Source of the DNA: Halorubrum rubrum
GTDB taxonomy: Archaea; Halobacteriota; Halobacteria; Halobacteriales; Haloferacaceae
DNA: 64,000 nt
Direction: 5' to 3'
Assembly (NCBI RefSeq): GCF_024494685.1
Contig: NZ_JANHDM010000005.1
Coordinates: 124,001-188,000 of the forward strand
Below, piece by piece: positions 1 through 64,000 of the stretch. Made by a program: the position numbers and the translations under genes. The notes under the pieces were generated by a model, which saw only the letters and a list, made by a program, of their open reading frames with translations, was not told the DNA's origin and made no database searches. Each line of letters begins with the position of its first letter. Positions within the stretch are counted from its first letter, which is position 1.

Positions 1-151
1 CGTCGCCCGTGATCACGCGTTCGCCGAGTTCGGCGTCCTGCCGTTCGAGGGCGTCGAGGCCCATCCGGAGCCGGTCGGCGACGAGTTCGCTCATGTAGAG
101 CACGTCGTCGCGAAGGTTCTCCAGTTTCGTCTGATACTGTTCCCGTGGCAT
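1..151 (-). CDS. phoU: PhoU-type phosphate regulator, 3'-truncated by window edge
   Basis: Only the first 50 codons are inside the window. They read as an amphipathic helix with the stretch YMSELVADRLRMGLDALE, which matches the start of PhoU, the helical-bundle protein that couples the Pst phosphate ABC transporter to phosphate signalling. The start is the ATG whose complement is at 149-151. The gene runs off the left edge, so the rest of the protein and any pst neighbours cannot be seen. The identification rests on a short but distinctive N-terminus. Confidence 0.8.
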   Translation of the reverse strand, partial: MPREQYQTKLENLRDDVLYMSELVADRLRMGLDALERQDAELGERVITGD

Positions 152-364
152 CGTCTCGGTCGTAGACCACGCCGGACGGTTAAAAACACGTCGCCGATCG
201 CCCGACGGCGATCACGCGGTCACCGCAGCGTCGGACCCAACGGGCGGTACCTCGCGCCCTCGGCGACGCTCGTAGTAACGTTTTGCCGAGAGCCCGAGGG
301 AGACGCGATCGTCCGCCCGCCGTCGCCGGGCAGTCGGCGATCCGTCAGACCGATCGTGAAACAC

Positions 365-382
365 TTACTACCGGTGTTGTAA
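365..382. promoter_or_regulatory. Candidate operator of the sugar ABC operon
   Basis: The 18-bp sequence TTACTACCGGTGTTGTAA has two 7-bp arms (TTACTAC and GTTGTAA) that are inverted repeats with one mismatch around CGGT. It ends about 15 bp upstream of the TATA-like element of the solute-binding protein gene. Archaeal activators commonly bind there, upstream of the TATA/BRE. The sugar-responsive regulator is not known; TrmB- or GlpR-type proteins are possibilities by inference only. Confidence 0.5.
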
Positions 383-396
383 CAGGCACCATTAAT

Positions 397-405
397 TATA
401 AATAG
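397..405 (+). promoter_or_regulatory. TATA box of the sugar ABC operon
   Basis: TTATAAATA stands out in an otherwise GC-rich region and is 22-30 nt upstream of the ATG at 427. That geometry predicts transcription starting at or within a few nucleotides of the start codon, so the first mRNA is probably leaderless or nearly so. Confidence 0.65.
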
Positions 406-426
406 TCACAAATAACACGATCTGCC

Positions 427-1914
427 ATGGAGGACAGTCGTTCACACGACGCGAGTCGGATCGGATCGGGCGTCTCTCGCCGTAAGTTCATCAAGGCCAC
501 GGGGGCCGGAGGGGCGGCAGCGAGCCTCTCGGGATGTATCTACGGCGGCGACGGCGGCGGGGGCGGCGGCACGTCCGTGACGATCGCCATGGGATCGACC
601 ACCATCGAGGACATCAGAGAGGACATGCCGGGCCTCCTCCACGAGAACGGTCTCAGCGAGGAGATCGAGATCGAGTTCAGCGAACAGTCCAACGACACCG
701 GCGAGCAGCGGGACCAGTACGTCTCGCTGCTCCAGGCCGAGGAGACCAGCCCGGACCTGTTCATGATGGACACCGGGTGGGCGAACGTCTTCATCCAGCG
801 CGGCTACCTCGCGAACCTCACCGAGGAGTTGGACGACGAGACGCTCTCGACGATCAACGAGGACTACTTCCAGGCGTTCACCGACACCGTCCGAGACACG
901 GAGAGCGGCGACCTCTTCGGCGTCCCGCTGTTCCCGGACTACGCGGTGATGCTGTACAACAAGAACTACGCCCGCGAGGCGGGCTACACCGACGAGGACT
1001 TCGCTCAATGGGAGAGCGAGCCCATGACGTGGCAGGAGTGGGGCGAGATGGCCCAGGAGATCGTCGAGGTCTCCGACGCCGAGTTCGGCTTCTCGACGCA
1101 GATGGACATCTACGAGGGAACCGCCTGCTGTAGCTTCAACGAGGTCATGACCTCCTTCGGCGGCGCGTACTTCGGCGGCGACGAGAACCTCCAGGGTCCC
1201 GTCGGCGACCGCCCGGTCACGATCGACGAGCCGGAGTTCATCGAGGCGCTACGCATGATGTACACGCTCGCGGCGTCCGAGGACGACGAGAACACCCTCG
1301 ACGCGTACCCGACCGGCCTCGCCTCTTCGGACATCACGTCCTGGACGGAGAACCCCTCGCTCGCACCGTTCACCGAGGGACAGGCCGCCTTCCACCGGAA
1401 CTGGCCGTACGCGATCGTCGAGGCGCTCACCGGCGACTACGAGAGCTTCGACGACGAGAGCGACCTCGGCACGATGCCCATGCCGTACGCGGTCGAGGAC
1501 GGCGAGGGGGCGTATCCGGGCACCGGCGGCTCGACCTCCGCACAGGGTGGCTGGCACCTCACGATGAATCCGAACTCCGAGAACAAGGAGGCGGCACTGG
1601 AGGTGCTGCGGGCCACCACGCAGGACGACTTCAACATCGGCATGCTCGAGACCATCGCGTGGCTCCCGCCGAAACCCGCGCTCTTCGAGGCGGACACCGT
1701 GACCGACCCCGAAAGCGTCGGCGTGGTCGCGAACTACATGAGCACGCTCCAGGTGGCGGGGCAGGGCGCGATGCCGCGGCCGGTCACGACCGAGTGGCCG
1801 TCCCAGTCGACGACGATCGCAGAACAGGTCAACGCCGCCGTGGCCGGCGACACCAGTCCCGGTGACGCCGCATCGGCGCTTCAAGACGCGATAGAGGCCA
1901 GCGAGGAAAGCTGA
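427..1914 (+). CDS. Tat-exported lipoprotein, sugar ABC transporter solute-binding protein
   Basis: This 495-residue protein is the extracytoplasmic receptor of a CUT1-type carbohydrate ABC importer (family 1 solute-binding proteins). The N-terminus has a twin-arginine signal (SRRKFIKATG, about residues 17-26), then a short hydrophobic stretch and a lipobox-like LSGC. A Gly-rich linker follows, so the protein is probably exported folded and anchored by a lipid on Cys37. The acidic mature domain carries the usual bilobed binding-protein signatures such as GVPLFPDYAVMLYNK. Two permeases and an ATPase follow directly. The substrate cannot be read from sequence; glucose, trehalose/maltose or another oligosaccharide are possible. 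Confidence 0.93.
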   Translation: MEDSRSHDASRIGSGVSRRKFIKATGAGGAAASLSGCIYGGDGGGGGGTSVTIAMGSTTIEDIREDMPGLLHENGLSEEIEIEFSEQSNDTGEQRDQYVSLLQAEETSPDLFMMDTGWANVFIQRGYLANLTEELDDETLSTINEDYFQAFTDTVRDTESGDLFGVPLFPDYAVMLYNKNYAREAGYTDEDFAQWESEPMTWQEWGEMAQEIVEVSDAEFGFSTQMDIYEGTACCSFNEVMTSFGGAYFGGDENLQGPVGDRPVTIDEPEFIEALRMMYTLAASEDDENTLDAYPTGLASSDITSWTENPSLAPFTEGQAAFHRNWPYAIVEALTGDYESFDDESDLGTMPMPYAVEDGEGAYPGTGGSTSAQGGWHLTMNPNSENKEAALEVLRATTQDDFNIGMLETIAWLPPKPALFEADTVTDPESVGVVANYMSTLQVAGQGAMPRPVTTEWPSQSTTIAEQVNAAVAGDTSPGDAASALQDAIEASEES

Positions 1915-1921
1915 TCTAACG

Positions 1922-2941
1922 ATGAGCACCGAAGCAGAGAGCGTCGGACGCGAACACGAGTCCAAGTGGCCGGGGCCGGTAGTCTCGCTCAGCCGGTGGC
2001 TCGAGAACCTCGGCGAGACCGCGTTCGCCTACCTGCTCTTGACCCCCGTCTTCGTCCTGCTCGGGGCGATCGCCTTCTACCCGCTGTTGCGGACGCTCGA
2101 GCTGTCGCTTTTCACGGGAGTGTTGGGCAGCGGAGAGCCGACGTTCGTCGGGCTCCAGAACTACGTCGACCTGTTCACCGGCGCGGCGAACCCGAGCCTC
2201 CCCGGATCGGTCACGTTCCTTCCCGACGTGACGACGTCTGGAGGCTTCCCGTTCGTCCACCTCGAGGGGTGGGTTCGCAGCACCCTGATCGTGACCCTGC
2301 TTTTCACGCTGGTGAGCGTCTCCTTCGAGACGATCATCGGCTTCGGGCAGGCGCTCATCCTCGACAAGGACTTCCGCGGACGGCGCTGGGTTCGCGCGGC
2401 GATCATCATTCCGTGGGCGATCCCGCTCGTCATCCAGGGGATGATCTTCTACCTGATGTTCCACCCGAGTACCGGCTTTCTGACCAGCTACCTCGCGCCG
2501 CTCGGGCTCGTGGCGGAGACGAACACGCTCAACGATCCGGCGAGCACGTTCCTGATCATCACGGTGGCCGACATCTGGAAGACGTCGGCGTTCATGGCGC
2601 TTCTCATCCTCGCGGGACTCCAGAGCATCGACCGCAACCTCTACGACGTGGCCAAGGTCGCCGGCGCGAGCCCCTGGCAGCAGTTCAAACTGATCACGTT
2701 CCCGCTCGTGTTACCCACGCTCATCATCGCCGTCCTCTTCCGGACGATCAATGCGATGCGGATCTACGGGCTGATCGACACGGTCTCGAGCTGTACGACC
2801 GTCCCGTCGCTGTCGTGTATGGTCGTCGAGACGTTCTACTCGAGCCGGGGGCTCTCCTCCGCGATCGCGTTCGTCACCGCGGGGATCGTCGGGATGATCG
2901 CCTCGGTCGTCATCTACCAGCGGTACAAGGAGGGGTTCTGA
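1922..2941 (+). CDS. Sugar ABC transporter permease, MalF/UgpA type
   Basis: This 339-residue integral membrane protein is one half of the transport channel. It has about six hydrophobic segments. The first follows a roughly 30-residue cytoplasmic N-terminus, and a large loop after TM1 (about residues 58-115) is typical of the MalF-like partner. The EAA loop that docks on the ATPase is visible as KVAGASPWQQFKLITFPLVLP. The start is 7 nt after the stop of the binding-protein gene, so co-transcription is likely. It pairs with the permease that begins 1 nt after its own stop. Confidence 0.93.
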   Translation: MSTEAESVGREHESKWPGPVVSLSRWLENLGETAFAYLLLTPVFVLLGAIAFYPLLRTLELSLFTGVLGSGEPTFVGLQNYVDLFTGAANPSLPGSVTFLPDVTTSGGFPFVHLEGWVRSTLIVTLLFTLVSVSFETIIGFGQALILDKDFRGRRWVRAAIIIPWAIPLVIQGMIFYLMFHPSTGFLTSYLAPLGLVAETNTLNDPASTFLIITVADIWKTSAFMALLILAGLQSIDRNLYDVAKVAGASPWQQFKLITFPLVLPTLIIAVLFRTINAMRIYGLIDTVSSCTTVPSLSCMVVETFYSSRGLSSAIAFVTAGIVGMIASVVIYQRYKEGF

Positions 2942-2942
2942 G

Positions 2943-3938
2943 ATGGCAACCATCGACGGATCGAACGACTCGACGGAATCGGAGGGCGGACCGCTCGCGC
3001 GGTGGACGAAGAGCGTGATCGAAGACCAGGAGAAACGCGACCGGCTCTACCGGGCGCTGTTCATCGTCGCCGCCGGGTTCTTCCTGGTCACGACGCTGTT
3101 CCCGTTCTACTGGCTTCTCGTGTTGGCGCTGACGCCGACGAGCCAGATCCTCACGGGCGACTGGTCCCTCCCGATCATCGGGGTGGAGTTCCCGCACCCG
3201 CAGGGATTCAACGTGTACGCGTTCGTGGAGATGTTCGAGCAGGTCCCGTTCCACCTGTTCATGTTCAACAGCTTCGTGCTCGCGATCTCGACGACGGTGA
3301 TCGTCCTCGCCGTCGCCACCCTCGCCGGGTACGTCTTCGGTCGGCTCGAGTTTCCGGGACGGGGCGTCCTCATGCTCGTCGTGTTGATGATCTCGTATTT
3401 CCCTCCGGCGGCGTTCCTCGTGCCACTTTTCGACGCGTTCCTCGGAAACGCCGTCGTGATCCCGTTCCTCGGGATCGAGCTCTTCGAGTCGCCGCGGCTG
3501 GTGAACACTCCCGCGAGCATGGTGTTGCCGTTCAGCGCGCTGTTCTTGCCGCTCGCGATCTTCATTCTCACGACCTTCTACGCACAGATCCCGGACGGGC
3601 TGGAGGACGCCGCGAGAGTCGAGGGAACGACCCGGCTCGGCGCGCTCGTCAGGGTCATCATGCCGCTTTCGGCGCCGGGGCTCGCGACCGCGGCCGTGTT
3701 GACGTTCATCACGGTCTACAACGAGTACTTCTTCAGTTCGATCATGGCGCTGGAGAACAGCCCCGAGAACTGGTCGCCGCTTCTCGGCGGTATCCTGAGC
3801 TACCAGACGCAGTACACGACGGAGTTCAACCTCATGGCGGCCGCGAGCATCGTCGGAGTGTTGCCGATCGTGATCATCGTCATCGTCGCACAGGAACGGA
3901 TCGTCAGCGGACTGACTGCGGGCGGATTAAAGGAGTAA
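2943..3938 (+). CDS. Sugar ABC transporter permease, MalG/UgpE type
   Basis: This 331-residue protein is the second permease subunit. Six membrane segments are evident, the first around residues 35-60. The EAA coupling motif appears as ARVEGTTRLGALVRVIMPLS. The charged 30-residue N-terminus is cytoplasmic. One nucleotide separates it from the upstream permease and four from the ATPase, so translational coupling is likely in an otherwise leaderless-transcript organism. Confidence 0.93.
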   Translation: MATIDGSNDSTESEGGPLARWTKSVIEDQEKRDRLYRALFIVAAGFFLVTTLFPFYWLLVLALTPTSQILTGDWSLPIIGVEFPHPQGFNVYAFVEMFEQVPFHLFMFNSFVLAISTTVIVLAVATLAGYVFGRLEFPGRGVLMLVVLMISYFPPAAFLVPLFDAFLGNAVVIPFLGIELFESPRLVNTPASMVLPFSALFLPLAIFILTTFYAQIPDGLEDAARVEGTTRLGALVRVIMPLSAPGLATAAVLTFITVYNEYFFSSIMALENSPENWSPLLGGILSYQTQYTTEFNLMAAASIVGVLPIVIIVIVAQERIVSGLTAGGLKE

Positions 3939-3942
3939 ATCC

Positions 3943-5142
3943 ATGGCCAACTTAACACTCGAACACGTCACGAAACGCTACGAGGACGTCACGGCGGTCG
4001 ACGACATGAACCTCGACATCGACGACGGGGAGTTCATCTGTCTCGTCGGCCCGTCGGGGTGCGGGAAGTCGACCACGATGGAGACGATCGCCGGACTCAC
4101 GAAGCCGACCGAGGGGACGATCACCATCGGAGACCGGGACGTCACGTCCCTGCCGCCGAAGGACCGCGGGGTCGCGATGGTGTTTCAAAACATCGCGCTG
4201 TTCCCGCACATGGACGTCTACGAGAACATCTCGTTCGGGCTCCGGCTCCGCGACTACGACCAGGAGGAGATCGACCGGCGCGTCGAACACGCCACCGACG
4301 TCGTCCAGCTCGAGGGGATGCTCGACCGGATGCCCGAGGAGATGTCGGGCGGCCAGCGCCAGCGGGTCGCGATCGCGCGGGCGATCGTCCGCGAGCCGGA
4401 CGTCTTCCTCATGGACGAGCCGCTCGCGAACCTCGACGCCAAGCTGCGCGTCCACATGCGCACGGAGCTCCAGCGGCTCCACAAGGAGCTCGACACCACC
4501 ATCATCTACGTCACCCACGACCAGGCGGAGGCGATGACGATGTCCGACCGGATCGCCGTGATCGACGGCGGCGAGCTCCAGCAGATCGATCCGCCGCTCG
4601 TCTGTTACAACGAGCCGGCGAACCTCTTCGTCGCCGGCTTCATCGGCTCGCCGTCGATGAACCTGCTTCGGGGGAAGCTGACCGCGAACGGGGTGGAGAC
4701 CGACGACTTCTCGCTCGATATCGACGTCGACGGCGTTCCCGGCGCGTCCGCCGGCGACGACGTGACGGTCGGGATCCGCCCCGAGGACGTCTATCCCACC
4801 GACACGCAGGGGGCCATCTCGACGCCGTCGGACCCCATCGAGGTGACCACGGACGTGCTCGAGCCGATGGGCGATCAGATCTTCGTCTACCTCACCTTCG
4901 ACGAGACGAGCTCACAGACGATGACGGGCGACGCGACCGGCTCCGACCAGCTGTTGATGAGCGTCGATCCGGACCGCGACATCGCGGAGGACGAGCAGAT
5001 GGAGGTCGTCTTCGACCGAACGAAGGTCCACCTCTTCGATAACGCCTCGGGCGACGCGTTGGTCCACGGCGTCGAGGACCTCACGAGCTCGGGGTTCGAG
5101 ACGCGGGTTCCGGAGAGCCACTCGGGTGAGGGCGATGAGTAA
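3943..5142 (+). CDS. Sugar ABC transporter ATP-binding protein, MalK/UgpC type
   Basis: This 399-residue ATPase energises the importer. Walker A is GPSGCGKST (about residues 36-44), the Q-loop lies in VAMVFQNIALFPHM, the signature is MSGGQRQRVAIARAI, and Walker B is VFLMDEPLANLDA, followed by the switch His in YVTHDQAEAM. The last 150 residues form an OB-fold/TOBE regulatory domain (GIRPEDVYP and onwards), as in CUT1 ATPases, which often receive regulatory input there. The gene overlaps the start of the small gene that follows. Confidence 0.95.
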   Translation: MANLTLEHVTKRYEDVTAVDDMNLDIDDGEFICLVGPSGCGKSTTMETIAGLTKPTEGTITIGDRDVTSLPPKDRGVAMVFQNIALFPHMDVYENISFGLRLRDYDQEEIDRRVEHATDVVQLEGMLDRMPEEMSGGQRQRVAIARAIVREPDVFLMDEPLANLDAKLRVHMRTELQRLHKELDTTIIYVTHDQAEAMTMSDRIAVIDGGELQQIDPPLVCYNEPANLFVAGFIGSPSMNLLRGKLTANGVETDDFSLDIDVDGVPGASAGDDVTVGIRPEDVYPTDTQGAISTPSDPIEVTTDVLEPMGDQIFVYLTFDETSSQTMTGDATGSDQLLMSVDPDRDIAEDEQMEVVFDRTKVHLFDNASGDALVHGVEDLTSSGFETRVPESHSGEGDE

Positions 5143-5338
5143 CGTCGTCGCCTTAGTCTACTACGGCGGGATGACCGTCCTGTTCTTCTTTTGGGCCTAC
5201 GGGATCGTCTCGTTCCTGCTCGACGTCAAGAACAAGCTGATTCCGGGGATCCGCGACTACCGGGCGGGCCGGAAACGGCTGAAGGAGGAGGCCGAAAAGG
5301 AGGAGGAGCGGGAGTCGCGGGAGCGACAGCTGTACTGA
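5135..5338 (+). CDS. Small single-span membrane protein of the sugar ABC operon
   Basis: A 67-residue protein starting at the ATG at 5135, 8 nt inside the 3' end of the ATPase gene; a GTG three codons upstream is an alternative. It has one hydrophobic helix (about residues 7-30) followed by a very basic then acidic charged helix rich in K, R and E. No enzymatic motif is present. Its position suggests an accessory or stabilising subunit of the transporter. I do not recognise a characterised family. Confidence 0.75.
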   Translation: MSNVVALVYYGGMTVLFFFWAYGIVSFLLDVKNKLIPGIRDYRAGRKRLKEEAEKEEERESRERQLY

Positions 5339-5348
5339 CTCGGCTCCT

Positions 5349-5400
5349 CGATCCCCCCTTTTCACCCGTCCTCTCCCTTCACCCATCTCCTCTTTTCCCC
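5349..5400 (+). terminator. Pyrimidine-tract terminator of the ABC operon
   Basis: Just after the last stop codon the plus strand is almost purely C and T, with two TTTT runs (about 5359-5362 and 5393-5396). Archaeal termination at oligo-T without a stable hairpin fits this. Confidence 0.5.
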
Positions 5401-5455
5401 GGCAACCGACTCGGGAAGTCGCCAGAGGGAAGTGCCGTCCGACGCTGTATCTAGC

Positions 5456-6883
5456 ATGCCGATCCCTCGCGACCCGGTCGACGCCATCGGACGGTACCTC
5501 GATCGCTGGGGGATCATCGACGCCGAGCGGTTCCGCCCCACGCTCGATCTCGCCTGGCCGCGCGTGGTGACGGGGTTCGCGATCATGTCCAAACAGACCG
5601 CCGACCTGGCGATGGTCGGGATCGCCATCGGCACCGCCGGGACGGCCGGGCTGGCGTTCGCGCTCGGCTACTGGAGCATCGTCGTCCTGTTGGGGCTCGG
5701 GCTGGCCGGCGGGACGGTGAGCCTCGTCTCGCAGAACTACGGCGGCGGTCGGACGGAGCGCGCCTCGCGCGTGGTCACGCAGAGCGCGCTGCTCGCGGCG
5801 GCGATGTCGCTGCCGATCATGGGGATATTCGCGGCGTTCGCGCCCGAGCTGATCGGCGTCCTCGGTGCCGAGCCCGACTCGCTCCGGTACGGCACGGTGT
5901 ACCTGCTGTACGTCACGCCGGCCGTGCTCTTCGAGACCCTGAACCTCATCGCCAGCCGGACGTACACCGGCGTGGGCGACACCTTCACCGAGATGGTCGC
6001 CCGGACGGGCGGCGCGGTGCTCAACGTCGTGCTCAGCGCGCTGTTCATCTTCGGGCTCGACATGGGCGTCGCCGGCGTCGCGCTGGGGACGACGCTCTCG
6101 ACCGGCGCGGTGACGGTCGTCCTCGGGTGGGGGATGTTCGGACGCTCGTACGGGAGCCTGGGGATGGAGCCGAGCCCGGTCCCGATCGCCGTCACCGGCT
6201 CGGTCGTGGACGCGGCGATCGTCAGACAGCTGCTCGAGGTCTCCGCCCCGGAGATCGGCCGGCGGCTCGCACAGGGACTCGTGGTCTTCCCGCTTCTGTG
6301 GGTCGCCTCCTCGTTCGGGCCCGTCGTCGTCACGGCCTTCGAGGTCGCACGGCGGGTTCGCGCGATGATAAACAGCGTCAACTGGGGGATGTCGCTGGCG
6401 TCGAGCTCGCTCGTCGGCCAGCGGCTCGGGGCCGACGAGGAGGAAGAAGCCGGGGCCTACGGCGCGGAGATCATCCGGCTCGCGATGGTGATCTACGTGG
6501 CCCTCGCCGGCGTCGTGATCCTGCTCGCGTCGCCGCTCGCGGAGCTGTTCGTCTCCGGCCCCGAGGAGGTCGCCGCGACCGCGGCGTTCATCGGCGTCGC
6601 CGCCGTGAGCGCCGTGGGACTCGGCCTCGACGGGACCGCCTCGGGCGCGCTCGTGGGGGCGGGCGACACCCGGTGGCCCTTCGTCGCCTCGCTGCTCGGG
6701 CGGTACGCCTTCGCGCTCCCCGCGGCGCTCGTCGGGCTCGTCACGCCGCTCGGCGTCGTCGGACTCTACCTGGCGCTGATCTTGGAGCCGTTCGTTCCGG
6801 GACTGATCAACTACGGGCTGTTCCGGTCCGGCCGCTGGAAGGTCGTCAGCCGGCGCTACCGGTCGGGCGCGGGCGGCGACTGA
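5456..6883 (+). CDS. MATE family efflux transporter
   Basis: This 475-residue membrane protein has about twelve hydrophobic segments in two related halves, as in the MATE/DinF family of Na+- or H+-coupled drug and metabolite exporters. The N-terminal half holds SKQTADLAMVGIAIGTAGTA and LVSQNYGGG, and the second half holds ASSSLVGQRLGADEEEEA, matching the paired conserved VGQNLGA-type motifs of the family. The ATG at 5456 was preferred to a GTG eight codons upstream because it begins the conserved cytoplasmic N-terminus. A second MATE gene lies at 12950-14500. Substrate unknown. Confidence 0.9.
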   Translation: MPIPRDPVDAIGRYLDRWGIIDAERFRPTLDLAWPRVVTGFAIMSKQTADLAMVGIAIGTAGTAGLAFALGYWSIVVLLGLGLAGGTVSLVSQNYGGGRTERASRVVTQSALLAAAMSLPIMGIFAAFAPELIGVLGAEPDSLRYGTVYLLYVTPAVLFETLNLIASRTYTGVGDTFTEMVARTGGAVLNVVLSALFIFGLDMGVAGVALGTTLSTGAVTVVLGWGMFGRSYGSLGMEPSPVPIAVTGSVVDAAIVRQLLEVSAPEIGRRLAQGLVVFPLLWVASSFGPVVVTAFEVARRVRAMINSVNWGMSLASSSLVGQRLGADEEEEAGAYGAEIIRLAMVIYVALAGVVILLASPLAELFVSGPEEVAATAAFIGVAAVSAVGLGLDGTASGALVGAGDTRWPFVASLLGRYAFALPAALVGLVTPLGVVGLYLALILEPFVPGLINYGLFRSGRWKVVSRRYRSGAGGD

Positions 6884-6928
6884 GGAGCGGCGGCCGCGCG
6901 GTCCGACACGCTTCGACGGGAACGATCC

Positions 6929-7747
6929 CTACGACGAGAACGACGCCGCGACGGTCGAGACGTCGGCGAACGCCGTGTCGTCGAGGTCGGTCACGTCTTC
7001 CACGAACGCCTCGAGTTCGGCGACGAACGGGGCGCGACCGGCACACTGCGGGTGTAACAGCAGCGTCAGAACGCCCTCCTCGACGTGGTCGCGCATCCAG
7101 TCCAGCTCCGTCCGCCAGCGGTGGAACACGTCGGGTTCGTGGCCGTAGGAGACGAACTGCGGGTCGGACGCCACGGGAAAGAGCTGGAGCCAGTCGTCGC
7201 GGTGCCACGGGACCGGGACCGTCACGACGTCGGTCCGCTCGCCGCGCCGGTACGGCCGGTCGGGCTCGACGGTCCCCCGTTCGCGGAGATAGTACGGCCG
7301 GAGGTCGCGCTCGGTGCCGCTCGAGTCCCACTCGAAGCCGAACTCCCGGAGCAGGTCGACGGTGTGTTCCGAGAACCCCCCGGCGGGGTTGCGAAACCCG
7401 GTCGGCGTCTCGCCGGTCAACTCCTCTATCGCCTCGATCCCGCGGACGAAGTCGCGTCGCTCGGCCTCCCTGGAGCCGAAGGAGGGGAGGGGGTCGTGGC
7501 TCCAGCCGTGGTGTTGGATCTCGTGGCCGCGGTCATGGATCGCGCCGGCGGCCTCGGGAAAGCTCTCTATCGTGTGTCCCGGAACGAACCACGTCGAGGG
7601 GACGCCGGTCCGGTCGTGGAGGTCGAGTAGCCGCGGGACGCAGGTCTCGGCCCCGTAGACGCCCCACGAGCGGTACTCCGGCATCCCGGCGCTCGTCCAG
7701 CCGGCGACGGCGTCGAAGTCGTACGTGAGACAGACGCTGTGTGACAT
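6929..7747 (-). CDS. Polysaccharide deacetylase (NodB fold)
   Basis: The 272-residue protein shows NodB homology-domain motifs: TYDFDA near the N-terminus (first catalytic/metal Asp pair) and HHGWSHDPLP (the H-x-x-x-H metal ligands). GFRNPAGGFSEHT and LLLHPQCAGR follow in the usual order. Such enzymes remove acetyl or formyl groups from sugars, or act on amides in purine degradation. No signal peptide is visible, so a cytoplasmic small-molecule substrate is at least as likely as a cell-surface glycan. On the minus strand TTTATGC is about 27 nt before the ATG, suggesting a leaderless transcript. Confidence 0.85.
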   Translation of the reverse strand: MSHSVCLTYDFDAVAGWTSAGMPEYRSWGVYGAETCVPRLLDLHDRTGVPSTWFVPGHTIESFPEAAGAIHDRGHEIQHHGWSHDPLPSFGSREAERRDFVRGIEAIEELTGETPTGFRNPAGGFSEHTVDLLREFGFEWDSSGTERDLRPYYLRERGTVEPDRPYRRGERTDVVTVPVPWHRDDWLQLFPVASDPQFVSYGHEPDVFHRWRTELDWMRDHVEEGVLTLLLHPQCAGRAPFVAELEAFVEDVTDLDDTAFADVSTVAASFSS

Positions 7748-7800
7748 ACCGCCTGGTCCTCGGCGGAGAGCATAAACCTTCGAGGATCGGTCGGCGGGGA

Positions 7801-7852
7801 TCGGTGGGAGCGTCGGGTCGGCGGGGATCGGTGGGAGCGTCGGGTCGGCGGG
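7801..7852. repeat. 27-bp tandem repeat, two copies
   Basis: Two near-identical 27-bp units lie at 7801-7827 and 7828-7852 (second truncated by 2 bp), with a degenerate third half to the left. They fill the gap between the end of the malic enzyme gene and the promoter of the deacetylase gene. Simple replication-slippage origin is likely. Confidence 0.8.
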
Positions 7853-7882
7853 TTCTCCGGGATGGGGGCTCGACCGGTCAGT

Positions 7883-10135
7883 TCACTCCTGTGCGTCGAC
7901 GACCGCGACGCCGGCCAGGTTGACGATGTCTTTCACCTCGTCGCCGCGCTGGAGGACGTGGACCGGCTCGTCCATGCCGACCAGCATGGGGCCGATGGCC
8001 TCCGCACCGCCGAGCCGCTGGAGCAGCTTGTACCCGATGTTGCCGGCCTCGAGGTTCGGGAACACGAGCACGTTCGCGGCCTCGTCGAGCTCGGAGAACT
8101 CGTAGGTCCCGTTGAGGATCTCGTCGACGACGGCGGTGTCCGCCTGCATCTCCCCGTCGACCGGGAAGTCGACCTCGGGGTCGTCGTGGAGGAGTTCGAC
8201 CGCCTCCCGAGGCTTTCGGGTGCCCTCGTTGTCGACGCTCCCGAAGTTCGAGTACGAGAGGACCGCCGCGCGCGGCTCGACGTTGAATCGCCGGGCGAGG
8301 TCGGCGGTGTGGCGGGTGATCTCCGCGAGCGTCTCCCGGTCCGGGTCCTGGTTGACGGTCGTGTCCGCGCAGAACACCACCCGGTTCTTGAACGTCAGCA
8401 TGTAGACGCCGGCGACCGTGTCGGTGTCGGCGGCGGAGCCGATCACCTGAAGCGGCGGCCGGAGCGCCGACGGGTAGTGGTGGGTGAGCCCGGTCAGCAT
8501 CGCGTCGGCGTCGCCCGCCTTCACCATGACGCTCCCGAGGTAGTTCGTGTCCCGCCGGACGAGCTCGTTCGCCTCGCGCCGGGTGATCCCCTTTCGCTTC
8601 CGGAGCTCGTGGAGCCGGTCGCCGTACGCCGTGACGTCCCGCTCGTCGGGGTCCACGATCTCCGGCCGGAACGAGAGCCCGAGCTCGTCGGCCGTGCGGG
8701 CGATCTCGTCGGCGTCGCCGAGCAACACCGGCTCGGCGATCCCCTGCTCGGAGAGCTGGTAGGCCGCGCGGATCATCTTCTCGTCGGTGCCCTCGGCGAG
8801 CGCGATCCGCTTCGGGTCGCTTTTCGCCTTGTTCAACACGACCCGCATCATCTCGCGGGACTTGCCGAGCCGCGCCTCGAGCCGCTCGCGGTACCGCTCG
8901 AGGTCGATCTCGGTCCGCGCGGAGCCGGAAACCATGGCCGCCTGCGCGACCGCGGGCGCGACCTCGAAGAGCACGCGCGGGTCGAGCGGCTTCGGGATGA
9001 CGTAGTCGGGGCCGAACTGGAGCGGGTCGTCGCCGTACGCCTTCACGACCGCGTCGGGGACGTCCTTCCGGGCCAGCTCCGCGAGCGCCTCGGCGGCGGC
9101 GCGTTTCATCTCCTCGTTGATCTCCGTCGCGCGCACGTCGAGCGCGCCGCGGAACAGGAACGGGAACCCGAGCACGTTGTTCACCATGTTCGGGTAGTCG
9201 GACCGGCCCGTCGCCATGATCACGGTGTCGTCGCGGGCGGCCTTGGCGTCCTCGTAGGTGATCTCCGGGTCCGGGTTCGCCATCGCGAAGAGGATCGGGT
9301 CCGACGCCATCGACCGGACCATCTCCTGGGAGACGATCCCGCCGACCGAGAGGCCGACGAACACGTCCGCGCCCGCCATCGCGTCCGCGAGGTCGCCGCC
9401 CGCCGCGTCGCTAGCGAACTCCCGTTTGTACTCGTTTACCTCCCCCGCGTCCGCCCGCGCCTCCGTGATGATCCCCGAGGAGTCACACATCGTGATGTTC
9501 TCGCGTTTCGCGCCGAGCGAGACGTAAAAACGCGCGGTCGCGATGGCGGACGCGCCGGCACCCGAGAAGACGATCTCGAGGTCGGCGAGGTCCTTGTCGA
9601 CGATGTCGGTCGCGTTCATCAACGCCGCGCCGGAGATGATCGCGGTCCCGTGCTGGTCGTCGTGGAAGACGGGAACGTCCATCTCCTCGCGGAGGCGCTC
9701 CTCGATCTCGAAGCACTCGGGCGCCTTGATGTCCTCGAGGTTGATCCCGCCGAAGGTCGGCTCCATCGCGGAGACGGCGGTACAGAACGGGTCGACCGCC
9801 TCGATGTCCAGCTCGATGTCGAAGACGTCGATGTCGGCGAACCGCTTGAACAGGACGCCTTTCCCCTCCATGACCGGCTTCGACGCGGCCGCGCCGATGT
9901 CGCCGAGCCCGAGCACGGCCGACCCGTTCGAGACGACCGCCACCATGTTCCCCTTCGCCGTGTACTCGAAGACCGACTCCGGGTCGGCCGCGATGTCCCG
10001 ACACGGCGCGGCGACTCCCGGAGAGTACGCCAGCGAGAGGTCTCGCTGGGTGTTCGTGGGCTTCGTCGTCGAGATCTCGATCTTCCCCGGCGGGTCCCGC
10101 CGGTGGTACTCGCGTGCGTCGTCGTCCAATCCCAT
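7883..10135 (-). CDS. maeB: NADP-dependent malic enzyme, MaeB type (malic enzyme-phosphotransacetylase fusion)
   Basis: 750 residues, the size of MaeB-type proteins. Residues about 1-420 are the malic enzyme: malate-binding [12 protein letters not shown], a Rossmann NAD(P) site around [15 protein letters not shown], and [12 protein letters not shown]. The C-terminal 320 residues resemble phosphotransacetylase ([37 protein letters not shown]), a domain usually regulatory in these fusions. The reaction is malate to pyruvate plus CO2 with NADPH, feeding gluconeogenesis and lipid synthesis. It has a Shine-Dalgarno-like AAGGAGG five nt upstream of the ATG, unlike most neighbours. Confidence 0.95.
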
Positions 10136-10140
10136 GGGTA

Positions 10141-10147
10141 CCTCCTT
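10141..10147 (-). promoter_or_regulatory. Strong Shine-Dalgarno sequence of maeB
   Basis: The minus strand reads AAGGAGG followed by a 5-nt spacer and ATG. A TATA-like GCTTTTTAC lies at about 10160-10168, leaving only a very short leader. A canonical ribosome-binding site is uncommon for first genes in this window and supports the chosen start. Confidence 0.6.
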
Positions 10148-10297
10148 TCGGGAACGGAGTAAAAAGCTATCCGTACCCGTCGAGAGTTACTTTCGACACG
10201 CGTCTAACCCCTCTCACGCCACCAGGCGACCGGATCCGCGAGATCGGGCCCGGATCGATGTCGGCCGTGTGTGCCGATCCGCTCGCGCCCCGCGTGC

Positions 10298-11587
10298 TCA
10301 CCGATCCGATCCGAAGGGGTCGTCGGATCGGTCCTCGGGATCGCGGCCCTCGTCGGCGGACTCCCACGGGTCCGACTCGTCCCAACCCTCGGATCCCTCG
10401 GGGCTCCCGCCTCCGTCGGGACCACCCGAATCGACGGCGTCGTCGGATCGACTCGACCCGCCGTCACCGCCGCCATCGTCGCCGCCCGAACCGTCCGAAT
10501 CGCCCGAACCGCCCGGCGCGTTCGGGTCGATCTCCCGGTCCAGCATCGCGAGGTCCGGGTCGATGCCGCCGAGCGTCGAGACCTCGTAGGCGATCAGGTA
10601 GGTCCGGGTGAGGAGCCGGACGGGGAGAAGCAGGATCAAGAGCGCGAGCAGCGCGACGACGACGACGACCGCGAGCACCGCGAGCCCGGCGGTCGTTCCG
10701 GTCACCGCCGGCAAGCCGCCCAGCAGCCCGCCGGCGATCAGCACGGCGACGCCGGCGAACACCGCGACGAGACCGCCGACGAAGAGGAAGACGAAGCTCT
10801 CCGCCACGGAGATGCCGACGCCCAGGAAGAAGTGGACGACGAGATACAGGAGGAACTCGACCCACGACCCGCGAAGCGTCGGGCGGAACCGCCCCCACCC
10901 CGCGAGGACGCCCTCGTCGCGGAGGACCATCACCGGAACGACGAACTCGTAGGTGAACCGGAGCACGAAGAGCACGACGACCGCGAGCAGGACCGCGAGC
11001 GCCACGAGCACCCCGATCCCCCAGGTCGGAAGGCCCGCCACGGCCGACCCCAGCGCGTCGGCGGGTCTCCAGCCGACGTCCACCTCGGTCAGCACGGCGA
11101 CGACGACTGGGATCGCCAGCAGTAGACTGATCAGCGTCGAGAAGACGAACAACCCGAGCGCCTGTCGCAGGCGGTCGACGAACGGCCGCCAGAGCCGGAC
11201 CTCGTTCGTGCGAAGCGCGTCGTAAAACACCAGCCGCAGCGAGAGCGACGCGATCGAGACCGCGACCGCGACGACGACGATGACCGCCGCGATCGCGACG
11301 AGGAGCGTCACGTCGACCGCCTCAAGTCCGACGTCGCCCCGGAGTCCGTTCGGGCCGAGGAGCGGTTCGCCGCTCGGTCCCGCCGTCGGCCCCCCGACCG
11401 GATCTCCGGGACCGGTCGTGAACTCGGAGTCCGGGAAGAACGGGACCGAGACGTTCGTCTGTACGCCACCTCCCATCAGGAGGACGAGGAGGGCGAGCTT
11501 CGCCCAGCGAACGGGGCTGAACGGGAACAGGAACCGGCGGGTGGCCTCGACCGCGTCGTCCACGGCGTCGACGGCGCTCCAACTCAT
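10298..11587 (-). CDS. Haloarchaeal multi-span membrane protein with acidic C-terminal tail
   Basis: A 429-residue membrane protein that I recognise only as a type common in haloarchaea, without known function. It starts with a conserved-looking [20 protein letters not shown] first hydrophobic segment follows, then a Gly/Pro-rich loop and about six further hydrophobic segments to residue 350. The last 70 residues are a disordered Asp/Ser/Gly-rich tail. The ATG at 11587 was chosen over a GTG five codons upstream. No transport or enzymatic motif is evident. Confidence 0.8.
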
Positions 11588-11748
11588 GTCCGGCCGTTTC
11601 ACGGGCCTGCCATATATATCATCTTCACGCGAGCCCGTCCGTGTCTCCGGGTCGCATCCCCGCGCCGATGGTCTCGGGCCACGCCGACGGGACCGATCCG
11701 CGGCCGAGACCCGCAGTACTTTACCCCGGAGGTGACCAAGGCCCGCGC

Positions 11749-12540
11749 ATGAAGGTCCGCGGCGAACGCGAGTGTCGCGACTGCGGGAGCCGCTGGTCGT
11801 ACTACGAGACCGGGAGCGTCGAGTGCCCCGACTGCGGGAGCCTCAGGAGCGTCGGGACCGCGGACCGCGCGCTCCACACCGACGCGCCCGTCTCCCTCGA
11901 TCTGAGCGCCCACCGTGCCCGGTTCGGCGAGGCGCGGGGGACGCTCCCGGCGGAGGGCGTCGACGAGTTGAAACGTGACCTCCGCGAGTACGTCCGCAAG
12001 CGGGGATTCGTCCGCGGCGGCGACCTCCGGCGACTGGACGACACGTACCTCGCGGCGCGCGAACTGCTCGAGGCGGTCGACGTCCACGACCGCCTGCGCG
12101 ACCCGACGGACGCGGACCGGGAGTACCTCCTCGCGCTGCTCGCCGGCGCGGCGGAGGGCGACCGGCCGGCGACGACCGACGTTCCGGAGACCGCGCGCGA
12201 GGCCCGAGGGATGGCCGCCGCTCGCGCCGTCGAGGAGTACCGCGAGGACCTCTCGACGTTCCTCGACGCGCTGGTGCGTGACGGGGCGGGCGACGACGAG
12301 CGGTCGGTGACGGTCTCCGACGCGAGCGGCGACCCGACGGGGCGCGTCGCGCCGGCGCGCGACGTCCTCGAACGCCTCCGCGATCGAACGAAACGCGTCG
12401 AGGCGCTCGGCGGCGACGTCGCGCCGGCAACCGCCGACGCCCTCGTCGAGGCGGCCAACGCCCTCGGCGACTACGTCCGGACCGGCGACGGCGCGTCCCT
12501 CGACCGCGCCCGCGATCGGATCGACGAGATCGGATCGTAG
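11749..12540 (+). CDS. Zinc-ribbon-headed helical protein of unknown function
   Basis: A 263-residue protein starting MKVRGERECRDCGSRWSYYE. The N-terminal 35 residues have two CxxC pairs (CRDCG and CPDCG) forming a probable zinc ribbon, like the heads of archaeal TFIIB or RNA-polymerase-associated proteins. The rest is helical and acidic with no known catalytic motif. The ATG at 11749 was preferred to an upstream in-frame ATG because the zinc ribbon begins directly after it. A possible nucleic-acid role is inference from the ribbon alone. Its last 19 bp, including the stop codon, are duplicated just downstream. Confidence 0.8.
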   Translation: MKVRGERECRDCGSRWSYYETGSVECPDCGSLRSVGTADRALHTDAPVSLDLSAHRARFGEARGTLPAEGVDELKRDLREYVRKRGFVRGGDLRRLDDTYLAARELLEAVDVHDRLRDPTDADREYLLALLAGAAEGDRPATTDVPETAREARGMAAARAVEEYREDLSTFLDALVRDGAGDDERSVTVSDASGDPTGRVAPARDVLERLRDRTKRVEALGGDVAPATADALVEAANALGDYVRTGDGASLDRARDRIDEIGS

Positions 12541-12578
12541 GGCCGGATCGGAGCCGGTCCGACGAGATCGGATCGTAG
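12522..12578. repeat. 19-bp direct repeat duplicating a gene's 3' end with stop codon
   Basis: CGACGAGATCGGATCGTAG occurs at 12522-12540, where it is the last six codons plus TAG of the zinc-ribbon gene, and again at 12560-12578 in non-coding DNA. Confidence 0.85.
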
Positions 12579-12693
12579 AGACGGAGCGGAGTCGGTCGGA
12601 CCGGAGTCCGCCGCCGATCCGCTCCGCCGGCCGCCCTCTCAGGCCTGATACTCTCGGGCGTACGTTCAAGCGTCCGGACCCGAACCGCCGACC

Positions 12694-12921
12694 ATGCCCG
12701 AGTTCGACGTCCACGAGCACCGACACGCGCTGAAACAGCTCCGTGATGCCGGCGACACGAGCCTCTGGGAGAACCGGAAGGCCGTGGCGTGTCCGGCCTG
12801 TGGGGAGCCGTTCGACCGGCTCTTCACGACTCGCCAGTCCGCGACGCGGTTCCCCGAGAACGACGGGGCGCGCTTCTGTCTCGTGCGCGAGGCGGACGCG
12901 ATCCACGTGTTCCGGCACTGA
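12694..12921 (+). CDS. Small CxxC protein, haloarchaeal 'flagella cluster' type
   Basis: A 75-residue acidic protein with one CPACGEPFDRLF zinc-binding-like knuckle in the middle and a conserved-looking FCLVREADAIHVF end. Similar small proteins in haloarchaeal genomes are often labelled 'flagella cluster protein', but no archaellum gene is near this copy and the function is unknown. With only one CxxC pair it may need a dimer to bind zinc. Its 3' end is partly duplicated downstream. Confidence 0.75.
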   Translation: MPEFDVHEHRHALKQLRDAGDTSLWENRKAVACPACGEPFDRLFTTRQSATRFPENDGARFCLVREADAIHVFRH

Positions 12922-12949
12922 GTTCGATCCGTGCCGGCACCGAGTTCGA

Positions 12950-14500
12950 TCAGTCCTCGGCGACGGGATCGACATCCGGCGCTGGTTCCTCGATGTATCG
13001 GTTCGCCCACGTGCCGCGGGAGAACCACGCGACCCCGACGATCGCGCCGAGCACGTTTCCGAGCGCCATTCCGACCCAGACGCCGGTGGCGCCCCAGCCC
13101 GCGACGAACACGAGGTAGCCCACGCTGGCGACGCGGCCGACCCAGAGGGTGAGCACCGAGATCACCATCGCGGTCTTCGTGTTCCCCGCTCCGCGGAACG
13201 CCCCGAGGATCACCTGCGAGACGCCGATGAAGGCGAACTCCACGGACCGGATCCGGACGTACTCGACGGCGTTCGAGACGGTCGCCGGCGCGTCGGGCAC
13301 GTCGCCCAAGAAGACGGAGACGATCGGCTCGGTGAACGCCACCGCGACCACGGCGACGAGGAACATCACGCCGGCCCCGGTCGTCGCGGCAACTCGCACG
13401 GCGCGGCCCGCGCGGTCGGCGCGGTCCGCGCCGAGGTTCTGTCCGACCATCGTGTCGATGGCGCGGCCGAGCCCCATCGCCGGGAGGAACACGAGCGAGA
13501 TGAGCCGGTTTCCGAGCCCGTAGGCGGCGACGACTGGCGGCGAGAAGGTGACCACCATCGCGGTGAGCGTGATCATCGCCAGTGCGCTCGTCGTCTGCTC
13601 GACGCTGGAGGGCAACCCCAGTCGGAAGACGTCCTCGATGACGCCGAGGTCCGGCCGCAGGTCCGCGATCCCCACGTCGGGGCCGAGGTCGGTCGCGAAC
13701 AGCGCCCAGATCCCGATCCCGGTGGCGACCCCGCGGGCGGCGATCGTCGCCAGCGCGGCACCCGCGACGCCGTACCCGGTGAACCCGGTCGCCGCGAGCA
13801 GCGACGTTTCGAGCCCGACCGGATCGAGCGCCGCGACCCCCGGCAGCGACGCGAGCCAATCGAAGAGCGGGTTGTTCGCGAACCCGAAGATCAGGAACGG
13901 GTCGAGGAGGACGTTCAGGAGCACGGAGACGAACATCACCGCCATCGGGGTCCGGGTGTCGCCGTACCCCCGCATCAGCGCCGAGAAGACGAAGAAGCCG
14001 AACATCAGCGGGATCCCGAGGAAGACGACCTCCATGTAGTCGGCCGCGAGCGGGATCACCGTCGCCGCGGTCTCGGCGTCGCTCGGAAGCAGCGCCAGCG
14101 CCGGGCGGGTGTAGAAGTAGCCGCCGATCCCGATGAACGCGGAGAGGACCGCCACCGTGAGGATCGTCTGTCCGGCGACGAGTCCCGCCGATTCGTCCCC
14201 CTCCGCGCCCGTGTACTGCGCGACGAGGATCGCGCCCGCGGTGGTGAACCCGCCCGCGACCGCGATGAGCAGGAATATCAGGGGGAATGCGAGGCTGATC
14301 GCGCCGACGGCCTCCGCCGAGAGTCGGCCGAGGTACAGCGTGTCGACGACGTTGTACGTCACCTGGAGCAGCTGGATGACGACGACGGGCCACGCGAGCC
14401 GGAACAGCGGCCGGAGCAGGCCGCCCTCGGTGATCGAGTCCTCGCCGGACCCGTCGCCGTCAGGGACGTCTCCGGAGGGGGTGGAGGGCTCGTCGGTCAC
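12950..14500 (-). CDS. MATE family efflux transporter (second copy)
   Basis: This 516-residue protein has about twelve membrane segments in two halves, with AILVAQYTGAEGDESAG in the first half and DTMVGQNLGADRADRAG in the second, the paired MATE signatures. Acidic N-terminal (about 25 residues) and C-terminal tails flank the membrane domain. It is convergent with the small CxxC gene, 28 bp apart. It is a different subfamily from the MATE gene at 5456-6883: the sequences resemble each other only in the motifs. Substrate and coupling ion unknown. Confidence 0.92.
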   Translation of the reverse strand: MTDEPSTPSGDVPDGDGSGEDSITEGGLLRPLFRLAWPVVVIQLLQVTYNVVDTLYLGRLSAEAVGAISLAFPLIFLLIAVAGGFTTAGAILVAQYTGAEGDESAGLVAGQTILTVAVLSAFIGIGGYFYTRPALALLPSDAETAATVIPLAADYMEVVFLGIPLMFGFFVFSALMRGYGDTRTPMAVMFVSVLLNVLLDPFLIFGFANNPLFDWLASLPGVAALDPVGLETSLLAATGFTGYGVAGAALATIAARGVATGIGIWALFATDLGPDVGIADLRPDLGVIEDVFRLGLPSSVEQTTSALAMITLTAMVVTFSPPVVAAYGLGNRLISLVFLPAMGLGRAIDTMVGQNLGADRADRAGRAVRVAATTGAGVMFLVAVVAVAFTEPIVSVFLGDVPDAPATVSNAVEYVRIRSVEFAFIGVSQVILGAFRGAGNTKTAMVISVLTLWVGRVASVGYLVFVAGWGATGVWVGMALGNVLGAIVGVAWFSRGTWANRYIEEPAPDVDPVAED

Positions 14501-14567
14501 TGTGTGATAACCGCTCAGTCGACGTATCAGGCTTCCGATCGCGGAACTCGGGGCCTGACGGGACTCC

Positions 14568-15629
14568 TCACGACCGTTCGTCCTCGTCGATCGATCCGGA
14601 CTCGGGGGACGATTCGGACGCGGGCGTCACGTCGGAGTCGTCGGGCGGGTCGGGCTCGGTCGCGGACGCGGGGGAGCCGTCGGGATCGACAGCCGCGTCG
14701 GAGTCGTCGGCCGCGTCGGGCTCGCCGGCCGTCTCGCGGACGCCGACCTCGGCGACGCCGGAGGTGTCGTCGAAGACGAGGTGGCGGTGCGGGTACGCCA
14801 TCTCCACGTCGGCGTCGGCGAGGCGCTCGCGGATGTTGATGTTCACGTCCGACTGGACCTTCCCGAGCTTGTACGGCTTCTTGACCCAGTAGCGGAGCCG
14901 CAACGACACGCCGTCGTCGCCGAACTCGTGGATCCGGCAGTCCGGGCTCGCCGTGTAGCGGGCTACCCCGATCCGGATGTCCGGGCCGCCGTCGATGACC
15001 GCCTCGCAGTCGCGGGCGGCGCGCTCGATGAGCCGACGCGCCTCCGTCACGTCGCACTCGTAGGTGACGAGCACGTCGATGCTGCGCCGGGTGCGCTCGT
15101 CCTCCGCGGAGTAGTTGGTCACGTCGCGCTCGCGCATCGCACCGTTCGGGACGACCCGGAACGTGTTGTCGAGGGTGAACACCTTCGTGTACCGGATGGT
15201 GATGTCCTCGACGAACCCCTGTGTTCCGTCGTCCAGTTCGATCATGTCGCCGATCTCGAACGGCTGGTCGGCGAGCACGAACACGCCGTTGATGAAGTTC
15301 CCGACCAGCGGCGCGAGGATGATACCCACCACCGCCGAGAGGACGGCGGTCCCGATCAGCAGGTCGGTGAACTGGAACCCCACCACCCAGAGCCCGGTGA
15401 GGAACGCGGCCACGATCGTGCCGACACGGACGCCGCGGACGACGGTCTGTGCGACGCTCTGCCGCGAGAACCGTCGCGCCACCGGCCGACCGATGACCCG
15501 AACGATGATCCGTGCGAGCGCCGCGCCTGCGACGACCGAGAGGACGACGACGAGCAGCCGCACCCCAGGGATCGCGGCGAGCCACGAGGACCACTCGACG
15601 ATCGGGGCGGTGCCCGCCGATTGTGCCAT
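14568..15629 (-). CDS. MscS-type small-conductance mechanosensitive channel
   Basis: A 353-residue protein. Hydrophobic segments occupy about residues 10-40, 75-95 and 100-125. The third is Gly/Ala-rich (VVGIILAPLVGNFINGVF), as in the pore-lining TM3 of MscS. The beta domain has the family stretch PFEIGDMIELDDGTQGFVED, and the C-terminal alpha/beta domain follows. The last 70 residues are a highly acidic low-complexity tail. Such channels release solutes on hypo-osmotic shock, which matters for a salt-in halophile. The ATG at 15629 begins the hydrophobic domain; an upstream in-frame ATG would add a basic, non-conserved extension. Confidence 0.92.
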   Translation of the reverse strand: MAQSAGTAPIVEWSSWLAAIPGVRLLVVVLSVVAGAALARIIVRVIGRPVARRFSRQSVAQTVVRGVRVGTIVAAFLTGLWVVGFQFTDLLIGTAVLSAVVGIILAPLVGNFINGVFVLADQPFEIGDMIELDDGTQGFVEDITIRYTKVFTLDNTFRVVPNGAMRERDVTNYSAEDERTRRSIDVLVTYECDVTEARRLIERAARDCEAVIDGGPDIRIGVARYTASPDCRIHEFGDDGVSLRLRYWVKKPYKLGKVQSDVNINIRERLADADVEMAYPHRHLVFDDTSGVAEVGVRETAGEPDAADDSDAAVDPDGSPASATEPDPPDDSDVTPASESSPESGSIDEDERS

Positions 15630-15737
15630 ACCTCCACCGCGTCGTCCACCCGAAAAAGCGTTTCCTCCGGGAGGCGGACGCCGGCGCTCGGCGGGCGTCG
15701 TTCGGTCCACCGATATCCACGCCGGCCGACGACGACG

Positions 15738-16511
15738 CTACCCGATCCACCGGTCTGAGGCGTACACTCCGCCGCCGACGACCACCAGGACGACCCCGAC
15801 CGACGCGACGCCCAGGCCGACGACGAAGCCGGCGAATCCGGGACCGAAGTCGTCGACGTGGCCGGTGACGTACACGCTGTAGAGCGTGTCGCCCCGCCAG
15901 ATCGGGGTCGGGAACCGGTCCACGTACGGATCGTTCACGCCGGGTCGATAGCCCGGATCCGCCTCCGTTGACCCGTTCACCACCTCGTCGACCGTCCGCC
16001 GCTCGGCCGCGGAGAGGTCCGCGTATCGGGGGGCCTCCTCGGCGACCGCGTCCGCGACCGGGACGAGCGAGACGGACTCGGCGCGGACGGTCGAGCCGTC
16101 CGCCGCGACGGTCAGTCGGTAGTATCCCTCGGTTCCGGCGTCGCTGTCGCGGACGAAGGCGTACTCGGCGTCGATCGCCTCGAGATCGGCGCGAGCGCCG
16201 GGGTCCGACACCGTCGCCGACCCGGTCGCCATCGCCGACTCCAGCGCCCGGCGGGTGGCGTTGACCGACCGGTACTCGTCGCCGTGACGGGCGGTGAGCC
16301 GGTAGTCGGCGAGCGCGACCGCGTCGCCGTGGCGGTCGACGAGCCGCTCCCGGTCCGACTCGTTTCCGAGGTCGATCGGTTCGGCCGCGTATACTTGGGA
16401 GGACTGTGCGGGCGGGGACGTGGCCTCCGCCGCCAGGCCGAGGTACTGCGGTGCCGGGAGACACAACAGCCCGACGGCGACGAGCAGGAGGGCTACTCGG
16501 CGGCGATCCAT
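15738..16511 (-). CDS. Exported membrane-anchored protein of unknown function
   Basis: A 257-residue protein with a signal-like N-terminus (basic RRR, then about 18 hydrophobic residues) and a single C-terminal membrane helix at about 222-248, leaving a roughly 190-residue extracytoplasmic domain. That domain is acidic, with no motif I recognise. The topology suggests a surface protein anchored by its C-terminus. It shares a 143-bp divergent region with the PAC2 gene. Confidence 0.75.
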   Translation of the reverse strand: MDRRRVALLLVAVGLLCLPAPQYLGLAAEATSPPAQSSQVYAAEPIDLGNESDRERLVDRHGDAVALADYRLTARHGDEYRSVNATRRALESAMATGSATVSDPGARADLEAIDAEYAFVRDSDAGTEGYYRLTVAADGSTVRAESVSLVPVADAVAEEAPRYADLSAAERRTVDEVVNGSTEADPGYRPGVNDPYVDRFPTPIWRGDTLYSVYVTGHVDDFGPGFAGFVVGLGVASVGVVLVVVGGGVYASDRWIG

Positions 16512-16654
16512 CGGTGGCGGAGTTCACGCCTCCGTTTCAAGTGTCTTGTGGGGACCGGACGTCCCGACGGGACCCTCGACGATCCCGCGGTGGGCGACCG
16601 GCGTCGGGGCACCTCATGGGAAACCATAACATCGGTCCGGTCGAAGTCGGACGC

Positions 16655-17509
16655 ATGCCCGACCCGCACGACCGCGACGACGACACCGCCCTCGATGCGA
16701 TCGACACCCCGCGCGACCGCGACGACGACGACGACGACACCCCGATCGGCCGCGGCCCGCCCGCCCCGAGCCGCGAGACCTTCGGTCGTCGGGCGACGTT
16801 CAGCGTCACTCACGAGTCGACGCCGAGCGAGACGCTCATCGCGGGCTTCTCCTCGTACGGTCTCGCCGGACTCACCGCCGTCGATTACCTGATCGAACAC
16901 CTCGAATTGGAGGTCAAAGGCCACGTCACCGCCGAGGGGCTCCCCTCGATCACGCCCTTCAAGAAGGGCCGACCGCGCCACCCGACCCGGCTGTACTCCG
17001 CGGACGACGTCGACGTGACCGTCCTCGTCGCCGAGCAGTTCGTCCCCCCCTATCTGGGCGAGTCGCTCGCGGAATCGGTCCTCGAGTGGACGGCCGCGAA
17101 CGACGTCGACGAGGTCGCCGTCCTCGCGGGCGTTCCGATCCCGCACGGCCCCGACGCCCACCGGACGTTCTACGTCGCAACGGACGACTACCGGGAGTCC
17201 CGACTTGCGGACGCGACGGTGCCGCCGATGGAGTCGGGCTTCCTCGACGGCGTGAACGCCGCGCTGCTCGAGCGAGGGATGGACTCCCCGCTCGGCGTCG
17301 GCCTGTTCGTCACGCCCGTCCACGCACAGGCCCCCGACGTTGAGGCGGCGGTCAGGCTCGTCGAGACGGCGACCGACCTCTACGACCTCGACGTCGACGC
17401 CGGCCCCCTCGAAGCGTTCGCGGCCGAGATCCGCCGCCACTACGAGGACCTCGCCGAGCGGATCGAGGAGCGCGAGCCGGAGGGTACCTACGACCGGATG
17501 TACATGTAA
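16655..17509 (+). CDS. PAC2-family proteasome assembly chaperone with C-terminal HbYX-like motif
   Basis: The 284-residue protein has an acidic, disordered 40-residue N-terminus, then a PAC2-type domain (ETLIAGFSSYGLAGLTAVDYL, DVTVLVAEQFVPP, EVAVLAGVPIPH). The very last residues are R-M-Y-M, which fits the HbYX (hydrophobic-Tyr-any) tail that lets partners dock in the alpha-ring pockets of the 20S proteasome. Archaeal PbaB-type chaperones of this superfamily assist or bind the proteasome. The ATG at 16655 follows the AT-rich CATAACATC by about 25 nt. The proteasome link is inference from family and tail. Confidence 0.85.
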   Translation: MPDPHDRDDDTALDAIDTPRDRDDDDDDTPIGRGPPAPSRETFGRRATFSVTHESTPSETLIAGFSSYGLAGLTAVDYLIEHLELEVKGHVTAEGLPSITPFKKGRPRHPTRLYSADDVDVTVLVAEQFVPPYLGESLAESVLEWTAANDVDEVAVLAGVPIPHGPDAHRTFYVATDDYRESRLADATVPPMESGFLDGVNAALLERGMDSPLGVGLFVTPVHAQAPDVEAAVRLVETATDLYDLDVDAGPLEAFAAEIRRHYEDLAERIEEREPEGTYDRMYM

Positions 17510-17568
17510 GCCGGCGTCCGCGCGGTCGTCGACGTATCCGTCTCCAGAATCGCGTACAACTCATCTCA

Positions 17569-17583
17569 TAGTAAAAAGCTATA
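17569..17583 (+). promoter_or_regulatory. TATA region of the TrmB-family gene
   Basis: AGTAAAAAGCTATAC is the only AT-rich stretch in the gap and ends 24 nt before the ATG at 17608, which fits a leaderless or near-leaderless transcript. Confidence 0.5.
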
Positions 17584-17607
17584 CCGGATGCGGCCGACGG
17601 ACCGAAC

Positions 17608-18660
17608 ATGGCAGACGACCTCCGGGCGACGCTCGATCACGTCGGGGACCGGTTCAACCTGGGAGAGTACGAGATCGACGCGTACCTCGCGGTGTTGGAA
17701 CACGGCGAGTTGACCGCGAGCGACATCGCCGACCGGACCGACATCCCGCAGCCGCGGGTGTACGACACGGTGCGAAGCCTCGCGGACCGCGGATTCGTCG
17801 AGCTCCGCGAGTCACGTCCGATGAAGATCGTGGCGGTCGATCCGGACGACGCGTTCGACGAACTTCGTTCGTCGTTCACGGAGATGGTCGACGAGCTCGA
17901 GGCGCGCTACACCGCGCCGACCCGCGAGACGGAGGCGGTGTCGCTCGTGAAGTCCCGCTCGACCATCCTGCGTTACCTCGAGGAGGTGATACGCGGCGCG
18001 GAGTACGAACTCGCCGTCTCGCTCACGCCCGACCTCCTCCGTCGGTTCCGCGAGGAGCTGAAACTGAAGGTCGAAAACGGCATCAGCGTCGAGCTCCTCG
18101 TGACGCCGGCCTCCCGCGCGCCGGACCCCGAGGACTTCGACTACCTCGACGTCGCGACCATCGCTCGCGCACGCAGGGGGATCACCACGCCGGTCCTCGC
18201 GGTCGGCGACGGGGAGTACTCCGTGTACGCGACCCAGGACGCCCTCCGCGACGACCGCGAGCGGTACGGCGTCATCTTCAACCGCTCCGCGCTCGGCTTC
18301 CTCGTCTCCGGCTTCTTCGGGACGGTCCTGTGGACGACCGCGGAGACGCTCGCGGCCGACGGGAAGGCCCGACCCTTCCCGCGCCGATACGCCTCGATCC
18401 GGCGAGCGGTCAAGGACGTCCGGGAGTTCGACGGCGACGACTTCTACGCGACCGTCGAGGGTCGCGACATCGAGACGGGAAGGTCCGTCACGGTACGGGG
18501 CCGGGTCGTCGACGTCGCGTTCGAGGACACGGAGGAGGTCGCCTCGCTCGTGGTCGAGACCGACGACGGCCGCGTCGAGATCGGCGGCCGCGTCGCCGCG
18601 CTGGAGGACGTCGAGGGACAGGTGATCGTCATCGGCCGCGAGGAGCCCCCGGCGATCTGA
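17608..18660 (+). CDS. TrmB-family transcriptional regulator
   Basis: The 350-residue protein has an N-terminal winged HTH (residues about 15-85; [20 protein letters not shown] then [20 protein letters not shown]), typical of TrmB regulators. A linker helix and a roughly 240-residue effector domain of the TrmB C-terminal kind follow, which in studied members binds sugars. In Halobacterium salinarum a TrmB controls gluconeogenesis and glycolysis genes. This is likely an orthologue or close paralogue, but that cannot be settled here. The sugar ABC operon at 427-5338 is a plausible, unproven target. Confidence 0.88.
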
Positions 18661-18692
18661 TCGGCGACGGTTCCGGATGCGCCGTAGTGGTC

Positions 18693-19733
18693 TCAGATCG
18701 AAAAGAGCCCGACCAGCACCGCCGAGAGCGCCTCGTCCGCGAGGTACACGGCCGCGTACCCCACTAGCGCCGCCGTGATCCCGGCGAGCGCGGAGAACGT
18801 CCCCCCGAACGCCGACGGCGCGGCGGCGGATAGACGGCGACGCGACGCGCTCGGCCGCGGAATCGGGCGGGCGGACCCGGTCGTCAGCGACGCCCCGCCG
18901 CAGACGACGCCGACCGCGAGGATCGAGAACACGAAGTGGTACGACACCTCGAGCGTCGGCGGCACCATGAGGACGGCGGCGACGCCGTAGGCCAGCCCGG
19001 CCGCGGCGCGCGGATCGATCGCGTCCCGCCACGACCGGCCGGTCACGGTCGCGACCGCGACCGCCGCGAGCCAGACGACGGCCAGCTCGAGCGCGAACGC
19101 GCCGAGGAGGTGGACGGTCGGGTCGCCGTGGAGCAGCACGCGACCGTCGAGGACACGGACGTCGAACGGGTACAACAGTCGCGGGGGCTCGCCCGTGACG
19201 AGGTCGCCCCACGGGTGCGAGCACAGCCCGAGGACGGCCGCGGCGGCGACGGCCCGCCCGGAGAGGTCGGTCCGCAGCCGACCGAGCGTCGTGACGACGA
19301 GCCCGCCGACCGCGAACGTCCCGAGGACGACCAGCCCGAGCGTGCCGTTCTGTGCCGACCCGACGCCGACGATCGCGGCTAAGACGCCGACCGCGAGGAG
19401 GGAGCCGGCCGCCCGGACGGCCGGTCGACGGTCCCACGCGACCGCCCAGAGGCCGAACGCGCCCCCGGCGAGCACCGACACGACGAGCGAGTGGGTCACC
19501 GCGCGGTGGACCTCGCGGGTGGCGTCCCAGAGCGTGCTGGGTCGCGTCAGCGACTCCGCGGTGAGGCTCCCGAAGTCGATGGCGATCGCCGCGTACGCCA
19601 TGTCGACGTCGGGGAGCGCGGCGAACGCCCCGGCGACCGCGCCGAGCGCCAGCGCGCGCTCCGCGGGCCAGCCCAGCCGGTCCGCGAGGAGGGCCGCGAG
19701 GGCGAACGCGAGCAGCGCGTGGCCGACGAACAC
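18693..19733 (-). CDS. YdjM/LexA-binding-type membrane-bound hydrolase family protein
   Basis: A membrane protein of about 346 residues with FVGHALLAFALAALLA at the start, GAVAGAFAALPDVDM, HRAVTHSLVV and HPWGDLVTGEPPRLLYPFD. These are the conserved His/Asp motifs of the YdjM family of putative metal-dependent membrane hydrolases. Substrate unknown. The GTG at 19733 was chosen because GCTTATC on the minus strand is 24-30 nt upstream and the family domain begins there; an ATG at 19817 would add 28 non-conserved residues and bring the gene within 40 bp of aroA. Confidence 0.8.
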   Translation of the reverse strand: MFVGHALLAFALAALLADRLGWPAERALALGAVAGAFAALPDVDMAYAAIAIDFGSLTAESLTRPSTLWDATREVHRAVTHSLVVSVLAGGAFGLWAVAWDRRPAVRAAGSLLAVGVLAAIVGVGSAQNGTLGLVVLGTFAVGGLVVTTLGRLRTDLSGRAVAAAAVLGLCSHPWGDLVTGEPPRLLYPFDVRVLDGRVLLHGDPTVHLLGAFALELAVVWLAAVAVATVTGRSWRDAIDPRAAAGLAYGVAAVLMVPPTLEVSYHFVFSILAVGVVCGGASLTTGSARPIPRPSASRRRLSAAAPSAFGGTFSALAGITAALVGYAAVYLADEALSAVLVGLFSI

Positions 19734-19756
19734 GTCGGCGCGTACGACCGCGAGAG

Positions 19757-19831
19757 AGATAAGCGCCTCGCAGGTGCCGTGCGATCGTGCCTCGACTTGG
19801 ACGTGAGCACGTCGCATCCGGTATTCACTTA
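19757..19831. promoter_or_regulatory. Divergent promoter pair between the YdjM-like gene and aroA
   Basis: On the minus strand CTTATC (19757-19763 region) lies about 26 nt before the GTG at 19733. On the plus strand ATTCACTTA (19823-19831) lies about 28 nt before the aroA ATG at 19856. Both geometries fit leaderless transcripts. Confidence 0.45.
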
Positions 19832-19855
19832 CCGACGCGCGCGACATGGGGCGGT

Positions 19856-21193
19856 ATGGACGTTCACGTCACTCGGTCCGCGGTCGGAGGGACGGCGCGC
19901 GCGCCGCCCTCGAAGAGCTACACGCACCGCGCGCTGCTCGCGGCGGGGTACAGCGACGGCGCGACGGTGGCCTCGCCGCTCGTCTCCGCGGACACGCGCG
20001 CGACCGCCCGTGCCGTGATCGCGTTCGGCGGCTCCGTCGATCCGGTCCCCGCGGAGTGGGACGCGGAGACCGACGCGGTCGACGTGGAGGGGTTCGACGG
20101 CCGACCCGCGGTCCCGGACGACGTCATCGACTGCGGGAACTCGGGGACGACGACCCGGCTCGTGACCGGCACCGCCGCGCTCGGCGACGGCGGGACCGTC
20201 CTCACCGGTGACGCCTCGCTCCGGTCGCGTCCGCAGGGGCCGCTGCTCGACGCCCTCACCGACCTCGGCGTCCGCGCCGAGTCGACCCGCGGGAACGGGC
20301 AGGCCCCGCTCGTCGTCTTCGGGCCGCTCTCGGGCGGCGAGGTGGCGATCCCCGGCGACGTCTCCTCGCAGTACGTCACCGCCCTGCTCATGGCCGGCGC
20401 GGTCACCGACGACGGGGTCGAGGTGTCGCTGACGACGGAGCTCAAGTCCGCGCCGTACGTCGACATCACGCTCGAACTCCTCGCCGACTTCGGGGTGACC
20501 GCCGACCCGGTCGGCAGCGAGACCGCCGACGGCGCGGCGGGCTTCGTCGTCCCCGGCGGCCAGACGTACGCCCCCGAGGGCGGCCGGTACGCGGTCCCCG
20601 GCGACTTCTCGTCGATCTCCTATCTCGTCGCCGCGGGCGCGGTCGCGGCCGCTCCCGACGGTGCCGTCCGGATCGAGGGGGCCCGCCCGAGCGCGCAGGG
20701 CGACGCCGCCATCGTCGACGTCGCGGACCGGATGGGCGCGTCGATCGAGTGGGACCGAGAGGCTGGCGTGATCACGGTCGAGCGGTCCGCGCTCTCGGGC
20801 GTCGAGGTCGACGTCGGCGACACGCCGGACCTGCTCCCGACGATCGCGGCGCTCGGCGCGGTCGCCGACGGCGACACGCGGATCACCAACTGCGAGCACG
20901 TCCGCTACAAGGAGACCGACCGGGTGGCCGCGATGGCCGAGGAGCTGGAGCGGCTCGGCGCGGCGACGACCGAGGAGCCCGACGTGCTCACGGTCCACGG
21001 CTCCGAGAGCGACCTCCGCGGCGCGACCGTCGACGGTCGGGCGGACCACCGGATCGTGATGGCGCTCGCGGTCGCCGCGCTCGCGGCGGAGGGCACGACG
21101 ACGATCCGCGGCGGCGAACACGTCGACGTCTCGTTCCCGACGTTCTTCGAGACGATGGCCGACCTCGGCGCGACGGTCGACCGCGGGGCGTGA
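19856..21193 (+). CDS. aroA: 3-phosphoshikimate 1-carboxyvinyltransferase (EPSP synthase)
   Basis: 445 residues, the usual size. It joins shikimate-3-phosphate and phosphoenolpyruvate in the shikimate pathway to aromatic amino acids. Visible motifs are [19 protein letters not shown] (substrate-binding Lys/Ser), [39 protein letters not shown] and the C-terminal [16 protein letters not shown] with [12 protein letters not shown]. The ATG at 19856 places the first motif at residue 18. The gene stands alone, with no other aro gene near. Confidence 0.97.
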
Positions 21194-21396
21194 ACGCGGT
21201 CAAACGGGTCTCGGAGGGGTCGTCGAGGTCGCCGGACGGTCGGAGCCGCCCTCGGGCGACGAGCCGATGACGACCACACCGGCGTGACGGTGCCGTCCCC
21301 GTTCCACGTCGCGCGTGATACGCGCGGGGCAACGGTCCGTGCGATCGAGGGGGAACCGAACGGTTCGGAGCCCCGGAACGGTCCCGAAAACGGGCC

Positions 21397-22302
21397 CTAG
21401 ATCACGCGCTTGCCGAACGCGCTGGCGGCCAGCTCCGTCGCGAGCTCCGCCGTCTCGTTGTGCTGGTCGAGCGTCGGGTTCACCTCGACGAGCTCCATCG
21501 ACCGGAGGCAGCCCGCGTCGTCGACGATCTCCATCGCGCTGTGGGCCTCCCGGTAGGTGACCCCGCCGCGGACCGGGGTCCCCACGCCCGGCGCCTCCTT
21601 GGGATCGAGCCAGTCGAGGTCGAGGCTGACGTGGACGCCGTCGACGCCGGCCGAGGCGGCCGCGAGGGCGTCCTCCGTCACGTCCGTGATCCCCCGCTCG
21701 TCGATGTCGGACATCGTGTAGGCGGAGAACCCGTGCTCGCGCAACAGCTCCACTTCCGGGTCGTCGACCGATCGGAGCCCGACGAGCGCGACGTTCTCCG
21801 GCTCGAGCCCCGTCGCGTTCGCCCACTCGGTGTCCGCGAACTCGCCGATCCCGAGCGCCGCGGCGAGGGGCATCCCGTGGACGTTACCTGAGGGCGTCGT
21901 CGACGGGGTGTTGAGGTCGGCGTGGGCGTCGAACCACACCGCGCCGACGTCGGTGTCGCGGGCGGTCCCCACGAGCGAGCCGATCGCGATCGAGTGGTCG
22001 CCGCCGAGCGCCAGCGGGACCGCCCCGTCGGCGAGCGTCCCGTCGACCTCGTCGGCGAGCCGACGACAGACGTCGGCGACCTCGTGGAGGAACTTCGCGT
22101 CGCCCGCCTTCGGGGCGTCGGTGTCCGGATCCCGTTCCTCGGCGCGCGGGACCGGGAGGTCACCCGCGTCGACGACCTCGGCGCCCGCGCACGACAGCTG
22201 GTCTGCGAGTCCGCCGTAGCGGATCGCCGACGGGCCCATGTCGACCCCGCGTCGGTTGGCTCCGTAGTCGGTCGGTGCGCCGATGATTCTGACTCTCGTC
22301 AT
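21397..22302 (-). CDS. rocF: Arginase (ureohydrolase family)
   Basis: 301 residues. Dimanganese-site motifs of ureohydrolases are all present: GGDHSIAIG, WFDAHADLNTP and SLDLDWLDPKEAPGVGTPV. NVHGMPLAAALG and the C-terminal MELVEVNPTLDQHNETAELA favour arginase over agmatinase. It would hydrolyse arginine to ornithine and urea. No urease or ornithine aminotransferase gene lies in the window. Formimidoylglutamase is the main alternative. A TTTCAAG element about 28 nt upstream of the ATG suggests a leaderless transcript. Confidence 0.9.
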   Translation of the reverse strand: MTRVRIIGAPTDYGANRRGVDMGPSAIRYGGLADQLSCAGAEVVDAGDLPVPRAEERDPDTDAPKAGDAKFLHEVADVCRRLADEVDGTLADGAVPLALGGDHSIAIGSLVGTARDTDVGAVWFDAHADLNTPSTTPSGNVHGMPLAAALGIGEFADTEWANATGLEPENVALVGLRSVDDPEVELLREHGFSAYTMSDIDERGITDVTEDALAAASAGVDGVHVSLDLDWLDPKEAPGVGTPVRGGVTYREAHSAMEIVDDAGCLRSMELVEVNPTLDQHNETAELATELAASAFGKRVI

Positions 22303-22457
22303 ATCGGTAGGGAGACCCCCCGCCGCTTGAAAGGAGTGGGTTCACGGAGAATCAAAGCCGTGGAGAACCGGCTCCGCGACCGGTCGGATTCGCCACCGTC
22401 GGATCCGCGGGAGGCCGGATCCGCCACGGTTTCCTCGTCGCCGCCGAACGAACGCGC

Positions 22458-22769
22458 ATGGCCGGGGACGATGCGGACGGGAACGCTGTAGACGGGACCG
22501 ACGCGAAGGGGAACGCCGTAGACGGGACCGACGCGAAGGGGACCGACGCGACCGGGAGCGACCGCGAGCCGGGACCGGTCGGTCCGGAGGAGATCGGCCC
22601 GGCCGGGGCGGTGATCACCGTCGCGTTCACGGGGTCGGTGATCGCGTTCGCCGGATTCGGGCTGTGGGTCCTCCTCGGCGAGGTCGGGGTAGTTCTCGCC
22701 GCGATCGGGCTCCTCGTCGTGTTCGCGAGCCCCGCGGCGTACCTCCGATACCGCCGGCTCTACGGGTGA
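22458..22769 (+). CDS. Small two-helix membrane protein with repeated N-terminus
   Basis: A 103-residue protein. Residues about 8-30 are a duplicated decapeptide GNAVDGTDAK (a 30-bp DNA repeat), then an acidic linker, and two hydrophobic helices (about 48-70 and 74-92) ending in basic YRRLYG. I do not recognise the family. The small HTH regulator gene begins 96 bp downstream in the same direction; whether they are linked is unclear because the regulator has its own TATA-like elements. Confidence 0.65.
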   Translation: MAGDDADGNAVDGTDAKGNAVDGTDAKGTDATGSDREPGPVGPEEIGPAGAVITVAFTGSVIAFAGFGLWVLLGEVGVVLAAIGLLVVFASPAAYLRYRRLYG

Positions 22770-22811
22770 ACGCCGGCGGGGGGCGAACGGGTCGGTCCGC
22801 CACGGTCGATC

Positions 22812-22843
22812 AATTTATAAGTGACTTCCATCGCCTTTATGCG
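22812..22843 (+). promoter_or_regulatory. Two TATA-like elements before the HTH regulator gene
   Basis: AATTTATAAG (22812-22821) and CTTTATGCG (22835-22843) precede the ATG at 22866 by about 50 and 27 nt. The nearer one would give a leaderless RNA, the farther one a roughly 25-nt leader. Confidence 0.5.
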
Positions 22844-22865
22844 GGGTCGCCATCTACTCGAACCC

Positions 22866-23399
22866 ATGTCATCGATCGAACTCACGTCGAGCCAGAAGAG
22901 CATCCTCTCGGCGCTCATCAACCTCTACGGGGAGGAGGAGGACGCCGTCAAGGGCGAAGCGATCGCGGAGGAGGTCGACCGCAATCCGGGGACCATCCGG
23001 AACCAGATGCAGAGCCTGAAGGCGCTCCAGCTCGTCGAGGGCGTCCCCGGCCCGAAGGGCGGCTACAAACCCACGTCGAACGCCTACGAGGCGCTCGACA
23101 TCCAGCGGATGGACGAGCCCGCACACGTCCCGATCAAACACGAGGGCGAGACCGTCGCGGGCGTGAACGTCGACGGGATCGACCTCTCGAGCGTCCACCA
23201 CCCCGAACTCTGTCGGGCGGAGATCCACGTCCAAGGGTCGGTACGCGACTTCCACGAGGGAGACTCGGTGACCGTCGGCCCCACGCCGCTCTCGAAGCTG
23301 CTCATCGAGGGCACCGTCGACGGCAAGGACGACACCGCGAACGTGCTCATCCTCCGCATCGACGACATGCACGCGCCCGCCGGCGACGCCGCACACTGA
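22866..23399 (+). CDS. Winged-HTH regulator with C-terminal ligand-like domain
   Basis: The 177-residue protein has an N-terminal winged helix (TSSQKSILSALINLYGEEE, AEEVDRNPGTIRNQMQSLKA, then a wing GVPGPKGGYKPT). A roughly 90-residue beta-rich domain follows with VHHPELCRAEIHVQGSV and VGPTPLSKLLIEGTV. Haloarchaeal homologues are often called Rrf2-family regulators, but no Fe-S cysteine cluster is present, so redox sensing by that route is unlikely. The start is the ATG at 22866, right before the conserved helix. Confidence 0.82.
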   Translation: MSSIELTSSQKSILSALINLYGEEEDAVKGEAIAEEVDRNPGTIRNQMQSLKALQLVEGVPGPKGGYKPTSNAYEALDIQRMDEPAHVPIKHEGETVAGVNVDGIDLSSVHHPELCRAEIHVQGSVRDFHEGDSVTVGPTPLSKLLIEGTVDGKDDTANVLILRIDDMHAPAGDAAH

Positions 23400-23639
23400 C
23401 GCAGCGAGCGGAGCCACCGCGGAGCGCGACCGACACGGGTAGTCGTGGACTCGTTTCCGTACCCGCGATCCGAGAGCGACGCGGCTCGGCGTAGCGGAAG
23501 GGTTATGGGTCCGGTTCCGTCGAGATATGCTTTTCAGACAGGGTAAGGAGTGAATTTTACTGGTCGCTGAAGAGTGCTTGTAGAACGGGTGTTTCGGGGG
23601 AGCGTTGGATGGATAGGAGGGGATCGTTGCTGGGGCGGT

Positions 23640-24010
23640 GATGACCACCAAAGCCCCAGTCGCGAGGACTCGTGCGACTCGCTGTGCGCTTCGGTCGCTC
23701 GCGGTGCTCGCTCCCTCAGTGCGTGCTTCGTCGGACTTCGCCCTCGCGACTGCCCCTTTGAGTCCCACCCACACAGTCCCGCACCTCACGCCTCCCCAGC
23801 CTCGCTGCTCGCGGCTCGCGGCTTCGCCGCTCGCGTATCGAGGGACTCACTCCGTTCGTCCCTCGCACCGCTCGCAGCGTCCCTCGCGGTCGGGTTCGCG
23901 GGCCTTCGGCCCGCTCACCGGCGCAGCGAGGCGCTCCGCGCCTCTGGCAGCCGGCGGCTCCGCCGCCGGCGACGCCGCCGCGATCGCTCGTTGCTTCGCC
24001 TGTAGTGAGC
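23640..24010 (+). repeat. Dispersed GC-rich repeat element, copy A
   Basis: The core at 23742-23812 holds CTGCCCCTTTGAGTCCC and GCACCTCACGCCTCCCCAGC. Both cores, in the same order and spacing to within about 10 bp, occur in reverse complement at the right edge of the window. The remainder is rich in CTCGC/GCGAG and perfect short palindromes such as GCCGGCGGCTCCGCCGCCGGC-like hairpins at 23951-23972. No terminal repeats or transposase were found. Confidence 0.75.
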
Positions 24011-24064
24011 ATCCGCGAGCGAAGCGAGCGGTTCACCGACGGAGCCGTCGGAGACGGCGGAGTC

Positions 24065-24147
24065 GGCTTTTTCCCTCCAGGTTTTTCGAGGAGTGGTTCC
24101 CGAAGCGAACGCAGTGAGCGAGGGAACCCGACGAGAAAAAGGTGGTC
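24065..24147 (-). terminator. Terminator of the NDH-2 gene
   Basis: Reading on the minus strand right after the NDH-2 stop there is CTTTTTCTCG. A stem follows, made of GGTTCCC and GGGAACC arms (24094-24128), and then two more T/A runs. The inner GCGAACGCAGTGAGCGA also pairs partly. Confidence 0.55.
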
Positions 24148-25329
24148 TTACATGTCGCCGAACGCGCTCACGCCGCGTCCGGTCGAGGAGACCTTCGCGA
24201 TCCACCGCGAGGCGATGGCCTTCTTCAACAGCTTCGCGGGGGTGCCGCCGAACGTCTTGATCGGCATGCCGACCACGTCGTGGGCGACCGCCTCCTCGCC
24301 GACGGAGATCACGGTCCCCTTGTCCTCGTGTTGCCACGACTGGAGCGGCGCGCCGCGGGCGGCCCGTGCGAGGTTCTCGCCGGCGACCGCCGCGGCCTGC
24401 CAGGCGGCCTGGGCCGTCGGCGGCGCCACGTCGTCGCCGCCCTGGTCGATCAGGGCGGTGTCGCCGATGGCGAAGACGCGGTCGTCGCTCGTGGTGAAGT
24501 CGGACTCCGCGAACACCCGGTTCGAGCGGTCGTCCTTCTCGATCTCGACCGCGTCGAGTTCCTCCTGGCCGGTGATGCCCCCGGTCCAGATCAACACGTC
24601 GTAGCCCAGCTCCTCCGGCTCCTCGTCGTCGCCGCCGCCGAGGTACACCGCGTCCTCGTCGGCCTTCGAGATGAAGTCGCCGGTGAGTATCTCCACGCCC
24701 GCGTCCTCGAGCCGCTGGCGGAGCGCCCCCTGGATCTGCGGGTCGTTGCCGGGGAACACCTCGTCCAACCCCTCGACGAGCGTGATGTCTATCGGGGCGC
24801 GGTGTTTGTCGCGGTACTCCGCGATCTCGCCGGCGGTCTGGATCCCCGAGAGGCCCGCGCCGCCGACGACGACGGTGGCGGGCTCGGAGCGGGTCGCGTT
24901 GCCGGCCGCCTCGCGGACGTCCTCGTGGATCGCGCGGGCGTCCTCGAGACTCTTGAGCTGGTGGGCGTGCTCCTTCAGGCCGTCGATGCCGAAGAAGGCG
25001 GTGGTGGAGCCGATCGCCAGAAGCAGGTAGTCGTACTCGATCGTCTCCTCGCCGTCGGTCTCGACGGTCCGCTCGTCGGTGTCGACGTCGACGACGCGAC
25101 CCTGAACGAACTGGCTTTCGTCGGACATGATCTCGCCGACGGGGATGGTGATGCTGTCCTCGACGGCGGGGTTCCGGATCGCGCGGTGGACCTCGTGGAG
25201 GACGAGGTGGTAGTCGTGTTCGGAGATCCAGGTGAGCTCCGCTTCGCCCGCGCCGACCTCGTCTTCGAACGCCTTCACCGCCCCGGAACCGGCGTAGCCG
25301 GAGCCGACGACGACGACCTGAGTAGTCAT
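24148..25329 (-). CDS. Type II NADH dehydrogenase / FAD-dependent pyridine nucleotide oxidoreductase
   Basis: The 393-residue flavoprotein has an N-terminal FAD Rossmann motif VVVVGSGYAGSGAVKAF, a central NAD(P) Rossmann motif ATVVVGGAGLSGIQTAGE, and the family FAD-binding stretch DDRVFAIGDTALI followed by PPTAQAAWQ. This is NDH-2 architecture: non-proton-pumping electron transfer from NADH to quinone (menaquinone in haloarchaea). Membrane association would be through the C-terminal basic helix AKLLKKAIASRWIAKV. The sulfide:quinone reductase family is similar but its catalytic cysteines are absent. Confidence 0.88.
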   Translation of the reverse strand: MTTQVVVVGSGYAGSGAVKAFEDEVGAGEAELTWISEHDYHLVLHEVHRAIRNPAVEDSITIPVGEIMSDESQFVQGRVVDVDTDERTVETDGEETIEYDYLLLAIGSTTAFFGIDGLKEHAHQLKSLEDARAIHEDVREAAGNATRSEPATVVVGGAGLSGIQTAGEIAEYRDKHRAPIDITLVEGLDEVFPGNDPQIQGALRQRLEDAGVEILTGDFISKADEDAVYLGGGDDEEPEELGYDVLIWTGGITGQEELDAVEIEKDDRSNRVFAESDFTTSDDRVFAIGDTALIDQGGDDVAPPTAQAAWQAAAVAGENLARAARGAPLQSWQHEDKGTVISVGEEAVAHDVVGMPIKTFGGTPAKLLKKAIASRWIAKVSSTGRGVSAFGDM

Positions 25330-25417
25330 GGATATCGATCCGCGGTCCGCGGGTAAAGACGCTTTGGAACCGCTCTCGCGGGGCGACCACGTGATCGCGA
25401 CCGCCCCAGCCGCCCGC

Positions 25418-26260
25418 TCAGATCGACAGCCCGGCGTGCCAGCGGTCGGCGCCGGCCTCGCGTTTCACCTCGTCCATGCGCGCGAGCAGCTTCACGGCGA
25501 GGCTCGCGGTCTCCGCCGCTCGCGACTCTCCCTCGGTCCGGAACTCGCCGGTGACGCGGTTGGCGTACACCGAACAGACCGCGCCCGCTCGGAGGCCGTA
25601 CACGTTCGCGATCGTCAGTATCGCCGACGCCTCCATCTCGATGTTCTTCACGTTCGCGTCCCGGAGCGCCGCGACCAGCTCGTCGGAGCCGGCCGCCTCG
25701 AACCCCTCGAATCCCGGCCGACCCTGTCCGGCGTAGAAGGAGTCGGCGCTCATCGTGATCCCGGCGTGGTAGTCGTAGCCGAGCCGCTCGGCGGCCGCGA
25801 CGAGCGCGGAGACGACCTCGCCGTCGGCGGTCGCCGGGTAGTCCTCGCGGACGTACTCGTCGCTCGTTCCCTCCTGGCGGACCGCGCCGGTCGTGATCAC
25901 CAGGTCGCCGACGTCCATGCCCGGCTGGATCGCGCCGCAGGAGCCGACCCGGACGAACGTGTCGACGCCGACGCGCGCGAGTTCCTCGACGGCGATGGCG
26001 GCCGACGGCGAGCCGATCCCGGTGGAAGTGACCGAGATCGGCACGCCCTCGTAGCGTCCGGTCGCGGTGCGGTACTCGCGGTGGGCGGCGACCGCCTCGT
26101 GGTCGTCCCACAGGGCGGTGATCTTGTCGACCCGCTCCGGGTTGCCGGGGAGGAGGACGGCGTCGGCGACGTCGCCCTCGCCGACCTCAAGGTGGTACTG
26201 GACCTCGTCGTTCGGGTCCTCGCTGTCGCCGGCGGCCGGCGCGTCGTACTCGTCGGTCAT
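25418..26260 (-). CDS. Nucleoside phosphorylase, uridine phosphorylase type
   Basis: 280 residues, PNP/UDP superfamily. Phosphate-binding GNPERVDKI and RVGSCGAIQPGMDVGDLVI are present, as is the nucleoside/ribose site NIEMEASAILTIANVYGLRAG with the conserved Met-Glu. It would split a nucleoside with phosphate into base and ribose-1-phosphate. The cytidine deaminase gene 61 bp upstream on the same strand makes uridine the most likely substrate, since cytidine would be deaminated to uridine then phosphorolysed. A 30-residue acidic N-terminus is non-conserved. Confidence 0.9.
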   Translation of the reverse strand: MTDEYDAPAAGDSEDPNDEVQYHLEVGEGDVADAVLLPGNPERVDKITALWDDHEAVAAHREYRTATGRYEGVPISVTSTGIGSPSAAIAVEELARVGVDTFVRVGSCGAIQPGMDVGDLVITTGAVRQEGTSDEYVREDYPATADGEVVSALVAAAERLGYDYHAGITMSADSFYAGQGRPGFEGFEAAGSDELVAALRDANVKNIEMEASAILTIANVYGLRAGAVCSVYANRVTGEFRTEGESRAAETASLAVKLLARMDEVKREAGADRWHAGLSI

Positions 26261-26321
26261 GTCCCCGACTTTCGGCGAGGCGTTTAAAAGGAGTTCCGGC
26301 TCGAGAGGACCGGTCCTCGTC

Positions 26322-26723
26322 TCAGAGGGCCCGTGCGTCGTCGAGCGTCCCCTGGTTTATCGTGTTCGGGAGCAGCTCGCCGAGGGTGTACGCGCTCGTC
26401 TCGCCGTCCCCCTCGTCACAGACCACGGTGAGGTCGTCGTCCGCGAACTCGGCGAGGCTCTGGCGGCACATCCCGCAGGGCGTGACGCCGTCGCGGACGC
26501 CGGAGGAGACGGCGAGGCGGTCGAACTCTCGGTGGCCGTTCTTCACCGCCTCGGCGAGCGCGACCTCCTCGGCGTGGAGGCTGTTGGAGTAGTTGGCGTT
26601 CTCGATGTTACAGCCGGTGTAGACGGTGCCGTCGGCGGTTCGGAGCGCCGCGCCGACGCGGTACTCGGAGTACGGGACGTGAGCGTCGGCGAGGGCGTCG
26701 CGCGCGGCCTCGATCAGGTCCAT
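26322..26723 (-). CDS. cdd: Cytidine deaminase
   Basis: 133 residues, the size of tetrameric cytidine deaminases. Zinc-site motifs are clear: CNIENANYSNSLHAEEVALA (His-Ala-Glu) and TPCGMCRQSL (Pro-Cys-x-x-Cys). It converts cytidine and deoxycytidine to the uridine forms. It lies on the same strand as the nucleoside phosphorylase gene, so the two form a pyrimidine salvage/catabolic pair. A 57-bp gap separates it from the GNAT gene upstream. Confidence 0.96.
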   Translation of the reverse strand: MDLIEAARDALADAHVPYSEYRVGAALRTADGTVYTGCNIENANYSNSLHAEEVALAEAVKNGHREFDRLAVSSGVRDGVTPCGMCRQSLAEFADDDLTVVCDEGDGETSAYTLGELLPNTINQGTLDDARAL

Positions 26724-26780
26724 GTCCGACCCTCGGCCGGCGACCCGATAAGCGGTCGGGTCGACGGCGGAGCGGCGACG

Positions 26781-27383
26781 TCAGCGGCCGGTGTCGTACT
26801 TGTAGGTCGCCGTCTCCGGGTCGATCCCGAAGTCCTCGGCGGATTCGGTGGGCTCCTCCGGCCCTCCCTCGTCGTCGCCGTCGGATCCGTCGGCGTCGGC
26901 GTTCTTGAACGCCTCGCGGAGCCGGTCGGGCATCTCGAAGTCGTCGACGCCGACGCGGAGGCCGACCACACTGCCGCCGAGGAACTCGCGTTTCTCCTCG
27001 AGCCGGTCGGAGAGCGCCGCCGGGAGGTCGTCGGTGTCGACCGCCTCGAAGCCGAACTGCGTCAGGTAGTCGGGCTGGTCGGTGAGGACGTACACCGTCT
27101 CGAACCCCTCTGCGGCCGCGGTGTCGACGAGCCGCTCCACGACGTGCGCCCCGACGCCCCGTCCCCGCCACTCCGGGAGGACGCCGATCCCGGTGAGCTC
27201 GATCCGTTCCACGTCGTCCCCCCGGTGGAGCCGGAGCCGACCGAAGCCGGCCCGGTCGCCGGTCTCCTCGTCGACCGCGATCACGTAGTCCCGTGACCGG
27301 AAGGCGACGTCGTCGAGCCCAAGTCGCTCGATCGCGTCCAGTAACCACGCCTCGTCACGGTTCTTGGCGTCGCGGACGTACAT
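26781..27383 (-). CDS. GNAT N-acetyltransferase
   Basis: The 200-residue protein has a GNAT fold in residues about 1-150: the acetyl-CoA pyrophosphate loop is GVLPEWRGRGVGAHVVERL, followed by TVYVLTDQPDYLTQFGFEAV as the fourth motif. The C-terminal 45 residues are an acidic tail ending TYKYDTGR. Resemblance of DQPDYLTQFGF to ArgA-like acetyltransferases is noted but does not fix the substrate. Likely transcribed alone or with cdd. Confidence 0.88.
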   Translation of the reverse strand: MYVRDAKNRDEAWLLDAIERLGLDDVAFRSRDYVIAVDEETGDRAGFGRLRLHRGDDVERIELTGIGVLPEWRGRGVGAHVVERLVDTAAAEGFETVYVLTDQPDYLTQFGFEAVDTDDLPAALSDRLEEKREFLGGSVVGLRVGVDDFEMPDRLREAFKNADADGSDGDDEGGPEEPTESAEDFGIDPETATYKYDTGR

Positions 27384-27431
27384 ACGCCGACCTACGAGGC
27401 CGAGGATAAAAACGGTTCGCCGACCCCGGCC

Positions 27432-28166
27432 TCACTGCCGTACGGAGCGCTCGTCGAGCGCGACCGGGATCGATCGGGAGGCGACGTCGCCGGCGAACGC
27501 CTCCCCGTCAGCCTCCAGGTCGTCGAAGGTGTCGTAGTGGATCGGCACGACGAGGTCGGGAGCCATGCGTTCGGCCATATCGGCGGCGGCGTGGCGGTCG
27601 GAGACGATCCCGCCGCCGCCGATGTTCGCGAGGAGGACGCCCACGTCGAGTTCGGCGAGCCCGTCGAGCGCGTCGCCGTCGCCGGGCCAGAGCACGGTCC
27701 GGTCCCCGACGGAGAACAGGAAGCCGCAGCCGAACCCCTCCGGGTGCGGGACCGTCCCGTCGTCGTTCGCGCAGGGGCCGTCCGGCTCGTTGTGCGCGGC
27801 CACCGTCCAGACGGGGACCGTCCCGTCGGCGGTCTCGACGTCGACGCGGGTCTCGTCGTCGACGCGGACCACGTCGTAGTCGGCGGCGAGCGCCTCGACC
27901 GACTCCACGTCGCGGCCGATCCGGTCGGGCTCGACGCCCTCGTAGATCACGAGCGTCGCGTCCGCGTCGGCGACCGAGCGGATCCCTGCGGGGTCGTAGT
28001 GGTGATCGTGGGTGACGACGACGACGTCGCCGTCGCGGGCCCAGTAGTCGTCGAGGACGCCGTATCGACCGGGATCCGTGTACACCACCGGCCCCCCGTC
28101 GGCGGAGACGCGGGCGGTCGCGTAGCCGAGCCACTCGACGGCGAGGTCGTCGTACCTGACGGTCAT
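27432..28166 (-). CDS. UlaG-type metallo-beta-lactamase-fold hydrolase
   Basis: The 244-residue MBL-fold protein has VEWLGYATARV at the start, the metal motif THDHHYDPAG (H-x-H-x-D), then GDGDALDGL and VPIHYDTFDDL with the late His ligand. This arrangement resembles UlaG-like hydrolases of uncertain substrate. The ATG at 28166 opens the conserved strand; an upstream in-frame start adds a basic leader. It is 35 bp after the stop-side neighbour on the same strand. Confidence 0.87.
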   Translation of the reverse strand: MTVRYDDLAVEWLGYATARVSADGGPVVYTDPGRYGVLDDYWARDGDVVVVTHDHHYDPAGIRSVADADATLVIYEGVEPDRIGRDVESVEALAADYDVVRVDDETRVDVETADGTVPVWTVAAHNEPDGPCANDDGTVPHPEGFGCGFLFSVGDRTVLWPGDGDALDGLAELDVGVLLANIGGGGIVSDRHAAADMAERMAPDLVVPIHYDTFDDLEADGEAFAGDVASRSIPVALDERSVRQ

Positions 28167-28201
28167 GTCGCGTGATCCGTTCGGTTTCCCCTTGAGCGTG
28201 G

Positions 28202-29059
28202 CTATCCGTCCACGTCCGAGTCCCGGACGACGACGAGGTCCCACGCGTCGTCGACGTCGACCCCCGAACCGAGGACGTGCTCCGGGACGAGCGGCATCGG
28301 GACCGGGACGAACCCGGCGGCGCGCATCGCCGCGAAGCCGCTCGCGGTCTCGACGACCGTCCCGTCGTCGCCACGACGCACGCGGAACCGCTTGTCCGTC
28401 GGGTCGCGTCGGTAGACGTACGGGAACGCCCCGGCGGATGGCGTTCGGAGGCCGTCGACGCCGCCGAGGACCGCCACCACCCGATCGTCGACCTCACAGA
28501 CCAACCGCGGGGTCGTGGGGCGGCCGTCCGGTCCGGTCGCGGCCGCGTCGACGCCGTCGGCGGACGGAACCGGACCCGCCGGCGTGTCCGTCTCGCGCCA
28601 GCGGAAGGTCGGATCGGCGTCCGTTCCTCGCGAGACGCCGGCGAGATCGTCGACGCGGACGCAGGCGTAGCCGCCGGCGTTTCCGGGGTGTGACGCGGTG
28701 TCGACCGGGACCCGGTCGGGGCCCTCGTGGAACGTCCGGCGGCCGTTCGCCTCGTCGACGAGGAGCGGCGGGTCCGTGAGGAGCGACCGAACCGCGGACG
28801 CGACGCCGTCGTCCGCGACGACGAACAGGGCGCGACGGTCGCGTTCGAGCGCGTGTCCGATCCGGGAGACGACCGTCGTCGGCGTCGCGTCCGCCTCGGT
28901 GAGGGGCTCGATCCCGAGCGCCTTCCCGTCCCGCGCGGCGACCGCCGGCGGCTCCGCTCGGGTCTCCGGACGGGTCACGTCGTACCCGCGCGCCGCGAGC
29001 CGGCTCGTCGCCGCCTCCGCGAGTCGCCGTCGCGCAGCGTCGCCGAGAGGGTCGGGCAT
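28202..29059 (-). CDS. Uncharacterised haloarchaeal protein
   Basis: A 285-residue acidic protein with no hydrophobic segment and no motif I recognise. The middle has HPGNAGGYACVRVDDLAG and VCEVDDRVVAVLGGVDGL. A linker-like Pro/Thr/Gly stretch separates the halves, and the C-terminal part reads YRRDPTDKRFRVRRGDDGTV. It lies between the MBL-fold gene and DNA ligase on the same strand, 49 bp downstream of the ligase stop, so it may be co-transcribed with ligase. Codon pattern and length support a real gene. Confidence 0.75.
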   Translation of the reverse strand: MPDPLGDAARRRLAEAATSRLAARGYDVTRPETRAEPPAVAARDGKALGIEPLTEADATPTTVVSRIGHALERDRRALFVVADDGVASAVRSLLTDPPLLVDEANGRRTFHEGPDRVPVDTASHPGNAGGYACVRVDDLAGVSRGTDADPTFRWRETDTPAGPVPSADGVDAAATGPDGRPTTPRLVCEVDDRVVAVLGGVDGLRTPSAGAFPYVYRRDPTDKRFRVRRGDDGTVVETASGFAAMRAAGFVPVPMPLVPEHVLGSGVDVDDAWDLVVVRDSDVDG

Positions 29060-29108
29060 GGAGACCGGTACGGGGCCGAGCGGGAAGCGACTTTCGCGCG
29101 TGTCACGC

Positions 29109-31004
29109 TCAACGCGAGTCGAGGGACGCGTCGTCGGCCGGGCCGGCTCCGTTCTCGGCGAGCCTCGCGACCCGTTCGAGGGCGTCGACGTCCTCGGCCG
29201 ACTTGTCCTCGCGGACGCCGACGAACCGGGGGAACCGGAGGGCGTACCCGGAGCCGTACGTCGGGGACGTCTGGATCTCCTCGTAGCCGACCTCGAGGAC
29301 GACCTCGGGCCGGATACGGAGCTCCGTCCCCGACTCGGCGACGACGTGCGGCTCCAGTCGCTCCGTGAGGTCCGCGAGCTCCTCGTCGGTCAGCCCGGTC
29401 GCGACCTTCCCGATCGGCTCGTAGCCGTCGCCGTCGCGGACCGCGAGCAGGAACGTCCCGAACAGCTCCGCGCGGCGACCTTCCCCCCACTCCGCGCCGA
29501 CGACGACCGCGTCGAGCGTCTCGACGTCAGGCTTCCGTTTCAGCCAGTCGCGACCGCGGTCGCCGGGCGTGTACGCCGACGTCGGGTCTTTCAACATGAC
29601 GCCCTCGTGGCCCTCCTCGAGGGCCGCCGACTCGATCCTCTCGACCGCCTCCACGTCGTCGACGACTCGAAGGTCAGCCGCCGCCTCCGGGAGGACGTCG
29701 ACGAGCCGGTCGTGGCGGGCGCGGAGGGGCTCCCGGAGGAGGTCGTCGGGGGCGCCGTCGCCGTCCTCCCCTCCTCCGTCGCTGTCACCGCCCGCGAGCA
29801 GGCAGTCGAACGCGTGGATCCGACAGGTCACCGCCTCGCGCATCCGGTCCACGTCGTGTTTCCGTCGGAAGCGTCGGAGTACCTCCTGAAACGGGAGCGG
29901 CGAGCCGTCGTCGTCGACGGCGACGATCTCCCCGTCGAGGACGACCGGGACGTCCACGCGGTCCGCCACGAACTCGACGATCTCCGGGAGCGCGTCGGTC
30001 ACGTCGTCCATGTTCCGGGAGTAGAGCCGCGGTCCGAACCCGTCGGGACCCGGCGCGTAGTGGACCTGGACGCGCGCGCCGTCGAACTTCGCCTCGACGG
30101 CGACCTCCCCGAACGACTCGACCGCGTCGGCGGCGCTCCCCGCCTGCGCCAGCATCGCCTGGACCGGCCTGCCGATCCGGATCCGCTCGGCGTCCAGTCC
30201 CTCCATTCCCTCCTCGCGGGCGAGGCGCGCGACCCGGCCGTAATCGTTCGTCACCTGGAGGGCGCGCTCGACGGCCGCGTACGCCCCATCGCTCGCGCGG
30301 TTCGCGTCCCCGTTCTCGTCGCTCTCGTCGTCGACCGCCGCCTCCTCGCTGCCGTCGCTCTCGTCGTCGACCGCCGCCTCCTCGCTGCCGTCGCTCTCGT
30401 CGTCGACCGCCGCCTCCTCGCTGCCGTCGCTCTCGTCGTCGACCGCCGCGAGGAACGCCTCGGCGACCGCGTCCCGGACGGTTCCCTCGCCGACGCCGAT
30501 CCGCATCTCGCCGAGCACCAGCCGCGCGAGCGTCCTCGCCTCCGCCGGGTCACACCGGTTGAACAGCCCGAACAGCGCGTCGACCTTCCGGGACTCGCTC
30601 CCCTCGCCCGCCGCGGCCGCGAGCTCCCGGAGCGTGTCGTCCACCTCGGCTATCGAGAGGGGGTCGCTCCCGTCGCCGAACGCCGAGAGCCCTCGCTGGC
30701 CGCCGAAGTCGAAGTCGGCGGCGACCGCGCCGATCTCCCCGCGCTCGGCGAGCCGCGCCTCCACGTCGTCGGCGGTGACGTTCGGACCGGCGGCGCGGGC
30801 GATCGCCTCCCGGCACGACGCGGGGCCGACGTCGAGGGTCCGGTCGTCGTGTGCGGGGTACGTCCGGCCGAGCAGGAAGCGGGTCGCCGTCTCGAGGTCG
30901 TCGCCGGCGGCGACGAGCAGGTCCGCGACGATCGCCGTCGTCTCGAGGTCGGCCGGCTCGGCCTCCAGTCGCTCCACCCGCTCGGCGAACGCGGCGAACT
31001 CCAT
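29109..31004 (-). CDS. ligA: ATP-dependent DNA ligase with in-frame repeat expansion
   Basis: 631 residues, slightly long for the archaeal family. The N-terminal DNA-binding domain (about 1-270) contains an acidic insertion at about 186-228 made of VDDESDGSEEAA repeats. Motif I is EAKFDGARVQVHY with the nucleotidyl-accepting Lys306. Downstream motifs include RLYSRNMDDVTDALPE, VLDGEIVAVD, EGVMLKDPTSAY and DWLKRKPDVETLDAVVVGAE, and an OB-fold with KVATGLTDEELADL follows. It seals nicks in replication and repair. The repeat sits in the non-catalytic domain and keeps frame. Confidence 0.96.
   Translation of the reverse strand: MEFAAFAERVERLEAEPADLETTAIVADLLVAAGDDLETATRFLLGRTYPAHDDRTLDVGPASCREAIARAAGPNVTADDVEARLAERGEIGAVAADFDFGGQRGLSAFGDGSDPLSIAEVDDTLRELAAAAGEGSESRKVDALFGLFNRCDPAEARTLARLVLGEMRIGVGEGTVRDAVAEAFLAAVDDESDGSEEAAVDDESDGSEEAAVDDESDGSEEAAVDDESDENGDANRASDGAYAAVERALQVTNDYGRVARLAREEGMEGLDAERIRIGRPVQAMLAQAGSAADAVESFGEVAVEAKFDGARVQVHYAPGPDGFGPRLYSRNMDDVTDALPEIVEFVADRVDVPVVLDGEIVAVDDDGSPLPFQEVLRRFRRKHDVDRMREAVTCRIHAFDCLLAGGDSDGGGEDGDGAPDDLLREPLRARHDRLVDVLPEAAADLRVVDDVEAVERIESAALEEGHEGVMLKDPTSAYTPGDRGRDWLKRKPDVETLDAVVVGAEWGEGRRAELFGTFLLAVRDGDGYEPIGKVATGLTDEELADLTERLEPHVVAESGTELRIRPEVVLEVGYEEIQTSPTYGSGYALRFPRFVGVREDKSAEDVDALERVARLAENGAGPADDASLDSR
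30319..30449. repeat. 36-bp in-frame tandem repeat inside the DNA ligase gene
   Basis: Three full units (30319-30354, 30355-30390, 30391-30426) and a 23-bp partial copy (30427-30449). Each unit is 12 codons, encoding VDDESDGSEEAA on the minus strand. The copies look identical, implying recent slippage. Confidence 0.92.
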
Positions 31005-31110
31005 GTCCCGACTCGGCGATCGCCGGGCAAAAACGCGCCGATACGGGACGGAGAGCGTGCGGTCCGGGTCCGGATCGCTTCCGATCCCGGATCGATCCGG
31101 GTCGGGGCTC

Positions 31111-31120
31111 TTTTATAACC
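31111..31120 (+). promoter_or_regulatory. TATA box of the glutamate-cysteine-ligase-like gene
   Basis: TTTTATAACC, 21-30 nt before the ATG at 31141, is a clear TATA element for a leaderless transcript. Confidence 0.65.
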
Positions 31121-31140
31121 GGGGTCCCTCGGGCCATCGC

Positions 31141-32682
31141 ATGAGCACCGAGTCGGCCCTCGCCGACGGCGTCCGGGAGGCGCTCGCCGTCGACGCGGAG
31201 GAGTTCGCCGCGCGCGCCGAGGAGGAGGCGGAGGTCGTCAAACAGGGGCTACGTGACGGAGCGTTCGACAACCACCAGTCGATCGTCGGCTTCGAGTACG
31301 AGTTCTACGCGGTCGCCGACGGCCGCTGGAGCGAGGAGTCCCGCGCGGGCGAGTACGCCCTGATGCGCGTGCCCCGTAGACTCCTGGAACTGATGGGATT
31401 CGAGAAGGAACTCGGACTCCACAACGCGGAGATGTCGACGAGCCCGCAACCCCTCTCCGACCACGGCCTTCGCGCGCAGCTCGCGGAGGTCCGCGCCCGG
31501 CTGGAGGCCGCGGAGAACACCGCCGGGGTCGAGGGGATGCGGCTCGTCTCGGACGGCGTCTGGACGATCCCGCCGGCGGGCGAGACGGCCCGCGGCTATC
31601 TCACCGACAGCGTCGACCTCGACGGCGTGACCGTCGCCGCGAACATGAGCGACGCCGTCCGCTACCACGCGATGGCGAACGCCGGCGACGACGCCGGGGT
31701 CACGCTGGAGGCACCGGGCGTCACGCTGGAGGCCGACACGGTGATGCCGGAGAGCCTCATCACCTCGATCCAGCCGCACTACCAGGTCGCACAGGCCGAC
31801 ACGCTGCCGGTCCACTTCCGGTACGCGCTCCGGATCGCGGGACCGCTTTTAGCGCTCGGCGTGAACTCGCCGCTGCTCCCGCCGGACCTCTACGACGACG
31901 ACTGGGACGCGGAGCGGGTCCTCGAGGAGGGCGCGACGGAGAACCGGGTCCACGTGTTCGAGTCCGTGCTCAACGCCCGGACCGACGCGGAGAAGGTGCG
32001 ATTCCCCCGCGACGTGTCCGACGTCGAGACCGCCGTCGACCGGATCGCGGGCGACGAGACGCTGGTCCCCATGCCCGAACCGACCGGCATCGACCGGTTC
32101 GACGACGACTTCGCCACGTTCCGGACGAAACACGGCACCTACTGGCGGTGGGTCCGTCCGGTGTTCGAGGGAGCGAGCCGCTCGAGCGCGAACGCCCGGA
32201 TCGAGTTCCGTCCGGTGCCCGCACAGCCCACCGTCCGGGACTCGATCGCGTTCCAGGCCGCGTTCGCGGGGCTGATGGGCGCGCTGCCGCGGCGTGAACA
32301 CCCCGTCATCGGGCTCGGGTGGGAGACGGCGCGGGACAACTTCTACGCCGCGGTCGCCGACGGTCTCGACGCCGACATGGAGTGGATCGGCTACGACGGC
32401 GAGCACACGACGGACGCCGAAACGATGTACGACGATCTCCTCGACCACGCGGCCGCCGGCCTCCGGACTGCCGGCTGTTCGGAGGCGGAGGCGGAGTCGT
32501 GGCTCGCCCCCCTCAGGTATCGAGTCGATCACGGCGTCACCCCGGCCGACTGGAAGCGCGCCGGCGTCCGGGAGCGGCTCGAGAGTGGCGCGTCGTTCGC
32601 CGACGCGGTCCACGACACCCAGCGAGCGTACATCGACCGCCAGACCGAGACCCTCATCGACGGTGGGTTCTCCGAGTGGTGA
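31141..32682 (+). CDS. Glutamate-cysteine-ligase-like (GCS2 fold) protein
   Basis: A 513-residue acidic soluble protein. FEYEFYAVADGRW near residue 50 and GLHNAEMSTSPQPLSDHGL near residue 95 resemble the substrate/metal strands of GCS2-type carboxylate-amine ligases. SSANARIEFRPVPAQPT later resembles the conserved R-x-E-x-R-P region. Haloarchaea make gamma-glutamylcysteine as their main thiol, but this protein is longer than the known GshA, so it may use a different amine. The function call is from motif resemblance only. Confidence 0.6.
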   Translation: MSTESALADGVREALAVDAEEFAARAEEEAEVVKQGLRDGAFDNHQSIVGFEYEFYAVADGRWSEESRAGEYALMRVPRRLLELMGFEKELGLHNAEMSTSPQPLSDHGLRAQLAEVRARLEAAENTAGVEGMRLVSDGVWTIPPAGETARGYLTDSVDLDGVTVAANMSDAVRYHAMANAGDDAGVTLEAPGVTLEADTVMPESLITSIQPHYQVAQADTLPVHFRYALRIAGPLLALGVNSPLLPPDLYDDDWDAERVLEEGATENRVHVFESVLNARTDAEKVRFPRDVSDVETAVDRIAGDETLVPMPEPTGIDRFDDDFATFRTKHGTYWRWVRPVFEGASRSSANARIEFRPVPAQPTVRDSIAFQAAFAGLMGALPRREHPVIGLGWETARDNFYAAVADGLDADMEWIGYDGEHTTDAETMYDDLLDHAAAGLRTAGCSEAEAESWLAPLRYRVDHGVTPADWKRAGVRERLESGASFADAVHDTQRAYIDRQTETLIDGGFSEW

Positions 32683-32773
32683 CCGGACGCGGGCGGGCTC
32701 GAGGACGCGGTTGGCGGCGACGCGGCCGCGCGGTCGACCTTTTTTAAGTGTTGACGACTGAGGATACGAACAC

Positions 32774-34498
32774 ATGCCGTGGCAGTCGACCCCGTACGTT
32801 CTCCTGCTCTTTCTGTCGGCACTCGTGACGTCGTTGTGGGCGGGGTACGCGATCGCCACGGTTCCCGCGGAGCGACGGGACTACACGGTCGCCGCGTTCG
32901 TCGTTCTCTGTCTCTCGGTGACGGTGTGGGCCGCGACGTACGCGATCCAGGTCGCGAGCACCACGCTCGAAGCGAAGCTGCTCGCCTACCGGCTGTTACA
33001 CGTCGGTGGGGGCGCGACGCCGTTCGCGTGGCTGGCGTTCGCGTTGGCGTACACCGGTCGGGACGACTGGCTCACGCCGCCCGTCGTCGCGACGCTGGCG
33101 ACGATCCCCGCCGCGCTGCTCGCGTTGCTGGTCACGAACCCGTACTCGCTGGTCCTGATCGACGCCCGGCTCGTCTCGACGGGATCGCTGGCGCGGCTGG
33201 AGACGACGCTCGGCCCGGCGTACCACCTCCATCTCGCGGTCTCCTACGTCGCCGTCGTCGCCGGGGCGTCGCTCATCGTGTCGCACGCGCTCCGCTCCGG
33301 TGGACTGATCAGACGGCAGGCGGTGCTGCTCATCGGCGGGGCGCTGATCCCGCTCGCGTTGAACGTGTTCGAGATCCTCTCGCTGCCGCCGTTCGGGACG
33401 GCCGCCGTGAACCTGACTCCCGTCTCGCTGTCGCTCTCGACGGCGTGTTTCGGGGTGGCCGTATTCCGCTACCGGCTCTTCGATCTGACGCCCATCGCGT
33501 CGCGGGTCGTCCTCGCGGAGATGGACGACGGCGTGGTCGTCCTCGACGCCGACGGGACGATAGTCGACGTCAACCCGGCGGCGGAGACCGTCGTCGGCGA
33601 CCGAGAGGCGGCGGTCGGCGCGCCGATCTCGACGCGGCTCCCGGAGTACGACCGGCTCGAGACCGCCGCGGACGACGCCGTCCTCGTGACCCGCGAGGGT
33701 CCGGGCGGGGAGCGGTTCCTCCGGTTGAGCCGGTCGCCGCTGGAGCGGGGCGGCGAGACGTACGGCCGGGTCGTCCTGATCGGCGACGTGACCACGATCG
33801 AGGAGCAGCGGCGAGCCCTCGAGGAGCGGAACGAGCGGCTGGACGCCTTCGCGGGGATCGTCTCACACGACCTCCGGAACCCGCTTTCGGTCATCTCCGG
33901 GTACGCGGAGCTCGCGAGCGAGACGGGCGAACGGGAGCACTTCGAGCGGATCCACGACACCGTCGACCGCATGAACGAGTTCCTCGAGGACCTGTTACGG
34001 CTCTCGAGACGGGGCGAGACCGTGACCGAGTTCGAGCCGGTCCCGCTACGGACGCTCCTCGAGTCGGTCGAAGCCGACGTCGCGGACGACGACCTCGCGG
34101 TGGCCGTCGAGGACGCGGTCGCCGACGCGGTCGTGCTCGCCGACCGCGCCCGGCTTCGACAGGTCCTCGACAACCTCCTCCGGAACGCCCGCGACCACGC
34201 CAGCGGGCCGGTGACCGTGACCGTCGGCGGGCTGCCGGACGGGTTCTTTCTCGCCGACGACGGCCCCGGAATCCCCGAGGACGAGCGCGAGAGCGTCTTC
34301 GACGCCGGGTTCACGACGCGCGAGTCGGGGACGGGATTCGGGTTGACGATCGTCCGCGACGTCGTCGAGGCCCACGGCTGGTCGATCGAGGCGACGGAGA
34401 GCGAGGACGGCGGCGCGCGGTTCGAGATCACCGGCGTCGAGTTCGCCGAATCCGGAGAACGCGACGAAGCGCCCGAGGCGGCTCCCGAACCGTCCTGA
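32774..34498 (+). CDS. Membrane sensor histidine kinase (7TM-PAS-HisKA-HATPase)
   Basis: 574 residues. Seven hydrophobic segments fill residues about 5-225, matching the 7TM sensor domain common in haloarchaeal kinases. A PAS domain follows (MDDGVVVLDADGTIVDVNPA, about 250-350). The H-box is GIVSHDLRNPLSVISGY with the phospho-accepting His at 365. The ATPase part has VLDNLLRNARDHA (N box), FFLADDGPGIP (G1) and GTGFGLTIVRDVVEAHG (G2). No response regulator is adjacent, so it is an orphan kinase here. TTTTTTAAGTG about 28 nt upstream is the probable TATA box. Confidence 0.93.
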   Translation: MPWQSTPYVLLLFLSALVTSLWAGYAIATVPAERRDYTVAAFVVLCLSVTVWAATYAIQVASTTLEAKLLAYRLLHVGGGATPFAWLAFALAYTGRDDWLTPPVVATLATIPAALLALLVTNPYSLVLIDARLVSTGSLARLETTLGPAYHLHLAVSYVAVVAGASLIVSHALRSGGLIRRQAVLLIGGALIPLALNVFEILSLPPFGTAAVNLTPVSLSLSTACFGVAVFRYRLFDLTPIASRVVLAEMDDGVVVLDADGTIVDVNPAAETVVGDREAAVGAPISTRLPEYDRLETAADDAVLVTREGPGGERFLRLSRSPLERGGETYGRVVLIGDVTTIEEQRRALEERNERLDAFAGIVSHDLRNPLSVISGYAELASETGEREHFERIHDTVDRMNEFLEDLLRLSRRGETVTEFEPVPLRTLLESVEADVADDDLAVAVEDAVADAVVLADRARLRQVLDNLLRNARDHASGPVTVTVGGLPDGFFLADDGPGIPEDERESVFDAGFTTRESGTGFGLTIVRDVVEAHGWSIEATESEDGGARFEITGVEFAESGERDEAPEAAPEPS

Positions 34499-34532
34499 CC
34501 GTCGGTTCGGACGGGCGAGAGCGGTCGCCCCG

Positions 34533-35702
34533 CTATCCGCGGAACGTCAGTCCGTCGCGAAGCTCCCGCGCCCGCGACAACAGCGCGTCGCGGGCGGTCG
34601 ACTCGGGATCCGCCGTCCCGTCGGTCAGCGTCAGGTGACCCATCTTCCGGAGCGGACGCGCCTCGTCCTTGCCGTACCAGTGGAGGTCGGCGTCGGGCGC
34701 GTCGAGGACCGCCTCGACGCCGCGGAGGGTCGCCGGCCGGCTCCCCTCGGTGTCCCCGAGGACGTTCGCGGCCACCGCGGGTGCGACGAGGTCGGTCGGG
34801 CCGAGCGGCCAGCCGAGGACGGCGCGAACGTGGTTCTCGAACTGCGAGGTCCGCGTCCCCTCGATCGTCCAGTGGCCGGAGTTGTGCGGGCGCGGCGCGA
34901 TCTCGTTGACGAGCACGTCGCCCGCGCGGGTCTCGAACAGCTCGATCCCGTAGACGCCGCGGCCGTCGAGGAACTCGAGGACGTCCTCGGCGACCGCCTC
35001 GGCGCGGGCGATAACGTCGTCGTCCGCGCGGGCGGGGGCGACGCTCTCGCGGAGGATCTCCTCCCGGTGGACCGTCTCCGTCACGGGATACGTCCGGGTC
35101 ACGCCGTCGGCTCCCTTCAGTCCCATCACGGCGATCTCGCGCTCGAAGTCGACGAACCGCTCGGCCATCGCGTCGCCGCCGACCGCCGCGAGCGCGTCGG
35201 CCGCCTCCTCGGGCTCGCGGACCGGGACGTTCCCGCGGCCGTCGTAGCCGCCGCGACGGGCCTTGAGCATGACGCCGTCGAACTCCTCGACGACGCGCTC
35301 GAGCCCCTCGGCGGTCGCGACCGCGGCGAACTCCGGCACGGGGATCCCGGCGTCCGCGAGCGCCTCCGTCTGGACCAGCTTGTCCTGGATCGTCTCGAGG
35401 GTCTCCGGATCCGGCTGGACGGGCACGTCGTGTTCCGCGCCCGCCGCCGCCAGCACGTCGGGGTCGGCGAGTTCGATCTCGAAGGTGAGCGCGTCGACGC
35501 GCGCGGCGAGTTCGCGGATCCCGTCGGAGTCGTCGAAGTCGGCGACGATCTGGTCGCGGGCGACGCCCGAGGCGGGACACTCCGGCGTGGGGTCCAAGAC
35601 GACCACGTCGACGCCGAGCGGCGAGGCCGCCTCCGCGAGCATCCGTCCGAGCTGTCCGCCGCCGACGACGCCCAGGGTCGGGCCGGGCAGGGTGATCGAC
35701 AT
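34533..35702 (-). CDS. purK: 5-(carboxyamino)imidazole ribonucleotide synthase
   Basis: The 389-residue ATP-grasp enzyme starts LGVVGGGQLGRMLAEAASPLG, the PurK N-terminal signature. IQDKLVQTEALADAGIPVPEF, LKARRGGYDGRGNVPV, GIELFETRAGDVLVNEIAPRPHNSGHW (metal-binding Glu/Asn) and GHLTLTD follow. It carboxylates AIR with ATP and bicarbonate in purine synthesis. Its usual partner purE is not in the 5' gap and is not adjacent on the other side. The AT-rich GAATAAATATTC at 35727-35738 lies 25-36 nt upstream of the ATG. Confidence 0.96.
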   Translation of the reverse strand: MSITLPGPTLGVVGGGQLGRMLAEAASPLGVDVVVLDPTPECPASGVARDQIVADFDDSDGIRELAARVDALTFEIELADPDVLAAAGAEHDVPVQPDPETLETIQDKLVQTEALADAGIPVPEFAAVATAEGLERVVEEFDGVMLKARRGGYDGRGNVPVREPEEAADALAAVGGDAMAERFVDFEREIAVMGLKGADGVTRTYPVTETVHREEILRESVAPARADDDVIARAEAVAEDVLEFLDGRGVYGIELFETRAGDVLVNEIAPRPHNSGHWTIEGTRTSQFENHVRAVLGWPLGPTDLVAPAVAANVLGDTEGSRPATLRGVEAVLDAPDADLHWYGKDEARPLRKMGHLTLTDGTADPESTARDALLSRARELRDGLTFRG

Positions 35703-35726
35703 CTACCCGGAATATCGCACGTCGAC

Positions 35727-35738
35727 GAATAAATATTC
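35727..35738 (-). promoter_or_regulatory. TATA box of purK
   Basis: GAATAAATATTC is nearly palindromic and is the only strongly AT-rich segment in the 85-bp gap. It lies 25-36 nt from the purK start codon on the minus strand. Confidence 0.6.
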
Positions 35739-35787
35739 CTGAATCCGCCGATCGATGCCCACGTTCGTGGATCCTACTCGGCGACCG

Positions 35788-36705
35788 TCAGTCGGGGCCG
35801 TCGACTCGCGCCTGCTCGCCCGCCAGCATCTCGAGGACCTGCATCACGCCCGAGTTGTCGTCGCGGCCCATGTCGTTCTGGACCATGGACTTGTACAGCT
35901 CGTGGGCGAGTTCGGTCTGGGGCATCGGCGAGCCGAACGCCTCGCCGGCGTCCGTCGCGATCCGGAGGTCCTTGTACTGGTACTCGGCGAAGAAGCCCGG
36001 ATCGAACTCGCCGCGGATCATCGACTCGGCGCGGTTGTCGAGCGTCCAACAGCCCGCCGCGCCGCCGCTGATCGCGTCCACGACCGCCTCGAGGTCCGCG
36101 CCGGCGTTGTGCGCGAACACCAGCGCCTCGCTCACCGCGACCATCTGGGCGGAGACGACGATCTGGTTACACGCCTTCGTCGTCTGTCCGGCCCCGCTCG
36201 GCCCGCAGTGTGTCACCGTCTCGCCCATGACCTCGAGGGCGTCCACGTGCTCCGCGAGGACGTCCTCGTCGCCGCCGACCATGATCGAGAGGGTGCCCTC
36301 GATCGCGCCCGACTCGCCGCCCGAGATCGGCGCGTCGAGCGCGTCCACGCCCTCGTCGGCGAGCCGCTCGGCGACCGCCTCCGCGACCGTCGGCGAGATG
36401 GTCGAGTGGTCGACGAGGGTCATCCCGTCGCTCACGCCGTCGATCACCGGGTCGGGCTCGCCGCCCTCGCCGAGCACCACGTCCTCGACCGCGGGCGAAT
36501 CGGGCAGACAGAGGAAGACGACGTCGCTTCGCTCGGCGACGCCGGCGGGCGACCCGCCGTCCTCGCCGCCGTGTGCCACGAGTTCCTCGACCGGCTCGGC
36601 CGAGCGGTTGTGTCCGACGACGTCGTACCCCGCGTCGAGGAGGTTCTTCGCCATCGGCAGGCCCATGATCCCGAGTCCGACGAATCCGGCGGTCGCTGTC
36701 GACAT
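35788..36705 (-). CDS. Beta-hydroxyacid dehydrogenase (HIBADH / tartronate semialdehyde reductase family)
   Basis: The 305-residue NAD(P)-dependent dehydrogenase begins TAGFVGLGIMGLPMAKNLL (dinucleotide-binding Gly loop). The substrate-binding signature is DAPISGGESGAIEGTLSIM, and the catalytic Lys lies in GAGQTTKACNQIVVSAQM. Family substrates include 3-hydroxyisobutyrate, tartronate semialdehyde and succinate semialdehyde; the sequence does not distinguish these. The ATG at 36705 has TTTATGCCC 24-32 nt upstream. Confidence 0.9.
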   Translation of the reverse strand: MSTATAGFVGLGIMGLPMAKNLLDAGYDVVGHNRSAEPVEELVAHGGEDGGSPAGVAERSDVVFLCLPDSPAVEDVVLGEGGEPDPVIDGVSDGMTLVDHSTISPTVAEAVAERLADEGVDALDAPISGGESGAIEGTLSIMVGGDEDVLAEHVDALEVMGETVTHCGPSGAGQTTKACNQIVVSAQMVAVSEALVFAHNAGADLEAVVDAISGGAAGCWTLDNRAESMIRGEFDPGFFAEYQYKDLRIATDAGEAFGSPMPQTELAHELYKSMVQNDMGRDDNSGVMQVLEMLAGEQARVDGPD

Positions 36706-36813
36706 ACTCCCTGTGTCGGAGAGGAGGGCATAAACCTGATCCCGGCGGTCGCGGTCGCCGGAAGTGTCCATTGCGGTTGCGTCGACCGTTCGCGGCTCGG
36801 CCGCCGGTCGCGG

Positions 36814-37557
36814 CTACACCGAGACGGTCGCGAGGTCGCTCTCCAGCCCCTCGACGAACTCGTTGTACGCCTCGACGAACCCCGCGAACGGCTCGGCGTA
36901 CTCGCGAACGTCGGCCGCGGAGGGAGCCTCGTACTGCGAGAGGAGGTAGAGCCCGCCGGAGCCGCCGACGCGGAGGTACGACACCGACCCCTCCTCCCAC
37001 TTGAGCTCCCACCGGTCCCCGCCGACGCGGGCGGTGAACGTCCCGTACTCGTCGCCCTCGTACCGGTACACCTCGCCCGCGATGACGCCGCAGGTCTCGC
37101 GGACCGAGTCGAGCACCCGATCGCGCTCGGCGACGACGCCGTCCGTCGAGGCGGGTTCCGGGAACTCCGCTGAGACCCCGTCGAGCACGCCCGACAGCGA
37201 GTCGACGTAGGCGTTCCAGGCGGCGACCATGTCCGGATAGTCCTCGAGGGCGGTCGAAAGCCCCGAGGGGTCCGGTGGCTGTTTCGTCGAGACGACGTAG
37301 GTGTCCGACCCGCGCTTGGGCGAGAACAACAGGAACTCCAGCTCGCCGGCCTCGTGTTTGACGGTCCACTCGCCGGCGTCGGTCTCCAGCGTCGTTCGGC
37401 CGTAGTCGCCGCCCTGGAGCTTCGCGAGCCGGTAGGCGATCCCGCCGGCGTGGTCGCGGACGGCGGCGACCAGCTCGTCGCGCCGGTCGGCTACCGCCTC
37501 CGCGTCGCGCACGTCGAGGTCGATGCCGAGCCCGGCGGTCTCGGAAGGGGAACTCAC
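36814..37557 (-). CDS. Uncharacterised haloarchaeal protein with an internal repeat-like domain
   Basis: The 247-residue soluble protein has stretches GEWTVKHEAGELEFLLFSPKRGSDTYVVS (N-half) and DRWELKWEEGSVSYLRVGGSGGLYLLSQY (C-half) that look like two copies of the same fold, each followed by a helix with F/Y-rich YxxFVxxYN. This suggests an internal duplication. No catalytic motif is seen. It is 45 bp upstream of, and antiparallel to nothing: the FtsZ-like gene precedes it in transcription order on the same strand (46-bp gap), so co-expression is possible. Confidence 0.7.
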   Translation of the reverse strand: MSSPSETAGLGIDLDVRDAEAVADRRDELVAAVRDHAGGIAYRLAKLQGGDYGRTTLETDAGEWTVKHEAGELEFLLFSPKRGSDTYVVSTKQPPDPSGLSTALEDYPDMVAAWNAYVDSLSGVLDGVSAEFPEPASTDGVVAERDRVLDSVRETCGVIAGEVYRYEGDEYGTFTARVGGDRWELKWEEGSVSYLRVGGSGGLYLLSQYEAPSAADVREYAEPFAGFVEAYNEFVEGLESDLATVSV

Positions 37558-37602
37558 GACCGGAACGGGGCAACGAACGGGGTTAACCGGTTCGGTCGGA
37601 GA

Positions 37603-38760
37603 CTACTCGGTCCGGTCCGGGATCGACGCGCGGATCTCGCGGACCCGCTCCGGCTCGTCGATCCCCGACCGCAACACGATCGCGAACACCGCCTCGCCGT
37701 CGGGGACCGGGGCGTCCCCGCTCAGGATCGCCCCGGAACCGGTCTCCTCGGCGAGCCACCGCCGCCCCTCCGCGATCGCCTCCCGGTTGAGCCAGGCGGG
37801 CGGCCCGCCGACGACGAGCAGGGTTCGGTCGGCGCGACCCTCGGGAACCTCGATCGTGTTCTTCCCGCGGGTCGCCTTCCGGATGGCCGTCTCGACGGCC
37901 GACACCGCGGCGCTCGTGTCCACCTTCTCCGGCTCCGAGGAGCCGAACAGCCCGAGCCCGAACCGCGACTCCGCCTTCGGGGGCTCGACCTCCTGGCTCG
38001 CATAGCCCAGCGCCGCGATCTCCCCGTCGTCGCCGACCGCGCGGGCGACGTCGCTGGCGTCGAGCACCTGCTGGGGGGTGACGGTACTCTCGTCGGTCTC
38101 GCCGGCACCGAACAGCGCCGCGATCCGGTCGGCGACGATCCCGTTCACCCGGTCTCGGGCGTCGGCGATCGTCTCGCCACGGCGCAGCCACGCGTCCGTG
38201 TCGAACGGGAGGACGGCGGCCGTCCGCTCCGAGAGCGCCCCCAGCGTCCGGGCCGCGTTGCGCTCCGCGAGGGGTCGTCGCGGGCCTGACCCGTCGTCGG
38301 CTTCACCCGGCGGAGACGCGTCCGCCTCCGCGTCCGGATCGCTCTCGGCGGACGTCGGGAGGACGGCGAAAGAGTACACCGGCGCGTCGTAGAGGGTCTC
38401 GAGCTCCGCGGCGAGCGCCGGGGCGACCCCGCCGCCGGCCGCGCCGCCGACGCCGACGACGAGGACGAACGCCTCCGCGAGCGACGGGCGCTGGTCGTCG
38501 AGCGCGCGACCGAGCTCGCTCGCGTGGACCTCGCCGAGCTCCCGACCGGCGTGGAGGTCGCCGTCGAGCCCGTCGCCGCCCGCGGCGTCCCCGAACCGGT
38601 ACCGCCGCTCCTCGCCGAGCGCCCCGAGCGAGTCGAGCGCCGCCATGTCCGTGTCGAACGCGGAGACGCCGTGAAGGAAGGGCTCCCCGTCGTGGTCGGC
38701 CGCGAGCCGGTCCGCGATCCGGCCGCCCGCGCCGCCGAGGCCGATGACGTGTACGCGCAT
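37603..38760 (-). CDS. Divergent tubulin/FtsZ-superfamily GTPase (CetZ-like)
   Basis: 385 residues. The nucleotide-binding N-terminus MRVHVIGLGGAGGRIADRL matches FtsZ/CetZ loop T1. The T4 glycine loop reads VVGVGGAAGGGVAP (about 102-115) where FtsZ has GGGTGTG, so the usual Thr/Ser is replaced. A T7-like VTPQQVLDASDVARAV lies before the C-terminal domain, which has TLLVVGGPPAWLNREAIAEG as in FtsZ-type C-terminal domains. It is probably a cytoskeletal or regulatory GTPase rather than the main division FtsZ. Its TATA element (CATAAATCC) overlaps the stop codon of the upstream gene. Confidence 0.85.
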   Translation of the reverse strand: MRVHVIGLGGAGGRIADRLAADHDGEPFLHGVSAFDTDMAALDSLGALGEERRYRFGDAAGGDGLDGDLHAGRELGEVHASELGRALDDQRPSLAEAFVLVVGVGGAAGGGVAPALAAELETLYDAPVYSFAVLPTSAESDPDAEADASPPGEADDGSGPRRPLAERNAARTLGALSERTAAVLPFDTDAWLRRGETIADARDRVNGIVADRIAALFGAGETDESTVTPQQVLDASDVARAVGDDGEIAALGYASQEVEPPKAESRFGLGLFGSSEPEKVDTSAAVSAVETAIRKATRGKNTIEVPEGRADRTLLVVGGPPAWLNREAIAEGRRWLAEETGSGAILSGDAPVPDGEAVFAIVLRSGIDEPERVREIRASIPDRTE

Positions 38761-38784
38761 ACCTTGCGGTCGGCGAACGGGGAT

Positions 38785-40014
38785 TTATGACCTTCGGCCG
38801 CCCGCGGGGCGGTCGCGGTCGCCGGGGACGCCCGGCCAGTCGTCGTCGTCCCGGCGGGGACCCGACCCGCCGGAGGCCGCGGACGCGTCGCTGCCGGAGA
38901 CCGTCCACTCGAACTCGTCGAGGCGGCGCTGGCCGTCCGGGAGCCGCTCCGCGGGGTCCTCCGGCTCCACGCCGAGCAGGCGAGGCAGCGCGGTGTCCCC
39001 GAACGTCAACACGAGCACCAACACGATCGGCGCGAGAAAGAGGCCGTGGAAGCCGAACACGACCGGGCCGAAGATGTACGCGAGCATCAACAGTCCGACG
39101 TGGGTCGTCTTCCCGCTGAAGTACGGCCGCAACACGATGTCCGGGATCGTGTCCACGACGACCACCACCACGACGAGGAACCCGACGACGTACGCCAACA
39201 GTCCGGTGTCGTTCCCCATGATCGCCGGAACCGCGGTCGCCGCGGCCAACGGCAGGTAGACGATCTTCATGCCGATGACCGGGATCAGGCTCGCGATGCC
39301 CGTGAGCGCCCCCGCCAGCGTCGGGTACGGAACGGCGACGGGCTCGGGGGCGACGACGTTGTAGCCGGTGTACGTCGCGATCGCGATGATCGATATCGCG
39401 ATGACGTTGAGCAGGTTCCCGTACAACACCGCCTCCAGCTCCGCGTCGGCCGCCTCGAAGTACTCTCGGACGATCGCGTCGTCGTCGAACCGGAGCACCC
39501 ACTCGTGGAACTTCGAGCCGTCGAGGAGCAGGTAGTAGGTGACCACGACGGTGATGAGCAGGTTTAACAGCAGCCCCGAGACCGTGTTCGTCAACAGCGT
39601 GGCGTTGTCGAGGAGGAAGTCGATCAGCGGGTCGAACTGGCCGGACCGATACGCCTCGACGACGTTTCCGAGCGAGAGGTTCGACAGCTCCGTCAGCCGC
39701 TGTACCCACTGGTTGCCCGACCCGAGCGTCTCGGCGAGCGGGAACTCCTCGAGGAACCGCCGCGTCTCCACGACCAACAACACCACCGCGGCGCTCAAAA
39801 GCAGGATGAGCGGGACGGCGATCACCGAGAGCGCCGTCACCGCCCGGACCCGCGGAGGGAGCCGGAGCCGCTCGAGGTCGTGATAGAACCGGCGGGTGGA
39901 GTAGTAGAGGAAGACGGCGACCGTGAGGGCGGCGACGAAGCGGTAGGCGATGTAGCCGGCGATGAGCGCGACCGTGAGACCGAAGAGGGCGACGACGAAA
40001 CGCTTCTCGTCCAT
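38785..40014 (-). CDS. AI-2E family (PerM-like) membrane transporter
   Basis: The 409-residue protein has about eight hydrophobic segments: two or three at the N-terminus, a long amphipathic extracellular segment (about 80-150) and a cluster from about 155 to 345. This is the pattern of the AI-2E/PerM family, whose members export small molecules or act as Na+/H+ antiporters. Family stretches visible include LLLDGSKFHEWVLRF and AYIFGPVVFGFHGLFLAPIVLV. The last 60 residues are a polar, acidic tail. TTTATGTTCC about 25 nt upstream of the ATG suggests a leaderless RNA. Confidence 0.88.
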   Translation of the reverse strand: MDEKRFVVALFGLTVALIAGYIAYRFVAALTVAVFLYYSTRRFYHDLERLRLPPRVRAVTALSVIAVPLILLLSAAVVLLVVETRRFLEEFPLAETLGSGNQWVQRLTELSNLSLGNVVEAYRSGQFDPLIDFLLDNATLLTNTVSGLLLNLLITVVVTYYLLLDGSKFHEWVLRFDDDAIVREYFEAADAELEAVLYGNLLNVIAISIIAIATYTGYNVVAPEPVAVPYPTLAGALTGIASLIPVIGMKIVYLPLAAATAVPAIMGNDTGLLAYVVGFLVVVVVVVDTIPDIVLRPYFSGKTTHVGLLMLAYIFGPVVFGFHGLFLAPIVLVLVLTFGDTALPRLLGVEPEDPAERLPDGQRRLDEFEWTVSGSDASAASGGSGPRRDDDDWPGVPGDRDRPAGGRRS

Positions 40015-40068
40015 GCGTGGACGTGTTCGACCCGGAACATAAACGATGTGGACGGTTCGAGATCCGCT

Positions 40069-41172
40069 TCAGTTTCCCGGAGGCTCCGTCGCGAGGCCGT
40101 CGGTCGTCCCGTCCGGCCGATCGCCGGTCGCTCCGTCGGGTCGGTCGTTTTTCGCTCCGTCGGGTCGGTCGTTTTTCGCTCCGTCGGGTCGGTCGTCGGC
40201 CGTCGATCCGGGGGCCGCTCCTCGCGCGCCCCTGCCGCCGTGTGACGCCAGTCGCTCCTCGACGACGCGGTCCTGTCTGTCCAGCTGCTCGCGGTGGAGG
40301 GAGAGGATCATGTCGGCGAGCACGCCGAACACGAGCAGCTGCATCCCGAGGATGATCGCGCCGGTCGCGGCCACCGCGATTATCTCGTGGCCGACCTCGA
40401 AGACGATCCAGCGGTAGAGGACGAACGCGGCCATGAGCACCCCGGCGGCGGTCGAGACCGTTCCGACGCTCCCGAAGTAGAAGAGCGGGTTGTTGGTCTT
40501 CGCCTTCCGGTACAACTCGAGGAAGATCACGCCGCCGTCGCGGACCGGGTGGAGGTTCGTCGAGGAGCCGTCGGGACGCGGCCGGTAGGTGACGGGGACG
40601 ACCGCCACGGTCACCCGCTGTTTCACGCACTCGACGGCCATCTCGGTCTCTACGCCGAACCCGTCGGCGGTGAGGTTGAGCCGGCCGAACGACTCGCGGG
40701 TGAACGCCCGATACCCCGAGAGGATGTCCCGGTAGTCCTCGCCGTGGATCGCGCGGAACGCCCCGTTGATGATGCGGTTTCCGAGCCGATTCAGCCGCGT
40801 CATCGCGCCGGGACGCATGTCGGCGAAGCGGTTCCCGATGACGTGGTCGGCCTCCCCCTCGAAGAGCGGCGTCAACATCGCCTCGGCGTCCGCCGCGTCG
40901 TAGGTGTCGTCGGCGTCGGCCATCAGGACGTAGGGCGCGTCGACGTGGTCGCGGACGGCCTCGCGTATCGCCTGACCCTTGCCCTCGGCGGACTGGACGA
41001 CGACGCGTGCGCCGGCCTCGCGGGCGAGCTCGCGGGTGCCGTCCGTCGACCCGCCGTCGATAACGAGGACCTCCCGGAGTCCCGCCTCCCGGAACGAGGA
41101 GACCACGGTGCCGACCGTCTCGGCCTCCTCGAAGGTGGGCAACAGGACGCAGACGTCGTCGAAGTCGCTCAT
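40069..41172 (-). CDS. aglJ: AglJ-type dolichyl-phosphate hexosyltransferase (GT2)
   Basis: 367 residues. An N-terminal GT2 domain has VCVLLPTFEEAETVGTVV, VIDGGSTDGT, YVLMADADDTYD (metal-binding DxD-like) and DILSGYRAFTRESF. Two C-terminal membrane helices (about 245-305) follow. This matches AglJ, which in Haloferax volcanii adds the first hexose to dolichol phosphate for N-glycosylation of the S-layer protein. The protein then has a disordered tail with DRPDGAKN-type octapeptide repeats. The ATG at 41172 begins the GT2 domain. A GtrA/VTT/sulfatase-like group just upstream supports a surface-glycan role. Confidence 0.85.
   Translation of the reverse strand: MSDFDDVCVLLPTFEEAETVGTVVSSFREAGLREVLVIDGGSTDGTRELAREAGARVVVQSAEGKGQAIREAVRDHVDAPYVLMADADDTYDAADAEAMLTPLFEGEADHVIGNRFADMRPGAMTRLNRLGNRIINGAFRAIHGEDYRDILSGYRAFTRESFGRLNLTADGFGVETEMAVECVKQRVTVAVVPVTYRPRPDGSSTNLHPVRDGGVIFLELYRKAKTNNPLFYFGSVGTVSTAAGVLMAAFVLYRWIVFEVGHEIIAVAATGAIILGMQLLVFGVLADMILSLHREQLDRQDRVVEERLASHGGRGARGAAPGSTADDRPDGAKNDRPDGAKNDRPDGATGDRPDGTTDGLATEPPGN
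40106..40196. repeat. 24-bp tandem repeat at the aglJ 3' end
   Basis: Perfect units at 40130-40153 and 40154-40177 and a partial third to about 40195, with a degenerate unit on the left. In frame on the minus strand each encodes the octapeptide DRPDGAKN or a variant. Confidence 0.88.
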
Positions 41173-41262
41173 CGTCCGGGCGATGTCGGCCGAGTCGCTA
41201 AACTCTGTCCCTCCGATCGCGAACCCCGGACGGGTCCGCGGTCGCAAAACGCGGGGTGACCC

Positions 41263-41287
41263 ATACGCTCATGTATCCCTTGTACAT
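41263..41287. promoter_or_regulatory. Overlapping inverted repeats upstream of the 126-residue protein gene
   Basis: ATGTA (41271-41275) and TACAT (41283-41287) are inverted around 7 bp; ATAC (41263-41266) and GTAT (41273-41276) form a second, overlapping dyad. They lie 11-35 nt before the ATG at 41298, where TATA or operator sequences would be expected. Confidence 0.4.
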
Positions 41288-41297
41288 ACGTGGTAGC

Positions 41298-41678
41298 ATG
41301 CCACAGGCGCTCGAAGAACACACCGAGGAACTGCTCAGCGCGGCCCGGACGGCGACGGGGGACGAGCTCCGGAGCCTCACGTACTTCACCGAGGAGGACG
41401 TCGAGCAGCTCTACCTGCGGAGCGATCTGAGCCGGACCGCCGACCTCGTCGGGTTCGCCGAGAGCGAGCGACACGGCTTCCACGCCCAATCGCTGTACGC
41501 CAACACGCAGCTCGGCGACTACTTCTTCACCGTCCGGGTGTTCGAGAACGGCTACCTCACCCGCGTCATCGCCAACGACCACGGGGTCTGGGTGACGACC
41601 GACTCGATGGAGATCGACCGCTTCGAGGAACTCGCCAGCGCGCTCGCGGAGATCCTGCGCTCGTTCGACCCGGTTTGA
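41298..41678 (+). CDS. Uncharacterised 126-residue haloarchaeal protein
   Basis: A small soluble alpha/beta protein: helix ALEEHTEELLSAARTATG, then YFTEEDVEQLYLRSDL, a hinge, and a strand-rich YFFTVRVFENGYLTRVIANDHGVWVTTD followed by a terminal helix. The composition is like small haloarchaeal proteins of unknown function; no motif identifies an activity. The ATG at 41298 was chosen over one 14 codons upstream because the latter lies inside the dyad-containing promoter region. The last codons and stop are amplified as a 27-bp tandem repeat. Confidence 0.8.
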   Translation: MPQALEEHTEELLSAARTATGDELRSLTYFTEEDVEQLYLRSDLSRTADLVGFAESERHGFHAQSLYANTQLGDYFFTVRVFENGYLTRVIANDHGVWVTTDSMEIDRFEELASALAEILRSFDPV

Positions 41679-41810
41679 GTTTTCCGCTCGTTCGACCCGG
41701 TTTGAGTTTTCCGCTCGTTCGACCCGGTTTGAGTTTTCCGCTCGTTCGACCCGGTTTGAGTTTTCCGCTCGTTCGACCCGGTTTGAGTTTTCCGCTCGTT
41801 CGACCCGGTT
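41658..41810. repeat. 27-bp tandem repeat that includes a stop codon
   Basis: Five full copies starting at 41658, 41685, 41712, 41739 and 41766, plus an 18-bp sixth (41793-41810). The first copy holds the last codons and TGA of the upstream gene; every full copy carries TTTGAGTTTTCC, so a T-run is repeated five times. The units look identical. No unique spacers separate them, so this is not a CRISPR array. Confidence 0.95.
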
Positions 41811-41834
41811 CGATCGGCTTTCGGACGCGACGAC

Positions 41835-42419
41835 TCAAAGCACCGTGAAGAGCCCGCCGACGAACGCGACGGTGACGACGAGCCGGCCGAGGCTCCCGAG
41901 GAACGTCGCCACGGCGAACCGGGTGTAGTCGCGCTCGAGGACCGCGAACGCGTAGATGGAGATGGTGTCGGGGAAGAACGGAACCGACAGCGCCATCGCG
42001 AGGCCGCCGTAACCGTACCGCTGGGCGATCTCGACCGACCGCTTCTCCGACCACTCCATGACGTTCCACCGCGAACGCCGGAGCCACCGGACGACCGGAC
42101 CGGACCGTTTGACCTCCTGGCCGATGTGGAACGCGAACAGGCTGCCGACCGCCTTCCCGGTCGCGCTGACGAGCATGATGCTCCCGAGGTGCGCCCACGG
42201 CGGAAGCCCGAGGTCGATCGGCGCGACGAGGACGACCTCGCTCGGGCCGGGGAGCGCGAACGCGATCAGAAACGAGTACACGAAGATGACGCCCATGCCG
42301 GGCCAGCCCGTCGCCGACTCGACGAGCGACTCGAAGCCCCCAGCGAAAGCCGAGAGTACGCCGTCGACGGCGAGCGGGACGAGCGAGACGAGCGGGACGA
42401 GCGGCGTCACGGAGCTCAC
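41835..42419 (-). CDS. VTT/DedA-like membrane protein
   Basis: The 194-residue protein has about five hydrophobic segments and the family stretches FLIAFALPGPSEVVLVAPIDLG and ATFLGSLGRLVVTVAFVGGL. SNARE-associated/VTT (DedA superfamily) proteins are thought to be lipid-carrier flippases or lipid-homeostasis proteins. Its start overlaps the stop of the GtrA gene by 4 bp (ATGA), so the two are translationally coupled. In a glycan neighbourhood a role with polyprenyl lipids is plausible inference. Confidence 0.82.
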   Translation of the reverse strand: MSSVTPLVPLVSLVPLAVDGVLSAFAGGFESLVESATGWPGMGVIFVYSFLIAFALPGPSEVVLVAPIDLGLPPWAHLGSIMLVSATGKAVGSLFAFHIGQEVKRSGPVVRWLRRSRWNVMEWSEKRSVEIAQRYGYGGLAMALSVPFFPDTISIYAFAVLERDYTRFAVATFLGSLGRLVVTVAFVGGLFTVL

Positions 42420-42844
42420 GTGTCACCCCACGTCCAGCGAGCGTCAAGGACGTATCGGTAGAGCCCGCTGAGGAAGATCGCGACCGCGTTCGCGACGAGG
42501 TACATGACCTCCCCCCACTCGACGAGCGCGAAGAGGATGGCGAGCTGGATCGGGATCGCGGTGCCGCGAACCAGGTTGGTCTTGAGCAGCCCCGAGAGGT
42601 ACCCGATCCAGCCCGTGTTTCGCGAGGCGCGGAAGGTCCAGGCGTTGTTGAGGACGTACGAGAACACGATCGTGATCTCGATGGCGATCGTCGCACCGAG
42701 CAGGTAGTTCATCCCAGCCACGTCGACGAACAGCCACAGGAGCACCATCTGGATCGCCGACGCGACGAGCCCGACCGTGACGAAGCGCCGGAGCTGGACG
42801 GCGAGCGGCCCGTAGACGAGGCCGCGAAGGAACGACCGAACCAT
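42416..42844 (-). CDS. GtrA-family membrane protein
   Basis: The 142-residue protein has four hydrophobic segments (about 18-37, 42-62, 83-105 and 112-130), as in GtrA. Conserved GtrA-like features are LRRFVTVGLVASAIQMVLLWLF and FSYVLNNAWTFRAS. GtrA proteins are proposed to flip undecaprenyl- or dolichyl-phosphate-linked sugars. It starts directly after the stop of the sulfatase-like gene with no spacer and overlaps the VTT gene by 4 bp, forming a three-gene operon. Confidence 0.88.
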   Translation of the reverse strand: MVRSFLRGLVYGPLAVQLRRFVTVGLVASAIQMVLLWLFVDVAGMNYLLGATIAIEITIVFSYVLNNAWTFRASRNTGWIGYLSGLLKTNLVRGTAIPIQLAILFALVEWGEVMYLVANAVAIFLSGLYRYVLDARWTWGDT

Positions 42845-44284
42845 CTATCGGTATCCCAGCGCCTCCAGACGAGCGTTGAGGTCCTCGTCCACGGATCCCT
42901 CTCCGTCGTCGCCGTCCCCCCCGCGCCCGCCGGCGCGAACCGACTCGGCGTGCGCCTCGGCGATGGGGGCGAACCGGCCGATGACCGTCCGGTCGTCCTC
43001 GGTCGGATCCGCCGAGCGATCGGTCGCTTGAAGCGGATCCGAGGGGCGATGGTACAGCTCCGTCGTCCCGGCGTCGACGTTCTCGATGTAGGTCCACTCG
43101 CGGTCGCGGACGCTCACGTACAGCTCCCCGTCCTCGAGCGACCGGGGGATCGGCTGTGCGGTCACCTCCTCGTCGCGGACGGTGACCGAGACCACGGGCT
43201 CGTCGGGCGGTTCCTCGCCGTCGATCACGGTCGGCGCGAGACTCGCCCCCTCCCACTCCGCCGGCGCGTCGACGCCGAGCAGGTCGGTCACGGTCGGCGG
43301 GATGGCGTCGAGGGCGATCTGTCCGTCGACCCGTCCTCCCGGCGATCCGGGGACGTCGACGACGAACGGGACCCGGATCAGCTCGTCGTAGAGCTTCGGG
43401 TAGTGCGCGAGGTGGCCGTGCTCCTGGAACTCCTCGCCGTGGTCGCCCGCGAGGACGACCGCGGTGTCGTCGTCGATCCCTGCCGCCGAGAGCGCCTCGA
43501 GGACCCGACCGACGCTGGCGTCGACCTGGCGGACGGCCGCCTGATACAGCGTGCGGAGCTCCTCGAGGGTCCGGTCGTCGACGTCCAACCCGAGCCCCGT
43601 GCGGGTGTGTGCGTGGAGCATCCGGTGGGTCCCGAGCCAGTTCGAGGACACCTCGCGGATGTACCTGGGTGCCGGGACGTACGGTGTGTGCGCGTCCATG
43701 TAGTGGATCCAGAGGAAGAAGGGTGCGTCGGTCTCCTCGATGAAGGCCGTCGCGGCGTGTTCCACGTCGAACATCCGGGACGTGTCGAGGAACGGTCGGT
43801 CGTCGGTCTCGCCGCGGATCAACGACCCCACACGTCTGAGCGGCGACGCCGCGAGCTGGATCCACGCCTCGACGGTCGGGTGGGTGGCGAGGTACCGGCT
43901 GTAGATGCTCGACCCGACGCTGGCGACGAACGGCTCGAACTCGTCGAAGCCGTCGTCGTACCCCCAGTGGGAGGTGAGAAAGCCGTTGGCGGCGTTGAAT
44001 CCGGCGGTCGACACGTCGGCGTCCGAGAGCGTCCCCGCGAGCGTCGAGGTCCCCTCGACGCCGATGTCGCCGGTTCCGGTGAACACGTCCTTCGATGCCA
44101 GGATAGACGGGAACGAGAAGGGCGTCCAGTTGCCCGTCGCGAAGGCGTGACCGAAGACGGTCCCCCGATCGGCGAGCGAGTCGATGACCGGCGTGTGTCG
44201 CGTCTCGTCGTACGCCCCGACCGCGTCCGCCCGGAGCGAGTCGACCGTGACGAGGACGACGTTCGAGACGTCGGCGTCACCCAC
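42845..44284 (-). CDS. Sulfatase-like alkaline phosphatase superfamily protein lacking the nucleophilic Cys
   Basis: 479 residues. The fold is sulfatase: NVVLVTVDSLRADAVGAY (metal Asp), a nucleophile segment, MDAHTPYVP, VVLAGDHGEEFQEHGHLAHYPKLYDE (metal Asp-His) and IRVPFVVDVPG. At the nucleophile position FATGNWTPFSFPSILAS aligns with the YSxxPxCxPSRxSLLTG pattern, but Thr replaces Cys and Phe replaces the Arg. It may therefore be a phosphodiester-type transferase or hydrolase acting on surface glycans or lipids, not a formylglycine sulfatase. The start is a GTG at 44284. It is the first gene of a three-gene operon with GtrA and VTT proteins. Confidence 0.85.
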   Translation of the reverse strand: MGDADVSNVVLVTVDSLRADAVGAYDETRHTPVIDSLADRGTVFGHAFATGNWTPFSFPSILASKDVFTGTGDIGVEGTSTLAGTLSDADVSTAGFNAANGFLTSHWGYDDGFDEFEPFVASVGSSIYSRYLATHPTVEAWIQLAASPLRRVGSLIRGETDDRPFLDTSRMFDVEHAATAFIEETDAPFFLWIHYMDAHTPYVPAPRYIREVSSNWLGTHRMLHAHTRTGLGLDVDDRTLEELRTLYQAAVRQVDASVGRVLEALSAAGIDDDTAVVLAGDHGEEFQEHGHLAHYPKLYDELIRVPFVVDVPGSPGGRVDGQIALDAIPPTVTDLLGVDAPAEWEGASLAPTVIDGEEPPDEPVVSVTVRDEEVTAQPIPRSLEDGELYVSVRDREWTYIENVDAGTTELYHRPSDPLQATDRSADPTEDDRTVIGRFAPIAEAHAESVRAGGRGGDGDDGEGSVDEDLNARLEALGYR

Positions 44285-44604
44285 GGGTCGATGACACCCC
44301 GGTCGATGACACCCCGGTCGAGGTTCCGGTCGAGAACGCGGTCACGATGGCTGTATTATGGTCAGTTCCGGCTTTTACCCTTTCGGTACCGCGGGCGACT
44401 CGGCGAGACGATCGGGGGCGACGAGCGTCGGACGGGAGAACGGGAGCCGAGCGGTCGCCACCTCCTCTCGGCTCGTCCGGCGGGACAGCGACGCCCGCGG
44501 ACTCGCCGACGCGCCGCGGAGCGACCTCCCGGATCCGGGGAGCCATCGGGCGTTCGCGCGTCCGTCGACGGCGGGTTTTTGTTCCCGACCGACGGACGTC
44601 GGGT
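44285..44604. other. Divergent intergenic region upstream of the sulfatase-like gene
   Basis: 320 bp without a supportable gene. It starts with a perfect 15-bp tandem duplication (44286-44300 and 44301-44315) next to the sulfatase-like start. A TATA-like element on the minus strand (CATAATACAG region, about 44350-44358) lies 66-74 nt before that GTG, implying a leader of about 40 nt. The T-run GGGTTTTTGTTCC at about 44573-44585 precedes the plus-strand gene by about 25 nt. Confidence 0.5.
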
Positions 44605-44967
44605 ATGCCCGATCTCCACCCGATCGCGAAGCGGATCCACAACGTCCAGCCCGACCCGATCCGCCTCGAGCTCGACTCCGGCGAGAGCGGCGTCTTCGCG
44701 TTCTCCTCGACGGAGTTCTTCCAGCGGGAGTTCCGCGGCGAGGGCGTCCGGACCGACGCGGACGCCGACGCCGCCTTCCGGCTCGTCACCTCCGAGGACC
44801 ACGACCGGGTCCTCCTCGGCCGGTCCGGTCCCGACGAGGACGGCTGGTCGATGCTCGGCGCGGTCGTCGCCGCGGAACGCGCCGGCGATGGGGAGAACGT
44901 CGACGACGGGGACGGAGATGGGGGAAGCGCCGACGACGGGGACGCGGAGCCGGACGGCTCGGCGTAG
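44605..44967 (+). CDS. Uncharacterised 120-residue acidic protein
   Basis: A compact N-terminal domain (residues 1-85, with DPIRLELDSGESGVFAFSSTEFFQREFRG and SEDHDRVLLGRSG) followed by a low-complexity Asp/Gly/Glu tail. No known motif. Convergent with the UspA gene: the two stops are 1 bp apart. Size and halophilic composition support a real gene of a haloarchaea-specific type. Confidence 0.7.
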   Translation: MPDLHPIAKRIHNVQPDPIRLELDSGESGVFAFSSTEFFQREFRGEGVRTDADADAAFRLVTSEDHDRVLLGRSGPDEDGWSMLGAVVAAERAGDGENVDDGDGDGGSADDGDAEPDGSA

Positions 44968-44968
44968 C

Positions 44969-45430
44969 TCACCGCACGACCGTCACCGGCACCTGCGCGC
45001 GGCGAACGACGCCTTCGGCGACGCTGCCGAGGACGACCCGCGAGAGCCCGGTCCGTCCGCGGCTCGCGAGCACGACGTGATCGAAGGGTTGGACGTCCTC
45101 GTCGCTCTCCTCGCTCTCGTCACTCGCCTTCTCGCCCTCGGCGACGTCGAGGATCGTCGTGGTGGGCCGACCGACCTCCATCCGCGTCTCGACTTCCCGA
45201 TCGACGGCCTCGGTCGCGTCCGCGAGGATCCGCTCACCCCGCGTTCTCGCGCTGTCGTACCACTGGTCGACCGCGCCGGGGAACCCGCCGTCGACGCCCG
45301 TCGTCGAGTCGGCCGGATTGATCACGTGAAGCGCCGTCAGATCGGCGTCCGGCCACTCCTCGGCCGCGAACCGGAGCGCCTCGGCCGCCTCCTCCGAGCC
45401 GTCGATCGCCACCAGGATCCGTTTGGTCAT
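44969..45430 (-). CDS. Universal stress protein (UspA family)
   Basis: The 153-residue single-domain UspA begins KRILVAIDGSEEAAEALRFA and ends with the nucleotide-binding motif GRTGLSRVVLGSVAEGVVRRAQVPVTVVR (G-2x-G-9x-G-S/T). The loop motif predicts ATP binding. A Ser/Glu/Asp-rich insertion (EKASDESEESDEDVQ) lies in the middle, a halophile-like surface loop. Haloarchaea carry many UspA paralogues; the specific stress cannot be inferred. Confidence 0.92.
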   Translation of the reverse strand: MTKRILVAIDGSEEAAEALRFAAEEWPDADLTALHVINPADSTTGVDGGFPGAVDQWYDSARTRGERILADATEAVDREVETRMEVGRPTTTILDVAEGEKASDESEESDEDVQPFDHVVLASRGRTGLSRVVLGSVAEGVVRRAQVPVTVVR

Positions 45431-45559
45431 GTTCGACGGTTCTCACGGTCGGGTCAAAAGCGCGTCGGCGGTTCTTCGGGGGCGGAAACGCGCCCCGCGT
45501 CCCCGGTTCGCGCTCCGCTCGCGCCCCGCGTCCCCGCTCGATCCCGGTTCGCGCCCCGC

Positions 45560-47491
45560 TCACTCTCCGTGGCGAGTCACGCACGTCGACAGCCCGATCA
45601 GCTCGACGGGCTCGGAGTTGTCGGGAGAGTAGACCACCATCTGCCCCTTCTCCATGTACGGCACCTTCCCCGCGAGGTTCGAGGGGATGTTCACGCTCTG
45701 GATCGCGTCCTCGTCGCCGAGGTTCAACACGATCTTGGTGTTCACCTGCTTGAACACCGACTCGGCCACGTCCTGGGGGTCCTGCGTGATGAGGAAGAGC
45801 CCGAGCCGCTCCTTGCGGCCCTGCTTTGCCGCCTCGGTGAACGTGTCGACCACCTTCCGCGCCTGGACGTTGTCGGCGTCCGCGAGGAAGTTGTGCGCCT
45901 CGTCCATCCCGATCAGAAGCGGCGTCTCCTTCACCCGGTCGCTCCGCGGGTCGTTCGAGAGCTTGTCACCGACGAGCATCGCCGACACCGCGAGCACGAC
46001 GATCTCCTTCTGTCTCGAGGTCGGCAGGTGGTAGGTCGGCACGACGCTGAGCCCGCCGGGGCGGACGAGGGTGTGATCGAGGTCGGTGATCGGTCTCGCG
46101 TCGCCGTCGAAGACGCCGCCGGGGACGCCCCGGACCCGACGCATGACCGCCTCGAACGTCTTCTCGTGGATCCGTCCGGACTCGTCGAGTTCCTCCTTGA
46201 GCGCGGGGTCGTCGAGGTACGAGAGGAACTCGCGGTAGGTTCCGGAGTCGCCGTAGTCGGAGAAGAATCGGTTCAGCAGGGTCAAAAGCGCCGGGTACTG
46301 GTTCTCGTTGAGCCCGGAGCCGGCGACGAGCCACGGCATGTCGTACTCGTTCACCATCGAGAACGGGATCGTGAACTCCACCCGCTCGGCGCGGTGGCCC
46401 TCGCCGGGGTACGTCGCGTTCGGGACGCTCGGCACCAGCGCGACCGTGTCGTCGTGGCCGCCGTGGGCGATTCCCTCGCGCTCGAACCGCCGGGCGGTCT
46501 CGGGGTCCATCGCGGGGTTGTCGTCGTGCATCTGGGCGTACTCGTCCTGCGGGTCGAACTGGACCACGGCCATCCGCGCCTCCCGGCCGTCGTCCATCGG
46601 GTACCTCCGGTCGGGATCGAGGTACTGCCGGAGCACGTTCTTCGAGGCGTGGGTCTTTCCCGACCCGGTCCCGCCGGCGACGAGCGTGTGTCTGAACGCG
46701 AGCGGATCGCCGTCGGCGTAGTCGTCCGTGATCCGGTAGTCGACCGTCGGGGGCTCGGCCGCGGTCCTGACCTTCTCGCCGCCGACGGAGAGGTGGCCGA
46801 GGAAGACGCCCTCCTCGGGGATCTTCAGCCCGGTCTTGATCTCCGCGTCGTCCGCGGCCTCCTCGACGACCGCACCCGGCTTCGGAACCCGGTCCGTCAT
46901 CCGTCGGCTCAAGCCGTCGGCGTCGTCGTAGACGACCGACATCGGCTCGAGTTCGGCCATGAACTTGTAGTCGCGCTCGGCGAAGCCGTCGCGGCGCATC
47001 TGCCGGCGGGCGTGTATCTCGGTGGCGTCGTCCGACTGGAACTCCTGGGCGTACTCCAAGGCCGTGATCCGCGAGAAGAGCCGCTCGCCGTCGGGGTACG
47101 GCACGAGGAGGTACTTCCCCAGCCGCACCGAGTCGCGGTTGCCGGTCGTGACGAACGCCTTGAGCGCCGTGTCGTCGTCCTCCTCGGAGACGCGGAGTCC
47201 CTGCGAGACCGAGACGACCCCGAGGCCGGCGTCGCTGCCGGCGGGGTCGACGTCGTAGGCTGCGAAGTCGCCGCTCGCGGCGTCCTCGGTGCCTCCGGCG
47301 TCGGGGGCGACCCCGGCGGCGGTGTCCCCGGCGTCGGGGGCGTCCGCGACGTCCGAGGTACCGGCCGCCGACCCCCCGCCGGATCCGGCGCCGTCCCCTC
47401 GGTCTGCCTCCGTCGCGTCGGCGTCGCGTCCGTCGGATCCCGTCGCGTCGCCGCCGTCGTCGGTGTACTCGGTGAAGTCCTCGAGGGTCAT
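45560..47491 (-). CDS. herA: HerA-type bipolar DNA translocase/helicase ATPase
   Basis: 643 residues. The N-terminal 80 residues are a low-complexity acidic, Ala/Gly-rich segment. A HerA-barrel-like region is followed by the FtsK/HerA ATPase core: Walker A VAGGTGSGKTHAS with Lys279, then VVQFDPQDEYAQM, Walker B LLIGMDEAHNFLAD, and the arginine-finger/sensor region GLFLITQDPQDVAES. HerA works with NurA and Mre11-Rad50 in double-strand-break end resection. The ATG at 47491 was preferred to an in-frame start 43 codons upstream in repetitive DNA. NurA is not adjacent on either side. Confidence 0.93.
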   Translation of the reverse strand: MTLEDFTEYTDDGGDATGSDGRDADATEADRGDGAGSGGGSAAGTSDVADAPDAGDTAAGVAPDAGGTEDAASGDFAAYDVDPAGSDAGLGVVSVSQGLRVSEEDDDTALKAFVTTGNRDSVRLGKYLLVPYPDGERLFSRITALEYAQEFQSDDATEIHARRQMRRDGFAERDYKFMAELEPMSVVYDDADGLSRRMTDRVPKPGAVVEEAADDAEIKTGLKIPEEGVFLGHLSVGGEKVRTAAEPPTVDYRITDDYADGDPLAFRHTLVAGGTGSGKTHASKNVLRQYLDPDRRYPMDDGREARMAVVQFDPQDEYAQMHDDNPAMDPETARRFEREGIAHGGHDDTVALVPSVPNATYPGEGHRAERVEFTIPFSMVNEYDMPWLVAGSGLNENQYPALLTLLNRFFSDYGDSGTYREFLSYLDDPALKEELDESGRIHEKTFEAVMRRVRGVPGGVFDGDARPITDLDHTLVRPGGLSVVPTYHLPTSRQKEIVVLAVSAMLVGDKLSNDPRSDRVKETPLLIGMDEAHNFLADADNVQARKVVDTFTEAAKQGRKERLGLFLITQDPQDVAESVFKQVNTKIVLNLGDEDAIQSVNIPSNLAGKVPYMEKGQMVVYSPDNSEPVELIGLSTCVTRHGE

Positions 47492-47573
47492 GTCCGAGTC
47501 ACCGTCGCCCACGCCGAAAGCGTTTCCCCCGCGCGTCGACCGCGTGCCCGAGCGGCCGCGGTCGCGGTGAGCG

Positions 47574-47609
47574 ATGTTCGAGGAGTGACGAATGTTCGAG
47601 GCGTGACGA
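47574..47609. repeat. 18-bp tandem repeat between divergent herA and the 111-residue gene
   Basis: ATGTTCGAGGAGTGACGA at 47574-47591 is repeated at 47592-47609 with one mismatch. It lies 47-83 bp upstream of each start and could be a tandem regulator site or a slippage product. Confidence 0.55.
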
Positions 47610-47655
47610 ACTGCGGCCACGGACGGCTTTTACCGGTGGGGCCCCTATCGGGGAC

Positions 47656-47991
47656 ATGATATTCGTTCGCGGCAGCGGCGGCGGGACCGACCTCACCGGG
47701 ACGGTGTTCGAGCGCGGCGAGGACCCGCCGACGTACAAGGGCGCGCCGGACGATGACGCCGCGTACGTCTGGGTGTGCGACTCCTTCTATCAGGTCGAAA
47801 GCGGTGGGTCGGCGCTCCTCGTCGACGGCTCGGAGATCCGCGTCGCGTTCGAGGAGCCGATGCCTCGGGGCTTCGACACCCGCGACCGGGCGGTGGCCGC
47901 GGCCCGCGAACACGTCCGGACCCAGTTCGCGCGGATCGGCGTCGACCCCGCCGACGTCGAGATCGCGGTGACGAAGGCGGACCCCGCCTGA
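47656..47991 (+). CDS. Uncharacterised 111-residue haloarchaeal protein
   Basis: A small acidic alpha/beta protein: MIFVRGSGGGTDLTGTVFERGEDPPTYKG, then YVWVCDSFYQVESGGS, and a C-terminal helix AAAREHVRTQFARIGVDPADVEI. This looks like a conserved haloarchaeal small protein whose function is unknown to me. GCTTTTACCGG at about 47626-47636 is placed as a TATA element for a leaderless RNA. It is divergent from herA. Confidence 0.78.
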   Translation: MIFVRGSGGGTDLTGTVFERGEDPPTYKGAPDDDAAYVWVCDSFYQVESGGSALLVDGSEIRVAFEEPMPRGFDTRDRAVAAAREHVRTQFARIGVDPADVEIAVTKADPA

Positions 47992-48070
47992 GTCCCTCCC
48001 ACCCCGCCGATCCCGCCCCACTGCCGCTTGCGCTTCGACCGCCGATCCCGCCGACATCGCCGTCTCCTCC

Positions 48071-49057
48071 CTACGTCGCTTCGTGTGCCTCCCGGAGCGA
48101 CCGGACCTCGGACCGCGTCGGGAGCGCCGTCATCGCCCCCTTCGCGGTCGTCGACCGGGCCGCCACCGCGTTCGCGAACGCCAGCGCCTCCGAGAGGGGG
48201 TCGCCCGCCGAGAGCGCCGCGAGCGCGCCCGCGGTGAACGCGTCGCCCGCGCCGGTCGTGTCGACGGGATCGACGGGGTAGCCCCCGTGTTCGGCCACGA
48301 GCGGCTCGTCGGTCGGGTTCCACGGCGCGTCGGGCGTCGCCCGCGCGAGCGCGCCGTCCGGGCCGCGCGTGAGCAGCGCGGTGTGGGGGCCTCGGTCGCA
48401 GACGGCGCGGGCGAGTTCGGCGGCGTCGCCGTCGTCCGCGCCCGGCCCCGCGATCCCCGCCGCGACGAGGTCCTCCGCGGTCGCTTTCACCACGTCCGAC
48501 AGCGCGAACGCGCGCCGGCAGACGTCGGCGAAGTCGGTCCCCTCGAACAGCTCCGGGCGGGCGTTCGGATCGAAGGAGACGACCGCGTCGGCGGCGTTCG
48601 CGCGCGAGAGCAGGTCGAACGTCGCCGTCCGGCTCGGCTCGTCCGCGAGGACGACGCCGCCGGCGTGGACCCACTCCGTCCCCGCGAGGGTGTCGTCGTC
48701 GACGGCTCCCGGACGCATCCGCGTGTCCGCGGTCCCGTTCCGGTGGAAGCTGAACGCCCGGTCGGCGTCGGGATCGAGGCTCACGAAGACGAGGGTCGTG
48801 TCGGCGTCGGGGTCGCGCTCGATCAGGCCCTCGCGGACGCCCTCGTCGGCGAGCGTCCGGGCGAGGTAGTCGCCGAACGGGCCCTCGCCGAGGCGGGTCC
48901 AGAACAGCGGGGGCTCCCCCAGGCGCGCGAGCCCGACCGCGACGTTGGCGGGCGCGCCGCCGGCCCGGCGGTGGAACGTCTCGACGGCGTCGAGCGCGCC
49001 GTGCCCCTCCGGAACGAAGTCGATGAGCGTCTCGCCGGCGACGAGGAGTCGCGTCAT
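48071..49057 (-). CDS. PfkB-family sugar kinase
   Basis: The 328-residue ribokinase-like kinase has LVAGETLIDFVPEG at the N-terminus, GGAPANVAVGLARLGEPPLFW (substrate region) and the anion-hole/catalytic-base motif DTTGAGDAFTAGAL. Length and sequence resemble bacterial-type fructokinases and 2-keto-3-deoxygluconate (KDG) kinases. Fructose or KDG are the likely candidates; no pathway neighbour helps decide. TTTGCCCGG lies about 28 nt upstream of the ATG. Confidence 0.92.
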   Translation of the reverse strand: MTRLLVAGETLIDFVPEGHGALDAVETFHRRAGGAPANVAVGLARLGEPPLFWTRLGEGPFGDYLARTLADEGVREGLIERDPDADTTLVFVSLDPDADRAFSFHRNGTADTRMRPGAVDDDTLAGTEWVHAGGVVLADEPSRTATFDLLSRANAADAVVSFDPNARPELFEGTDFADVCRRAFALSDVVKATAEDLVAAGIAGPGADDGDAAELARAVCDRGPHTALLTRGPDGALARATPDAPWNPTDEPLVAEHGGYPVDPVDTTGAGDAFTAGALAALSAGDPLSEALAFANAVAARSTTAKGAMTALPTRSEVRSLREAHEAT

Positions 49058-49141
49058 GTCCCCCCGTCCGGCCGGCCGGGCAAAGTCGGTTCGGGTTCGG
49101 ACGATCGGGTCGAGTTCCGACGGCCGACCCGCCGCTCCCGA

Positions 49142-50065
49142 CTACGGCCCCCCGATCACGTCCTCGGCGAACGTCGTCATCGCGGCGGCGGGGTCGTCGG
49201 CCTCGAGACCGACGATGACGTGGTCGAGGCCGTACTCCTCGAGGTCGCGGAAGTACTCGCGGAACCAGCGGACGCCCGCGCGGTACCCCAAATGGAGCTG
49301 CTCCGGCTCGGCGTCCGGGTCGTCCGCGATCGCGACCCTGACGGCGATGACGAACGGTTTCTCTCCCGCGAGCTCGCGCCAGCGGTCGAGGTACGACCGG
49401 AGCGTCTTCTCGGGGAGGTGATAGAAGAGCCAGCCGTCGCCGTGGTCGGCGATCCACTCGGTCGACTGGCGGGCGTTCCCCGTCGGCAGAAGCGGGAGCG
49501 CGTCGGTCGTCGGCTTCGGCAACACGTCGAGGTCGCCCTCGAGTTCCCCCCACTCGCCGGCGACGGCGGGGAACTCCTCGCGCCAGATCGCCCGGATCGC
49601 CTCGACGCGGTCGCGGAACGCGGCCCCGCGTTCCTCGGCGTCGACGCCGAACGCCGGGTACTCCGGGTCGCGATCGCCGGAGGCGACCCCGAGGACCAAC
49701 CGCCCGTCTGAGAGCCGGTCGATGGTCGCCGCCGACTTCGCCACGTGGATCGGGTGTCGCAGCGGGAGGACGATACTCGACGTGCCGAGCGCGACCGACT
49801 CCGTGTGCGCGGCGACGTGCGAGAGCAGGGGCCACGCGTCGAACGCGCCGCCGGCGTCGCCGAACCGCGGCCAGTAGGTCGGCACATCCCGCGCCCAGAG
49901 CCCGTCGAAGCCGACGGACTCCGCGTGGCTCGCGAGCCGTACTTCCTCCTTCACCGCCGGCGTCGACTCCCTCGTCCCGGTGAGCGGAAAGCCGATCCCG
50001 AAGGTCAGCCCGTCGGGGTCGAACAGCCGCCGGTACCCCCGGTTCTCGTGGTCCGTCCCGGTCAT
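49142..50065 (-). CDS. LLM-class F420/FMN-dependent oxidoreductase
   Basis: A 307-residue TIM-barrel luciferase-like monooxygenase-class protein: GLTFGIGFPLTG at the start, SVGFDGLWARDVP, VALGTSSIVLPLRHPIHVAKSAATIDRLSDGRLVLGVASGD (the cofactor-binding signature), then ADHGDGWLFYHL. Archaeal members may use F420 or FMN. The substrate is not known. It is in a separate transcription unit from the PfkB gene. Confidence 0.9.
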   Translation of the reverse strand: MTGTDHENRGYRRLFDPDGLTFGIGFPLTGTRESTPAVKEEVRLASHAESVGFDGLWARDVPTYWPRFGDAGGAFDAWPLLSHVAAHTESVALGTSSIVLPLRHPIHVAKSAATIDRLSDGRLVLGVASGDRDPEYPAFGVDAEERGAAFRDRVEAIRAIWREEFPAVAGEWGELEGDLDVLPKPTTDALPLLPTGNARQSTEWIADHGDGWLFYHLPEKTLRSYLDRWRELAGEKPFVIAVRVAIADDPDAEPEQLHLGYRAGVRWFREYFRDLEEYGLDHVIVGLEADDPAAAMTTFAEDVIGGP

Positions 50066-50199
50066 CGACGGGGGTTCGCCGCGGGGACGTATCTGCCCTC
50101 CGGAGGCGGAAGCCGTCGACTGAGGGGTGTCGGAGCCAACGATGCCGGATCGAGAACGGGCGAGAAGCCGCAGGAAGCGTGACCGAAGGAACCGAAGCG

Positions 50200-50676
50200 T
50201 TACGCCTCGAGGACGTCGTCGTACTCGCCGGCGTCGACGCGGTCGTCGAACGTCCGGGCGTCCTCCCCCTCGATGGTGACGCCGAGGGATGCGCAGGTGC
50301 CGCCGACCTCCTTGGCGGCGTTCTTCGTGTCGTACGCCAGCAGGTCGCTCGACTTCTGTTCGGCGACCTTCTTCACCTGTTCGACGGACATGTCGGCGAC
50401 GAAATCCGTCTGGGGCTCGCCGGAGCCCGTCTCGAAGCCGGCCTCGTCCTTGATCAGCTCCGCGGTCGGCGGAACGCCGACGTCGATCGTGAAGGAGCCG
50501 TCGTCCTCGTACTCGACGGTGACGGGAACCTCCATCCCGTCGAAGGCGGCGGTCTCCTCGTTGATCCGGCTCACGACCTCTTGCACGTCCACCGGCGTCG
50601 GGCCGAGCTCCGGGCCGAGCGGCGGACCGGGGTTGGCCTGCCCGCCGGGGACGAGCGCTTCGATGGTTCCAGCCAT
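50200..50676 (-). CDS. rpl11: Large ribosomal subunit protein uL11
   Basis: The 158-residue archaeal-length L11 has GGQANPGPPLGPELGPTPVDVQEVV (release-factor/thiostrepton-site Pro-rich segment) and the C-terminal rRNA-binding KNAAKEVGGTCASLGVTIEG. It forms the GTPase-associated centre with 23S rRNA and the stalk. It stands alone here, without the L1-L10-L12 genes. CGTTAAAAGTC at about 50695-50705 is on the minus strand a TATA-like element about 25 nt upstream, giving a leaderless or short-leader RNA. Confidence 0.97.
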   Translation of the reverse strand: MAGTIEALVPGGQANPGPPLGPELGPTPVDVQEVVSRINEETAAFDGMEVPVTVEYEDDGSFTIDVGVPPTAELIKDEAGFETGSGEPQTDFVADMSVEQVKKVAEQKSSDLLAYDTKNAAKEVGGTCASLGVTIEGEDARTFDDRVDAGEYDDVLEA

Positions 50677-50766
50677 GTCCGTACGAACCCGCCGATGACT
50701 TTTAACGGTTGTTCTTTGAACCAGCGGGCGCGAGCGGTTCGCATACGGCGGTCCGACGGTGTCCGG

Positions 50767-52149
50767 TCACGCCTCGCTCGGCGCGGCCTCCCCGCCGGTC
50801 GACTCGCCCGCGTCGCGACCGGGAACGAACGTCCCCGTCTCCCGCCGGACGCCGACGAGCAGCGCGATCCCGGCGGCGAGCGGCACGGCCGCACACGCCG
50901 CGTAGATGGGCGCGAACCCCACCGTCTCGACGAGCGGGAGCGACACCATCGGTCCCAGCCCGCCGCCGATGTCGCCGAAGACGTTGTTGGTGCCGGAGGC
51001 CCGTCCCATCCGCTCGTCCGGCGTCAGATCGGCGAGAAGCGCCATCATCGGACCGCTCGTCCCTCCCTGTCCCGCCCCGATGGCGACGCAGGCCACCCCG
51101 AGTTCGAGCGACGAGCCGGCCCGCGCCAGAAGGAGGAAGCCGACGAACGAGACGACGAGGAACGCCAGGAGGATCGGCGTCCGCGACTCGCGGGAGTCCG
51201 AGACCCGCCCGCCGGCGAACATGAACACCGCCGCGGAGACCACGGTTCCGGCCATGAACAGCCCCGAGGTGCCCTGCGGGGCGAGTCCCAGAAGCGAGAT
51301 GTCCGTCTCGCCGAGGAACAACACGAGGGTGGCGAACAGCGCCCCGATGTACGCGAACATGAGTCCGAAGTTGACGAGCCCGACCGTCACCGCGGGCGTC
51401 GAGGTGTCGATCTCCCACGGTTTGATCGACCGCTTCTCGCCGTCGGCCGTCACGTGCGTCTCGGGGACGAGCCGGTAGGCGACGACGCTCGCGAGCAGCG
51501 CGAACGCGGCGGCGACGACGAACGCCGCGACGTTGCCCGCGACCGAGGAGACGACGCCGCCGAGGACGAGTCCCGCCGGAAACCCCATCGTGATGCCGCC
51601 GCGCACGACGCCCATGTTCGTCCCCCGCGAGCCGCTGTCGGAGACGTCCGCGGCGATGGTGTAGGCGGTCGCGAACACCGCGGCGGACCCGACGCCCCAG
51701 AGGACGCGCGCGAGCAGGAACCACGCCTCGGGCGCGACCGCGACCGAGAGGGCCGCGAACCACTCGCTCGGGCCGACGACGAGCGGCCCGACAGACCCCG
51801 TCGGGAGTCCCGCCACGGCCGGGCGGAGCGACGCCGCCGACGGCAACGCGATCGCGACGACGTACCCGAGGGTGGCGATCCCCTCGATGAACAGCCCGAG
51901 GACGAAGGGCTTGCGGGTGCCGTAGCGGTCGACGAGCGCGCCAGCGGGCGCGTTCGCGACGAGCCGGACCCAGCGGTTCGCGGAGAGGATCACCCCGACC
52001 ATGAACGCGGAGATGCCGAGGACCGCGCCGAGGTTCGGGAGGATGGGGAAGACGACGCCCCCGCCGAACCCGACGAAGAACGTGCTGGCGATCACCGCGA
52101 GCAGCACGGGCGGAAGCCGCGGGAGACCGATCGAGGGGAGCCGAGTCAT
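50767..52149 (-). CDS. MFS transporter, drug-efflux-like
   Basis: The 460-residue major facilitator superfamily protein has about twelve hydrophobic segments. After TM2, the sequence ANRWVRLVANAPAGALVDRYGTRKPFV matches the MFS loop 2-3 signature G-x-L-x-D-R-x-G-R-K, and a long cytoplasmic loop separates the halves. The TetR gene ends 45 bp upstream on the same strand and carries a perfect operator at its start. This suggests a regulator-efflux pair that responds to a toxic small molecule, though the substrate is unknown. Confidence 0.9.
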   Translation of the reverse strand: MTRLPSIGLPRLPPVLLAVIASTFFVGFGGGVVFPILPNLGAVLGISAFMVGVILSANRWVRLVANAPAGALVDRYGTRKPFVLGLFIEGIATLGYVVAIALPSAASLRPAVAGLPTGSVGPLVVGPSEWFAALSVAVAPEAWFLLARVLWGVGSAAVFATAYTIAADVSDSGSRGTNMGVVRGGITMGFPAGLVLGGVVSSVAGNVAAFVVAAAFALLASVVAYRLVPETHVTADGEKRSIKPWEIDTSTPAVTVGLVNFGLMFAYIGALFATLVLFLGETDISLLGLAPQGTSGLFMAGTVVSAAVFMFAGGRVSDSRESRTPILLAFLVVSFVGFLLLARAGSSLELGVACVAIGAGQGGTSGPMMALLADLTPDERMGRASGTNNVFGDIGGGLGPMVSLPLVETVGFAPIYAACAAVPLAAGIALLVGVRRETGTFVPGRDAGESTGGEAAPSEA

Positions 52150-52194
52150 CTCACGGACCCGCGGGGCGTGTCGAACGCGCCGGGTGCGTCCGGA

Positions 52195-53037
52195 TCATTC
52201 TCGCGTCTCACCCTCCGAGTCGGGGCCGGCGGTGGGATTCTCGCCAGTCCGGGCCGTGAGTTGCTCGAGCGTCTCGTCGAGCGACGGAAGCGCCACCCCT
52301 TCGACGAGCAGTGGCTCGACGATCCGCCGAAGCGTCGCCTCCGCGACCGTCCGCGTGTACGCGATGTCGGCTTCGGGGGCGTCGACGTCGCCGAGTTCGC
52401 CGTCGGTGGTCCTCCAGTCGCCGGGCGTGCCGTAGGCGACCTCGTCGCCGTTCCCAGTGGCCTCGGACGCGATCTCGTCATCGCCGGTGACCCCGGACGC
52501 GGTCTCGCCGCCGAGACCGGTCCCGAGCGTGATCTGTCTGGTCCGCGCGCCGTCCAGCGTCGCCACGAGGAGCGCGGCCGTCTCGTCGACGTCGACCTCG
52601 CGAAAGACGCCGTCGTCGATCCCGTCCGAGAGGACGTCCGCGGCGGTCTCGCGCAGGAGCCGGTCGCTCCGGAGCAGCTGCTCGCGGATCCGGTCGTTGA
52701 ACGGTCCCTGCGAGCGCATCTCGAGGAGCCCGATGTGGAACGACTCGCGCTCGGTCTCGGCCGGCTCGAAGACGAACCAGCCGACGAACGCGACGAGCCG
52801 CTCCACCGGCGGCGCGTCCGCGCTGCGGGACATCCGACGCTCGAAGTCGGAGATGACCCGCGAGAGGAACGCCACGAGGAGGTCCTCCTTCGTGTCGTAG
52901 TGGTAGTGGAGAAGCGACTTGCTCTTCGAGCACTCGTCGGCGATGTCCTGCATCGTCAGCCCCGCGTAGCCGTGTTTACACAGCGCCCGGTAGACGCCGT
53001 TCATGATCTCGTCGGCCGCGCCCGGCTGCTCGCTCAT
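52195..53037 (-). CDS. TetR/AcrR-family transcriptional repressor
   Basis: 280 residues. The N-terminal HTH (residues about 8-55; YRALCKHGYAGLTMQDIADECSKSKSLLHYHYDTKEDLLVAF) is a classic TetR DNA-binding domain. The helical ligand domain follows, then an acidic 70-residue low-complexity tract (about 185-240). It is followed on the same strand by the MFS gene, so it probably represses the pair. A perfect 18-bp palindrome ends immediately before its ATG. Confidence 0.93.
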   Translation of the reverse strand: MSEQPGAADEIMNGVYRALCKHGYAGLTMQDIADECSKSKSLLHYHYDTKEDLLVAFLSRVISDFERRMSRSADAPPVERLVAFVGWFVFEPAETERESFHIGLLEMRSQGPFNDRIREQLLRSDRLLRETAADVLSDGIDDGVFREVDVDETAALLVATLDGARTRQITLGTGLGGETASGVTGDDEIASEATGNGDEVAYGTPGDWRTTDGELGDVDAPEADIAYTRTVAEATLRRIVEPLLVEGVALPSLDETLEQLTARTGENPTAGPDSEGETRE

Positions 53038-53055
53038 TGACTGACCGGTCAGTCA
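53038..53055. promoter_or_regulatory. Perfect TetR operator at the tetR start
   Basis: TGACTGACCGGTCAGTCA is a perfect 18-bp palindrome ending at the base before the ATG of the TetR gene. With a leaderless transcript expected, it covers the transcription start. TetR dimers bind such palindromes, so autorepression of the tetR-MFS unit is the natural reading. Confidence 0.8.
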
Positions 53056-53134
53056 GCAAGGCCCAAAGCCCTGTCGGTGAGCGTCGCGTCTCGCCGGAAC
53101 CCGTCGGTAGCGGACGGTCTTGCTGGATTCCACG

Positions 53135-53187
53135 GCCGGCGAACGCCGGCACGGCGCGGTCGCTAACGGGTGTAGGACGGTCGAAAA
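53135..53187 (-). terminator. Possible terminator of the cold-shock gene
   Basis: On the minus strand a T-run (GGCTTTTCG, about 53181-53189) follows the stop by about 28 nt. A perfect GCCGGC-GAAC-GCCGGC hairpin (53135-53150) lies further down. Weak but consistent with a terminator between this gene and tetR. Confidence 0.35.
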
Positions 53188-53214
53188 GCCGATACAACAG
53201 AACGTCCTGACGCC

Positions 53215-53409
53215 TTACAGACGGGTGACGTTCGTCGCGCGCGGACCCTTGTCCGCCTCCTCGATGTCGAACTCGACTTCCTGACCCTCCTCCAGGTCCG
53301 GGCCGCCGACGTCCTCCATGTGGAAGAACACGTCCTCGTCCGCGTCGTCAGTCTCGATGAATCCGTAGCCGCCAGTGTCGTTGAAGAAATCAACTTCGCC
53401 TTTCGCCAT
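53215..53409 (-). CDS. cspA: Cold-shock domain protein
   Basis: 64 residues, one OB-fold: MAKGEVDFFNDTGGYGFIE (RNP-1-like K-G-x-G-F-G-F-I is here GGYGFIE) and DVFFHMEDV (RNP-2-like VFVHF). It binds single-stranded nucleic acid as an RNA chaperone. The composition is strongly acidic. Its ATG at 53409 follows CTTTTATG at about 53434-53442 by about 27 nt, suggesting a leaderless transcript. Haloarchaea usually carry several such genes. Confidence 0.95.
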   Translation of the reverse strand: MAKGEVDFFNDTGGYGFIETDDADEDVFFHMEDVGGPDLEEGQEVEFDIEEADKGPRATNVTRL

Positions 53410-53627
53410 TGCGTCCGTACAGGCGAGAGGGGCACATAAAAGGCTTCCGCGACCGATCCGTGCGCGGTAACGACTGGCATCGGGGCTCGCCACGCGGGCG
53501 ACACGCGAGGCCACCGTGTGCGGCGCGCGGAACGGGAACGCCGGTCGGTCGTGCGATCGACGCCCGCCGATCGTCGCGAGATCCGTCGCGGGATCGACGG
53601 CGGCGATCACCCCGGTGACCGGCCGTG

Positions 53628-53644
53628 GTAGTAACTACTATACG
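53628..53644 (+). promoter_or_regulatory. Palindrome and TATA region of the sdh operon
   Basis: GTAGTAACTAC (53628-53638) is an 11-bp palindrome with only its centre unpaired. It overlaps ACTATACGA (53636-53644), which is 24-32 nt before the sdhC ATG at 53668. A repressor or regulator binding at the palindrome would block the TATA box. Confidence 0.45.
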
Positions 53645-53667
53645 ACCCCGGTACCGAGTCCCCACGT

Positions 53668-54093
53668 ATGAGTCAGTCGTACAATCGAGGCCTCATCGAG
53701 GACTTCAGCCGGTGGCGGGAGTTCGAGGCCGGCATGTGGGCGTGGATATTTCATAAGTTTACGGGGTGGGTGCTCATCGGGTACCTCTTCACCCACATCG
53801 CCGTCCTGAGCACGGCGATCCCCGCGTCGGGCGCGGAGACGGCCGTGCTCCAGGCGGGCAACGACGTGTACACGCAGACCATCGTCTCGCTCGAGGGCCT
53901 GCTGCTGGTTCGGGTCCTCGAGGTCGGGCTGCTCGCCGTCGCCGTGTTCCACATGCTCAACGGCGCGCGCCTGCTGCTCGTCGACCTCGGCGTCGGACTG
54001 GAGTCACAGGACAAGAGCTTCTACGCGTCGCTGGTGCTGACGGGGGCCATCACGGTCGCGTCGGTGCCGACGTTCATCGCGGGGGCCTTCTGA
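53668..54093 (+). CDS. sdhC: Succinate dehydrogenase cytochrome b subunit C
   Basis: The 141-residue membrane anchor has three hydrophobic helices (about 24-52, 67-100 and 115-141). Candidate haem and quinone histidines are in [17 protein letters not shown] and FHMLNGARL. It anchors the flavoprotein and iron-sulfur subunits in the membrane and passes electrons to menaquinone. First gene of sdhCDBA; the sdhD start is 1 nt after its stop. The minus-strand cold-shock gene lies 258 bp upstream. Confidence 0.95.
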
Positions 54094-54094
54094 G

Positions 54095-54466
54095 ATGGCA
54101 CAGCGCTACTCCTCGTTCGACAAGGGCGGGCGGATGTGGCTGCTCCAGCGGGTCACGGCCGCGTTCCTGCTCGTCGTGTTGGCGTTCCACTTCTTCCTCC
54201 TCCACTTCGTCCACCACGCGGACGAGGTGTCCTTCCTGATGAGCGCCGGCCGGATGGAGACCATGAGCTACTACTCGCTCATGGTGTTGTTCCTCCTGAC
54301 GGCGACGTTCCACGGCGTCAACGGCGTCTACAACGCCCTCGTCAACCAGGGACTCACGGGAACGAAACGCACCGTGATCAAGTGGACGCTCGTCGCGGCG
54401 AGCGTCGTGTTGATCCTCCAGGGGATCCGGACCGCGAACGCGTGGGCGGGGATCCCGCTTTACTGA
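54095..54466 (+). CDS. sdhD: Succinate dehydrogenase membrane anchor subunit D
   Basis: The 123-residue second anchor has three hydrophobic segments (about 18-42, 62-85 and 93-115). The His-rich FHFFLLHFVHHADEV and TATFHGVNGVYN supply candidate haem-ligand and quinone-site histidines. One nucleotide after sdhC and 7 nt before sdhB, so translated as part of the sdhCDBA operon. Confidence 0.95.
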   Translation: MAQRYSSFDKGGRMWLLQRVTAAFLLVVLAFHFFLLHFVHHADEVSFLMSAGRMETMSYYSLMVLFLLTATFHGVNGVYNALVNQGLTGTKRTVIKWTLVAASVVLILQGIRTANAWAGIPLY

Positions 54467-54473
54467 TCGAACC

Positions 54474-55370
54474 ATGAGCACGCAGATACCCAAACAGACC
54501 GAGAACGCGGAGGAGACGGCGTCCGAAACCGAGACGGAAGCCCCTTCGAAGGGGGACGAGCGCCGCGCGGAGAAGCGCCGACGGGCCGACGAGCGGCGTC
54601 GCCAGCGCGAGGCCGAGGAGGCCGAGAGGGCGGCGGCCGACGAGAACACCGTCGAGCTGCGCGTGTTCCGGTACGACCCCGACGTCGAGGGGAAACAGGA
54701 GCCGCGCTTCGACACCTTCCACGTCCCGTTCACGAAGGGGATGACCGTCCTCGACGCGCTGATGTACGCGCGCGACACGTACGACTCCTCGCTCACCTTC
54801 CGCCACTCCTGCCGGCAGGCGGTGTGCGGCTCGGACGCGATGTTCGTCAACGGCGGACAGAAGCTCGCCTGTAAGACACAGATCGACGAGCTCGAGGAGC
54901 CGATCCGGGTGGAACCGCTGCCGCACGCCGAGGTGACGAAGGACCTCGTCGTCGACATGGAGCACTTCTACGACCAGATGGAGGCGGTCGAGCCGTACTT
55001 CCAGACGAACGAGTACCCGGACGGCGAACTGGAGGAGCAGCGCCAGACCAGGGAGAACCGCGAGAAGGTCAAGATGTCCACGCGGTGTATCTGGTGTGCC
55101 GCGTGTATGTCCTCGTGTAACATCGCCGCCGGCGACAACGAGTACCTCGGCCCGGCCGCGATCAACAAGGCGTACCGGTTCGCGATGGACGAGCGGGAGG
55201 GCGAGGACCTCAAACAGAAGCGCCTTGAGATAATCGAGCAGGAACACGGTGTCTGGCGGTGTCAGACCCAGTTCTCCTGTACTGAGGTGTGCCCGAAGGA
55301 CATCCCCCTGACCGAGCACATCCAGGAGCTGAAACGCGAGGCGGTCAAGAACAACCTGAAGTTCTGGTAG
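54474..55370 (+). CDS. sdhB: Succinate dehydrogenase iron-sulfur subunit B
   Basis: 298 residues, longer than usual because of a roughly 55-residue disordered Glu/Arg/Thr-rich N-terminus. The 2Fe-2S loop is CRQAVCGSDAMFVNGGQKLAC, with Asp at the third ligand position, as in some bacterial SdhB. The 4Fe-4S/3Fe-4S clusters are in CIWCAACMSSC and CQTQFSCTEVCPKDIP. It carries electrons from SdhA's FAD to quinone. The stop is 56 bp before sdhA. Confidence 0.96.
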   Translation: MSTQIPKQTENAEETASETETEAPSKGDERRAEKRRRADERRRQREAEEAERAAADENTVELRVFRYDPDVEGKQEPRFDTFHVPFTKGMTVLDALMYARDTYDSSLTFRHSCRQAVCGSDAMFVNGGQKLACKTQIDELEEPIRVEPLPHAEVTKDLVVDMEHFYDQMEAVEPYFQTNEYPDGELEEQRQTRENREKVKMSTRCIWCAACMSSCNIAAGDNEYLGPAAINKAYRFAMDEREGEDLKQKRLEIIEQEHGVWRCQTQFSCTEVCPKDIPLTEHIQELKREAVKNNLKFW

Positions 55371-55426
55371 GGATCGGGAACACCGTCAAGAGACTTCACC
55401 ACTAACAACACACCATATCACAAATC

Positions 55427-57256
55427 ATGTACGAACACGACGTCGTCGTCGTCGGCGCGGGCGGGGCGGGCCTCCGCGCGGCGATAGCGGCACAGGAGGA
55501 GGGAGCCGACGTGGCGATCGTCTCGAAGCTACACCCGGTGCGATCGCACACGGGCGCGGCCGAGGGCGGAATAAACGCGGCGCTCCGGGACGCGGACTCC
55601 TGGGAGGACCACGCGTACGACACGATGAAGGGATCGGACTACCTCGGGGACGCCCCCGCGGTGGAGGCGCTCTGTAAGGAGAGCCCCGAGGAGGTCATCC
55701 AACTCGAACACTGGGGGATGCCGTTCTCGCGGGAGGAGGACGGGCGCGTCTCCCAACGCCCCTTCGGCGGGCTCTCGTTCCCACGGACGACGTACGCGGG
55801 CGCGGAGACGGGCCACCAGATGCTCCACACGATGTACGAGCAGGTGGTCAAACGCGGGATCACGGTGTACGACGAGTGGCACGTGATGGACCTCGTCGTC
55901 ACCAACGAGGAGGATCCCGCCGACCGGAGCTGTCACGGCGTCGTCGCCTACGACATCCAGCGCGGCGAGGTCGACGGGTTCCGAGCGAACGGCGGCGTCA
56001 TCCTAGCCACCGGCGGGATGGGCCAGGTGTTCGATCACACCACGAACGCGGTCGCGAACACCGGCGACGGCGTCGCGATGGCCTACCGCGCGGGCGTCCC
56101 GATGGAGGACATGGAGTTCATCCAGTTCCACCCGACGACGCTCCCGTCGACGGGCGTTCTCATCTCGGAGGGCGTCCGCGGCGAGGGGGGGATCCTCTAC
56201 AACGAGAAGGGCGAGCGGTTCATGTTCGAACACGGCTACGCGAACAACGACGGGGAACTCGCCTCCCGCGACGTGGTCTCGCGCGCGGAACTGACCGAGG
56301 TCAACGAGGGCCGCGGCATCGAGGACGAGTACGTCCACCTCGACATGCGGCACCTCGGCGAGGAGCGCATCCTCGATCGACTGGAGAACATCCTCCACCT
56401 CGCGGAGGACTTCGAGGGTGCCGACGGACTGACGGAGCCGATGCCCGTCAAGCCCGGCCAGCACTACGCGATGGGCGGCATCGAGACGAACGAGCACGGC
56501 GAGACCGTCATCGAGGGGCTGTACGCCGCCGGCGAGTGCGCGTGTGCGTCCGTCCACGGCGCGAACCGCCTCGGCGGGAACGCCCTGCCGGAACTCATCG
56601 TCTTCGGCAAGCGCGCCGGCCACCACGCGGCGGGCAAGGAGATGGGCGAGGCGGAGATCCCGACCGGCCGGACCGGCGACTGGGAGCCCGCGGAGTACGA
56701 GTTCGAGGTCGACGTGGGGGCGGTCGGCGACCGCGGCCCGGCGGCGGCCGACGGCGGCGCGGTGGCGGCGGACGCCGAGGGACTGCTCGAGGCGGAGATC
56801 GAGCGCGCCCGCGAGCGCGTCGAGGACCTGCTCGCGCGCAAGGGCCGCAACCACGCGGAGATCCGTTCGGCGGTCCAGGAGACGATGACGGCCAACGTCA
56901 ACGTCTTCCGTGAGGAAGAGGGCCTCAAGGAGTCGCTCGCGGACCTCCGCGAGGCGCGCGAGGCGTACGCGGAGGTCGCCGTGTCGGACCCGTCGCGGAC
57001 GTTCAACACCGACCTCATCCACACGATGGAGACGCGGAACATCCTCGACATCGCGGAGGCGCTGGCGATGGGCGCGCTCGCGCGTCGGGAGTTCCGCGGC
57101 GCGCACTGGCGCAAGGAGCGCCAGGAGCGCGACGACGAGAACTGGCTGAAACACACGCTCGTCTCCTGGAACGACGGCGAGCCCGAACTCTGGTACAAGC
57201 CCGCGATCCTCGAGGGCGAGGCCAAGACGTACGAGCCGAAGGTCCGATCGTACTGA
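55427..57256 (+). CDS. sdhA: Succinate dehydrogenase flavoprotein subunit A
   Basis: 609 residues. FAD Rossmann motif VVVVGAGGAGLRAAIAAQE, covalent-FAD-type His in KLHPVRSHTGAAEGGI, substrate and active-site region GHQMLHTMYEQ, and catalytic-site segments EFIQFHPTTLPSTG, SEGVRGEGGILYN and HGANRLGGNALPELIVFG. It oxidises succinate to fumarate. The C-terminal helical domain (about 480-609) is acidic; an Ala/Gly-rich insertion (about 430-450) is unlike bacterial homologues. Last gene of sdhCDBA; the transcription unit then ends. Confidence 0.97.
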   Translation: MYEHDVVVVGAGGAGLRAAIAAQEEGADVAIVSKLHPVRSHTGAAEGGINAALRDADSWEDHAYDTMKGSDYLGDAPAVEALCKESPEEVIQLEHWGMPFSREEDGRVSQRPFGGLSFPRTTYAGAETGHQMLHTMYEQVVKRGITVYDEWHVMDLVVTNEEDPADRSCHGVVAYDIQRGEVDGFRANGGVILATGGMGQVFDHTTNAVANTGDGVAMAYRAGVPMEDMEFIQFHPTTLPSTGVLISEGVRGEGGILYNEKGERFMFEHGYANNDGELASRDVVSRAELTEVNEGRGIEDEYVHLDMRHLGEERILDRLENILHLAEDFEGADGLTEPMPVKPGQHYAMGGIETNEHGETVIEGLYAAGECACASVHGANRLGGNALPELIVFGKRAGHHAAGKEMGEAEIPTGRTGDWEPAEYEFEVDVGAVGDRGPAAADGGAVAADAEGLLEAEIERARERVEDLLARKGRNHAEIRSAVQETMTANVNVFREEEGLKESLADLREAREAYAEVAVSDPSRTFNTDLIHTMETRNILDIAEALAMGALARREFRGAHWRKERQERDDENWLKHTLVSWNDGEPELWYKPAILEGEAKTYEPKVRSY

Positions 57257-57440
57257 CCCCTGCGTCGGGGGCCGCCCCGCGTCGCGAATCGTTCACGGTT
57301 CTCTATGCGTCGACGGTCGAAAGTACCGGCCGGGTCCGACCGATCCAGCCGCGCTCCGGAGGCTCCGGTGTCGACGTGAAACGCATCGGTGAGGGCCGTA
57401 TCGGCGGTCGTCTACAGTTCGACGATCGTTGAACTGGGGA

Positions 57441-57449
57441 TTTATTATC
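57441..57449 (+). promoter_or_regulatory. TATA box of the small HTH gene
   Basis: TTTATTATC in an otherwise GC-rich gap is 25-33 nt upstream of the ATG at 57474. It predicts a leaderless transcript from that ATG and argues against the ATG at 57429, which lies before it. Confidence 0.65.
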
Positions 57450-57473
57450 GTCGAATACGTGGCCCAGAGTAAG

Positions 57474-57701
57474 ATGTTAGAGACGGAGACGGCGTACGCG
57501 GCGGCACCCGCGCTCCCGCCGGAGCTACAGTCGCCGCGCGCGAAGCTGGTGTACCTCTATCTGACGACCAACGGGCACGCGACGGTCGCGGAGATGGGCG
57601 ACTCGCTCGGCATGAAGAAGATGTCGCTGTACAGCATCCTGAAGACGCTGCGCAAACAGGACATGGTCGCCCGCGACGGCGACGCCTACACGCCGGCCTG
57701 A
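57474..57701 (+). CDS. Small winged-HTH DNA-binding protein
   Basis: 75 residues: a helical N-terminus, then a winged HTH (PPELQSPRAKLVYLYLTTNG, ATVAEMGDSLGMKKMSLYSI for the recognition region, and a wing VARDGDAYTP). Single-domain, so probably binds DNA as a dimer with no ligand domain. The ATG at 57474 is used on the basis of the TATA position. It follows the end of sdhA by 217 bp and may regulate neighbours, but the target is unknown. Confidence 0.78.
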   Translation: MLETETAYAAAPALPPELQSPRAKLVYLYLTTNGHATVAEMGDSLGMKKMSLYSILKTLRKQDMVARDGDAYTPA

Positions 57702-57778
57702 GTCGGCGCGGACCGCCGGCGGTCGCGATCCGCTCGCGACATCCCAGACTTTAGGTCGTCGAGCGCCCCAGCACGGCC

Positions 57779-58414
57779 GTGGACGCAACCCAGGAGGAGT
57801 TCGCGAACCCGTTCGGGATGGACCCCGACTGCGAGAACTGTCCCGAGCTGTGTGACCGCCGCGACCGGGTGGTCCACGGCTACGGCGACGTGGGCGCGGA
57901 GTTCCTCGTCGTCGGCGAACGGCCCACGGCGGCCGCAGAGCGGAACGGGATCCCCTTGACCGGCGAGGGCGGCGGCGAGCGCGTCCAGTCGATCTTCGCC
58001 GACCTCGGCTTCGTCAGATCGCCGGCGGACGCGGCCGAGCCGGACGTACAGAACGTCTTCTTCACGAACCTCACGCGCTGTCGGCATCCGGAGCGGGAGC
58101 CGACCGACGAGGAGGTGGCGACCTGCGAGCCCTTCCTCAACGCGGAGATACGGATGATCAACCCGCAGATCATCGTGGCCGTCGGCGACCGGGCGCTCCG
58201 CGAGCTGGCGGTCGCGTACACGACCCGGCGGCCCGACTCCTTCGACGTCGAGGCCGAGCACGCGACGACGATCCGCGGCCGCGGCTTCGAGATCGTCCCG
58301 ATGCGCGAGCCGGACTCGATGTCCGACGAGGAGGCGGCCGCGTTCGTGGAACACATGCGCGAGAACGTGTTGAGCCGGGACTACCGCCAGACGAAGGGTC
58401 GGCGGAGCCGCTGA
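57779..58414 (+). CDS. Family-4 uracil-DNA-glycosylase-like Fe-S protein with degenerate active site
   Basis: 211 residues, GTG start. The four Cys of the family-4 UDG 4Fe-4S cluster are present: CENCPELC region near residue 19, TRCRHPE and TCEPFL. The glycosylase motif A region reads VVGERPTAAAERNGIPLTGEGG instead of GEAPG-type, and the HPS motif is replaced by VPMREPDSM near the C-terminus. NVFFTNLTRCRHPEREPTDEE matches the conserved lesion-family segment. The fold is likely kept, but uracil excision is doubtful. Confidence 0.7.
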   Translation: MDATQEEFANPFGMDPDCENCPELCDRRDRVVHGYGDVGAEFLVVGERPTAAAERNGIPLTGEGGGERVQSIFADLGFVRSPADAAEPDVQNVFFTNLTRCRHPEREPTDEEVATCEPFLNAEIRMINPQIIVAVGDRALRELAVAYTTRRPDSFDVEAEHATTIRGRGFEIVPMREPDSMSDEEAAAFVEHMRENVLSRDYRQTKGRRSR

Positions 58415-58418
58415 GCCG

Positions 58419-59585
58419 CTACTCTCCTTCCGAGTCGAACGCGTCGTCCGCTATCCGCCCGATCGAGTCGCCGTTCTCGCCGAACGCGCAGTCGATGAGG
58501 ATGTGTCCGCCGAGCGTCGCCGGCGAGATGACCTGGTCCGCGCCGGCCCGCCGGAGCTTGTCGATGTTCTCCCGCTGGGTCGCGGCCGCGACGATCCGGA
58601 CGTCGGGGTTGAGCTGGCGGGCGGTGAGGATCGCGAGCGCGTCGCGGGCGTCGTCGTCGGTCGCGACCACGACGGCGCGGGCGTCCTCGACGTGGGCGCG
58701 GTGGAGCGGCTCCACGTCGCTCGGGTCCGCGGTGAGCACCGGTATCGAGCGCTCGTCGAGCCGCCGCGCGACCGTCTCGTCGGTCGTCACGACGGCGTGT
58801 TCGACGCCGCCCCGCTTCGCGAGTTCTTCGAGTATCGGTTCCGTCAGGTCCCCGGTTCCCAACACGAGGACGTGGCCGTCGAGGAGGTCGAACTGTTTCT
58901 CTGTCATCTTTCCGAGCGCCTTGGAGAGCTGCGCCTCGATGGCGGGCGTGAGGAGGACCCCGAGCGCGACCGCGAAGGCGGCGACGTTCATGACGAGCGC
59001 GGAGAGCACGAACAGCTTGGCGATCCCGGTGTCCGGCGTCACGTCGCCGTAGCCGACCGTCGAGGCGGTGACGACGGTGAAGTAGAACGCGTCGACGATG
59101 GTGTCGACGCCGGCGAACTCGTCGCGGAGCGCGTAGGAGCCGACGGTCCCGTACGAGATGGCGGCCGCGAGTGCCGCCGCCGCGGCGAGCTGCGTCGGCG
59201 AGGGAGTGAACTCGCGGTCGAACCGTCCCCGGTTCATCACGAGCGCGGGGACGGAGACGAGCGAGAGCACGACGAGCGGCAGCGAGAAGACGGACACCTG
59301 GAGCAGCCCCTGAACCGCGGTCAGCGGGAGCAGGACCGCGGTGGAGTGCCAGCCGACGCGGTATCCCCGCCTGAGCGCGAACCCGCTCCCGAGCATCGCG
59401 AAGCCGGTGATCGTCCCGGTGAAGCCGACGGTCCGCCGGACGAGTTCGGGAATGTACGGCGATAGGGGGCCTTGAACGCTGAAGCCGCTGATGTGGAGCA
59501 GCCCGACGACGATGGATAACAGCGCCACGGCGAACGTCAGGACCACCGAGGCCCGCACCGAGGCCCACTCGCGAGTCCGCTCCAT
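58419..59585 (-). CDS. Potassium channel with N-terminal extra helices and C-terminal RCK/TrkA-N domain
   Basis: 388 residues. About four hydrophobic helices (about 13-35, 50-70, 80-100, 100-118) precede a two-helix pore domain with the K+ filter ASTVGYGDVTP (TVGYGD 176-181). A cytosolic Rossmann RCK domain follows (HVLVLGTGDLTEPILEEL, GTGDL at 243-247) that binds a nucleotide. The four additional N-terminal helices differ from a plain two-helix channel. It stops 4 bp past, and converges with, the UDG-like gene. Facing it divergently are two TrkA_C-domain membrane proteins. Confidence 0.9.
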   Translation of the reverse strand: MERTREWASVRASVVLTFAVALLSIVVGLLHISGFSVQGPLSPYIPELVRRTVGFTGTITGFAMLGSGFALRRGYRVGWHSTAVLLPLTAVQGLLQVSVFSLPLVVLSLVSVPALVMNRGRFDREFTPSPTQLAAAAALAAAISYGTVGSYALRDEFAGVDTIVDAFYFTVVTASTVGYGDVTPDTGIAKLFVLSALVMNVAAFAVALGVLLTPAIEAQLSKALGKMTEKQFDLLDGHVLVLGTGDLTEPILEELAKRGGVEHAVVTTDETVARRLDERSIPVLTADPSDVEPLHRAHVEDARAVVVATDDDARDALAILTARQLNPDVRIVAAATQRENIDKLRRAGADQVISPATLGGHILIDCAFGENGDSIGRIADDAFDSEGE

Positions 59586-59715
59586 AGGCACCCGGTGGCC
59601 GACACCGAACTTAAACCCCCCGTGGACGGCGGGAGGGACCGGCATCGATCGAAGCGGCCGGCGGCGGCCGTGCCGCCGGCGGTACTGGTTTAACCGCTCC
59701 GGGAATTGTCCGGGT

Positions 59716-61011
59716 ATGACGCTGCCCGTCGAGATCCTGTTCGGCATCTACCTGGGGGTCCTCACGGGGATCATCCCCGCGCTGATCGCCGGCGTGTTGG
59801 GGTTCATCTTCAAGTACTTCACCGGCGTGACGATCCCCGGACTCGGGGTCGTGGCGCTCGCGCTGGCGATCGCGGGGGTGAACGGCGGGCTGCTCGCGTT
59901 GAACGACGAGACGATCCGCAGCTCCGACCGCGCGCCGGCGATCCTCACGGCGATCCTCGTCGTGTTGATGCTCTCGCTGTACGCGCACGCGCAGGGCGAC
60001 AAGCTCGGCGCTGACGTTCCCAAGCGCGTCTCCTTCCGGAAGCTCCGCGAGCGCACCCTCTCGAGCGACGTCGTCGAGCTCGTCGGCGGACGGGGGCAGG
60101 TCCGCGTCGCCGTCGCCGGCGAGGTCGGCGACATGGAGGGATACCCGCCGCTGCCCGCGGAGACCCGGCGGGCGATCGCCGAGGGCGAGTGGACGTTCCC
60201 CGCGGACGTGCCGCTCGGGGAGCTGGAGACGCGGTTCGCCGAGCGGCTGAAGACGGAGCTCGAGCTCGTCGACGTGAGCGTCCGGATCGACGAGGAGGCG
60301 CGGGCGACGGTGGCGGCGGCCCCGCCGACCGGCGGGCTCTCAAAGCGCGTCCCGAAGGGGAAACGGGCCGTATCGGTCCCGGCGCTCGTGCCGACCGGGC
60401 TCGCCCGCGGCGACGTCGTGAGGGTCGTCACGTCCGACCTCACGGTCGAGGGAACGCTCTTGGCGGCGAAGTCGGGCGGGAAACCCGCCGAGGGGAGCGG
60501 CGTCGGATCGACCGCGTCCGCGGCGGGGGGCGACGACCCTGACGCGGACCCGCCCCCCGAGAACGGGCGGGGAGGGGATCCCCGAACGGACGGCGGCGAG
60601 CCGGCGGCGACGCCGGCTGCCCCCCCGACGACGGGGACCACGACCGGCGGCGAGGGTCGCGTGACCGTCGCGGTCGACCGCTCGGAGGCGGGCCCGCTGT
60701 TGCGGGCCGGTCGCGGGCGGGTCCTCGTGTGTTCGCGGGGGACGCGCCGGGAGTTCGAGCTGACGACGCTGTTGCGCCGAGCTGGCAAGCGGTTCCGGAA
60801 GGTGACGGTCGTCGCCGGCGGGGCGCTGGACGGCCACACCATCGGCGAGATCGGCGTCCGAGAGGCGTACGACGTCGCGGTGCTCGCGGCGCGGCACGAC
60901 GCGGAGTGGACCGTCGCGCCGGGCGGGAACCAGCCGCTCTCCGCGGGCGACGAGCTGTTCGTCGTCGGTACCCGCGAGGCGCTCGACCGGTTCGGGGAGG
61001 TGGCGGCGTGA
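59716..61011 (+). CDS. Membrane protein with C-terminal TrkA_C (RCK-C) domain, first of a pair
   Basis: 431 residues. Two to three N-terminal hydrophobic segments (about 8-35, 38-60, 74-95) are followed by two soluble domains. The first is related to its downstream neighbour (compare VPLGELETRFAERLKTELEL with LTVEQLRERLVERVKTDYGV). A roughly 65-residue Gly/Pro/Thr-rich linker comes next, then a TrkA_C domain (DGHTIGEIGVREAYDVAVLAA, LSAGDELFVVGTREALDRF). No TrkA-N or pore motif. The stop overlaps the start of the next gene (GTGA). It lies divergent from the K+ channel gene. A role in regulating K+ flux is inference. Confidence 0.85.
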   Translation: MTLPVEILFGIYLGVLTGIIPALIAGVLGFIFKYFTGVTIPGLGVVALALAIAGVNGGLLALNDETIRSSDRAPAILTAILVVLMLSLYAHAQGDKLGADVPKRVSFRKLRERTLSSDVVELVGGRGQVRVAVAGEVGDMEGYPPLPAETRRAIAEGEWTFPADVPLGELETRFAERLKTELELVDVSVRIDEEARATVAAAPPTGGLSKRVPKGKRAVSVPALVPTGLARGDVVRVVTSDLTVEGTLLAAKSGGKPAEGSGVGSTASAAGGDDPDADPPPENGRGGDPRTDGGEPAATPAAPPTTGTTTGGEGRVTVAVDRSEAGPLLRAGRGRVLVCSRGTRREFELTTLLRRAGKRFRKVTVVAGGALDGHTIGEIGVREAYDVAVLAARHDAEWTVAPGGNQPLSAGDELFVVGTREALDRFGEVAA

Positions 61012-62318
61012 CGGCGACCGTCTCCGGTCTCTTCGGCGTTTTCGGCGTCTCGGGGGCGGCGGCCGCGACCGGGGTGAACTTCGCGGACCCGCGCGTGGCG
61101 GCGATCACGCTCGTCACGTTCGCGGTCCTCGCCGTGGTCGTCTCGGCGTCGGGCGCGCTCGTCTATCGGTGGTACTTCCGGTCGCCGATCCCGGAGGGCG
61201 TCGCGGTCCTGCTCGGCGTCTCGATCGTCGCGCTGTACCTCAACACCACGTCGCTCGGGGCGCTCGTCAGCGCGGAGACCGCGGAGCTGCTCACCGTCGA
61301 GACCGTCGTCTTCAACGTGGCCGCGCTCGCGCTCGCGGCCGTCGTCGCCCCGGCGGGCAGGTACGCGGGAGACCGGCTCGCCGTCGACGTCTTCGCGCTG
61401 TCGGGCATGAAGGGGATCGAGGGGGAGATGAGCCGGTTCGTCAGGAGCGTTGGCCGGATGACGCCCGTGACGCTGCCGGCCGCCGACGAGATCGAGGACA
61501 TGGACACCTACGAGCCGGTCACCGCAGAAAAGAAGGCCGAGATGGCCGAGCGGACGCTGATATTCGCCCGCGGCCTCACGGTCGAACAGCTCCGCGAGCG
61601 GCTCGTCGAGCGGGTGAAGACGGACTACGGGGTCGGCTACGTCGACGTCGACGTCGACCAGGACGGCGCGCTCGAGTACTTCGCGGTCGGCTCGCGGGTG
61701 ACCGGGATCGGCCCAACGCTCGCGCCCGGCCGGGTCGCGGTCGCGCTCTCCGCGGACCCGCCGAACAACGCGACCGCCGGCGACATGGTCCAGATATGGC
61801 GGACGGAGCCCGAGGCGGAGCGCGTCGCGACCGGGGAGCTTCGGGGCGTCGCCGGCGACGCCGCCACGGTCGCGCTCGACGAGTCGGACGCGGAGACGCT
61901 CTCCCCCGAGGGCGGCTACCGGCTGGTGACGCTCCCGGCGGAGCCGCAGGCGGACCGCGAGTTCGCCTCGCTGCTCCGCAACGCCGACGAGACGATGGCG
62001 ACGGTCACCGTCGAGGACGGCGGCGAACTCGTCGGCACGACCGTCGGCGAGGTGAGCGCGGTCGTCGCCGCGGTCCGCCCCGTCGAGGGATCGGTCCAGC
62101 CGATCCCCCGACGTGCGTACGTGTTCGCGGCCGGCGACACCGCGTTCCTCGTCGGTCGGCCCGACGCGATCCGGCGGTTCGAGGCGGAGGCGAAACGCGT
62201 CGAGGGGGAGAGTGACGGGGAGGGCGGCGACGGCGGCGGGCCGGACTCCACCGCCGACGCCGGCGACGCGGTGGACGCCGAGAGCGGCTCGACGGGCGGG
62301 GACGTGACACAACGCTAA
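61008..62318 (+). CDS. Membrane protein with C-terminal TrkA_C (RCK-C) domain, second of a pair
   Basis: The 436-residue paralogue of the preceding gene starts at a GTG in the GTGA overlap. Three hydrophobic segments (about 22-48, 58-75 and 95-120), then the shared middle domain with LTVEQLRERLVERVKTDYGV and PGRVAVALSADPPNNATAGD. Last comes a TrkA_C-like domain (LVGTTVGEVSAVVAAVRPVEG and AAGDTAFLVGRPDAIRRFEAEAKR). The C-terminal 30 residues are acidic and Gly-rich. No channel pore is evident. Both genes are probably translated together. Confidence 0.85.
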   Translation: MTATVSGLFGVFGVSGAAAATGVNFADPRVAAITLVTFAVLAVVVSASGALVYRWYFRSPIPEGVAVLLGVSIVALYLNTTSLGALVSAETAELLTVETVVFNVAALALAAVVAPAGRYAGDRLAVDVFALSGMKGIEGEMSRFVRSVGRMTPVTLPAADEIEDMDTYEPVTAEKKAEMAERTLIFARGLTVEQLRERLVERVKTDYGVGYVDVDVDQDGALEYFAVGSRVTGIGPTLAPGRVAVALSADPPNNATAGDMVQIWRTEPEAERVATGELRGVAGDAATVALDESDAETLSPEGGYRLVTLPAEPQADREFASLLRNADETMATVTVEDGGELVGTTVGEVSAVVAAVRPVEGSVQPIPRRAYVFAAGDTAFLVGRPDAIRRFEAEAKRVEGESDGEGGDGGGPDSTADAGDAVDAESGSTGGDVTQR

Positions 62319-62343
62319 TGACGCGTCCCCGCGGGGATGGCGT

Positions 62344-62616
62344 ATGGAGTGGAAGCTGTTCGCGGACCTCGCGGAGATCGCTGGCGACCGCGTCGTCGCG
62401 GTCGACGCCGAACCGGGCGACACGGTCGGAGACGCGTTCGAGGCCCTCCTCGAGGCGCATCCGGGGCTTCGCGACCGCGTGCTCGAGGACGGCGAGGTGG
62501 CGGACCACATCAACGTGCTCCGCAACGGGAGCAACGTCCACCACGAGGAGGGGATGGAGACGGTCCTCGACGCCGACGACGAGCTCGCGTTGTTCCCGCC
62601 GGTGAGCGGCGGGTAG
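62344..62616 (+). CDS. samp1: Ubiquitin-like small archaeal modifier protein SAMP1
   Basis: The 90-residue MoaD/ThiS-like beta-grasp protein begins MEWKLFADLAEIAGDRVV and ends PPVSGG, with the C-terminal di-Gly needed for activation by an E1-like enzyme (UbaA in Haloferax). SAMP1 tags proteins (sampylation) and also serves sulfur transfer to molybdopterin. The acidic sequence and length match Haloferax SAMP1. An AT-poor upstream gap leaves the promoter unclear. It precedes the deoxyhypusine synthase gene by 91 bp. Confidence 0.93.
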   Translation: MEWKLFADLAEIAGDRVVAVDAEPGDTVGDAFEALLEAHPGLRDRVLEDGEVADHINVLRNGSNVHHEEGMETVLDADDELALFPPVSGG

Positions 62617-62707
62617 GGCGATCCTCGGCTGATGGCGAACCCCGATCGGTCGCGCTCGCGGCGGACCGATCGGTCGTTTCAAACGGTCGCGCGTCGCAGT
62701 GGCGGAC

Positions 62708-63787
62708 ATGAGCGACGACCCCGAGGCGGACGTGGACGACCACGGTGGCGACGCGGACGGTCACGAGGCGGGCGTCGACGGCCACGACGACCATCCCCAC
62801 CGCGAGGAGTTCGACGACGACCCGGTCGGGCACGCGCGCGTCGGCGCGGGGATGACCGTCGGGGAGCTCCTCGAGACGTACGGCGAGGCCGGGATCGGCG
62901 CGGCCGACGTCCACGAGGCGGGCGACGTGCTCGCGGAGATGTTCGGGAACGACGACTGTACGGTCTTCCTCTCGCTCGCGGGCGCGATGGTCCCCGCCGG
63001 GATGCGCCGGATCGTCTCGGAACTGATCCGCGACGGCTACGTCGACGCGCTGGTGACGACGGGCGCGAACCTCACCCACGACGCGATCGAGGCGATCGGC
63101 GGGAAACACCACCACGGCCGCACGCACGACCCCGAGAAGAGCCTCCGCGAGCACGACGAGACCCTCCGCGAGGAGGGCGTCGACCGCATCTACAACGTCT
63201 ATCTGCCACAGGAGCACTTCGCCGAGTTCGAGGGGCACCTCCGCGAGGAGGTGTTTCCGGCGCTCGAGGGCGAGGGTGCGGCGTCGATCGCGGATCTCTG
63301 TGCCGAACTCGGCCGGGCGAACGCCGAAGTGAACGAGCGCGAGGGCGTCGCCGAGGACGCGGGCGTCGCCGCCGCCGCCTACGAGTCGGACGTGCCAGTC
63401 TACTGTCCGGCGGTTCAAGACTCCGTGTTGGGCCTTCAGGCGTGGATGTACGCCCAGACGGCCGACTTCACCCTCGACGCGCTCGCCGACATGACCGACC
63501 TGACCGACCTCGCGTTCGACGCCGACGACGCGGGCTGCCTGCTCGTCGGCGGCGGGGTCCCGAAGAACTTCACCCTCCAGACGATGCTCGTCACGCCGCG
63601 GGCGTACGACTACGCGGTCCAGGTCACGATAGACCCGGAGGCGACCGGCGGGCTCTCGGGGGCGACCTTAGAGGAGGCGCGCTCGTGGGGGAAACTCGAG
63701 ACGGACGCGCGAAACGCCTCCGTCTACGGCGACGCGACGGTGATGCTGCCGCTGCTCGTCGCTGCCGCCCGCGAGCGCGTGGAGTAG
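62708..63787 (+). CDS. dys: Deoxyhypusine synthase
   Basis: 359 residues. An acidic and His-rich N-terminal 40 residues (DDHGGDADGHEAGVDGHDDH region) precede the conserved domain: VFLSLAGAMVPAGMRRIV, DALVTTGANLTHDAIEAI and the catalytic Lys in GGGVPKNFTLQTMLV (Lys286). It makes deoxyhypusine on aIF5A, in most organisms from spermidine; in haloarchaea an agmatine-based route has been reported. The ATG at 62708 was preferred to a GTG three codons upstream. TTTCAAACGG about 26 nt before it may be the TATA. Confidence 0.93.
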   Translation: MSDDPEADVDDHGGDADGHEAGVDGHDDHPHREEFDDDPVGHARVGAGMTVGELLETYGEAGIGAADVHEAGDVLAEMFGNDDCTVFLSLAGAMVPAGMRRIVSELIRDGYVDALVTTGANLTHDAIEAIGGKHHHGRTHDPEKSLREHDETLREEGVDRIYNVYLPQEHFAEFEGHLREEVFPALEGEGAASIADLCAELGRANAEVNEREGVAEDAGVAAAAYESDVPVYCPAVQDSVLGLQAWMYAQTADFTLDALADMTDLTDLAFDADDAGCLLVGGGVPKNFTLQTMLVTPRAYDYAVQVTIDPEATGGLSGATLEEARSWGKLETDARNASVYGDATVMLPLLVAAARERVE

Positions 63788-64000
63788 CGGGCCGCGGCCG
63801 CGATGCGTACTACGTCCTATTTATAAATCGATCTGCCGTGGCGCGTGCCCGTGAGCGGCCGCCGGGGGCGGCCGCGAACGGCACCGCGCGAGGGACGCGG
63901 TGAGCGCTCGAAGAGCGCGAACCGCGAGGCTGGGGAGGCGTGAGGTGCCGTGCGGTGTCGTGCGGGGCGGGACTCAAAGGGGCAGCCGCGAGGAGACCGT
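63788..64000. other. Right-end gene-free stretch with repeat copy B
   Basis: Only the repeat and a TATA-like element (CTATTTATAAATC, 63819-63831) are seen before the window ends. No gene is visible; the end is truncated. Confidence 0.6.
63845..64000 (-). repeat. Dispersed GC-rich repeat element, copy B (truncated by window edge)
   Basis: In reverse complement this reads CTGCCCCTTTGAGTCCC then GCACCTCACGCCTCCCCAGC, the same two cores as copy A at 23742-23812, with about 50 bp between them, then CTCGC-rich sequence. The element runs off the right edge. A TATA-like TTTATAAATC lies just outside its left end (63822-63831) on the plus strand, about 20-30 bp before the repeat. Confidence 0.8.

Follow-up and report, generated by a model that had tools for sequence, protein, structure and literature searches.

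The gene at positions 37603–38760 of the window (the whole 64,000-nucleotide stretch of DNA analyzed) encodes a CetZ protein, here termed CetZX, which belongs to a strongly supported haloarchaeal CetZ clade of its own and is neither CetZ1 nor CetZ2. Its T4 loop reads GGAAGGG, and the hydroxyl residue at the fourth position of this loop is missing throughout the genus Halorubrum. Within the tubulin superfamily, CetZs make up a third, archaeal branch, and many haloarchaea keep several of them. Though the family itself is already known, a T4 change fixed across a genus within the CetZX clade appears to be new.

Family assignment, phylogeny, and distribution

The open reading frame, originally called without a strand, is real and occupies these coordinates exactly, on the minus strand (Table 1). 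Pfam searches returned matches to CetZ_C (PF21011; E 6.6e-38, 130.4 bits vs. a cut-off of 21.6) and Tubulin (PF00091; E 5.5e-13); together with the T1 sequence GLGGAGGR, these back the earlier assignment of the T1 loop and C-terminal domain to the tubulin/FtsZ superfamily. The solved structures closest by sequence in the PDB are CetZ1 (4b46; E 4.8e-51) and CetZ2 (4b45; E 3.6e-30), and the nearest named relatives are proteins from Halorubrum species at 75–87% identity, which is why the genus is here called Halorubrum. Because it carries the CetZ_C domain, lies closest to the CetZ1 and CetZ2 structures in both sequence and fold, and is placed among CetZs in two trees, CetZX is a CetZ and not an FtsZ; the sequence-only reading of a divergent FtsZ/CetZ-like protein is supported in the narrower form of a divergent CetZ. 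A PHROGs search gave no match, leading us to reject a phage origin, and no plasmid relatives above 60% identity were found.

The 3.2 Mb genome also encodes FtsZ1, FtsZ2, one CetZ1-like protein, one CetZ2-like protein, and one large tubulin-like protein. FtsZ1 and FtsZ2 are ordinary, both with T4 GGGTGTG, and their presence agrees with the earlier suggestion that CetZX is unlikely to serve in the main division ring. The large tubulin-like protein (contig C20) has an open frame of ~1062 aa, the motif GLGGGSGSG, and a coiled-coil-like C-terminal part; it is possibly of the FtsZ-like Tubulin_2 kind.

In a first tree of 94 sequences, the CetZX clade comprised 25 rows with support of 100/99, and CetZ1 and CetZ2 fell elsewhere. 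Enlarging the set by 18 sequences drawn from the phylum's other classes gave a second tree, which again recovered the CetZX clade (20 rows; support 100/100) within the CetZ portion, among CetZs that include non-haloarchaeal ones. A 100/100 split in this tree parts the CetZs, CetZX included, from FtsZ1 and FtsZ2, with a long FtsZ outgroup branch and several unsettled deep forks within CetZ. CetZX lies outside the CetZ1 and the CetZ2 clades in both trees, and it lacks the short M-loop of the CetZ2 subfamily. Phylogeny had been proposed as a check on the sequence-only reading: CetZX lies outside the canonical CetZ1, CetZ2, and FtsZ clades, but inside the wider CetZ family.

A search of 391 haloarchaeal genomes identified a CetZX orthologue in 46/46 Halorubrum genomes, in three other genera of the same family (54–62% identity), and in about 50 genomes of a second family, here f4 (~45–53% identity); more distant relatives (~43–45%) occur in two further genera. 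The best match was only ~37% identical in a genus that holds a CetZ1 99% identical to that of Haloferax volcanii; this genus is probably Haloferax, and judging by sequence it seems to have no CetZX orthologue.

A third, uncharacterized CetZ subfamily in diverse Halobacteria is mentioned by Brown and Duggin (2023; PMC9856176); going by the description given there, the CetZX clade may or may not be this subfamily. Another candidate for it is provided by the "pairA" CetZs, which belong to adjacent cetZ pairs. Such pairs are found in many haloarchaea: the upstream copy is canonical, with T4 mostly GGGTGSG, and the second is often longer, with altered T2 and T4 (GTGCG, AGGTGGG, and others). The two copies form sister clades and could make up a heteromeric pair. 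Non-haloarchaeal members of the phylum carry divergent CetZ-like proteins of 482–514 aa; these share a long branch and may be the "Halo.Tub" group described in PMC9871819.

Table 1. Coordinates in the window of CetZX, its sequence elements, and the adjacent genes
Feature	Residues	Position	Strand	Remarks
AI-2E family membrane protein		38785..40014	(−)	PF01594, E 7.3e-32; 24 bp upstream of CetZX
CetZX, CetZ-clade gene	385 aa + stop	37603..38760	(−)
T1 loop GLGGAGGR	7–14	38719..38742	(−)	Glycines kept; CetZ Gln10 replaced by Gly
T2 loop AFDTD	34–38	38647..38661	(−)	Canonical Asn replaced by Asp clade-wide
T3 loop GGDGLDGDLHAG	61–72	38545..38580	(−)	CetZ G69 and N72 lost
T4 loop GGAAGGG	105–111	38428..38448	(−)	CetZ reference GGGTGSG
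Variable, low-confidence insertion before H6 (acidic linker)	140–164	38269..38343	(−)	Absent from CetZ1/CetZ2
H7 guanine-contact position	Asn206	38143..38145	(−)	CetZ1 N187
T7 loop VLDASDVARAV	232–242	38035..38067	(−)	Catalytic-type acids D234, D237
Uncharacterized protein, 247 aa		36814..37557	(−)	45 bp downstream of CetZX

The altered nucleotide site

The sequence-only reading gave the T4 loop correctly (GGAAGGG, within VVGVGGAAGGGVAP) but set it against the FtsZ form GGGTGTG; the apt reference is the CetZ form GGGTGSG, present in every CetZ1 and CetZ2 row shown of the alignment. Relative to this form, CetZX differs at positions 3 (G to A), 4 (T to A), and 6 (S to G). We surveyed T4 in 88 clade members: 46 from Halorubrum, 38 from family f4, and 4 from the three other genera of Halorubrum's family. 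The position-4 hydroxyl is gone in all 46 Halorubrum genomes sampled (45 Ala, 1 Val), so the reported loss of the usual phosphate-binding Thr extends well beyond the one gene; the forms observed are GGAAGAG (19), GGGAGAG (18), GGAAGGG (8), and GGAVGSG (1). Position 4 is Thr or Ser in all 38 members from f4 (37 Thr, 1 Ser; the loop is mostly GGATGGG) and Thr in 4/4 from the other three genera. Mapped onto the tree, the position-4 loss corresponds to one change; loss of the position-6 hydroxyl, which is absent through most of the CetZX clade, needs seven changes across all sampled CetZs. The pattern suggests a stepwise loss, with the second hydroxyl disappearing earlier in the clade and the first at the base of Halorubrum. 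A limited literature search, conducted without supplementary tables, found no paper on T4 loss in CetZ. Separately, in two other genera a sister group carries a T4 that departs further still from the canonical form (for example GLAGATGATLLP or GLAGGSGATALP), with T7 D..E intact; this is a distinct case of T4 degeneration.

The T4 changes are not noise, because the position-4 Thr is missing from 46/46 genomes, T4 is less variable than average (entropy 0.31 bits vs. a protein mean of 0.56), and pairwise dN/dS between CetZX and ten relatives is 0.23–0.39. Selection on CetZX is purifying, and 160/385 positions are invariant. Variability is high in the acidic linker (1.63 bits vs. 0.56 protein-wide). 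The fold is predicted to be intact: a single-chain AlphaFold2 model had a pLDDT of 88.9, rising to 96–97 in the blocks around T4, and a pTM of 0.89; the poorly predicted parts were chiefly the linker, the M-loop region, and the final residues. A Foldseek search with this model ranked CetZ1 4b46 first (TM 0.79/0.92), with CetZ2 also among the best.

Beyond T4, the phosphate side of the site is altered and the guanine side largely kept. T3 is remodeled, with the CetZ1 DNELG gone, and the T2 Asn is replaced by Asp in 88/88 clade members. Among rows covering each position, the H7 Asn206 position holds 42 Asn and 3 Asp in 45 Halorubrum sequences and Asn in 38/38 from f4; T6 Asp187 is kept in every row and the T6 Asn in most; and the T7 acids D234 and D237, which correspond to CetZ1 D215 and E218, are kept in all (Halorubrum 45/45, f4 38/38, others 4/4). 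The T1 glycines are also kept, and the alteration of T3 and T4 falls on the gamma-phosphate side. Five canonical CetZ1/CetZ2 nucleotide-site residues (CetZ1 Q10, N38, N72, T111, and S113) are replaced in CetZX, 5/5. Canonical CetZs have 101 columns conserved to 90% or more, of which Halorubrum rows keep 60. Those lost near the nucleotide include Q10, N38, H66, G69, N72, T111, and S113, and many others are lost elsewhere, so the divergence of CetZX is not confined to the pocket. Since other accepted CetZ groups also depart from canonical residues at some nucleotide sites, T4 included, these departures are best read, at the level of sequence, as marking a divergent CetZ rather than a protein that is not a CetZ.

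CetZX shares with Haloferax volcanii CetZ1 (4b46) the fold, the CetZ_C domain, the long M-loop region, the positions of the T7 acids, and the C-terminal-domain motif GPPxxLNRxxIxxGRxW, yet is only ~31% identical to the CetZ1 of its own genome; it differs in T4 (GGAAGGG vs. GGGTGSG), T2 (Asn to Asp), the loss of the T3 DNELG, the additional acidic linker, and the missing acidic C-terminal tail, a tail that CetZ2 also has. With H. volcanii CetZ2 (4b45) it shares the fold and the layout of the nucleotide site, whereas CetZ2 forms a separate clade and has a short M-loop and T4 GGGTGSG.

Proposed function and competing explanations

We consider it somewhat better than an even chance that CetZX is a nucleotide-binding, hydrolysis-impaired divergent CetZ, either forming static filaments or being incorporated into them, in a non-division role. 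Given that the fold, the contacts on the guanine side, and the T7 acids are kept, and that the T4 hydroxyls are lost and T3 is remodeled, a guanine nucleotide would likely still be bound between CetZX subunits, and CetZX would likely hydrolyze its own nucleotide very slowly. Of the earlier prediction, that GTP would be bound or hydrolyzed weakly or differently, impaired hydrolysis is thus the part we would also predict; lost binding is less so. Slow hydrolysis is expected by analogy, because FtsZ T4 mutants at the second Thr hydrolyze slowly yet polymerize. Bacillus subtilis FtsZ T111A retains 13% of wild-type GTPase with a critical concentration twice that of wild type (PMC3618327), and Escherichia coli FtsZ T108A has low GTPase and a comparable assembly rate with no treadmilling (PMC8175707). 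These proteins resemble CetZX in having lost a T4 hydroxyl with T7 intact, and slow hydrolysis with assembly is the predicted parallel; they are, however, single laboratory mutants of FtsZ at the second Thr, whereas the change in CetZX, a CetZ, affects several sites and became fixed in nature. With three T4 positions as well as T2 and T3 changed, binding could fail. Compensating residues (the T2 Asp, or R240 in T7) may instead rescue hydrolysis, and the missing acidic tail may remove a partner contact.

CetZX might then build long-lived filaments of its own or enter those of CetZ1 and CetZ2. In the tubulin superfamily, the T7 loop of one subunit completes the nucleotide site of the next. The intact T7 of CetZX is therefore in keeping with an effect on CetZ1 or CetZ2: through its T7 face, CetZX could make the GTPase site of the adjoining subunit complete, its own site staying nearly inert, and so act as a cap or stabilizer. 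This role as a cap or co-filament is speculative, an idea built on residue retention. A stronger version, which we hold to be unlikely, is a dedicated one-sided CetZ, with an intact T7 face and a nearly dead nucleotide face, whose capping or copolymerization stimulates or blocks CetZ1/CetZ2 hydrolysis. If true, its logic would parallel, in an archaeon, that of the unequal alpha and beta sites in tubulin, and it would have arisen stepwise. CetZ biology, together with the two FtsZs in the genome, leads us to infer a non-division role, which might lie in cell shape or envelope organization. No biochemical or cell data on any CetZX-clade member were found in the literature searched.

Other explanations start from the same residues. 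A true pseudo-GTPase, a monomeric or scaffold tubulin fold whose pocket binds no nucleotide, is unlikely, though T2, T3, and T4 are all altered and the position-4 hydroxyl is gone genus-wide. A natural example of a tubulin-superfamily protein with degenerate T4 (AGKAGSA), the Nitrosopumilus maritimus FtsZ Nmar_1262, does not polymerize in yeast (PMC3684127); this FtsZ-type protein also lacks the T7 loop, which CetZX keeps. An empty site would moreover be expected to drift, and hardly any variation is seen in the T1 glycines, the T6 Asp, the T7 acids, or the Asn/Asp at H7. At the opposite extreme, CetZX could be a CetZ GTPase of ordinary activity, with other residues making up for the T4 side chains and T4 acting mainly through its backbone amides. 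The T4 glycines are indeed kept except at position 3, the T7 acids are intact, and other retained CetZ groups also vary T4; we nonetheless judge this improbable, given that a T4 Thr-to-Ala change costs FtsZ about tenfold in activity (PMC3618327) and that both T4 hydroxyls are gone in CetZX, with T3 changed too.

The two remaining explanations carry almost no weight. The CetZX branch is longer than that of CetZ1, as might be expected of a duplicate decaying into a pseudogene; presence in all 46 Halorubrum genomes, intact reading frames, and the purifying selection and invariant positions described above led us to reject this origin. We likewise find it scarcely credible that CetZX is a division FtsZ: the similarity it does show to TIGR00065, the FtsZ model, is weak (17.9 bits) and far below the cut-off of 295.2, T4 is not GGGTGTG, and the CetZ_C domain, the place among CetZs in the trees, and the separate FtsZ1 and FtsZ2 all run against it.

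On the preferred reading of a hydrolysis-impaired CetZ, the clade would amount to an experiment of nature that pulls assembly and GTP hydrolysis apart, T4 appearing to have been dismantled in orderable steps with T7 and the fold under selection. Relatives with intact Thr in neighboring families could serve as controls, and the apparent Haloferax genus, seemingly without a CetZX orthologue, as a clean heterologous host.

Neighboring genes

The genes on either side are, as first described, an AI-2E-type membrane protein and an unknown protein (Table 1), for the latter of which Pfam and NCBIfam searches returned no match. The order AI-2E, CetZX, 247-aa gene, purK is common in Halorubrum: across 20 loci, AI-2E lies nearby in 19 (on the same strand) and the 247-aa gene and purK in 18 each. 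None of the three was found nearby in 20 loci read outside Halorubrum. In f4, a tRNA-intron endonuclease gene precedes the CetZX orthologue in 11/11 loci, and in 8/11 the gene on the other side encodes a class-I tRNA synthetase of the W/Y type and is probably trpS; comparison of the Halorubrum and f4 loci revealed no neighbor common to both. Because the AI-2E/247-aa/purK linkage is limited to Halorubrum and the f4 neighbors differ, these linkages look like local gene order rather than a shared pathway, and the neighborhood, offered earlier as context, is not informative about function.

The 247-aa protein was rejected as a dedicated partner: it occurs in 269/391 haloarchaeal genomes, many of them without a CetZX-clade gene. 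A functional link through AI-2E was also rejected, the adjacency being found only in Halorubrum; AI-2E proteins 60–63% identical to this one occur in one of the three related genera (g20), whose CetZX gene sits on a different contig, as well as in genomes that the 25-row CetZX clade does not include. An interpretation of this neighbor through the Mycobacterium tuberculosis PerM–FtsB link was dropped, as PerM could not be placed in the same family. The 247-aa protein has an apparent internal repeat. Just upstream of the AI-2E gene, on the same strand, lies a gene for AglJ, an S-layer glycoprotein N-glycosyltransferase (40069–41178; TIGR04182, E 2.3e-133).
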